A stretch of 41,182 bases of DNA from Bacteroidales bacterium (GTDB taxonomy: Bacteria > Bacteroidota > Bacteroidia > Bacteroidales > JAOZVK01). The notes beneath the pieces were generated by a model. It was given only the letters and a program-made list of their open reading frames with translations. It searched no databases and had not been told where the DNA came from. Within the stretch, counting starts at the first letter, position 1, and the number at the start of each line of letters is the position of its first letter. This document shows, one piece after another, positions 1 to 41,182 of the stretch. Location: NCBI GenBank assembly GCA_029938185.1, contig JAOZVK010000003.1:1-41182 (forward strand). Reading direction: 5' to 3'. Made by a program: the position numbers and the translations under genes.

Positions 1-79
1 AGGATTTTAAACATGTAAATCCTGTTAATCCTGTCTAAATAATACTAAAGAAACATACGTCTTGTTACACTAATGTATT

Positions 80-2101
80 TTAGAATTTTTCATAATCATC
101 ATCAACGTCCTGAGACATTTTTAAATCAATTCCGTCGTTTTCAACAAGATTAGCTTCCTTATTTAAATTTGATACTGGTGTATTTGACTTAATACTGGTA
201 TTTAATGAGTATTCTTGTTTCTCAAATTTGAAATAACTAATAATTTCTTTTAATTGTTCAGCCTGTGCTGAAAGTTCTTCCGCATTGCTTGCCATTTCTT
301 CACTTGATGCAGCATTTTGTTGGGTTATATTATTCAGTTGTTGAACAGAACTATTTACTTGATTTGCTCCATTAGTTTGTTCAGTAATTGATGCAGAAAT
401 TTCTTGAACAAGCTGTGTCGTTTTTTGAACTTGCGGTAACATTTCAGTAAGTTTTTGATTTGTTTTTTCGGTTGCAATAAGTGATTTTTTAGCAAAACCA
501 ACAATTTCATTTGCCGCCTTTCTACTTCTCTCAGCAAGTTTTTGTACTTCGTTAGCTACAACAGCAAATCCTTTTCCATGCTTACCTGCACGTGCAGCTT
601 CTACTGCTGCATTCAAAGCCAGAATATTGGTTTGAAAAGCTATATCATTTACAATTTGTATTTTTTCTGAAATTTGTTTATTCATTTCAACCGCTTCCAA
701 TGATTGATTACTTACCTCCCTGATACTCTTACTTGCCAATTTTGATATTTTTTCGGTTTCCAAAGAGCTATCTGAGTTTTGTTGAAAAGAAGATGTCATT
801 TCCTCAACAGTTGATGATACTTCTTCAACAGATGAAGCTTGTTCGCTAGTGGCTGAAGATAAATCTTGAGAACCATTGTTAAGTTGTTCCGATGCTGAAG
901 CTATCTGTAACGAAGCATTACGAATTTTAGTTACGATATTTTTAAGATTTACTGACATATTAAGCATTGAATGATAAATTCCCACACTACGATTATCTAT
1001 TTGATAGTTTCCAGTAAGGTCTCCTTCTGAAATCTTTTTTGTAATTTTGGCAACTACATCTGGTTCGCCTCCAAGCTGTAACATAGTTCTATTGGTTACA
1101 ATAATAATTATTAGTAGTGAAATAATTATAGCAAGTAAGGTAAATACTATCAATATACTTTTTGTTAAAGTTGCGGTACTTTCTGCATCTATTTTACGTT
1201 GTTTTAATAACTCGGCTTCAGCATTAATAAAAACAGAAATCAAAGACCGTATTTTATCCATATATTGCTTTCCTTTTTTCTTAGCAAATTCAGAATATAA
1301 ATCTTCCATTTTTGATGACTTCATTGCCGATTTATTTATTGTTATTGCTTTTTCTGCATAACTATTTATCCATATATTAGCAGCATTTTGTACTGATTGT
1401 CTTATATTGTAACTATCAAAATGTTTGTTAAGTTGTGATTTAGCACTATAGTAAGGTTCAAGATATTCTTCTTTATTGTTCAATAAAAAACCTCTTAGCC
1501 CAGTTTCCATATTAATCATATCTATAATGATTTGGTTTTGTGCTCCTTGCGAAAGCCCCGATGAAGCAACAAGATTTTGTATATTGTCCATGTTACGCTT
1601 TCCATTCCCAGATGCTATTAAATTAAATAATTCAACTCTATAATCTTCGCCAGCTTTAATATTCTTTCGTAAACTAATATATTTATTGGCAAGCTTGCTT
1701 TTCCATAAATTGGCTTGCTGTTCTATTTCGTTAAGACGTACCACCTGAGTAGAATTATCATTTACAATAATTTTCATTTTGCCAATAAGGGTAGTAAAGT
1801 TACTGCTACCATTTTTGTAGGGTTCCAAAAATTCGTCTTCTCCTGTAACGGCAAAGCCACGCATTCCTGTTTCTTGATCAATCATATACATTAGCAGTTC
1901 ATTTCCGTTATCAATTACTCTATAGGTGTGTTCAACCAATTTTGAGTTTTTTAATAACGAGTTAATACTGAAAAATACAACAACTGCAATAAAAAACATT
2001 AATGATAATGCAATAATATTAGGAATTAATAATTGTGTTCTAAGTTTTAGTTTCATAATATTAAATTTTAAATGTTTAAGATTTTTAAGTTTGCAAAACA
2101 A
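80..2101 (-). CDS. Methyl-accepting chemotaxis protein with two CHASE3-like sensor segments
   Basis: 673 aa ORF; N-terminal TM, two copies of the 'ETGxRGFxxxxxxxxLEPY' CHASE3 signature, second TM, and the MCP hairpin core '[40 protein letters not shown]'. Likely start is an internal Met (MKLKLRTQ...). Confidence 0.95.
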
Positions 2102-2855
2102 GATATACTAAAAGTATGCCGAAAATTTAAAGTTCTAAAAATCAGAATAATACATCCGTCCTTTTAATTGTTACTGAATTGGCATGTATCCATAAAATTT
2201 CTGTGTGTGCTTAATCATATTAAATATAAAAATGTTAAATAACTTCGATGCAATTAATAAAAAGCCACACTGTGACTTTCCCAGTTATAAATACTTATTA
2301 AGCCGAAAAATTTTTGTAAAACTACTTATAATTTCTGGTATTTTTTGCACAAGTAAGAGTCTATTTCAGATTTAAACTTTGTAAGTAGGTCGATATACAA
2401 AAACGACACTTTTGTTTTTTATATTATACTGTTTATTAAGTGTAAGCAAAATTGCTCATTATCCATTATTCATTGTTAATTACTTATATATGCTGATGTT
2501 TCAGTTTGAGCTTCATTTATATGCCTTTGATTTAATTTCTGCAATTCATCTTTTTTACGAAACCCTTTATAATCAACAGTATAATCAAGTAATTCAGATA
2601 ATTTTTTTTGGTCTTCAATTTTATATGTTATCAGTCCTTGAATAGAAATTGTTTGAAAATCATTAGTTGATTCATTGAATAATCATTATAACATAAGTTC
2701 CACGCAAAAAATGCAAAGCATGATTTAATACTTTGCGTATTTTGCGTCAATCATTTAGCGTATTTTGCGTGAAATTTGTTAGTTCTTTTTTATGAACAAA
2801 CCCTATAACACAATATTCAATATTTAAAATACCGTAAGATATGTTATAATAAAAC

Positions 2856-2960
2856 TAAGTAGTCTTACAAAAGTTTTTAGGCATTTGTTTTTGTACAATT
2901 GACTACATAATAGTAACTTATAAAAATGCGAAAGCCACATTAAATAGGTCGAAGACCTTA
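2856..2960 (-). repeat. 105-bp dispersed element, copy 1
   Basis: TAAGTAGTCTTACAAAAG...CACATTAAATAGGTCGAAGACCTTA; exactly 105 bp. Confidence 0.85.
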
Positions 2961-3426
2961 ATGTTTGTTTTGTAATTTTTTTTCTTAAAAATTTGTACAT
3001 TATTTTTATAACAAAGTCTATTTCAATATTTACACACCCACATTTCGTTTCGCTATAGAGACTTATCAATAGGTTGTCATGATAGAGTTTTTATGAATAC
3101 ACTAATTACTAAATATTTGAAATATTAATAAAAATAATTTAATAGTTTAATTATCAAACAGTTTTAAGTTCGTAAAGTAGAATTATACAAAAAAAGAAAA
3201 AAAAGCGAAACAAAAAATACCAATCAAGTCAAACTTTAAGTTTTTGGCAAAAAAAAAGGTTATTTAAAACATATGAAAAAGATGAAGAGATAGCCTTAAT
3301 AACATTATACGCAAATAAAGATATTTTTTTTAATAAAAATATTATTATATATTTGGATTTTAATATAACCTAAGAGATTATTTTTATATATAATTTTTTG
3401 CTTTTTTATTTATTGAAAACCAAAAA

Positions 3427-3531
3427 TAAGTAATCTAACAAAAGCTTTTAGATGTTTGTAATTCATTATAATAACAATATGTTATAATGTTAATAAAATA
3501 TATAAACAATATTAAATATTTCGATGACCTC
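3427..3531 (-). repeat. 105-bp element, diverged copy
   Basis: TAAGTAATCTAACAAAAGCTTTTAGATGTTTG...ATTAAATATTTCGATGACCTC; same length, degraded palindrome. Confidence 0.6.
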
Positions 3532-3604
3532 TAAATCAAAAGTAAAATTATTTAGACCTAAACAACATAAATAAGGCTCAAAAAGCCATAAAACATAAAT
3601 AAAA

Positions 3605-3973
3605 ATGAACGAAATTGTAATCTACATAATAGTTTTTTTAGTTATTTCTGCAATAAGCTATTTTACTAAACCCAAAAAGAAGCCTCAGAAACAAGTTGAA
3701 GAAGATTCAGAGTCAAAATATTCATTATCTGAATTTGAAAAAATATTACAAAATACATATGGTGCAACAAAAGGATTTAAATCAAAAAATGAAGAAATTA
3801 TAGAACAGTATGTTGAAAAAGATAAAGAAGAAAAGAAAGTTAATGAAGATGAAAAAGAACAAACAAAAGTAGATGAATATCATTCCGAAGACTCTTATTC
3901 TCAAAAGAAAGAATTTGATTTAAAACAAGCAATAATATATCAAACTATATTAGAACGAAAAGATTTTAACTAA
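3605..3973 (+). CDS. Hypothetical small single-TM protein, charged cytoplasmic tail
   Basis: 122 aa ORF, N-terminal hydrophobic helix followed by a K/E-rich region. Confidence 0.6.
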   Translation: MNEIVIYIIVFLVISAISYFTKPKKKPQKQVEEDSESKYSLSEFEKILQNTYGATKGFKSKNEEIIEQYVEKDKEEKKVNEDEKEQTKVDEYHSEDSYSQKKEFDLKQAIIYQTILERKDFN

Positions 3974-4219
3974 CATTAGTAAAGTTGGGCTTGTTGTTTT
4001 TTTAATTAACTGGAAATCAAAACAATCAACTTACTTGAGTAAGTAAGGTAAAAAAGGCTCGAAGAGTCTAAAAAATTGATATTTAATATTAAAGTGAAAA
4101 TAAAATTGTGAAAAGTTATAAATAAAATCATAATTTATTTTTATATTTGCAATCTGAAAGAGTCCTAAATGAATTGGGATTCTTTTTTATTTTATAAAAA
4201 ATCAAATAATCAAATAAAA

Positions 4220-4693
4220 ATGTCAAAAATTTCATATTTAACACAAGAAGGATTAGATAATTTAAAAAACGAATTAAAACATTTAACAACTGTTGAAAGA
4301 CCAAAAATATCGGAACAAATAGCCGAAGCAAGAGATAAAGGAGATTTATCGGAAAATGCAGAATATGACGCAGCCAAAGAAGCACAAGGATTACTCGAAT
4401 TAAAAATTTCAAAACTTCAAGAAACTGTTAGAATGTCAAGATTGATTGATGAATCAAAAATTGATTCTTCAACAGTTCAAATATTAAATAAAGTTAAGAT
4501 TAAAAACAGAAAAACCAATGCTGTAATGGAATACACATTAGTTTCTGAAAGCGAAGCGAATTTGAAAGCTCGTAAATTATCAATTGAAACACCTATAGCT
4601 AAGGGATTATTAGGAAAAAAAGTTGGAGATGTTGCGTATATTAAGGTACCATCGGGACTTATGGAATTTGTAATCTTGGATATTTCACTATAA
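4220..4693 (+). CDS. greA: Transcription elongation factor GreA
   Basis: Protein from ATG at 4220: MSKISYLTQEGLDNLKNELKHL...RPKISEQIAEARDKGDLSENAEYDAAKEAQG, classic GreA coiled-coil tip. Confidence 0.97.
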   Translation: MSKISYLTQEGLDNLKNELKHLTTVERPKISEQIAEARDKGDLSENAEYDAAKEAQGLLELKISKLQETVRMSRLIDESKIDSSTVQILNKVKIKNRKTNAVMEYTLVSESEANLKARKLSIETPIAKGLLGKKVGDVAYIKVPSGLMEFVILDISL

Positions 4694-4704
4694 TACTATA
4701 AAAA

Positions 4705-5100
4705 ATGGCAAGTATATTTACAAAAATAATAAAGGGAGAGTTTTCATCATATAAAATTGCTGAAAACGAAAATTATTATGCCTTTCTAGATATAAACCCT
4801 ATTGTTAAAGGACATACACTGGTTGTTCCAAAAAAAGAAGTTGATTATATTTTCGATTTAGAAGATGATATTATTGCTGGAATGAATGTTTTTGCAAAAA
4901 AAATAGCAATAGCAATTAAGAAGGTAATTGATTGTAAGCGTGTGGGAGTCTTAGTATTAGGCTTGGAAGTTCCTCATGCCCATATACATTTAATTCCGTT
5001 TAATCATGAAACAGAACTTAATATAAAAAACCCAAAACTTAAATTTTCAAATGAAGAGTTTAAACAAATAGCTAAAAATATTAGCTCTTTTGTAAATTAA
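4705..5100 (+). CDS. HIT family protein (Hint-like)
   Basis: 131 aa with 'FLDINPIVKGHTLVVPK' and histidine triad 'HAHIHLIPF'. Confidence 0.95.
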   Translation: MASIFTKIIKGEFSSYKIAENENYYAFLDINPIVKGHTLVVPKKEVDYIFDLEDDIIAGMNVFAKKIAIAIKKVIDCKRVGVLVLGLEVPHAHIHLIPFNHETELNIKNPKLKFSNEEFKQIAKNISSFVN

Positions 5101-5159
5101 TATTAATAATATCAGACTTGCTTGACCTAACAGGAAAGTCATCGACACCCTAATTCCAT

Positions 5160-5199
5160 AAAAACCTAAACATTTACATATGTAGATATTTAGGTTTTT
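5160..5199 (+). terminator. Hairpin terminator-like element after the HIT gene
   Basis: Perfect 11-bp inverted repeat AAAAACCTAAA ... TTTAGGTTTTT. Confidence 0.6.
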
Positions 5200-5658
5200 A
5201 CAATATTCCATATATTATTTTCATATCCGTTTCAGGAAATTTTATTTGAGTTTCATTTAAAGTTTTACATAATTTTTTTAATGCAATATCATCTCGTTTT
5301 TTTGGTTGATGGTGAATATTTATATACAATATATATATTTGATTATCTACTTTGATATCAGTATTTTATTAAAAAAACTGAACAAAAGAGACCTTCTTTC
5401 CTTTGATTTTTTAGTAATTTTCTACACTATTGAGACAAGTGCTGTTTCAGCTCAGTATGCTATCATCTTAATAGTATCAATAAATTCAGAACTCACAAAA
5501 ACAGTTCTCTTTTTCAAAAACAATCGCAAGTTAAAAGTTAATAAAGTTTACTTGAAAGTTATTCATAAACTAAAAAAATTAAATGTGGAATGTAAAAAAT
5601 AAAATATTTCTATGATAACTAAAGTATTACTTTGAATATTATTCTGTATAATACGTTC

Positions 5659-5763
5659 TAAGGTCTTCGACCTATTTAACGTTGCTTACGCATCACACTA
5701 ATACTCTAACAATATGTAATCTAACAAAATATAAATGTTGAAAAACTTTTGTAACAGTACTTA
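5659..5763 (+). repeat. 105-bp element copy, upstream of cas module 1
   Basis: TAAGGTCTTCGACCTATTTAACGTTGCTTACGCATC...AAAAACTTTTGTAACAGTACTTA; 105 bp. Confidence 0.85.
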
Positions 5764-6044
5764 CATTCAATATTCGATATTCTACATTTTATATTCGATA
5801 TAAATCTTTCATTTTAATTTGTCTTTGTTTTTGTTCAATTTGACGCTTTTTGTGAGTTCTGTGTTTTGAGTCGGGGAATAATTTCTTAATTTATAGAAAA
5901 ATGTCAACAGAATTGAAGGAAGGCTGTAATAGCCTGATTCAAACTCAAAAATATTATTATGTTTTATAATCCATTACTTAATAAGGCGAGTAAGCTGAGT
6001 AAAACTCCTGCATTTTCTACATCTAAGGTACAAAAAAATGTGAT

Positions 6045-7865
6045 ATGATACATGAAATAACAAATTTTATTAATTATTTAGAAGAAAGTGATATAAAAAA
6101 TAACACAAATATTTTTTTAGAAAATTTATATTTAAAAGAGGGTTTGTATGTTTTTTTAGAGAAAGATGACGATGAACTCATTATAGGTGATGTTTTGAAA
6201 GTAGATAAAAAAACCGAAAAAAATAATTTGTATAATGAGTTTATGCAAAGATATTCTGTTACTGAAATGATTAGAAATAAAAGTCTCAATTCATCGGAGA
6301 AAATTTTTATAGAAATTGGAAGCCCTTTTGCAATTTCAATTTCGGGTAAAGGACAAAAAAAAGGAAGAATAAAAAAATTACAAGCAGCTGAAGCTTATTT
6401 TAAAGCAACTCAAAAATACATAGACAGCAAAGAGGAACAACATGTTGAATGGTTTGAAAATTTAAAATTCTATGTAAGAAACAAGATGTTTGATTTTTTG
6501 GATAGTCTCGAAGAGTATAAAAATCCAAAAGATAATTTTATGTTTTATTTTTTTATTAAAAAGCCTGAAATTAAGGATTATATTGGTTTTTATGATAAAT
6601 ATCTGAAAACAAAAGTGTTTTTATACGATTTGAAAAAAGATGAAACACATGGAATAAGTAATGACCTGAATGTATTTAATGTTAAAAAAGCATTTTTAAA
6701 ACATAAATCGGCAACTTTTGATATAAACTACAAAATAACAGGTGAGGACGCAATGAAATTATACAAGTTTTTTCGATTGCAACAGAAAAATAAAATACTG
6801 CCAAACCCAATGCCCGTTTTTGTTGATAAAAATGAACTGACAACAGAAGCAGTAAAATTTTATAAAAAAGATCATAAAGAAATTATTGAACATCTTATTG
6901 ACCAAAAAAAAGACGATTTACATAATTATTATCTTATATATTTTCAAAATAATTTGAAGGGTAGCAGAATTGTTGATTTGGATTTTGTGCCGGTTTTTAA
7001 GCATAAGCTTGAAAAAAACATAAAAATTGAAACTATTTTTAATACTTCAAAAAAAACTATTTTTTTCAAAAAAATTGAAACTGTTTTTGATTTTGAAAGT
7101 ATAATTGTTTGTAAAATATTTAACAATAGTTTGGTTCAATATTCAAGCAAAAATAATAATTTTTCATTGAAATATTTTGATGAAATTGACAATAATCCAA
7201 AATATATTAGCTCAAATACTTATATTCAAATAATGAAATATCGTAAAGCATTTTACGATTTTATATACAAATCAAAACATCAGGCAATAACAAATATTAT
7301 GTTTCAGGATATTATGCAAAGTTCAATTCTTGATGATATTAGACATGACGAATATAAACCGGATAAAAAAATTCACACAAAAGATATAGCAATTAAAGAA
7401 AAACTAAATATTTGGTTTAGTTTATTTAATTATTTTACTCATAAAAAAAAGACAGAAAATATGATTAATAAAACAGAACTACTTTTTGATAGACTAAAAA
7501 CTATTGCTAAAAACAGCAAAGAAAGAATAAGGAATGAAGAAGAGTTTGCATTTGCTTCTGGACAATTGATTTGGAAATTATTAATTCAAAGCGAATCCTC
7601 TAATCGTACACATGCGATGTTAGAACCTTTTTTGCAAAAAACAGATGCAGAGCTATTTAAACAAGCAATTGCAAGAACTTATGAAATATATAAACATAAA
7701 TTTACTATTTATTCTACAAAATATGAGTTTGATAAGATTATGAGCGAAGTTATGGGAATAGAAACTGAAACCAATATAAAAACACTTGTTCCGCTAATTT
7801 TAGCAGGATATTTTGCAGAAACAATTTTTAAAAAAAAAGATAACGAAGATAGTGAAAACAATTAA
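6045..7865 (+). CDS. cas8: Type I (I-B-like) CRISPR-associated large subunit Cas8 (module 1)
   Basis: 606 aa ORF immediately upstream of a Csh2-like Cas7; helical C-terminal region; context and size fit Cas8b. Subtype not certain. Confidence 0.75.
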   Translation: MIHEITNFINYLEESDIKNNTNIFLENLYLKEGLYVFLEKDDDELIIGDVLKVDKKTEKNNLYNEFMQRYSVTEMIRNKSLNSSEKIFIEIGSPFAISISGKGQKKGRIKKLQAAEAYFKATQKYIDSKEEQHVEWFENLKFYVRNKMFDFLDSLEEYKNPKDNFMFYFFIKKPEIKDYIGFYDKYLKTKVFLYDLKKDETHGISNDLNVFNVKKAFLKHKSATFDINYKITGEDAMKLYKFFRLQQKNKILPNPMPVFVDKNELTTEAVKFYKKDHKEIIEHLIDQKKDDLHNYYLIYFQNNLKGSRIVDLDFVPVFKHKLEKNIKIETIFNTSKKTIFFKKIETVFDFESIIVCKIFNNSLVQYSSKNNNFSLKYFDEIDNNPKYISSNTYIQIMKYRKAFYDFIYKSKHQAITNIMFQDIMQSSILDDIRHDEYKPDKKIHTKDIAIKEKLNIWFSLFNYFTHKKKTENMINKTELLFDRLKTIAKNSKERIRNEEEFAFASGQLIWKLLIQSESSNRTHAMLEPFLQKTDAELFKQAIARTYEIYKHKFTIYSTKYEFDKIMSEVMGIETETNIKTLVPLILAGYFAETIFKKKDNEDSENN

Positions 7866-7896
7866 TAATTTAAAAATATAATAAATCAGAAATATT

Positions 7897-8808
7897 ATGA
7901 CTACATTCAAAAACAGAGTATTCGGAGCGGTAATAGTAAAAGCCATAAATTCAAATTATAATGCAGATTTTACAAAACAACCACGCACTTTGCCCGATGG
8001 AAAAGTCTATGCTACTGACAAAGCATTTAAATTTACTGTCAGAAATTATTTAAAAGATATGTATTCGGGCGAAAAAATTTTCTTTTTCAAAACACTTAAT
8101 GAAAATCAAAATCCAAGAACTTTGGATGATACTTACGAATTTCATTTCGATAAATTTCCTAAAAAAATATTAAAAAATGATGTTACAAAAAATCTTTTAA
8201 GCTGTATTGATGTTCGCTTTTTCGGAGCCACTTATGCAGGAAAAACTAATGTATCAATTCACGGACCGGTGCAAATAAATCATGGTGTAAATATATGGCA
8301 CGAAAATAATATTTATTCCGAACAAATTACAAGTCCGTTTGCAAACAATTCAAGTAAAAAAGAAGCTGAAAGCGGAATGACCACAATCGGACGTGATACA
8401 AAATTACAAGAAGGACATTATTTACATCATTTTTCAGTAAATCCATTAAATATTGAAAAATTAATTGATAATGCACAAGAATTAACAAAGGAGGACATCA
8501 ACAAATTAAAAGAAGCCATGCGATTAGGTGCAACCTACTACGACAGCACTTCAAAAGCTGGAACCGAAAACGAACTTATGATTTGGGTACAACTCAACAA
8601 AAATTCAAAATTGGTTTTGCCTAATTTTTCTCAGTTAGTTGAAATGAAAAAAGAAAAAAAAGACGAAAAAGTAGTTTTGGATTTAGAAACTTTAAATGCA
8701 AAACTAAAAAAATATTCTAGTGACATTGAAAAAATAGAAATTTATTGTAATGGAGCTTCTATTAAAATCGAAAATTTACCAGAAAATATAAAATTATATG
8801 ATTTGTAA
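7897..8808 (+). CDS. cas7: Type I Cas7 (Csh2-like) (module 1)
   Basis: 'NRVFGAVIVKAINSNYNADFTKQPRTLPDGKVYATDKAFKFTVRNYLKD...CIDVRFFGATYAGK...GPVQINHGVN', Cas7 pattern. Confidence 0.9.
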   Translation: MTTFKNRVFGAVIVKAINSNYNADFTKQPRTLPDGKVYATDKAFKFTVRNYLKDMYSGEKIFFFKTLNENQNPRTLDDTYEFHFDKFPKKILKNDVTKNLLSCIDVRFFGATYAGKTNVSIHGPVQINHGVNIWHENNIYSEQITSPFANNSSKKEAESGMTTIGRDTKLQEGHYLHHFSVNPLNIEKLIDNAQELTKEDINKLKEAMRLGATYYDSTSKAGTENELMIWVQLNKNSKLVLPNFSQLVEMKKEKKDEKVVLDLETLNAKLKKYSSDIEKIEIYCNGASIKIENLPENIKLYDL

Positions 8809-8831
8809 AGATTTAGAAAGATTTATTTTTA

Positions 8832-8894
8832 TTTTACCTTTCATAGTATTATTTTTGACGATTACGTATAGGTATAATACTACAAAAGGTAAAA
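8832..8894 (+). promoter_or_regulatory. Inverted-repeat operator upstream of abiEi
   Basis: TTTTACCTTTCATAGTATTA (8832-8851) versus TAATACTACAAAAGGTAAAA (8875-8894): 18/20 complementary, ending 7 bp before the abiEi ATG. Confidence 0.75.
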
Positions 8895-8901
8895 ATTAAT
8901 T

Positions 8902-9666
8902 ATGGCAACAGTTGATAATATACTACTGAAAGATATAACTTTCTCTGGTCTTGATATATTCACTTTGGAAAATCTATTTGAAATTTCATCACTATCTCAC
9001 AAATCGACAGAAATTGCTTTACGTTTATTGAACGACAACGATTTAATTCTAAAAATTGAAAAGGGAAAATATTGCAAATTTGATTTCAAAGATGAACTTG
9101 TAATTGGCAATTTTTTGAGCAGAGACGGAGGAATTGCTTATTGGACAGCAATGAATTACCACGGTCTGACAGAGCAAATTTCAAATACTATTTTTGTTCA
9201 AACATCTTATAAAAAACCAAGAAAGACAATTTTTGGAACTAAATATGTTTTTGTTCAAATAAAACCTGAAAAATTAACAGGATACAAAACCTTAGGATAC
9301 GGTAATCACCAGTACAGAATAAGTGATTTAGAAAAAACTATTGTGGATTGTTTTGATTTGCCAAATCATTCAGGTGGTTATCCAGAAGTTATCAAAGCCT
9401 TTGCCAATGCTGATATAAAAGCAAGAAAATTAGTAAGATACTGCAAAGCAATCAACAATATCTCTGTTGTAAAACGTTTAGCTTATCTTACTGAATTGTT
9501 ATGTAAAAAAAATATGGAGTATTTTATAGATTATGCTTTGTCAGTAAGAAATAAAAAATACAATTTATTTGAACATAATGGAGAACAAAAAGGTAAAGGA
9601 CTAAAAAAATGGCGATTGATTTTAAATATGAACGATGATGAAATTCTTGAAATTGCAAATTCATAG
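8902..9666 (+). CDS. AbiEi-type antitoxin / transcriptional regulator (type IV TA)
   Basis: 254 aa, N-terminal wHTH-like region; 'GGIAYWTAMNYHGLTEQISNTIFVQTSYKK...YRISDLEKTIVDCFDLPNHSGGYPEVIKAF' typical of AbiEi family antitoxins. Confidence 0.88.
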   Translation: MATVDNILLKDITFSGLDIFTLENLFEISSLSHKSTEIALRLLNDNDLILKIEKGKYCKFDFKDELVIGNFLSRDGGIAYWTAMNYHGLTEQISNTIFVQTSYKKPRKTIFGTKYVFVQIKPEKLTGYKTLGYGNHQYRISDLEKTIVDCFDLPNHSGGYPEVIKAFANADIKARKLVRYCKAINNISVVKRLAYLTELLCKKNMEYFIDYALSVRNKKYNLFEHNGEQKGKGLKKWRLILNMNDDEILEIANS

Positions 9667-9667
9667 T

Positions 9668-9877
9668 TAAGTACTGTTATAAAGGTTTTTCGACATTTAC
9701 TTATTCATAACTTACTGATTAAATTATCTTTGTAAGGTCTTCGACCTATTTAATATTGCTTACGCAAGATATATAATAAACGGTATTTCAAAAAGTAAGC
9801 TCAATACTAAATAGGTAAAAACTTTTGTATGGGTGCTTACTAATGCGTAAACAACTATAAATAGGTCGAAGACCTTA
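9668..9877 (-). repeat. 105-bp element (minus) interrupted by a second plus-strand copy at 9733-9839
   Basis: 9668-9732 + 9840-9877 reconstitute a 103-bp minus copy; 9733-9839 is TAAGGTCTTCGACC...GGGTGCTTA. Confidence 0.8.
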
Positions 9878-9898
9878 AAACTAAAATACTAAGAACAA

Positions 9899-10754
9899 AT
9901 GATAGAACAAAGAGAAATATTTGAACATAATGAAAGCCTCGGAGTACCACCTACAACAATTGATAAAGATTGGATACTTGGTCATTTTTTAAATGCAATG
10001 TTCCAATTTGAAGACATAAAGCACAATTTTGTTTTCAAAGGCGGTACATGCTTGAAGAAAGGTTATTTTCCAGATTATAGATTTTCTGAAGATTTGGATT
10101 TTACCCTTTTGGATAATCAATTTTTAGTTGATAAAAAACTAATAAATAAACTCATCAAACTTACTACACAAAATAGTGCTGCAAAGTTCTATTGTGAAAG
10201 TATAAAGGAGCAAATATATAAAGATATTAAACAAGGATATGAAGTGATAATTAAGTTTTGGGGTGCCAACCATAAACCGAATCAAAGACCATTACCACCA
10301 AAACGTTGGCAAACAAAAATTAAATTAGATATTAATTTTACTGAAAAGTTACTTTGTGTTCCTTTACTTAAAAAAATTATACATCCTTTATTCTGATGAA
10401 ATCAAAATTACGAGTTCTGTTCCTACTTATTCATATTTTGAGATTGTAGCAGAAAAACTTCGTACACTTGTACAAAGAAATCGTCCAAGAGATGTCTATG
10501 ATAATTGGTACTTTTCCAATAATATAAAATCGAAAGATTTTATTGAAATTAGAAAAATATTGATGGAGAAAGCCAAAAATAAGGATGTAAATATTTCGAA
10601 TGTAAATCAATTTGTAAATGATAAAAAGAGGAAAAAAAATAAACGTGCATGGGAAAGTAGCTTAAAACATCAAATTTCTGAAAAAAATCTTCCTGAATTT
10701 GATATTGCTTATGATAATTTATATCCATTTATAAAAAATATTTTAAACTCTTAA
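9899..10754 (+). pseudogene. AbiEii nucleotidyltransferase toxin, interrupted by a frameshift at a poly-A run
   Basis: ORF 9899-10396 (FKGGTCLKKGYFPDYRFSEDLDFTLL, NTase motif) and ORF 10356-10754 (KKLYILYSDEI...YFEIVAEKLRTLVQRNRPRDVYDNWYF) are one protein in two frames; junction at the A7 run 10370-10376. Confidence 0.85.
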
Positions 10755-10758
10755 AAAA

Positions 10759-11532
10759 ATGCAAAAACTAATATCAATAGATTTATATGCAGATTTTGGA
10801 ATGTTAAAAAAGCCTGATACTAACGAGCCTGTTTACTTAACATTTAATATGCTACATAAACCTGCCTTGCTCGGAATTTTGGGTGCAATAATAGGATTAG
10901 AAGGTTTTAAAGAAAAAGGAAAATTGCCCGAATATTATGAAAAACTAAAAGATTTAAAAATAGGAATTGAACCCTTGAAACATGAAAACGGAAATTTTCA
11001 AAAAACTACTTTAAAATACAATAATGCAACAGGCTTTGCAAATAAAGCTGATGGAAATTCAGGTGCAACTCTAAATATTGAAGAACAATTTTTAATTGCC
11101 CCAGCATATCGTTGTTATTTTTTATTGAATACTGAAAATAATAATCATCAAAAAATTGACACAAATTTATCAAATTATTATGCAGAGTTTTTGCCTTATC
11201 TTGGAAAAAATGAATTTTCTGTTTGGTGGGAGGATTATCGTGAATATAATGAAACCAAGGATTTTAATTTTTCAAAAGAATATAAAATTGGAAGTCTCTT
11301 TTATAAAAATGAAGCTGTAAGTAATCATATTGCAAAAGCGATAGGAAGGGCAATGAGAAAAGAATTAAAAAACAGATTTGTATATTTTGAACGGCTTCCT
11401 GTTTTTTATAATGAAATACTTTTTCAATATGAATACAATGATTTTGTTTATACAAATGCACGTTTTAACGAAAAACTAAAAATTGAAAAACTAAAAATTA
11501 TTGATAATCAAACTTTAATTCAATTGTTTTAA
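10759..11532 (+). CDS. cas5: Type I Cas5 (I-B-like) (module 1)
   Basis: 'ISIDLYADFGMLKKPDTNEPVYLTFNMLHKPALLGILGAIIGLEGF', Cas5 N-terminal pattern. Confidence 0.85.
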   Translation: MQKLISIDLYADFGMLKKPDTNEPVYLTFNMLHKPALLGILGAIIGLEGFKEKGKLPEYYEKLKDLKIGIEPLKHENGNFQKTTLKYNNATGFANKADGNSGATLNIEEQFLIAPAYRCYFLLNTENNNHQKIDTNLSNYYAEFLPYLGKNEFSVWWEDYREYNETKDFNFSKEYKIGSLFYKNEAVSNHIAKAIGRAMRKELKNRFVYFERLPVFYNEILFQYEYNDFVYTNARFNEKLKIEKLKIIDNQTLIQLF

Positions 11533-11580
11533 GTCTACTTTACAAACATAAAACTACTTGATAATTAACACATTCACAAA

Positions 11581-11635
11581 GTCCCATCGGGACGACCTAT
11601 TGATAGCCCCGTATGTAGCAAAGCCAAATGCGGGG
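11581..11635. repeat. Palindromic intergenic repeats (REP-like)
   Basis: GTCCCATCGGGAC palindrome followed by CCCCGTATGTAGCAAAGCCAAATGCGGGG. Confidence 0.7.
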
Positions 11636-11693
11636 AAAAAAAAGTTTAAAAGTCCTTTATTTTAATAAAATTTAGAAAAAATTATTATACAAA

Positions 11694-12134
11694 ATGCAAA
11701 AATACGTAAATCAACTAATTGGAGACATACACAAAGCAAAAAATAATGTTCCAGCAAAACCATACTACGAAGTACCTCCCGAAATGGAAGGTATTGAATA
11801 TATTTTGGAGTGGGAAAACAATCCTGAAATACTTATGAGTAAACTATTTAAGCTTGAAAGCTATTTATTTCCACCAACAGATAAGCTTAATACTATACAA
11901 ATGCAGGCAATTACCGATGCTATACTTGAAATGTGGGCTGTATTTAATTTCGAGGCAACTTTTCCAGACAAACTACCTGTGTTGTATCAATACGAACAAC
12001 TTGTAAAACAATTAGATAAAAAGGTAAGGTGGACAAGTGAAGGAGTAAATGTATTTTGGTCATGGTGCGATATAGAGCCAAAAACATGCCCTTTTCCAGA
12101 AGAGTTTTGCGATTGTAAAGATTTGCCCGATTAA
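11694..12134 (+). CDS. Hypothetical protein, Cys-tailed family member 1
   Basis: 146 aa; diverged paralog of 20471-20902 and 38806-39237; shared 'YxxQLIxDxxxA', 'FPPxxKLN', 'MWAVFNFEATFPDKLPVLYQY', terminal 'CPFPEEFCDC'. Confidence 0.8.
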   Translation: MQKYVNQLIGDIHKAKNNVPAKPYYEVPPEMEGIEYILEWENNPEILMSKLFKLESYLFPPTDKLNTIQMQAITDAILEMWAVFNFEATFPDKLPVLYQYEQLVKQLDKKVRWTSEGVNVFWSWCDIEPKTCPFPEEFCDCKDLPD

Positions 12135-12236
12135 GGTCTTCGACCTATTTATAGTTGCTTACACATTAGTATAAAAACAACTTTATCAGAAAGTTACGAA
12201 TAAGTAAATGTCGAAAAACTTTTGTAAGACTACTTA
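12132..12236 (+). repeat. 105-bp element starting at the stop codon of the 11694 ORF
   Basis: TAAGGTCTTCGACC...ACTTTTGTAAGACTACTTA; first three bases are the TAA stop. Confidence 0.88.
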
Positions 12237-12309
12237 ATAAAAAAAGTAATTTTTAAAAATCTATTTTTTTTATATACTTACTGGATATTTTTCAAATAAC
12301 ATTAATTCA

Positions 12310-12981
12310 ATGAGAATACATTTAAAATTATCAAAAAATACAAAACTTGTACCTTATAGTCACCAACATAAACTTGTGGGAGCTATACACAAATGGCTTG
12401 GCAAAAATGATTTGCATGGAAAAATATCTTTATATTCATTTTCTCGCTTGCAAGGTGGCAGTAGCAATAAAAAAGGTCTTGATTTCAAGAATGGAGCAAA
12501 TTGGTTTGTTAGTTTCTATAACGATGATTTTTTGAAAGATATAGTTTTTGGTTTAATGAAAGACAAGCCAGAGATTTTTAACGGTATGCAGGTTGAAACT
12601 GTCACAATTCAAGAAACACCGGATTTTACTAATACCACTTATTTCAAAATAGCAAGTCCTATCCTGATAAAGAGAAACGATGGGGGTTTTATAAAGCATT
12701 TTTTGTATACCGACAAAGAAGCACCCGAACTGCTTACTGAAACACTCCGCAGCAAAATGCAACAAGTAGGTTTAACAGATGATAGTTTGAAAATAGAATT
12801 TGACACCAATTACTCTAAAGCATCTGCCAAACTAATAGACTACAAAGGAATTAAAAACAAAACAAGTTGGTGTCCAGTTATAATTCACAGAAAACCAGAA
12901 ACTAAAGCTTTTGCTTGGAACGTGGGAGTGGGGGAATTCTACTGGTGTGGGTTTTGGGGCGTTAATTTAGGTTTTATTTAA
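12310..12981 (+). pseudogene. cas6: Cas6 endoribonuclease, copy A; 1-bp insertion shifts frame inside the C-terminal Gly-rich loop
   Basis: Nearly identical to 30046-30705 at DNA level. Copy A reads GTGGGAGTGGGGGAATTC where copy B reads GTGGGAGTGGGGAGTTC; the extra base turns GVGSSTGVGFGALI into GVGEFYWCGFWGVNLGFI. Confidence 0.88.
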
Positions 12982-12985
12982 ATAT

Positions 12986-15430
12986 TTGTATATGAAAAAC
13001 AAGATTAATAGTTATTATAATAAAATATTAGAATTTCCGCCTTACGAATATCAAGCAGAAGTAGCTGAATTGTTATTATCTGGAAAAAATATTATTCTAT
13101 CGGTGCCAACTGGTGCAGGGAAAACTTGGGCTTCGATAATACCATTTTTAATTGCAAAACAAGATGAATCAATAAATTTCCCTCAAAAATTAATATACAG
13201 TTTGCCATTGCGAACATTAACTAATTCTATTCATCAAGACATAACAAAAACTTTAGAAAAATTTCAAGAATTTAATGATTTAGCCTCAAAACAAACAGGA
13301 GAATACAGTAATGATAAATATTTTGAGAAAGATATTGTTTTTTCAACAATCGACCAGACACTCAGCAACTTTCTTTCATTTCCATTAACGCTCTCCAAAC
13401 AACAAGCAAATATTAATGCAGGTGCAGTAATTGGCAGTTACTTAGTATTCGATGAGTTTCATTTATTAGACCCAAATCTTTCAATGGCTACAACTCTCGG
13501 CACACTAAGAATGTTATTAAATTTGACAAGGTTTTGCATAATGACAGCAACAATGAGCGATGAATTTATTAATTTCATACAAAATGAAAGTGGACTTGAA
13601 AATATTGAAATTGTAACTTTAAACAATTTTCCTAATGATATTCCTAAAATTAAATCATTAATAGCTCCGAAAAATGTGACAAAAAAAGAAATAATAATTT
13701 CAAAAGATACTATCAATGCAGAAAATATTATAAAGTTGCACAAAAACAAAACAATTGTAATTTGTAATCGTGTTGAAACTGCTCAAAGTTTATTTGTTGA
13801 AATTGAAAAAATCAAAAACCCGGGAACTAAATTATTTTGTATTCACGGACGCTTTTTTGATAAAGACCGCAAGGAAAAAGAGGAAAAAGTAAAAGAATAT
13901 TTCGAAAAAGACAGTAAAAAAAATGCGATACTAATATCTACGCAAGTTATTGAAGCTGGTATGGATATTTCATGCGAAGTTTTGCATACGCAAGTGTCGC
14001 CAGTAAATTCATTTTTGCAAAGAGTTGGGCGTTGTGCAAGATACGCAAACGAAACAGGAAAAATATTTGTTTACGACATATTAACTCTTGATGAAAAGTT
14101 GAAATTAAAAGATACACTTTCAGGTGATAATTTTGATAAAAATGAAATTAAAAAACTAAATAACAAATATTTACCATACAATCAAAATTTATGTGAAAAA
14201 ACTTTTGAAATATTGAGAATAACTCCAAACATTGATGAAAAAGTTGCAGAAAGTTTAGTAAATGAAATAATGACTCCGCAGGAACAAGAAGATACTGATA
14301 ATATAAAAAGTAATCTATTCAATCAAGTTGAAATTAGAAAATCATGGAATGATTGCGAGAAAAATAATTACCGAAATACAATAAGAGATATTCAAAATGT
14401 TGATTTGGTAATTATTAATAATGAAATTAAAAATGATGTTGCTTTACAACCTTATAGTTACGAATGTATTGGACTTTATAAATGGACTTTTATAGGTAAA
14501 TGGAAAAAGATTATAAAAGAAGATTATAATTCAGAAAATGATGATTATCCTGTTTTAAAACGTGGAGAAAATAATATTTTTGATTTTGGAGAGGAAGAAT
14601 ATAAATTGGAACAAGCTGATTATGATAACATCACTGATAGTAGGTTTTATATAAATTCAGATTTTTTTAATTATGACGGCAAAATTGGTTTGAATTTTAT
14701 TAAAATAGGAAATGAAGTATCAAGTAAATCTATTCAAAATGATAAAAATGAGGATTTTAAACCCTTAAAATCAGATACTTTTATTGAACATAATACAACG
14801 ATGTTAAATTATTACCGAGAAAATTTCAAACCTAAAATGAATTTCATTATCAAAGAATTACCTAAATTTATGCAAGTTGAAAATATTGACTTCAACAAAT
14901 TGATTGAAATAATGATTGTAATGCACGATTACGGTAAATTGAACAAAGATTGGCAAACTCCAATAAAAAAATATCAAAGCTTAAAAACAGGAGAAGTAAT
15001 AACAGAGGCTTTGGCACATAGCGATTTTGATAGAACAAAGCCAGATGATATTGAGTTAAGCAAAAAATGTGGCAAACGCCCTGAACATTCAGCAATTGGA
15101 GCATTTGCTTTATATGTAATGCTGAATAGACAAGGGTATGAGGAAAAATTAATTGACCCTGTATGCAGTGCAATTTCCAAGCATCATAATGCAGGAACTA
15201 TTGTAAAAAAAATAAAAGGATATTCTGTAACGAAAAATGATTATAATTCAATTGAAAATTTATTAAAGGATATTAAATTCAGCATGAGACCACTTTCTGA
15301 ATTGAAAGATAAGAGTTTTGCTTTTTCACTATATTCTGACGACAAAAAAATTAAACAAGAAATTTTAGAATTTCTATTATCAAGAATATTAAGAATTTGC
15401 GACCAACGAGCAACTGAAAACATAAAATAA
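12986..15430 (+). CDS. cas3: Cas3 helicase with HD nuclease-like domain at the C-terminus
   Basis: 814 aa; Walker A 'SVPTGAGKTWAS', 'VFDEFHLLDP', 'MTATMSDEF', 'VIEAGMDIS', 'QRVGRCARY'; C-terminal 'MIVMHDYGKLNKDWQ', 'PEHSAIGAFAL', 'AISKHHNAG'. Confidence 0.92.
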   Translation: MYMKNKINSYYNKILEFPPYEYQAEVAELLLSGKNIILSVPTGAGKTWASIIPFLIAKQDESINFPQKLIYSLPLRTLTNSIHQDITKTLEKFQEFNDLASKQTGEYSNDKYFEKDIVFSTIDQTLSNFLSFPLTLSKQQANINAGAVIGSYLVFDEFHLLDPNLSMATTLGTLRMLLNLTRFCIMTATMSDEFINFIQNESGLENIEIVTLNNFPNDIPKIKSLIAPKNVTKKEIIISKDTINAENIIKLHKNKTIVICNRVETAQSLFVEIEKIKNPGTKLFCIHGRFFDKDRKEKEEKVKEYFEKDSKKNAILISTQVIEAGMDISCEVLHTQVSPVNSFLQRVGRCARYANETGKIFVYDILTLDEKLKLKDTLSGDNFDKNEIKKLNNKYLPYNQNLCEKTFEILRITPNIDEKVAESLVNEIMTPQEQEDTDNIKSNLFNQVEIRKSWNDCEKNNYRNTIRDIQNVDLVIINNEIKNDVALQPYSYECIGLYKWTFIGKWKKIIKEDYNSENDDYPVLKRGENNIFDFGEEEYKLEQADYDNITDSRFYINSDFFNYDGKIGLNFIKIGNEVSSKSIQNDKNEDFKPLKSDTFIEHNTTMLNYYRENFKPKMNFIIKELPKFMQVENIDFNKLIEIMIVMHDYGKLNKDWQTPIKKYQSLKTGEVITEALAHSDFDRTKPDDIELSKKCGKRPEHSAIGAFALYVMLNRQGYEEKLIDPVCSAISKHHNAGTIVKKIKGYSVTKNDYNSIENLLKDIKFSMRPLSELKDKSFAFSLYSDDKKIKQEILEFLLSRILRICDQRATENIK

Positions 15431-15443
15431 TCAAAAAATAGTT

Positions 15444-15486
15444 CCTATTATATTTTCTCTTTTTTAATATATTCGCAATATTTTTG
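15444..15486 (+). promoter_or_regulatory. Predicted promoter with CCT-adjacent protospacer-like site (target of crRNA-like element 1)
   Basis: CCT (15444-15446) + ATTATATTTTCTCTTTTT (15447-15464); Bacteroidetes -7 TAnnTTTG match TATTTTTG at 15479-15486. Confidence 0.55.
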
Positions 15487-15492
15487 TAAAAC

Positions 15493-15562
15493 TAAAAAGC
15501 AGGCAGTTCGGAATTGAAAAATTATATTTTGTCTTTTTAATTGAACCATATGCTTGTTTTTT
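15493..15562 (+). ncRNA. crRNA-like regulatory RNA candidate 1 (CreA/CreR-like)
   Basis: AAAGCAGGCAGTTCGGAATTGAAAA | ATTATATTTTGT | CTTTTTAATTGAACCATATGCTTG TTTTTT: repeat 3' half with ATTGAAAA handle, short spacer, repeat 5' half, closing AAGCA/TGCTT stem and oligo-T. Confidence 0.6.
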
Positions 15563-15589
15563 AGTTTCTTGATATATGAAAATTACAGA

Positions 15590-15994
15590 ATGAATAAAAT
15601 TGAAAAATTAATACAATTGCGTGATGATATTTTTGCATGGGCAGAAATAGAATTGAAAGATACAATCGTATTCAATACTGATGCGAATATGGAAATACTA
15701 ATAAATAAGAGAGGCTTAAAACATACTTTAAAAGGAAAAAGCTACAAAAAGGTTGATATGCTTGAAAAAAATGAAGCAACAATTATGTCTGTTAAATATT
15801 TGAACCATTTTCTTGAAAGTTCTAAGTATGTTAGATTTGAAGAGGATAGCAGACAAAGAAACAATCTTATAGGCTTTCATATTTTTGCAAATATTTTCAA
15901 CTATAAAGAGAATAAATATAATGTTAAAATAATAGTAAGGGAAACAAAAGAGAAAGTTTATTTTTATGACCAAGCATTATTTGAAAAAAAATAA
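15590..15994 (+). CDS. Small protein resembling BECR-fold (barnase/EndoU/ColicinE5/RelE-like, PBECR) nuclease domain; putative toxin
   Basis: About 134 aa from ATG 15590; 'KRGLKHTLKGKSYKKVDMLEKNEATIM...LIGFHIFANIFNYKENKYNVKIIVRETKEKVYFYDQAL' has the G-[LI]-K-H...FxxF/V...VRET...FYD pattern of PBECR-like domains. Recognition from memory, not a search. Confidence 0.5.
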   Translation: MNKIEKLIQLRDDIFAWAEIELKDTIVFNTDANMEILINKRGLKHTLKGKSYKKVDMLEKNEATIMSVKYLNHFLESSKYVRFEEDSRQRNNLIGFHIFANIFNYKENKYNVKIIVRETKEKVYFYDQALFEKK

Positions 15995-16129
15995 CCCGAC
16001 CACCGAGCATCTTACGTGTTTTCGGTTAGTAGGGTCGGGGTTTATGGTACCGAGCATCTAACGTGTTTTCGGTTATACTAATGCAAATTTACAACTATAT
16101 AATATAAAAATCAAATTTTAATGAAAGAA
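15991..16129 (+). repeat. Duplicated leader cassette (copy 1), upstream of cas8 of module 2
   Basis: About 139 bp nearly matching 21213-21353, including two ACCGAGCATCTnACGTGTTTTCGGTTA repeats (16002-16028, 16049-16075), CCCGAC/GTCGGG arms, and the first codons ATGAAAGAA. Confidence 0.9.
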
Positions 16130-17872
16130 TTTAAAATATATAAACAAACAGGTACTTATGCTGAAACTCTTGAAGCTTATGGTTTGGCAAATATTATAGA
16201 AAAAATATATGCTCAGTTAAATATTGATGATAATACAAAAATATTTGATTCAGGGCAATATTACAGTGTAATAGCTAATAGTCCTCTTTCAAGTGAAATG
16301 ATAAATAAGTTAAGTTATTTTCATGTTCTGAAATATATTGCAAGAAAGAATAAAGAAGGAAAACTCAATTTACCCGAAGGTCTGAATTATGATAATTCAG
16401 TTTTCCGCTATGATGAGCAGAAAAATTTAATAGAACAAAGACGAGCTGAAATAAACGAAGCCTATAAAAAGTTTTCGGGTAAAGAAAAAAATAAGCATAG
16501 GCGAAAAAGATTAAAAGAAATTGATAAAAAGTATAGCAATGAAAGTGCTACAAAAATAGATATTGAATTTGATGTTTACAGTCAGGCAAGCACTCCAAAT
16601 CAACTTAGTGGATTCCAAAAAATTTATAATAATTTTTATTTGAATAAAGATAACTTTAATATTCTAATAAGTGATATTTTAAAATATTATTCTAAAAATA
16701 ATAATTTAGAATATCCCAAATTAATAAAAGATAAAAAACTTGTAAATTTCTCTAAAACAATAACAGCAACACAGCTTTATAATCCAAACCAAGGAAAAGG
16801 ATTAAATAAAGCAAAAGCAAATGGTATTAACGGTTTTAATTTTAAATCATCTTGGATTAGTGAAACTTTAAAAACGACTGGAGCTGTTAACAGTATGATT
16901 TGTAAATCAGTTAAAGTCGGCAGTAGTTATGATTTAAAATTATTTGTTCCCGAATTTAATGATATTCACATGTCAAAGAAAACAGAAATTATAAATGAGT
17001 TCAAAAAACATTTAAAAGGGAACACACCTATAAAAATAGATATTTTAAACATTATTATTTTAATAAATAAGTTACTTGAAAATTCTGAAAAAAATCAAGA
17101 CTATTTCGGAAAAGCAAAAAATAAAATCAAAGGTTTATATTCTGTATATCAAAAAGATTTAGGACAGAATAAAGCTGTTTCAAATATTGCATTTATTCAA
17201 ACTCCTGATTTTATAATTATTAATGATAAAAATGATATTGATACATGGCTTGAAATTCTAAATGAACAAATATCAATTATAAGCAGTATTGATGAACTTG
17301 GTAGTTCGGTGCAAGCATTAATGGCATATCGTAATTTTATAAATGCTTCGCATCTTGAAAGTTTTTTCATATTTTCATATTGGTATGCAGCTTATCTTAT
17401 GCAATTTTTTTCTGATAAAAAAATATATATAAAACAATTTACTTACAAAATATTAACTAAATTTTATAATCACATGGATAAAAAAGGAAACTTAATGAAT
17501 ATTATTAATAATGAAGGATTTCAAGCTATTGCAAAAGCAATAAGAAACAGCACTGTTACCTTACAATATGTAAAATCAAAAGGATTAAAACCAAAATTTG
17601 ACATTAGATACGGTGTTGCTCAATCCTTGCAAAATAAATCTAAAACATCGGATAATTTAGCGACTTACATAGGTAGCTTTATAGCATCTTTTAACGCTGA
17701 ATCAGGTATGAAAGCAGAAAAGAAAGAGTTTAGGAAGCGTGTAACTGAAACAGAATTAACAGAATTTTATTCTTTGTTAGATAATAATTCTTCAAAATTA
17801 GTCGGAGCATTACTTGCTTCTTATAGTTTTGCAAAAAGTAAAAATGATGATTCAAATAAAGAAACGAAATAA
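16121..17872 (+). CDS. cas8: Putative type I large subunit Cas8, subtype unassigned (module 2)
   Basis: 583 aa directly upstream of DevR-type cas7 and cas5; no other large subunit candidate in this set; helical C-terminus. Confidence 0.65.
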   Translation: MKEFKIYKQTGTYAETLEAYGLANIIEKIYAQLNIDDNTKIFDSGQYYSVIANSPLSSEMINKLSYFHVLKYIARKNKEGKLNLPEGLNYDNSVFRYDEQKNLIEQRRAEINEAYKKFSGKEKNKHRRKRLKEIDKKYSNESATKIDIEFDVYSQASTPNQLSGFQKIYNNFYLNKDNFNILISDILKYYSKNNNLEYPKLIKDKKLVNFSKTITATQLYNPNQGKGLNKAKANGINGFNFKSSWISETLKTTGAVNSMICKSVKVGSSYDLKLFVPEFNDIHMSKKTEIINEFKKHLKGNTPIKIDILNIIILINKLLENSEKNQDYFGKAKNKIKGLYSVYQKDLGQNKAVSNIAFIQTPDFIIINDKNDIDTWLEILNEQISIISSIDELGSSVQALMAYRNFINASHLESFFIFSYWYAAYLMQFFSDKKIYIKQFTYKILTKFYNHMDKKGNLMNIINNEGFQAIAKAIRNSTVTLQYVKSKGLKPKFDIRYGVAQSLQNKSKTSDNLATYIGSFIASFNAESGMKAEKKEFRKRVTETELTEFYSLLDNNSSKLVGALLASYSFAKSKNDDSNKETK

Positions 17873-17898
17873 TAATTAACTTTTAAAATCTATATAAA

Positions 17899-18876
17899 AT
17901 GTCAAAAAAAATAGCATCAATATCAGTAAGCGGCAGAATGACGCTGAATATGCATTCTCTCAATAACGAAGGAGGAGAAGGAAATCAAATAATTACACGC
18001 CAATTAACAATAATAGGCAATGACGGCGAAGAACATACAGTAAATGGTATTAGCGGAGATATGTTTAAACATATCCATGTCGGACATCTTATTAATAAAG
18101 CAAAAGAAAAGAAATTACCGCTTTGTACGAATTGTAAAATAGCAAACCCAAACAGATTATCAAGTGGAGAAGATTTAGGGACACATTTTAAAAATGAAAA
18201 GGATTTAAAAAAGTTAGGTGATGATAAGATTGCCAATGCAATAATTGAGAAATGTATCATTGATGATACACATGGTGTTTTAGTTACTTCGATAGGAAAA
18301 CAAAATAAAAATCACGCCAGAAAATCTATTGTCGAATTTGCGTGGACAGTTGGAATTCCTGATAGAAATAATACTGAAACTTATATTCATACAAAAATAG
18401 TTTCGGATGCGGGTAATAAAGAAAAAGGGGCTTCAAGTAACGAAGGACAAAATATTTTTCATCGCCCTGCAAATCACGGAGTTTATGCATTTATATGCAA
18501 TGTTGATGTTTACAGACTTTCGTATAACGATGTAACAAGATCATATCCTGAAATTGATAACCGAAATGACAGATACAAAGCTCTTTTAAGCAGTTTATTA
18601 AATACATTTTTAAATCCTAAAGGAGCAATGACAAGCACACAAAAACCGCATATTACAGATTTTGAAGGTGTTGTTTCAATATCTTCAAATTCGACTCCTG
18701 CTCCAACTGTAAGCCCTATTAATGAAGACTATAAAGCAGAAATAATTACAGTAAAAGACAACCTAAATAAGATTGAAGGCTCTAAAACTATTGAAGTAAA
18801 AGAATTTAATGGACTTGGGCAATTATCAAGTATTTTTGAAGAACTAATAAAAGCTGAACCCTATAAAATAAATTAA
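17899..18876 (+). CDS. cas7: Cas7, DevR/Csa2/Cst2-like autoregulator family (module 2)
   Basis: 'ISVSGRMTLNMHSLNNEGGEGNQIITRQLTI...NGISGDMFKHIHVGHLI...ANHGVYAFICNVDVYRLSYND', DevR-type Cas7; carries a CTNC insert. Confidence 0.92.
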   Translation: MSKKIASISVSGRMTLNMHSLNNEGGEGNQIITRQLTIIGNDGEEHTVNGISGDMFKHIHVGHLINKAKEKKLPLCTNCKIANPNRLSSGEDLGTHFKNEKDLKKLGDDKIANAIIEKCIIDDTHGVLVTSIGKQNKNHARKSIVEFAWTVGIPDRNNTETYIHTKIVSDAGNKEKGASSNEGQNIFHRPANHGVYAFICNVDVYRLSYNDVTRSYPEIDNRNDRYKALLSSLLNTFLNPKGAMTSTQKPHITDFEGVVSISSNSTPAPTVSPINEDYKAEIITVKDNLNKIEGSKTIEVKEFNGLGQLSSIFEELIKAEPYKIN

Positions 18877-18877
18877 T

Positions 18878-19552
18878 ATGAAATTTTCAGCAATATTTAA
18901 ACCGACAAGTTTATTTTCACTAAAAGATAGTAATTCAACTAATTCGGGAGCGAAATCATTATTTTTACCTTCGCCTTATTCCATAAAAATGGCAATAATT
19001 AATCAAGCTATAACAGCTGGTGATCAATTAAAATTACTATCTGCTAAAAAAAGTAAGGAATTTGAGTATATCAGTAAGGCGGAGGTTTCTTTTAACATTA
19101 ACAACGGATTTTGTGTAAATAATTTGTTTATTAAAATTCAAAGATTAAAAAGGGAAGGGGTTGGTTATCAGTCGACTGTCAGTTTTAGAGAATTTATTCA
19201 TATTCCAGATACAATAGAAATTATATTTAATGTCGTTAATGGTGAGGCTAAATTATTCTTAATGAATTATATTCATAAAATTAATTATTTTGGTAAACGA
19301 GCTTCATTTTTTCAATTTTTAAGATATAATGAAATTCCTGAAAAAGGTAATGTATTGGATTTTAAAACCGGAGAGATTACAGGAGGTATTATTCAACAAT
19401 ATGATGATTTTCCAAAAAATGCAACGTTTGACAAAATAAATAGTTACTCAGGAGCAAGAATTACAAGAGATAAAAAAGTTTTACTGATTCCGATAGTACT
19501 AAAAAATGCCTCAAAGTCTTTTAGTTCTTATAAACTTAAAAATGAAATATAA
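18878..19552 (+). CDS. cas5: Cas5 (module 2)
   Basis: 224 aa immediately after cas7; 'FKPTSLFSLKDSNSTNSGAKSLFLPSPYSIKMAIINQAI...VSFREFIH' Cas5-like N-terminus and position. Confidence 0.75.
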   Translation: MKFSAIFKPTSLFSLKDSNSTNSGAKSLFLPSPYSIKMAIINQAITAGDQLKLLSAKKSKEFEYISKAEVSFNINNGFCVNNLFIKIQRLKREGVGYQSTVSFREFIHIPDTIEIIFNVVNGEAKLFLMNYIHKINYFGKRASFFQFLRYNEIPEKGNVLDFKTGEITGGIIQQYDDFPKNATFDKINSYSGARITRDKKVLLIPIVLKNASKSFSSYKLKNEI

Positions 19553-19575
19553 GTTGTATAATAGAAGATAATTTG

Positions 19576-19638
19576 AATAATCTTTTGTAGTAATAAAATT
19601 GAATATTCTGTATAGGAAAATTACCACAAAAGATTATT
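19576..19638. repeat. 18-bp inverted repeat (17/18) upstream of DUF1016 remnant
   Basis: AATAATCTTTTGTAGTAA (19576-19593) / TTACCACAAAAGATTATT (19621-19638). Confidence 0.85.
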
Positions 19639-19657
19639 ATTTTTTAAACAGAAATTA

Positions 19658-19789
19658 ATGAATATCGAAAAAACAAGTTCAAAATTATTTGTTGATGTAA
19701 AACAAATGATTTCAAATGCTATACGAAAAGTTGCTGTAACTGCCAATAGTGAATTGATTTTGAACAAGAAAACAAAGCAAGACCAATAA
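19658..19789 (+). pseudogene. DUF1016/YhcG-like N-terminal remnant
   Basis: MNIEKTSSKLFVDVKQMISNAIRKVAVTANSELIL is the same as the first 35 residues of the 37423 ORF, then switches at GAATTGATTTTG into the fragment below. Confidence 0.88.
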
Positions 19790-19953
19790 TTGAAGAAAAT
19801 ATAAATTGAGTTGATACTCTTATAACACTTTCAGCTGGTGGATATGTAGAAACTAAAGCAGAAAAAGCTGATGCTTTGGACTTAGCAGAAACTAAATTGA
19901 TTGAATTAATGCATAAGTTTGATTATCAGAATCAATTGAACAGAAAATGTTAA
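19751..19953 (+). pseudogene. Degraded copy of the 37133-37327 fragment (in-frame stop)
   Basis: Translates DFEQENKARPIIEENIN*VDTLITLSAGGYVETKAEKADALDLAETKLIELMHKFDYQNQLNRKC. Confidence 0.8.
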
Positions 19954-20024
19954 ATTTAAAATTCGTTGTTTTTTTGTAAAAATCTTAAAAATTTAATTTC
20001 GCACTTACAGTGCTTTTTTCTATT

Positions 20025-20190
20025 TTACATTTTTTTTCTACCATAATTTTGCATCTGCGATGCTACTTTAAGAATCCAATTTGCATAAATGATGCTGCTT
20101 AAATTGACAAAAGAGCCATAGGCTCAATATTATGGTAGAAATTACAAATTCATAATAAAAACAGAACCGTAGGTTCGATATTATGTTTGA
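20025..20190. repeat. REP-like intergenic repeats next to a Y1 transposase fragment
   Basis: 'GAGCCATAGGCTCAATATTATGGTAGAAA' and 'GAACCGTAGGTTCGATATTATG' units, plus 'TTTGCATCTGCGATGCTACTTT'/'TTTGCATAAATGATGCTGCTT' units. Confidence 0.7.
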
Positions 20191-20229
20191 ATTTGATATT
20201 ATTAATCAATAAAAATAACACAATAATAT

Positions 20230-20370
20230 ATGGCAAATACATACACACAATTAAATGTTCATGCCGTTTTTTCGGTTCTTGGAAGAGAAAATATGTTGTT
20301 AGATAAATTTCGTCCAGAATTATTCGGTTTATCAAGTTTATTTACGCATAAATTTATTATTGCTTTTTAA
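20230..20370 (+). mobile_element. IS200/Y1-type (RAYT-like) transposase, N-terminal fragment
   Basis: Translates MANTYTQLNVHAVFSVLGRENMLLDKFRPELFGL... then stops; matches the N-terminus of Y1_Tnp transposases common in Bacteroidetes. Confidence 0.8.
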
Positions 20371-20470
20371 TTAACTGATAATCAATATTGGTAAAACTAT
20401 TTATGCATAAGTAGCATTAAAGGCTCGAAGAGCCAATTATTCAAATATTTTACTTTTTTAAAATTATAAA

Positions 20471-20902
20471 ATGGAACAATATATTAAACAACTAATTAAT
20501 GATTTGAGAGATGCAGCACAGCGTACACGACCTATGAAAATGGAACTTGCTCCCGATTTGGAAGTTGTTAGAGGAGCAGAAGAGTATTTGTATGGCACGC
20601 AACATAAACTCGGTTCTCTTTTTGGTATTGAAAAAACAGCTTTTCCGCCTCTTACAAAGCTTAATAATAATCAATTAGAACAACTTGTACCCGAAATTGA
20701 ACGTTTATGGGCTAAATTTAATTTTTATCCTGTTTTTCCGGACAATTTGCCTGCAATTTATCGCTATAAACTACTGATTGATAAATGGGACGAGCCTATG
20801 CAATATGTAACATCAGGAAGCATGTATATTGAATTTTGTGAATACGAAACTGAAAATTGTCCTTTTCCAAAAGAGTATTGCATGTGTACCGATTTTGACT
20901 AA
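20471..20902 (+). CDS. Hypothetical protein, Cys-tailed family member 2
   Basis: 143 aa; protein identical to 38806-39237 and paralogous to 11694-12134; terminal CPFPKEYCMC. Confidence 0.82.
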   Translation: MEQYIKQLINDLRDAAQRTRPMKMELAPDLEVVRGAEEYLYGTQHKLGSLFGIEKTAFPPLTKLNNNQLEQLVPEIERLWAKFNFYPVFPDNLPAIYRYKLLIDKWDEPMQYVTSGSMYIEFCEYETENCPFPKEYCMCTDFD

Positions 20903-21003
20903 GTCTTTGACCTATTTAATGTGGCTTACACATTTTTATAAATTACTATAAAGTAGCCAATTGTACAAAAACAAATGCCGAAAAACTTTTGTAAGACTAC
21001 TTA
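20900..21003 (+). repeat. 105-bp element starting at the stop codon of the 20471 ORF
   Basis: TAAGTCTTTGACCTATTTAATGTGGCTTACACATTTTTATAAATTAC...GTAAGACTACTTA. Confidence 0.88.
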
Positions 21004-21212
21004 ATAAATTGGGCTACCAGTTTTAAGTTAGACGCTTTTTAAACGCAAAGACACACAAAGTTTAACGCAAAGTTTCGCAAAGTTTTGCTAATCTTTACTT
21101 TAATTCTATGGTTAAAACTAATTGAAAAAACAAGACTGTCCAACTTCTGACGGGTAGCCATAAATTGCAAATGGGATTTAATTTTCAAAATATAAATAAA
21201 TGAATATTGAAA

Positions 21213-21353
21213 AATAACCCGACCACCGAGCATCTTACGTGTTTTAGGTTAGTAGAGTCGGGATTTATGGTACCGAGCATCTTGATGTGTTTTCGGTTAT
21301 ACTAATGCAAATTTACAATTATATGATATTAAAATCAAATTTTAATGAAAGAA
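21213..21353 (+). repeat. Duplicated leader cassette (copy 2), upstream of the WYL regulator
   Basis: Same as 15991-16129: ACCGAGCATCTTACGTGTTTTAGGTTA (21225-21251), ACCGAGCATCTTGATGTGTTTTCGGTTA (21272-21299), CCCGAC/GTCGGG arms, TAATGCAAATTTACAA...TTTTAATGAAAGAA. Confidence 0.9.
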
Positions 21354-22244
21354 CATGAAAAAATTCAAAGACTAATTTATTTATTAAAATTATTGTCATC
21401 AAATATAGGATATTCACACAAGATGCTTGCCGAAAAAATTGGCGTAGTAGAAAGAACAATAAGAAGATACATAAATTCTTGTGAAAAAGCAGGCTTAGTT
21501 CTTAATAAAACAAACGGTTATTTTCGTTTAGAAAAAAACACACCTCATTTTAGAGAAATAAGTTCATTACTACACTTTTCCGATGAGGAGGCTGTTTTAC
21601 TTAACGAGGCGATAAATAAAATTGAGTTAAATTCAACTTCTACAATTAATTTAAGAAACAAACTATTTGCTCTATACAATTCAGACAGAATAAACTATCC
21701 AATTATAAAGAAAGAAGATTCTGGAAATGTAAAATTGATAATTGAAGCAATCAGAGCTAAAAAACAAATTAGAGTGATTAATTATAAATCATCTAACAGT
21801 GGAACTGTAATGGACAGGATTGTTGAACCTTTCGATTTTACAACAAACTATATTCATATTTGGGCTTATGAAAATGCATATTCAAAAAATTTCCTGTTTC
21901 GGGTTTCACGTATTGAAAATGTTGAGGTTTTAAAAGATGATTGGACAAATGAAAACAATCATAAAAAAGGAATAACCGATGTATTTAGAATGAGTGGAGA
22001 TACTAAAACCCCATTTGAATTAAAATTAACTACAGCCGGATACAATTATTTAATAGAACAATACCCTATGGCAAAACAATATATTGAAAAAAATAAGAAT
22101 AATATATATTTTTTGAACCATTGGTATGCTAATTTTCATGGAATAACAAAATTTATTTTGAGTGCAATGGATGAAGTTGAAATTATAAGTAACGAAAAAT
22201 TAAGAGATTACATAAATAATAAAATAAAAAACAAAATTTTTTAA
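21345..22244 (+). CDS. HTH-WYL domain transcriptional regulator
   Basis: 299 aa; N-terminal HTH 'YSHKMLAEKIGVVERTIRRYINSCEKAGL', C-terminal WYL-like 'KKQIRVINYKSSNSGTVMDRIVEPFDFTTNYIHIWAYE...FRVSRIENVEVL'. Confidence 0.9.
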   Translation: MKEHEKIQRLIYLLKLLSSNIGYSHKMLAEKIGVVERTIRRYINSCEKAGLVLNKTNGYFRLEKNTPHFREISSLLHFSDEEAVLLNEAINKIELNSTSTINLRNKLFALYNSDRINYPIIKKEDSGNVKLIIEAIRAKKQIRVINYKSSNSGTVMDRIVEPFDFTTNYIHIWAYENAYSKNFLFRVSRIENVEVLKDDWTNENNHKKGITDVFRMSGDTKTPFELKLTTAGYNYLIEQYPMAKQYIEKNKNNIYFLNHWYANFHGITKFILSAMDEVEIISNEKLRDYINNKIKNKIF

Positions 22245-22301
22245 TAATTATTAATGCAATTGACACAAGCTGTCCTACCTACAAACTACTTTTGTAAACA
22301 T

Positions 22302-22363
22302 AAACAAATAGCAATGTATTACTATAAATATTTTTTTGTTTCTTCATAAGCAACTATTTGTTT
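22302..22363. promoter_or_regulatory. Inverted repeat upstream of cas10d (candidate operator)
   Basis: AAACAAATAG (22302-22311) / CTATTTGTTT (22354-22363), perfect 10-bp arms between the WYL gene and cas10d. Confidence 0.5.
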
Positions 22364-22431
22364 GTGAGAGTTAGCATAAATGCATAAGCTATATAATAAT
22401 TGAACAAAAACTTTAACATACAATAATATAA

Positions 22432-25281
22432 ATGAAATATAAATTAACAGAAGAGTATTTTGAAACTTCAATTTTTCAAAAAACAGTTCAAGAATATTTT
22501 GATACTGTTTTAAAAGGCATTCTTAACTATAAAGATGTAATACAAGCCAAAGGACTTTTTATTATTGACGGAAAAGTTATGGCAGACCTATACGATATGC
22601 CATATCACATACATATTCTAAACGGACTTATTCCTTCCTTGTTTCTTTACGAAAAATTCCTTTCCGTTAGAGGATGGATAGGAAAAGATACAGAAAAAAA
22701 TAAGGAAGCAGAAATATATATAAAAACGTTTATACTTGGATTTACATTTCATGATGCTGACAAATTTACTGGAGCAAGTTGGACTAATGCTTTTAATGAA
22801 TTAGAGAAAATTAAAGATAAATTACTTGTATCAGAGTTTTTCCCCGAATTTGAAAACTATAAAAACGATGTGTATTTTTTAGCTTTGTCCACTGAAAATA
22901 GAACGGAAGTTAAAAAGAACAGATATGAAATAACTTTGGATTACAGACACTTAAATGAAATACTTGCACCTCTTTGCAATTTTGCAGATGGAATTGCTTC
23001 AATTCAGGAATTAGACGGTGTAGAAGTGTTTTATAAAGAGGCAGAAAAAGCGTTAGGAAAAATAAATCAAATTATTGATTTTAAAATTTCTTATATAAAA
23101 ATACACGAAAATCCTTACACACTTCTAAGTCAAAACTTATTGAATACCGCAGGCAAAGTATTGAAACAAAATGGACGTTCGATATTTTATACAATGCGAG
23201 ATGGTATTTTATTTTTCGGAAATGATTTGACAGATAAGGAAAAGGAACTGATTTTTGAAGAGTTTGAAAATAATCAATCGGATGATATTGACATAGGAAA
23301 ATTAGTAAAGGTAACAGCTCAACAAGCTGATTTATCTTCTATAGTTTCTATTGGAATAAGCGAATCAATACTAAATCAAATAATTCAAAATACTACAAAT
23401 AAATTCCTTTCACTCTCTCCAAACGGACAAGATAAAATTGAATATTTCGATGATTTCGTAAAATTTAATGAACTTCTTATTGAAAAGACCGAATTACCTA
23501 TAGATATTAAAATCAATAATAACAAATTATATTTGAATTTTTCTGAAACTGCATATGATGATAATGCTGAGTTCATCAAAATATTTGCTTTACAAAAAAT
23601 AATGTGGCAAAACGGAAAAATAAACAAAGTTTGGAGTAAAAGTTTTAACAACTTGATTACGTCAGATGAAGAATTAACTTTTGAAATTAATGAACAATTT
23701 CAAACAGGAGAAGATGAATATATTATATTAACAAAAATATCTGACCTAAAAAAATATTTTTCTTCAATAACAAAATCATCAAACGCTTTACTCAAAACAT
23801 ATATTTCAATAATAAAAGCCGTAAACATATTAAATACTTATGAAGATGACATTGACGACTGTATTAATGATTTATATAAAAATGTAATCAACTTCTTTTC
23901 TAATGACGAAAACGATGATAAAAGTGTTCTTTCTGAACTCTATAATAAATATTTCACATATAAAGGAAATAAAGATTTTTCTGCAATAATTGAAAATATG
24001 CCAATTGTTCCCATAAAAAAGAAAATGTGTGCATATACAGGAAAATTTGGAACAGAAAGATATGTTGAAAGCGTTGCTTTCGGGATGAATGCAAGAGGAT
24101 TTTCAAACCGGACTGTTGCATCATTGAAAAATAACATAAGCTTTGTTTCAAAGTTAATGGCAGAGGAGAATAAACTAAGAAAATCTTCTTTTGCTCGTCC
24201 AAAATCGAACCATGTTATATATTATGATTTTTTCGAAACGTCACTGGACATTAATCCCGATTTAATTAAAACTTGCATTAAATCAAGAAATCATGAAATA
24301 AGCAAAGATGGAATAGTAAAATTAGACAGAGCTGCAAAATTTCAGGCAAATTTAAAAAATTTGGAATTTACAGAAATAGGAAGTGATATGATAAGTGCAA
24401 TTTGGCTAGTTAGAAATAAACTTGTAATGGTTCAGAAATTAAATATCAGAATGTATATTACAGGTATAATGTCGCCATATCTCTCACATAAAGAGGTTTT
24501 TGTATATGAAAATGCACCACGCTTTATCAAAGATTTGAAGTGGAATATAATAAGGCTGCATGAAATACAAATGGTTCTTGACGAAATCAGTATTTTATTT
24601 GCACTTGGCAGAAGCCGAAAAAGTATAAATTCGGGTTTAGTTTTGAACTATGCAGGAAGTCCGAATTCGATTTTTCAGGCATTTTACCTTTTTGCAATGC
24701 AAAAAGAACAAAAAGAAGTTACAAATGTAGAGTATAAATTAATTGATTTTATAAATAAATATCCAAATAAATTTAAAAATATGACAACTATTGAAAAACT
24801 CGTTGACATTGCATTGAAAATAGATAGCAGTGCAAAAAGTGGTAGCGAGGAAACATGGCTGATACGAACAGCTTTAGATTTTTTAAGAAAAAATGTTAAA
24901 GAAAAACTCGGCAAAGAGGATACAATTCAGCAAATTGCAGGTAATATTTATAAAACAAAAAGATTGGAATACGCTGATGTTACTGTTATCGAAAATTTTG
25001 CAAGAGCTGTTTATGAAGAGCTTTATGAAAAACAATGGAAGAAATCGCTCCCGACAATTAACAGACAAAAAGATTGGATTTATCAATTTGGATTTGTTTT
25101 TAAACAAAAGTCTGTTCAAAGAATGAGACAATTAAAAGCCGCAAAAATCAAACGTGAAATAATAGAAAAAGGTTTAGAAGTAAATGAAGAAAACATTATA
25201 GCAAATTTGAAAAAAGATAAACTACAAAAATATGCCAACGAATATATAAAGTTAATTTTAAATAATGGTCTTGAACTATAG
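22432..25281 (+). CDS. cas10d: Type I-D large subunit Cas10d (Csc3), HD domain-containing
   Basis: 949 aa; 'LGFTFHDADKFTGASW' HD motif, 'CAYTG' remnant of a zinc site, followed by csc2 and csc1. Confidence 0.87.
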   Translation: MKYKLTEEYFETSIFQKTVQEYFDTVLKGILNYKDVIQAKGLFIIDGKVMADLYDMPYHIHILNGLIPSLFLYEKFLSVRGWIGKDTEKNKEAEIYIKTFILGFTFHDADKFTGASWTNAFNELEKIKDKLLVSEFFPEFENYKNDVYFLALSTENRTEVKKNRYEITLDYRHLNEILAPLCNFADGIASIQELDGVEVFYKEAEKALGKINQIIDFKISYIKIHENPYTLLSQNLLNTAGKVLKQNGRSIFYTMRDGILFFGNDLTDKEKELIFEEFENNQSDDIDIGKLVKVTAQQADLSSIVSIGISESILNQIIQNTTNKFLSLSPNGQDKIEYFDDFVKFNELLIEKTELPIDIKINNNKLYLNFSETAYDDNAEFIKIFALQKIMWQNGKINKVWSKSFNNLITSDEELTFEINEQFQTGEDEYIILTKISDLKKYFSSITKSSNALLKTYISIIKAVNILNTYEDDIDDCINDLYKNVINFFSNDENDDKSVLSELYNKYFTYKGNKDFSAIIENMPIVPIKKKMCAYTGKFGTERYVESVAFGMNARGFSNRTVASLKNNISFVSKLMAEENKLRKSSFARPKSNHVIYYDFFETSLDINPDLIKTCIKSRNHEISKDGIVKLDRAAKFQANLKNLEFTEIGSDMISAIWLVRNKLVMVQKLNIRMYITGIMSPYLSHKEVFVYENAPRFIKDLKWNIIRLHEIQMVLDEISILFALGRSRKSINSGLVLNYAGSPNSIFQAFYLFAMQKEQKEVTNVEYKLIDFINKYPNKFKNMTTIEKLVDIALKIDSSAKSGSEETWLIRTALDFLRKNVKEKLGKEDTIQQIAGNIYKTKRLEYADVTVIENFARAVYEELYEKQWKKSLPTINRQKDWIYQFGFVFKQKSVQRMRQLKAAKIKREIIEKGLEVNEENIIANLKKDKLQKYANEYIKLILNNGLEL

Positions 25282-25339
25282 TTTTATTCAAAAAATAAAA
25301 TAGAGTTTTAAAAATAATATATAATAAAACAGTATAGAA

Positions 25340-26263
25340 ATGAAAAAAATATTTGATTTAATACCGAAAGAATATTTCGTAGAAAACCTGAAAGACAACA
25401 CCCTTGGAGTTGTAAAAATAGCATTATTACGAGAAGTAGTAAATCCGATGATTATCAGAAGTAATTTTGCTGATGAAACTATAACTTTTAAAGCAAATGA
25501 CGAAAAAGATTTAGTAGAAATTCCAGCAAGAAAGCTAAAAAGTAAAGAAAAACTAAGAGGCTTAAGAATTTGTAGAGAAATGAATGTAGTTGATAAAAGT
25601 TTGCGCTACAATGTTATACAAAAAAGTTTACATCTTGCAAATCCAAACTCCATTTTGTTTGGTGATTCGGTAACGGAAAGTAATGATGCAGTGGGTATAA
25701 CAAGTCGTGTTATTTACGATTGGGCATATTCGATACGTGATGTAAACGAAATAACAGATACTTTTCAGCACAATGCTTTAAGCGAAGGCGGAACAATGCA
25801 TGATGAAGTAAAAGGCGGTTTGAGACAATCTCTTTTTCAGGTACAATATGTTATGCCAAAGACATATTTTCCTCATTTTTTAACTTTAGAAAATGTTACT
25901 CCTGAGTTATTTGTACATATTTTATCATCGGTAATATACGAAACTCGCTACGGAGCACAAAGTACGACGCTTGGCTCAAATATGATAAACCACATTGTAG
26001 GAATAGGTTTTTCGAAATTTGAAGCACCTATAAACAGTTTTTCGATTGCGGATAATTGGACGGATAAAAAAGTAAATTTCGAAAATGTAAAATCTGCAAT
26101 AAATAAATCAATGAAAACATATTATAAAGATAATTACAAAGATGGTCTGCAATTTAAAAAATTAATTGACAATCTTTGGGAAAACAACGAGCTTCAACAA
26201 CATTATGATAAAGCAAAAGAAGATTGTACTAAATTATTAAAAGATACTAAAGTGATAAAATAA
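25340..26263 (+). CDS. csc2: Type I-D Cas7 (Csc2)
   Basis: 'TLGVVKIALLREVVNPMIIRSNFADETIT...ITSRVIYDWAYSIRDVNEITDTFQHNALSEGGTMHDEVKGGLRQSLFQVQYVMPKTYFPHFLTLENVTPELFVHILSSVIYETRYGAQSTTLG'. Confidence 0.93.
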   Translation: MKKIFDLIPKEYFVENLKDNTLGVVKIALLREVVNPMIIRSNFADETITFKANDEKDLVEIPARKLKSKEKLRGLRICREMNVVDKSLRYNVIQKSLHLANPNSILFGDSVTESNDAVGITSRVIYDWAYSIRDVNEITDTFQHNALSEGGTMHDEVKGGLRQSLFQVQYVMPKTYFPHFLTLENVTPELFVHILSSVIYETRYGAQSTTLGSNMINHIVGIGFSKFEAPINSFSIADNWTDKKVNFENVKSAINKSMKTYYKDNYKDGLQFKKLIDNLWENNELQQHYDKAKEDCTKLLKDTKVIK

Positions 26264-26967
26264 TGGAAATAAAAGCAATAAAAATAAAATTGTTGAATCA
26301 CCTGTTTTATCATACCGAAATTTCAAACGGCTCGATTACAGGCGGTTTTTTGGGTGATTTGGCTTTAACTTATGCATTAAATAAAGCGTTAAATAATAAT
26401 GCCAATATTTATGAGCATCGCTTATTGCCTAAGTATTCAGAAATTAAAGAATTCGGATATTATTTTTCTGTAGCAAAACCTGTTGTACTTTCATCGGGAA
26501 AATACAATTATAAAAGCAAGCCAAGCAGAACGGGAAGCTATACCAGAAATACACTTTTTAATACAGACGGATTTTACGATATAAAAAGTATAGAAAAATC
26601 GGCAAAATCTCCTTTTAAAAACCTAATTCATACACAAGGAATTGCGCTTTCGAGCAAATACATTAAAAATGAATTTGTTACTTTATTGATTGCAAAAGAT
26701 AAAATAGAATTACCCCATACTTTAAGGATAGGTAACCAAAAAGAAACACTTTTGGAATTACAAGAACTAGATTTTAACAAAACAGATAATGATTTTTGGT
26801 TAAATGCATACACTCTTAAAGTGGTTTTTGATAATCTTAAAAAAGCTTCGGAAATTTCAATTGACGAAAATGGAACAATGAATTATCAATATATTTTAGA
26901 AAATTATGCTCTTATGAAGGGGTTTAGTAAAAATCAGGTCATTGAAATTTTTAAACATAATTATTAA
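26263..26967 (+). CDS. csc1: Type I-D Cas5 (Csc1)
   Basis: 'LLNHLFYHTEISNGSITGGFLGDLALTYALN...', Csc1 pattern and position after csc2. Confidence 0.9.
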   Translation: MEIKAIKIKLLNHLFYHTEISNGSITGGFLGDLALTYALNKALNNNANIYEHRLLPKYSEIKEFGYYFSVAKPVVLSSGKYNYKSKPSRTGSYTRNTLFNTDGFYDIKSIEKSAKSPFKNLIHTQGIALSSKYIKNEFVTLLIAKDKIELPHTLRIGNQKETLLELQELDFNKTDNDFWLNAYTLKVVFDNLKKASEISIDENGTMNYQYILENYALMKGFSKNQVIEIFKHNY

Positions 26968-26972
26968 ATCTT

Positions 26973-29000
26973 ATGAAAAATTTTTGTTTTAATATCAAAC
27001 CACAATATGTAAAGCAAACCAAAACAAAGGGTAAGTTCCCTGATGGTAAAGGCGGTTATAAAGAATTTCCTTTACATTTGGTTCAGAAACGAATGAAAGA
27101 AGACTTTGAAAAGTTTACAGACTTTACAATTATTACCGCTCCAACAGGAACAGGAAAAAGTTACGCCTTTCCTTTTCCTGTTCAAAACTCAAAGAAACAG
27201 AAGCATTTTGGAGGTTTACGTGATGGAAAAAAAGCTTTAATAGTTTTGCCAACAAATGCTTTGATTGACGAATTGCACGAAAATTTTACTGGTACTTTTA
27301 AGGAAATAAAAATAGGTAAACTTACAGGGAAATATATCACAGAATTACAAAAAAATGATGTGCAAAAAGGTACATTTACAAGGTTTACTAAAATACTTGA
27401 AATTTCGCAGCAGAATGATTTAATTATTACAAATCCCGATATTATTAATTATGCAATGCATGGTGGATACCATAAGTATAAAAGCAAAACAGGACGAAGA
27501 GAATTTCAAAACTTTTTGGAAGCTTTTGATTACATTGTATTCGATGAATATCATCTTTACGATGAAAGTCAAATTGCTAATATTCTTACTTTAACTTTCT
27601 TACGTGATATCTTCTTGGGCGAAAACAGAAAAATTAAATACTTTTTTGTGTCAGCAACTCCTGAACCCGGTTTGAAAGATATTCTAAAAACTTTTAATTT
27701 AGAATTTGAAGAGATAATTGAAAAAATTGTTGAAAATAAACAAAATGCAAGAGCAATTCACGGAAAATTAGAAATAGAAATTCATCAAACTACAAAATTT
27801 GCTCAACTTATTGAGAATAGATTTGAAGAAATTGAAGAACAAATTAAGGCAAAACGAAAGGTCTTGATAATTTTTGATAGAATAGCGGATTTATTTAATT
27901 TTTCTAAAACAATTTATGAAAAGTTTCCCAATTACAAAATTGTTAAAAGTACTGGATATGCTTCGAAAGAAGAATCTCAAAATGATTTAATAAAAACTGC
28001 AAATATTATTTTGGCAACCAACAAAGCTGAAGTTGGTGTAAACTATGAAGTTGAATATGCAATAATGCAACCGGGCAAATTTTATCGAAATTTTGTACAA
28101 CGTTTTGGTCGGGTTTCGAGAGGCGAAATGGAAGGTAAAATAATTGTAGCTGTAAAGGAAAATACAAGTTTCAACAGGCTTAAAAAAAATATTACCGAAA
28201 AAGAACTTGCTTATTATGATTTTTTGGAAAAAGCAAAAGAAGCATTTCAAAGCAAAAAATTTTATTCTGAAATTATACCTTCTTATATAGGAGAATATTT
28301 GTGGTGTATACAAAACAATTTGTATACGAAGGGAAATAAAAAATATTTGACAAAAGGAAACTACAGTACACTACAAGAGTTTAAAAGCAATATAAACAAA
28401 CTTGAATTTTTAAAAAATCCTAAATACTATATGCGTTTCAATTTGTTTCAAAATATTGATACACATATATCGAAGCTAAAAAATAATCACAAAGACGGAA
28501 TTACTGTTATTTCGATAATTGAATGGTGGGAAAAGTATAAAAATACATATTTAACTTTCAGAGATAATTCAAAAATAGTTGAAATTTATGACAAAGCACT
28601 TGATACAAATTTATCATATTCTTTGGAGTGGATTCTGCAATACAAAGAAATAATAGGAGAACCTGAAATTATTGTAAAAAAAGAGAATTACGAAATTGTT
28701 AAATATACAGTAGGTGAAATAAAGGAACGAGACAAAGACTTACAATACGAAATTTCCACAATCCCTACATTTACTGAAATACCTTGTATTTTGCATTACG
28801 ATGATTTATCTAATGATAGAAAAATTAAAGAAAGCTTCATAAGAAAGGTAGAAAAACTAAAAAGAAAATATAAAAAAGGATGGAATCCTATTGATAAACA
28901 ATTAGAAAATCTTTGTGAAAAGTTATTGGATTTATCAAATACATTCAACCGAAAAAGATTAAAAATAGAAAACATAATTTCAAACAATCAATTTTTATAA
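26973..29000 (+). CDS. cas3: Type I-D Cas3' helicase without HD domain
   Basis: 675 aa; 'TAPTGTGKSYAFPFP', 'VFDEYHLYDES', 'VSATPEPGL', 'ATNKAEVGVNYEVEYAIMQPG', 'QRFGRVSRG'; no HD signature, consistent with HD in Cas10d. Confidence 0.9.
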   Translation: MKNFCFNIKPQYVKQTKTKGKFPDGKGGYKEFPLHLVQKRMKEDFEKFTDFTIITAPTGTGKSYAFPFPVQNSKKQKHFGGLRDGKKALIVLPTNALIDELHENFTGTFKEIKIGKLTGKYITELQKNDVQKGTFTRFTKILEISQQNDLIITNPDIINYAMHGGYHKYKSKTGRREFQNFLEAFDYIVFDEYHLYDESQIANILTLTFLRDIFLGENRKIKYFFVSATPEPGLKDILKTFNLEFEEIIEKIVENKQNARAIHGKLEIEIHQTTKFAQLIENRFEEIEEQIKAKRKVLIIFDRIADLFNFSKTIYEKFPNYKIVKSTGYASKEESQNDLIKTANIILATNKAEVGVNYEVEYAIMQPGKFYRNFVQRFGRVSRGEMEGKIIVAVKENTSFNRLKKNITEKELAYYDFLEKAKEAFQSKKFYSEIIPSYIGEYLWCIQNNLYTKGNKKYLTKGNYSTLQEFKSNINKLEFLKNPKYYMRFNLFQNIDTHISKLKNNHKDGITVISIIEWWEKYKNTYLTFRDNSKIVEIYDKALDTNLSYSLEWILQYKEIIGEPEIIVKKENYEIVKYTVGEIKERDKDLQYEISTIPTFTEIPCILHYDDLSNDRKIKESFIRKVEKLKRKYKKGWNPIDKQLENLCEKLLDLSNTFNRKRLKIENIISNNQFL

Positions 29001-29002
29001 AC

Positions 29003-29659
29003 ATGAGAGTTCATATACAATTTTCAAAATCAAAAGAAATAATCCCTTTTAATCATCAAGAAGTATTAACAGGCGCATTTCATAAATGGATTGGTAAAAA
29101 CAACATACACGATAACTTATCGCTTTATTCGTTTTCGCGACTGAATGGTGCAAGATTGAAAAAAGATGGTTTATATTTTCCTTCACAAGCAAAATGGTTT
29201 ATAAGTATTTACGATAAAGATTTGTTTAAAAAACTTTTGTCGGGTATTTTAGATAAACCAGAACTGAGATGGGGCATGATAGTAAATAATTTTTTTGTAC
29301 AGCAAGAGCCAGATTTTACTTTTCAAACAGAATTTAAAGCAGCAAGTCCAATTTTTATTAAAAGAAATATAGAAAACAATCAAAAACATTATATTTTCGA
29401 TGATAAAAAAACATCGGAGCTTATGATAGAAACCTTACAAAACAAGATGAGAAAAATCGGTTTAAAAGATGATAGTTTAAAAATTGAATTTTCGACAAAA
29501 TATAATAATCCAAAAACTGCAAAAATAACATATAAAGGTATTGAAAACAAAGCAAATATTTGTCCTGTAATAATTAAAGGAAAGCCCGAAACAAAGGCTT
29601 TTGCATGGAATGTAGGAGTTGGAAATTGTACTGGAATTGGATTTGGGGCTATCTCTTAG
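29003..29659 (+). CDS. cas6: Cas6 endoribonuclease (I-D set)
   Basis: 218 aa, diverged paralog of the 30046 Cas6; intact C-terminal 'ETKAFAWNVGVGNCTGIGFGAIS' G-rich loop. Confidence 0.92.
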   Translation: MRVHIQFSKSKEIIPFNHQEVLTGAFHKWIGKNNIHDNLSLYSFSRLNGARLKKDGLYFPSQAKWFISIYDKDLFKKLLSGILDKPELRWGMIVNNFFVQQEPDFTFQTEFKAASPIFIKRNIENNQKHYIFDDKKTSELMIETLQNKMRKIGLKDDSLKIEFSTKYNNPKTAKITYKGIENKANICPVIIKGKPETKAFAWNVGVGNCTGIGFGAIS

Positions 29660-29709
29660 TGTGTTTTAATTATTAATATTGTAAACTGGTATAATTGTAA
29701 ATTTATATT

Positions 29710-29814
29710 TAAGTAGTCTAACAAAAGTTTTTCGACATTTGTTTTCGCACAATTAATTATATGACAGTAATTTATTAAAATGTGTAAGACACATTAAATA
29801 GGTCGAAGACCTTA
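29710..29814 (-). repeat. 105-bp element between I-D cas6 and crRNA-like element 2
   Basis: TAAGTAGTCTAACAAAAGTTTTTCGACATTTG...TTAAATAGGTCGAAGACCTTA, 105 bp. Confidence 0.88.
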
Positions 29815-29876
29815 ATGTTTTTCGATTTATGTAAAGTGTAAAAAATGCCAAAAGTGAAAAAAAAACCAAATTATTA

Positions 29877-29916
29877 CCTAAGAAATTTGTTATTAAAGTA
29901 AACAATATTATCTTTG
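29877..29916 (+). promoter_or_regulatory. Predicted promoter overlapped by CCT-adjacent protospacer-like site (target of crRNA-like element 2)
   Basis: CCT (29877-29879) + AAGAAATTTGTTATTAAAGTAA (29880-29901); -33 TTTG 29886-29889 and -7 TATCTTTG 29909-29916, 19-nt gap, matching Bacteroidetes TTTG/TAnnTTTG. Confidence 0.65.
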
Positions 29917-29922
29917 CATAAT

Positions 29923-30026
29923 TATTTGTTAAAATAGATTTTGGTAAGTACACAGGAATTGAAAAAAGAAATTTGTATTTAATGTAATTTCTACTTTAAT
30001 CGAACCATGTACTTACCGTTTTTTTA
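29923..30026 (+). ncRNA. crRNA-like regulatory RNA candidate 2 (CreR-like) upstream of cas6-cas8b
   Basis: GGTAAGTACACAGGAATTGAAAA | AAGAAATTTGTATTTAATGTAATTTCTA | CTTTAATCGAACCATGTACTTACC-G-TTTTTTT: repeat halves flanking a 28-nt spacer, closed by perfect GGTAAGTACA/TGTACTTACC stem and oligo-T. Confidence 0.68.
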
Positions 30027-30045
30027 TAAGATAAAAATTGTATAA

Positions 30046-30705
30046 ATGAGAATACATTTAAAATTATCAAAAAATACAAAACTTGTACCCTATAGTCACC
30101 AACATAAACTTGTGGGAGCTATACACAAATGGCTTGGCAAAAATGATTTGCATGGAAAAATATCTTTATATTCATTTTCTCGCTTGCAAGGTGGCAGTAG
30201 CAATAAAAAAGGTCTTGATTTCAAGAATGGAGCAAATTGGTTTGTTAGTTTCTATAACGATGATTTTTTGAAAGATATAGTTTTTGGTTTAATGAAAGAC
30301 AAGCCAGAGATTTTTAACGGTATGCAGGTTGAAACTGTCACAATTCAAGAAACACCGGATTTTACTAATACCACTTATTTCAAAATAGCAAGTCCTATCC
30401 TGATAAAGAGAAACGATGGGGGTTTTATAAAGCATTTTTTGTATACCGACAAAGAAGCACCCGAACTGCTTACTGAAACACTCCGCAGCAAAATGCAACA
30501 AGTAGGTTTAACAGATGATAGTTTGAAAATAGAATTTGACACCAATTACTCTAAAGCATCTGCCAAACTAATAGACTACAAAGGAATTAAAAACAAAACA
30601 AGTTGGTGTCCAGTTATAATTCACGGAAAACCAGAAACTAAGGCTTTTGCTTGGAATGTGGGAGTGGGGAGTTCTACTGGTGTTGGTTTTGGGGCTTTAA
30701 TTTAA
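30046..30705 (+). CDS. cas6: Cas6 endoribonuclease, copy B (intact)
   Basis: 219 aa; intact 'NVGVGSSTGVGFGALI' Gly-rich loop; near-identical to 12310 copy. Confidence 0.95.
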   Translation: MRIHLKLSKNTKLVPYSHQHKLVGAIHKWLGKNDLHGKISLYSFSRLQGGSSNKKGLDFKNGANWFVSFYNDDFLKDIVFGLMKDKPEIFNGMQVETVTIQETPDFTNTTYFKIASPILIKRNDGGFIKHFLYTDKEAPELLTETLRSKMQQVGLTDDSLKIEFDTNYSKASAKLIDYKGIKNKTSWCPVIIHGKPETKAFAWNVGVGSSTGVGFGALI

Positions 30706-30724
30706 AATAATAATAATAATAAAA

Positions 30725-32866
30725 ATGAGTTTAGATACAGTTTTAAAAATAGGTAAAGCATTAAGAAATTCAAAAGATAATTTAAAATACTTTAAATATG
30801 TTGGTTCTGTAAAGGCTGATGTTAATAAAAAGAAGGAAAAGAATTATCCGATTTGCATAACGATTCCTGTAAAAGAAGATTTTACTTTTGATTGGGAAAA
30901 CATGGATTTAACACCCGAAAATCAACGAGATGATTTGTATTATTTCAAATATGAAACATCAAATAATGATACCAGCCCTAAGAAATATCTTTTTGGAGAT
31001 ATTTCTTATATTAGGCGTAATGGAATTGACACCAAAGGTAAGATAAAATCTACTAAAGACTTTGGAAATTACACATTAGAGAGAGGTAATGCTTTTGAGA
31101 ATGGGAAAAACATATTAAATGAAATAAAACTAACATATTTTGAAGAGGAAATAAGAAAAACAATTAACAATAGTAATATTGAAAATTTAAAAGAGAAAGA
31201 TGAAATTATTAAACAATTGATTAAATCTTATAAAATCAATAAAGAAGTTAAACTATCAAATAAGATAGAAAAGTATAAAGATGAAATTATTGAAATATCT
31301 CAAAAAGTAAATCAAGATATAAGTGAAGTAACCTTATTTGATTTTCATAGTAGATTTGAAGAATTCTCAGATAAAATTACATTAATATTAAAATATGCAT
31401 CAGCTTTTAATTTTTTATTGGAAGAATCAGAAAAAATAAACGAATATTTATCTAATAAACAAAAGTTAGTTGATTTATACACTAAAGTCGTTGTTAAACA
31501 GATTAATCCACGTGTTTTAAAGAAAATATTAAAAAAAGATGAAGATATAGAAGACTTATCAGAAGAAACAAAAAACAAAATATCAAGATATGCAAATTTT
31601 GAAGTTTTTTTACATTTTGATTATCAAGGTAAAAGTTGGTATAAATTTAAACAATCATTTGACCTTTTAAATGAAAAATTAAATTCTGGAGTTACAGATA
31701 ATACAGATTTTGGGAAAGTGCCATCAAAAGCAATATACAGAACATTATGCTCTGGAAATGATAGAAATGACATTCAGTTTCCTCAGTTTGATAAAAATAA
31801 TAGAATGAAGTCATTTTTCTTTAAAGGTGATGAATTTATTGATTTTCTACATAGTGAAATTTTTCTCGAAAAACCTTTAAGACGTTTACAAGGAACAAAA
31901 ATTGAGTTCTATGTTTTACCAGTAGCAATAAATGAAAATAAACAAATAACAGCAACGGATTATGATATTTTTTTAAAATTACAGGACGAAGTTCGTATTA
32001 AAATATATGATAAAGAAATTGACGAAGAACCTCTTTTTTCTTTTTTCGATGAGGAACAAATTAATTTTACAAAATTTGATTTTATTTTTACTGATGCAAG
32101 CGGAAATTCAAAAAATGATTTAATTGAAATATCTGGATTAGAACAAAGTAAATTAAAAGAAATAGCCAAAAGAATTGAAACAATTAATAATGAGGTAAAA
32201 CAAGAAAAAAAGAAATATTTAAGAACACAAAAAGAGCAATCTAATTTCAAAATAGAATACTCTTTTCGAAATATTTTAGGCAATCACTATTACGATGAAA
32301 AGACAGGAAATTCAAGTGTAAAAGCAAATCCAAAATACCAATCACACTTATTAAAGGTTTTGCCTTTAATATACACTGACAATTATCAAAATGACGAAAT
32401 GTTATTGTCTGCATTTATTCAAAATGTGGAGCATATTATTCGAAGTTTTAAGAAATATATAAGTAGTCAATTTATTAAGTTGAAGTATGACTTGATGTTC
32501 TTATATAAAATTCAAAATAATAATTCTAAAAATGATAAATTTATGGAAATAACAAATTCAAAAAGCTACAAAATAGGTTTGCAGCTTGGTAATTTAGCAA
32601 AAAACCTAACATTAGAAATTAATTCTTTTGAAAAAAATTATGTTGGAAATCTCAGCAGACGATTAAGCACACTGCCAGACTTCGTTAAATTAAAAAATGA
32701 TATTGAACAAAAATTAATAATGCACGAAAAAACAAAATATACTTTTCAAACTTCTTATGATTTAGCTCAGGAAGTAAAAAAGTTTAGTGGTCAGTATGAT
32801 AAAGAAAAATGTGCTTTCGGTTTTTTAGAAAGCTACTTTAAGCCGTTACCAAAAAAACAAATATAA
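30725..32866 (+). CDS. cas8b: Type I-B Cas8b (Csh1/TM1802-like) (module 4)
   Basis: 713 aa; 'RRLQGTKIEFYVLPVAI', 'FRNILGNHYYDEKTGNSSVKANPKYQSHLLKVLPLIY', 'KIGLQLGNLAKNLTLEINSFEKNYVGNLSRRL' typical of Csh1. Confidence 0.92.
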   Translation: MSLDTVLKIGKALRNSKDNLKYFKYVGSVKADVNKKKEKNYPICITIPVKEDFTFDWENMDLTPENQRDDLYYFKYETSNNDTSPKKYLFGDISYIRRNGIDTKGKIKSTKDFGNYTLERGNAFENGKNILNEIKLTYFEEEIRKTINNSNIENLKEKDEIIKQLIKSYKINKEVKLSNKIEKYKDEIIEISQKVNQDISEVTLFDFHSRFEEFSDKITLILKYASAFNFLLEESEKINEYLSNKQKLVDLYTKVVVKQINPRVLKKILKKDEDIEDLSEETKNKISRYANFEVFLHFDYQGKSWYKFKQSFDLLNEKLNSGVTDNTDFGKVPSKAIYRTLCSGNDRNDIQFPQFDKNNRMKSFFFKGDEFIDFLHSEIFLEKPLRRLQGTKIEFYVLPVAINENKQITATDYDIFLKLQDEVRIKIYDKEIDEEPLFSFFDEEQINFTKFDFIFTDASGNSKNDLIEISGLEQSKLKEIAKRIETINNEVKQEKKKYLRTQKEQSNFKIEYSFRNILGNHYYDEKTGNSSVKANPKYQSHLLKVLPLIYTDNYQNDEMLLSAFIQNVEHIIRSFKKYISSQFIKLKYDLMFLYKIQNNNSKNDKFMEITNSKSYKIGLQLGNLAKNLTLEINSFEKNYVGNLSRRLSTLPDFVKLKNDIEQKLIMHEKTKYTFQTSYDLAQEVKKFSGQYDKEKCAFGFLESYFKPLPKKQI

Positions 32867-32889
32867 ATTAATATTAAAGATATAAAATT

Positions 32890-33888
32890 ATGTCAAAAAT
32901 AAAAAAATCAGAAATTTTATTCTTGTATGAAAGTTCATACAATATTCCAAACGGAGACCCTTTTACAGGCGAACAACGTTATGATGAAGAAACTAAGAAA
33001 ATTTTAGTTAGTGATGTTAGAATGAAACGCTATGTAAGAGATTATCTTTTAGATAAAGACAAAGATATTTATGTAGTTAATGATAAAAGCTTTGCTGAAG
33101 GTAAAGAATCCGGTTCGGCTTCACGTATAAAATCTTTGCAAAATAAATTTGAAACGGAACTAAAAATTGAAAAAGAAAAGATAGAAGCTGAAAATAAAAA
33201 GAATAAAACTAAATTAAAATTCAGCCCTGCAATGTTCGTAATGAAAAAATGTGTTGATGTACGTTTATTCGGAGGTATTGCAACAGGAAAAGGTGATGCG
33301 ATAAATTTAACTGGAGCAGTTCAGTTTTCACTTTTAAATCCATCTTTAAACAAATCTACTTTAAGAATGCACCAAAATACAACAGTTTTTAGTTCAAGTG
33401 CTGAAAAAGGTCAAGGCTCAATAGGAACAACAACACTTGTTCCTTATGCCGTAAACCAAATACATGGTTGGGTAAATTCAAAAGTTGCTGAAAATACAGG
33501 AATGTGTAATAATGATTTAAAACTAATGTATGAAGGTCTTTGGTATGGCACAAGTGGCGAAGGTAGTTCGCATTCAAGAAGTAAAATCGGACAAAATTCA
33601 TTATTGTTATTAGAAATAGTTTATGCTGAGAATAATAAAAAAGTATATAGCGTAGATAAATTGATAAAATTAACCCCAAAAGAAGGCAAGAAAGATGAAG
33701 AAATCCGAAGCATGGACGATTATGATTTGGATTTTACAAAATTATTAGAAGTAGCAAAGTCTGATAAAGTTTCAAAAATTAGATATTATTCTGAATTAGA
33801 CAGTATTAATGATATGTTTGAAATAGATGGTAATTTTAAAAGTAAATTAGAAAAATTATCTTTTGAGCCAAACAAAAAAACTGAATAA
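32890..33888 (+). CDS. cas7: Type I-B Cas7 (Csh2) (module 4)
   Basis: 'SEILFLYESSYNIPNGDPFTGEQRYDEETKKILVSDVRMKRYVRDYLLD...CVDVRLFGGIATGKGDAINLTGAVQFSLLNPS'. Confidence 0.95.
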   Translation: MSKIKKSEILFLYESSYNIPNGDPFTGEQRYDEETKKILVSDVRMKRYVRDYLLDKDKDIYVVNDKSFAEGKESGSASRIKSLQNKFETELKIEKEKIEAENKKNKTKLKFSPAMFVMKKCVDVRLFGGIATGKGDAINLTGAVQFSLLNPSLNKSTLRMHQNTTVFSSSAEKGQGSIGTTTLVPYAVNQIHGWVNSKVAENTGMCNNDLKLMYEGLWYGTSGEGSSHSRSKIGQNSLLLLEIVYAENNKKVYSVDKLIKLTPKEGKKDEEIRSMDDYDLDFTKLLEVAKSDKVSKIRYYSELDSINDMFEIDGNFKSKLEKLSFEPNKKTE

Positions 33889-33890
33889 TT

Positions 33891-34604
33891 ATGAAAGGAT
33901 TTCAATTTATAGTTGAAGGAAACTGGGCACATTTTAAGAAACCTGAAACAAATAATAATCCGCTTTCACACGATTTAATCACAAAAACAGCTCTGATTGG
34001 ATTAATCGGAGCTGTGCTTGGAATTGAGCGAAATGAAATGAAAGCTAAATTTCCTGAATTGTCAGAAAGCTTGTTGTATAATGTTCAGTTACTTAGTCCT
34101 GTAAAGAAAACATCTTGGGGGTTTACAAGTAAAAAAGCAAATAGCCCAACTGCAAGTGGTTCACCTAAATATTTTGAATTTCTTAAAAATCCAAAATTTA
34201 AAATTTCTTTGGCACTAAAATATAATGTTTCTAAAAATATTTTTAATTCTTTTTTACAATCTGTAAAAAGAGAAGAAACTATTTATCCGCCTGTTCTTGG
34301 TTGGCATAACTGCCCAGCAAATATTAGTTTTTTTTCAGAAGGCAAATTTTCTGAATTAAAAACAGGTGAGTTTGAAACAAAAGGATTTGTATTAGCAGGT
34401 GGAGAGCACAAACCAACAAATATTACAGGAAAATTTCGTATTGGTTTTGATAAATTACCTACTTATCAAGATGATGATTTTTGGAATTTACCTGATAAAT
34501 ATCGACAAATTATTTATCCTGATTTTCCTCATTCACTACAAATTAAGGGCGATTATTATGAATATATTACAAACTCAAATGTTGAAAAATGGTGGCTAAT
34601 GTAG
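33891..34604 (+). CDS. cas5: Type I-B Cas5 (module 4)
   Basis: 'FIVEGNWAHFKKPETNNNPLSHDLITKTALIGLIGAVLGIER', Cas5b/Csh-type. Confidence 0.94.
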   Translation: MKGFQFIVEGNWAHFKKPETNNNPLSHDLITKTALIGLIGAVLGIERNEMKAKFPELSESLLYNVQLLSPVKKTSWGFTSKKANSPTASGSPKYFEFLKNPKFKISLALKYNVSKNIFNSFLQSVKREETIYPPVLGWHNCPANISFFSEGKFSELKTGEFETKGFVLAGGEHKPTNITGKFRIGFDKLPTYQDDDFWNLPDKYRQIIYPDFPHSLQIKGDYYEYITNSNVEKWWLM

Positions 34605-37048
34605 CGAAATTGAAATCACATCCAGATAAACTTTTATTTGATCATGTTGATGGTGTCCTTAAAAATGTAAAAAAGCTCACTAATTTGAAAATAGCTGAAT
34701 TGGTTGCGATTTTTCATGACTTAGGAAAAATTAATCCTAATTTTCAAAAAAAACTCAGTGGCATAAAGACTGGTGAATACTCACATCATGGGTATTTGTC
34801 AGCTTATGCTTTTTTGTGTGCTTTTGCATCATCACCTGCAAATCAAGAAATACTTGGCAATTGGTTAAGTAAAAAGATAAGTAAAAATGATTTAATTGCA
34901 TTAACAACAATCATTGCAAAGCATCATGGTAATATTCCTGATTTCACACCAAAAGATGAAACTGGAACTGGAGCTTCTATATTAAATAAGGAAGAGAATG
35001 AAAAATTATTCGTTTTTTTAGGTAAGGGGATAAATCTTCCTGTTGAGGAATTTACGAAACATTATTTCTCAGAAATAAAATCTTTTTATCCATTTTTGGG
35101 AAATCCTCTTGTTCAAAAGAAATTCAAAGACGAATTTATTTTTGATTATAGAAAAAACAACAATCCTCTTGATTATTATTTAGATACTCAATTTTCTTTT
35201 GCAAGTCTTATTCAAGCAGATAAAGTTGATGCTGCAAAATTGGGAAATTTTATTGATGATAATAAATCAAATGTAGAGCAGTTTTGTGGCAACTATAATA
35301 TATGCTTAAATTCTTATCTAAGCAAATTAAATCAAGATTCTGAAATAAATAAACTACGAACAAAAATAAGGCTTGATGCTGTTGGTCGAATAAAAAACGG
35401 ATTACAACAAAACAAACAAGTCTTTGAATTAACAGCCCCGACAGGCTCAGGAAAAACACTTATGATGTTGTCACTTGCTTCCGAAATTATTAAGCAAAAA
35501 GGAGCAAAAAGGATTATTTATTCATTACCATTTTTATCAATCACAGAGCAGGTCGAAGCAGAAGTTTTAAAAATATTTAGCAATCAAAAGCAATTTGTTC
35601 AAAGGATAGATTCTAAATCACAAAATAAAACTTTTGAAAATTTACAAAAAGAATTTGATAAAAATCCGAGTAAAGAAGTAATGAAAAAAATTAATATGAT
35701 TGAGTTTCAGGAAAATACTTTTTCATATCCCTTTATAATAACAACATTTGTTCGTTTTTTTGAAACATTATTAACTAATAGAAATGCTGATTTATTAAAA
35801 CTTCCGAATTTTTCAAATTCAATTTTCTTAATTGATGAAATTCAGGCACTTCCACCAAGGTTATATACTTTTTTCACAGCATATTTAAGCAAATTTTGTG
35901 AAAAAAATGGAAGTTATGCAATTATTTCTACGGCTACACAACCAAATTTTAATTTGCCTGAAAAAGATGAAATAAAAGAATTTTTCAGTAATTATTCAAA
36001 ACCTTTTAAATTACTCTCACTTGATTATTTTCAAAACGAGCTTTTTAATAGATATAAAATTATTATTGATAAAAAAGGAACAGATATAGCTGAATTAAAA
36101 GAAAAACTTATAAAATCAGAAAAATCGGTTTTAGTAATTTTAAATACCATAGATGATACGAAAGATTTGTATTCTTTATTAATTGAAGCAGGTTTATCAA
36201 AAAAAGATACTCTTTTGCTAAATACTCATATTACTCCCAAACATAGAAAAATTAAAATCTATCTGGCAAAACGTAGATTAAGAGAGAATAAAAAAGTAAT
36301 TTTAATATCAACACAACTTATTGAAGCAGGTGTAGATATTGATTTTCCTGTTCTCTATCGCGATATGGCAACAGTTTCAAGCATTGTTCAATCAGCAGGA
36401 CGATGTAACAGAAATGGAAAACTCAAAGATAAAGGTATTGTTAATCTTATTCGTTTTAAAAAGGACGGAAGAGAAAGAGCAAAACTGATTTACCGTGATG
36501 GAAATAAAGAACTATTAGGTTTTACAACAAAAGCATTACAGTTAGAAAATTATCAGGAAAAAGAACTTTTAGATGTTCAGAAAAAATTTTTTGATAGAAT
36601 TTTAAAAGAATTGCATTTTGCAAAACATATACAGCAAGATCCAAGACAAGATTTCGATTTTTTAAATGACATTAAAGAAGCTCAATTTAACAAAATAGGT
36701 GAATTTAATTTAATAGATAAAGGAGTATTTGGTGAAGAAATGCAATATTTTATACCTAAAAATGAAAATGACAAATCTTTTCAGCTATTAAATGAATATA
36801 TTGAGGAATTAAATATTATTATTAATTTTAACAAAAAAGATTGGAGTATTGTTAAATTAAAGAAAAATAAGATAAAAATATTAAGAAAAAAAATGTCAGA
36901 AAATATTGTCCAAGTAAGACTAAAAGAAGGTCAATCAAAACCAATTACAAATAATTTTACAAAAGATAGAAATTTACACGAAATAGCACTTTCTTCATAT
37001 TCATTTGAAAAGGGAGTGGATTTACAGGGAGAAGATATCTGGTTATAA
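34589..37048 (+). CDS. cas3: Cas3 with N-terminal HD nuclease and helicase (module 4)
   Basis: 819 aa; 'LFDHVDGVLKNV', 'IFHDLGKINPNFQ', 'EYSHHGYLSAY', 'KHHGNIPDF', 'TAPTGSGKTLMML', 'LIDEIQALPP', 'ISTATQPNF', 'LIEAGVDIDFPVLYRD', 'QSAGRCNRNG'. Confidence 0.96.
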   Translation: MVANVAKLKSHPDKLLFDHVDGVLKNVKKLTNLKIAELVAIFHDLGKINPNFQKKLSGIKTGEYSHHGYLSAYAFLCAFASSPANQEILGNWLSKKISKNDLIALTTIIAKHHGNIPDFTPKDETGTGASILNKEENEKLFVFLGKGINLPVEEFTKHYFSEIKSFYPFLGNPLVQKKFKDEFIFDYRKNNNPLDYYLDTQFSFASLIQADKVDAAKLGNFIDDNKSNVEQFCGNYNICLNSYLSKLNQDSEINKLRTKIRLDAVGRIKNGLQQNKQVFELTAPTGSGKTLMMLSLASEIIKQKGAKRIIYSLPFLSITEQVEAEVLKIFSNQKQFVQRIDSKSQNKTFENLQKEFDKNPSKEVMKKINMIEFQENTFSYPFIITTFVRFFETLLTNRNADLLKLPNFSNSIFLIDEIQALPPRLYTFFTAYLSKFCEKNGSYAIISTATQPNFNLPEKDEIKEFFSNYSKPFKLLSLDYFQNELFNRYKIIIDKKGTDIAELKEKLIKSEKSVLVILNTIDDTKDLYSLLIEAGLSKKDTLLLNTHITPKHRKIKIYLAKRRLRENKKVILISTQLIEAGVDIDFPVLYRDMATVSSIVQSAGRCNRNGKLKDKGIVNLIRFKKDGRERAKLIYRDGNKELLGFTTKALQLENYQEKELLDVQKKFFDRILKELHFAKHIQQDPRQDFDFLNDIKEAQFNKIGEFNLIDKGVFGEEMQYFIPKNENDKSFQLLNEYIEELNIIINFNKKDWSIVKLKKNKIKILRKKMSENIVQVRLKEGQSKPITNNFTKDRNLHEIALSSYSFEKGVDLQGEDIWL

Positions 37049-37132
37049 TTAATATATTTCAGGCGTTATTTTACACTAATTCCCAAATACTTAATAATAA
37101 CATAATTTCAAAAAAATTGTTATAACTTATGA

Positions 37133-37327
37133 TTGAGAATTGATTTTGAACAAGAAAATAAAGCCAGACCAATAATTGAAGAAAACATGAAAGGTGTAGA
37201 TACTTTTGTAACACTTTCAGCGGGCGGGTATGTAGAAACAAAAGCCGAAAAAGCTGACGCTCTGGACTTAGCAGAAGATAAATTGATAAAATTAATGAAA
37301 TTTTTTTATAATAAGAATCAGTTGTAA
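37133..37327 (+). pseudogene. Fragment of an unidentified protein (TTG-start ORF)
   Basis: RIDFEQENKARPIIEENMKGVDTFVTLSAGGYVETKAEKADALDLAEDKLIKLM; homologous to 19751-19953; no ATG start. Confidence 0.55.
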
Positions 37328-37340
37328 AAATAATAATTTA

Positions 37341-37403
37341 AATAATCTTTTGTGGTAAGATAATTGAAATCGCAGTATAGGAAAATTACCACAAAAGATT
37401 ATT
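37341..37403. repeat. Perfect 18-bp inverted repeat upstream of DUF1016 gene
   Basis: AATAATCTTTTGTGGTAA (37341-37358) / TTACCACAAAAGATTATT (37386-37403), 27-nt loop. Confidence 0.95.
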
Positions 37404-37422
37404 ATTTTTTAAACAGAAATTA

Positions 37423-38466
37423 ATGAATATCGAAAAAACAAGTTCAAAATTATTTGTTGATGTAAAACAAATGATTTCAAATGCTAGACGAAAAGTTGCT
37501 GTAACTGCCAATAGTGAATTGATTTTGCTGTATTGGAAAGTCGGTAACAGAGTAAGAAAAGATGTATTAAACAATAGCAGAGCTGAATATGGTAAACAAA
37601 TAGTAAAAAAATTATCCAATAAATTGACAATAGAATATGGCAGAGGATGGAGCGAAAATCAGTTGCGACATTGTATTAGAAGTGCAGAGACTTTTCAGAA
37701 AGAACAAATTCTCTACGCAGTGCGTAGAGAATTGTCATGGACTCATATCAGGTCACTAATGTATATTGATGATATTCTTAAAAGACAATTTTATATGGAA
37801 ATGTGCATAATAGAACGATGGGATACTCGATTGCTTAACAATAGAATTGACAGTATGCTTTTTGAACGTACTGCAATATCAAAAAAACCAAAAAAACTAA
37901 TCAAAAAAGAATTAGACAAATTGCAAAAAGATAATGAATTACCAGATGATTTAATTTTTAGAAACCCCTATTTGTTAGATTTTCTCGGTTTGAAAAATAT
38001 TTATTCTGAAAAAGATTTAGAAAATTCTATATTAGTTGAAATGCAACAATTTATTACAGAACTCGGTTCTGATTTTGCATTTCTTGCACGTCAAAAACGC
38101 ATTACTATTGATAATATTGATTATCATATTGATTTATTATTTTATCACAGAACACTTCAATGTTTAGTAGTTATAGAGTTAAAACTCGGTAAGTTTAAAC
38201 CTGAACATAAGGGACAAATTGAATTATATTTACGATGGCTTAACAAATACGAAAAACGAAAAAATGAGAAAGCACCAATCGGCTTAATCTTATGTAGCGA
38301 AGGAAATTCAGAGCATATTGAATTGCTGATGTTAGAAGACAGTAATATTAAACTTGCTCAGTATTTAACTGAGTTACCAGATAAAAAAATTCTTGAAAAA
38401 CAATTAACAAAAACAATTAAGAAGGCAAAAAAAATGAAAAATAAAAATACAAACAATAAATTATGA
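37423..38466 (+). CDS. DUF1016 / YhcG-like PD-(D/E)XK nuclease domain protein
   Basis: 347 aa; 'LLYWKVGNRVRKDVLNNSRAEYGKQIVKKLSNKLTIEYGRGWSENQLRHCIRSAETF', 'FLARQKRITIDNIDYHIDLLFYHRTLQCLVVIELKLGKFKPEHKGQIELYLRWL'. Confidence 0.95.
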   Translation: MNIEKTSSKLFVDVKQMISNARRKVAVTANSELILLYWKVGNRVRKDVLNNSRAEYGKQIVKKLSNKLTIEYGRGWSENQLRHCIRSAETFQKEQILYAVRRELSWTHIRSLMYIDDILKRQFYMEMCIIERWDTRLLNNRIDSMLFERTAISKKPKKLIKKELDKLQKDNELPDDLIFRNPYLLDFLGLKNIYSEKDLENSILVEMQQFITELGSDFAFLARQKRITIDNIDYHIDLLFYHRTLQCLVVIELKLGKFKPEHKGQIELYLRWLNKYEKRKNEKAPIGLILCSEGNSEHIELLMLEDSNIKLAQYLTELPDKKILEKQLTKTIKKAKKMKNKNTNNKL

Positions 38467-38529
38467 CTGTAATTCGTAATAAGTAGTTGATAATGAACAA
38501 TTGATAATTTACTTTCACTTGAATTATTG

Positions 38530-38635
38530 TATATAGTCTAACAAAAATTTTTTCGACATTTGTTTTCGCACAATTAATTATATGACAACTGTTTATAAGA
38601 ATGCGCAAGTCACATTAAATAGGTCGAAGCCCTTA
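38530..38635 (-). repeat. 105-bp element downstream of DUF1016 gene
   Basis: TATAGTCTAACAAAAATTTTTTCGACATTTGTTTTCGCACAATTAATTATATGAC...TTAAATAGGTCGAAGCCCTTA. Confidence 0.85.
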
Positions 38636-38681
38636 TGTTATAGCTTAACAAAGTGTCGATTTTATACGATAAGCTACTTAT

Positions 38682-38804
38682 ATGGCAAATACATACACAC
38701 AATTAAATGTTCATGCCGTTTTTTCGGTTCTTGGAAGAGAAAATTTATTGGTAGATAAATTTCGTCCAAAATTATTCAAATATTTTACTTTTTTTAAATT
38801 ATAA
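38682..38804 (+). mobile_element. IS200/Y1-type (RAYT-like) transposase N-terminal fragment, second copy
   Basis: MANTYTQLNVHAVFSVLGRENLLVDKFRPKLFKYFTFFKL*; ends 1 nt before the ATG of the 38806 ORF. Confidence 0.8.
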
Positions 38805-38805
38805 T

Positions 38806-39237
38806 ATGGAACAATATATTAAACAACTAATTAATGATTTGAGAGATGCAGCACAGCGTACACGACCTATGAAAATGGAACTTGCTCCCGATTTGGAAGT
38901 TGTTAGAGGAGCAGAAGAGTATTTGTATGGCACGCAACATAAACTCGGTTCTCTTTTTGGTATTGAAAAAACAGCTTTTCCGCCTCTTACAAAGCTTAAT
39001 AATAATCAATTAGAACAACTTGTACCCGAAATTGAACGTTTATGGGCTAAATTTAATTTTTATCCTGTTTTTCCGGACAATTTGCCTGCAATTTATCGCT
39101 ATAAACTACTGATTGATAAATGGGACGAGCCTATGCAATATGTAACATCAGGAAGCATGTATATTGAATTTTGTGAATACGAAACTGAAAATTGTCCTTT
39201 TCCAAAAGAGTATTGCATGTGTACAGATTTTGACTAA
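38806..39237 (+). CDS. Hypothetical protein, Cys-tailed family member 3
   Basis: 143 aa, protein identical to 20471-20902. Confidence 0.82.
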   Translation: MEQYIKQLINDLRDAAQRTRPMKMELAPDLEVVRGAEEYLYGTQHKLGSLFGIEKTAFPPLTKLNNNQLEQLVPEIERLWAKFNFYPVFPDNLPAIYRYKLLIDKWDEPMQYVTSGSMYIEFCEYETENCPFPKEYCMCTDFD

Positions 39238-39331
39238 GGTCTTCGACTTATTTAATGTGGCTTACGCGTTCTTTTAACACTCTAACAATACGCAGTTTAA
39301 CAAAATGTAAATATCAAAAAACTTTTAAGTC
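39235..39331 (+). repeat. 105-bp element (3' truncated) starting at the stop codon of the 38806 ORF
   Basis: TAAGGTCTTCGACTTATTTAATGTGGCTTACGCG...AAAAAACTTTTAAGT. Confidence 0.8.
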
Positions 39332-39342
39332 CCCCATACAAA

Positions 39343-39849
39343 ATGACTAATAATATAACAGGAACACATATAAATTACTACTTCATATGCAAACGCAAAT
39401 TGTGGCTGTTTGTAAATGGTATTCATATGGAACAAAATTCAGAGCTTGTTTATGAAGGCAAACTGATACATGAAACAACGTATCCGCAAAGAAGCGAAAA
39501 ATATGAAGAAGTTCAAATAGGTGGTATAAAAGTGGATTTTTATGATACGAAAAATAAAATTATACACGAACTCAAAAAATCAAACAAAATAGAAACAGCT
39601 CACGAATGGCAATTGAAATACTACATATATATATTTGAAAAAGCAGGAATGAGTGGAGTTTCAGGTGTTTTGGAGTATCCGAAACTAAGAAAAACAACAA
39701 AAATATATTTGTCTGATATTGACCGAGAACGAATTGTTGAAATTGAGAATGAAATTGAAAAAATTATTAATTCGGAAATATGTCCTGATATAATCAATAG
39801 TAAAATATGTAAAAGATGTAGTTATTATGACTTTTGTTATAGCGAATAG
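39343..39849 (+). CDS. cas4: Cas4 nuclease (Fe-S, RecB-like)
   Basis: 168 aa; 'GTHINYYFICKRKLWLF', 'IKVDFYD...HELKKS', 'QLKYYIYIFEKAG', terminal 'CPDIINSKICKRCSYYDFCYSE'. Confidence 0.96.
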   Translation: MTNNITGTHINYYFICKRKLWLFVNGIHMEQNSELVYEGKLIHETTYPQRSEKYEEVQIGGIKVDFYDTKNKIIHELKKSNKIETAHEWQLKYYIYIFEKAGMSGVSGVLEYPKLRKTTKIYLSDIDRERIVEIENEIEKIINSEICPDIINSKICKRCSYYDFCYSE

Positions 39850-39985
39850 CTGGATAGACAGGATTATACTTTCAATGGTTCAATTATTCAATGATACAAT
39901 TATACAATATTTTGATTAATAGCTCATAACATTTTTATAAAAGTAAAATTTTTAACCTAATTTAGTATAATTGGATGAAAACAAA

Positions 39986-40026
39986 TCCTGTTAATCCTGT
40001 AAATCCTGTCAAAAAAAACCTGTCAA
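39986..40026. repeat. Tandem AATCCTGT repeat, also present at 19-37
   Basis: AATCCTGTTAATCCTGTAAATCCTGTC...CCTGTC; similar GTAAATCCTGTTAATCCTGTC at the window start. Confidence 0.75.
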
Positions 40027-40056
40027 AAAAATCCCTAAAAGAAAAATACTCAAATC

Positions 40057-41061
40057 ATGAAAAATAGTTATTATTTATTTAATCCAGGACGTTTAACTCG
40101 CAAGGATAATACATTGAAATTTACGCCGGTTGACAAGGAAGGCAAAGAGCAAAAGCCAAGATATTTGCCTGTTGAACAGGTTGGTGAATTATATATCTTC
40201 GGTTCGATTGATGCAAATAGTGCGATGTACAATTTCTTAGGAAAAAACGATATATCTGTACATTTTTTCGATTATTACGAAAATTATACTGGTTCGTTTC
40301 AGCCAAGAAAAAAATTATTATCAGGTAAAATGCTTGTAGCACAAACAAAAGCATATTTAAACAAAAAAATGCGTGTAGAAATAGCCAAAAAGTTTATTGA
40401 TGGAGCAAGTTATAATATGCTTAAAAATTTGCAATATTATAATAGAAGAGGCAAGGAACTGGAAAGCATTATTGAATATGTAGAAAAGTATAGAAATAAG
40501 CTGAATGAAATAAAAGAAATAGACGAACTGATGGGCTTGGAAGGTAATATTAGAAAAACTTACTACGAGGGTTTTGATTTAATATTAAATAATCATAATA
40601 TGGAAGGACGAAGTATGCGACCACCGCAAAATCCTGTTAATGCCTTGATTTCGTTTGGTAATATGATGTGCTATTCGCAGTGTATTAGGGCTATACATCA
40701 AACACAACTTGATGCTACAATAAGTTTTTTGCATAGTCCGGGCGACCGCAGATATTCGCTTTCGTTGGATCTTGCCGAAATTTTTAAACCAATTTTGGTA
40801 GATAGAGTTATTTTTAAAGTGCTAAATAAGGGTATGATAAAGAAACAAGATTTTGATAGTAAGGTGGGTAGTGTATTATTAAAAAATAAAGCAAAGCAAA
40901 TTTTTATTAAGGCTTTTGATGGCAGACTTTCGGAAACTATTATGCATAGAGCACTTAATAAGAATGTTAGCTATAAGCATTTAATAAAACTGGAATGTTA
41001 CAAATTGCAAAAAGTGTTATTGAAAATAGGTGAATATAAACCATTTAAGATATGGTGGTAG
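40057..41061 (+). CDS. cas1: Cas1 integrase (type I-B-like)
   Basis: 334 aa; '[16 protein letters not shown]...[61 protein letters not shown]', '[55 protein letters not shown]'. Confidence 0.97.
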
Positions 41062-41182
41062 TAAGGAGTTAAAAACTAAAAGTTAAAAGCTAAAAGTTTG
41101 TTCCCTTTATTTATTTGTAATATTAAGTACTTAAATGTTGCACAAAAATCTTCAATTATTCATATATGTATCAGATATTGAG

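Follow-up and report, generated by a model that had tools for sequence, protein, structure and literature searches.

A tandem CRISPR locus and its LPD3 gene

The window, i.e., the whole stretch of DNA analysed (41,182 nucleotides), is the entire contig C13 of a 5.7-Mb Bacteroidales genome in 697 contigs. Four type I effector modules stand in tandem between positions 6045 and 41061, in the order I-B, I-A-like, I-D and I-B, and the last of them is followed by one cas4 and one cas1-like gene (Table 1). A large array with the repeat ATTTTAATTGAACCGTATTGGAATTGAAAC lies separately, on contig C21. The second module is, by its Cas8a, Cas7a and Cas5a sequences, type I-A-like, and the sole protein gene that separates its cas3 from its cas8a encodes a protein of 134 aa, placed there already by an earlier reading of the sequence and found in the same position in three genomes.

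Table 1. Coordinates of the features discussed, by position in the window
Feature	Position	Strand	Evidence or remark
cas8b, marker of first I-B module	6045
cas6b, I-A-like module	12310-12981	+
cas3 (helicase + HD), I-A-like module	12986-15430	+
Putative Cascade target	15444-15464	+	PAM CCT (15444-15446), protospacer ATTATATTTT (15447-15456), one mismatch, TCTTTTT
-7 promoter element TATTTTTG (TAnnTTTG)	15479-15486	+
5' arm CTAAAAAGCAGGCA, complementary to 3' arm	15492-15505	+	fold z -4.6
Pseudo-repeat 1, 3' half of CRISPR repeat, GGAATTGAAA + A	15510-15520	+	GGAATTGAAA at 15510-15519
Pseudo-spacer ATTATATTTTGT, 12 nt, seed-sized	15521-15532	+
Pseudo-repeat 2, 5' half of CRISPR repeat, CTTTTTAATTGAACCATATG	15533-15552	+
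3' arm TGCTTGTTTTTTAG, T6 run included	15551-15564	+	fold z -4.6
LPD3 gene (one domain, 134 aa), candidate for a regulated toxin	15590-15994	+	Pfam PF18798, AlphaFold2 model, syntenic homologues
Small RNA, convergent with LPD3 and structured (two hairpins, the second with a GNRA-type loop)	15986-16083	-	U-run terminator at LPD3 3' end
Small-RNA promoter TTG-N20-TAAATTTG	16084-16114	-
cas8a, type I-A large subunit	16121-17872	+	PADLOC Cas8a, E 2.9e-51
cas7a (DevR/Csa2)	17899-18876	+
cas5a	18878-19552	+	PADLOC Cas5a, E 5.3e-56
Orphan second small-RNA copy, upstream of WYL regulator of I-D module	21209-21307	-	promoter 21308-21338
csc2, marker of I-D module	25340
Second crRNA-like element, element 1 design, upstream of cas6 (30046)	29877-30017	+
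Element 2 target, CCT PAM + AAGAAATTTGT	29877-29890	+
Element 2 arms GGTAAGTACA/TGTACTTACC	29943-29952 / 30008-30017	+
Element 2 handle (GGAATTGAAA)	29955-29964	+
Element 2 pseudo-spacer, ~28 nt	from 29966	+
cas8b1, marker of second I-B module	30725

Pfam assigns the protein to the large polyvalent protein-associated domain 3 (LPD3, PF18798; E 6.6e-18), over profile positions 5-111 of 114 and with 65.4 bits against a curated cut-off of 27, so that the whole domain is present; the source genome has one such gene. In PHROGs the protein matches the middle of a phage protein family 2118 positions long. An AlphaFold2 model built on five orthologues gave a single confident domain (pLDDT 91.5, pTM 0.83) that runs from a helix through a beta hairpin, a short GLKH helix and a long helix to a four-strand meander. 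Foldseek comparison with the viral library BFVD returned at E<=0.001 LPD3-type phage domains only, some of them named LPD3, with TM scores of 0.66-0.81. The PDB yielded nothing at E<=0.001, and the best 50 of 874 matches (E up to 10) were NTF2-like or similar, with TM scores of at most 0.34. No close relatives were found by tblastn in phages and plasmids.

Intact homologues in three other genomes (76, 65 and 64% identity) and dN/dS values of 0.09-0.25, at near-saturated synonymous sites, mark LPD3 as a real gene. A longer frame opens with TTG at 15554, but the homologues begin where the ATG stands, and the ATG was therefore taken as the start. The protein Cas8a occurs in three of the 395 genomes sampled from the order, and in all three (the source genome, G116 and G280), which belong to three different families, cas3, a crRNA-like element, LPD3 and cas8a form one unit; wider samples of the class and phylum yielded no further LPD3 or cas8 relatives. 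Among the three unit genomes both the identity of LPD3 (65-76%) and its dN/dS (0.09-0.16 where measurable) match those of cas8, and on this sequence record LPD3 has therefore long been retained with its CRISPR module. Elsewhere, LPD3 of genome G083 stands beside cas6 and a true PBECR3 gene, and G175 has two copies outside CRISPR, one of them interrupted by stops; none of these is accompanied by a crRNA-like element.

The sequence-only reading had assigned the protein to the BECR/PBECR nucleases from the motifs GLKHTL, FHIFANI, VKIIVRET and VYFYDQAL. All four occur in it, but neither the Pfam result nor the fold and profile comparisons bear out the family. No PBECR family of Pfam matches the protein at E<=1, and no BECR nuclease is among the best 50 of the 874 PDB matches of the model, in a search without positive control, the PBECR3 control model, made from one sequence, being too poor for that use (pLDDT 45). 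The hhalign comparison of LPD3 with PBECR3 is insignificant (E 0.013, probability 3%); its alignment sets the LPD3 GLKH against GxxH, a motif of PBECR3, and one LPD3 homologue reaches PBECR3 at E 0.036. BECR nucleases are expected to have a conserved His in an N-terminal helix and an S/T in strand 4; of the candidate counterparts in LPD3, H45 and T119 are invariant among close homologues, and H45 is missing from about half of the distant LPD3 members. The authors who described the polyvalent proteins keep LPD3 outside their six PBECR families and leave it out of the likely enzymatic LPDs (PMC5512222). Since the profile comparison is insignificant and the best 50 PDB matches include no BECR nuclease, the relation is a weak hint and no membership.

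Several other features of these loci were observed. The PBECR3 nuclease-family gene of G083 (E 2.2e-16; L036 1381-1830, minus strand) lies between cas6 and LPD3, so that two phage polyvalent domain types share one CRISPR locus. An LPD3 pseudogene with several stops, next to an intact copy of the small RNA described below, is found at L047 ~9836-10229, outside any CRISPR locus. The first I-B module of the window contains AbiE-type toxin-antitoxin genes (8902-10754) between its cas7 and cas5; the AbiEii coding sequence seems to be divided between two overlapping frames. The cas6 genes at 12310-12981 and 30046-30705 are near-identical to each other, except that around the conserved glycine loop the C-terminus of the former deviates in a way that suggests a frameshift. 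Three related open reading frames (143-146 aa) without known function start at 11694, 20471 and 38806, the last two having the same protein sequence, and short repeats TAAGGTCTTCGACCTATTTAA occur near them in both orientations.

Two crRNA-like elements and their predicted targets

A crRNA-like element upstream of LPD3, suspected before, proved to be real and to consist of halves of the genome's own array repeat. In this element 1 the 3' repeat half is followed by a pseudo-spacer of 12-13 nt (G116 and G280 have 12 nt as well; array spacers have ~36 nt) and then by the 5' repeat half, with TTTTAATTGAACC inside pseudo-repeat 2. Beyond the array, the genome contains just one further match to the 20 nt of the 5' half, with 3 mismatches, and the arrangement of paired halves occurs twice in the window and in none of 400 dinucleotide shuffles. 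Element 1 thus presents ectopic repeat-like sequences around a pseudo-spacer near a cas operon, as in CreTA and CrePA. The outer repeat halves are swapped for the mutually complementary arms, whose sequences differ in G280 with the pairing maintained by two-sided changes. By pairing, the arms would place the half repeats side by side, and one Cas6 might read them as one repeat; the 3' arm and its T-run could instead, or in addition, form an attenuator.

The pseudo-spacer was also predicted to target a promoter, and a seed match with a CC PAM was indeed identified upstream, at the predicted promoter, in all three genomes. CreA of Haloarcula needs seed positions 1-5 and 7-11, while position 6 is unpaired in type I systems and free in CreA (PMC8501985), and both CCA and CCT are proven PAMs of the type I-B system of C. 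difficile (PMC8406132). Counted from the base that follows the last repeat position, nine of these ten seed positions match in the window (CCT PAM), where 10 nt of the pseudo-spacer match 15447-15456 exactly, nine in G116 (CCT PAM; mismatches at positions 4 and 6) and all ten in G280, where the match spans positions 1-17 beside a CCA PAM with a lone mismatch at position 6. A seed match with PAM, as in CreTA and CrePA, is hence present as a conserved pattern, in which the window copy has one mismatch. In shuffled upstream sequence such a match arises with a chance of 0.0013 for the window, 0.0023 for G116, 0.0003 for G280 and 0.0007 for element 2 (see below), and in all four elements it lies 61-75 nt upstream of the handle.

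In G116 and G280, as in element 2, the target and the -33 TTG of a promoter of the Bacteroidota type (TTG-N19-TAnnTTTG) overlap. The window has TTC at N21 in place of TTG at N19, and the same base change accounts for the -33 TTC and, at position 11, for the mismatch in the seed. Target and promoter of the window may therefore be a weakened or partly decayed copy.

Element 2, of the same design, carries GGAATTGAAA before and CTTTAATCGAACC after its pseudo-spacer, and the 11 nt of its seed are matched at 29880-29890, next to a CCT PAM and on a good promoter of the Bacteroidota type, TTG-N19-TATCTTTG. It stands directly upstream of the cas6-cas8b-cas7-cas5-cas3 genes of the last I-B module, without a toxin gene, and by its layout is a candidate autoregulator of the CreR type. 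With elements 1 and 2, toxin control and cas autoregulation could be compared within one genome.

A predicted convergent small RNA at the 3' end of LPD3

Directly 3' of LPD3, a conserved palindromic stretch was found in the window, G116, G280, G083 and on contig C540 of G175; contig C415 of G175 has a variant with one hairpin at this position. Its opposite strand reads as a complete gene for a predicted small RNA of ~93 nt, composed of a promoter, two hairpins and a terminator and convergent with LPD3, and a terminator scan places its U-run across the end of the LPD3 gene. The promoter pattern TT[G/C]-N20-TAnnTTT[G/A] precedes 7/7 small-RNA copies examined, and the hairpins of most copies have GNRA-type loops. 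In the folded alignment 97.9% of the cells are paired, with 7 compensatory pairs against 0 of 500 shuffles. A covariance model scores the window RNA at 107 bits and the copies at 97-115 bits, and detects nothing else notable in 185 kb; Rfam has no family for it. That the 3' hairpin is a genome-wide repeat was considered and rejected: the motifs are confined to the neighbourhood of LPD3 and of the WYL gene, other matches falling within unrelated genes.

The small RNA accompanies LPD3 in every close copy checked, including those of G175 outside CRISPR; beside the distant LPD3 genes of G080, G197 and G056 no clear counterpart was found. Upstream of the gene for the WYL regulator of the I-D module lie two further copies, each with a promoter but orphan, one in the window and one in G083 (L076 2439-2535, minus strand); they also allow a role of the small RNA in regulating neighbouring cas promoters.

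A structured RNA with its own promoter and terminator, linked to a protein gene, resembles in its layout a toxin-antitoxin system of type I or III, and we prefer this reading mainly because LPD3 and the convergent RNA are linked both inside and outside CRISPR loci. In the type I toxin-antitoxin systems bsrG/SR4 and txpA/RatA, a convergent antisense RNA overlaps the toxin 3' end. The likeness to LPD3 extends to the own promoter and terminator of the small RNA and to its position at the 3' end of a small open reading frame, but the toxins of those systems are short hydrophobic peptides, whereas LPD3 is a folded protein of 134 aa; direct binding of the RNA to the protein, as in type III, is equally possible.

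A putative CRISPR-guarded toxin and its relation to known systems

Taken from sequence and comparison, the parts and their register, their conservation and co-occurrence, and the gene structure of the small RNA are those of a module that, by anatomy, would work like CreTA and CrePA. The explanation we favour, at about even chances, is that a type I-A-like Bacteroidales system harbours a CreTA/CrePA-like module in which the regulated LPD3 is most likely toxic and has a second RNA as partner. We infer that one promoter would give rise to a transcript with the minimal crRNA-like RNA first and the LPD3 coding sequence after it, from which Cas6 would free a crRNA-like guide with the predicted start ATTGAAAA. 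Loaded with this guide, Cascade would bind the seed match next to the CC PAM, around position -33, and shut the promoter. This autorepression would end with the loss or mutation of Cascade, or with its inhibition by an anti-CRISPR, so that loss of CRISPR would probably switch LPD3 on. The LPD3 protein would then most likely harm or arrest the cell, and the small RNA would probably restrain it at a second level, pairing in antisense with the 3' end of its mRNA or binding the protein. Several points count against this explanation: the syntenic loci known are only three, the seed has a mismatch in the window (position 11, with the -33 TTC) and in G116 (position 4), LPD3 of G083 and G175 goes without a crRNA-like element, the pseudo-spacer, at 12-13 nt, falls below the ~36 nt of the array, and element 2 is not followed by a toxin gene.

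A more specific version can be put forward tentatively, namely that LPD3 is a new toxin family, shared with the phage polyvalent proteins and equipped with its own two-hairpin RNA antitoxin, that came under the control of the split-repeat guide and is now doubly guarded, with the type I-A-like Cascade repressing transcription, the small RNA neutralising leakage and the fold of the element allowing maturation in a single Cas6 event.

Since element 2 would regulate cas genes in the absence of a toxin, element 1 might likewise serve the regulation of cas8 rather than toxin control, tuning the downstream cas8a-cas7a-cas5a genes with LPD3 as a passenger or accessory cistron. We regard this as rather unlikely, despite the shared design of the two elements and the precedent of CreR, a crRNA-like RNA described as repressing cas promoters (PMC12737573): the first gene after element 1 is LPD3 in all three loci, selection on it is as strong as on cas8, LPD3 and cas8 are separated by the small-RNA gene and its promoter, and in G175 LPD3 and the small RNA exist without CRISPR. 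It appears less likely still that LPD3 was captured from a phage or plasmid as an effector against incoming elements, with an anti-phage role or in answer to anti-CRISPRs, that leaves the host unharmed. Phage polyvalent proteins do contain LPD3 domains, host capture of such domains against invaders has been suggested (PMC5512222), and anti-CRISPRs would turn on any gene repressed by Cascade; however, tight repression and two RNAs are typical for harmful products, and PADLOC matches LPD3 to no defence gene family. The least probable alternative, and a distinctly improbable one, is that of the sequence-only reading, a very divergent RNase of the BECR fold: the helix-rich N-terminal half followed by the four-strand meander, the GLKH alignment, the homologue that reaches PBECR3 and the PBECR3 gene adjoining LPD3 in G083 speak for it, but are outweighed by the best PDB matches, the insignificant profile comparison, the histidine lost in distant members and the separate treatment of LPD3 by the authors of the domain.

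If the favoured explanation of LPD3 as a Cascade-repressed toxin is true, CRISPR-guarded toxins reach type I-A-like systems of the Bacteroidales and are layered there with a second RNA, the toxin is drawn from a family without known function, which gives an LPD domain a testable cellular role, and a seed-only guide of 12 nt formed from two repeat halves suffices for repression by Cascade.

The closest fit to CreR is element 2, whose guide is aimed at the promoter of its own cas operon; element 1 differs in that LPD3, and not a cas gene, comes next. With CreTA, described from type I-B and I-F systems (Haloarcula, Acinetobacter), element 1 shares the degenerate repeats around a pseudo-spacer, the seed-only match with a PAM, position 6 being free, at a promoter whose gene belongs to the cas locus, and, as a prediction, an autorepressed promoter such as PcreTA of H. 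hubeiense (PMC8501985). It departs from CreTA in that the guide precedes the regulated gene, the pseudo-spacer has just 12-13 nt, complementary arms replace the outer repeat halves and the host system is I-A-like and from the Bacteroidales; moreover, CreT is a small toxic RNA, whereas LPD3 is a protein. In comparison with the LPD3 of phage polyvalent proteins, which it resembles in Pfam score and fold, the LPD3 of the window is a stand-alone cellular gene in a cas operon and not a domain of a large phage protein. A protein RNase in the role of CreT had been expected to be new, but CrePA already pairs a crRNA-like CreA with the protein toxin CreP, which contains a KilA-N domain (PMC12737573), and control of a protein toxin by such an RNA is therefore not new in kind. 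Both systems place a protein with a phage-related domain behind a crRNA-like RNA, the repression of LPD3 being predicted, but LPD3 has no KilA-N domain (Pfam gives LPD3 alone) and is accompanied by the convergent structured small RNA. The new aspects are therefore that the putatively regulated product is LPD3, that the host system is type I-A-like and from the Bacteroidales, that the seed-sized guide comes from a split repeat and that a second RNA is present.
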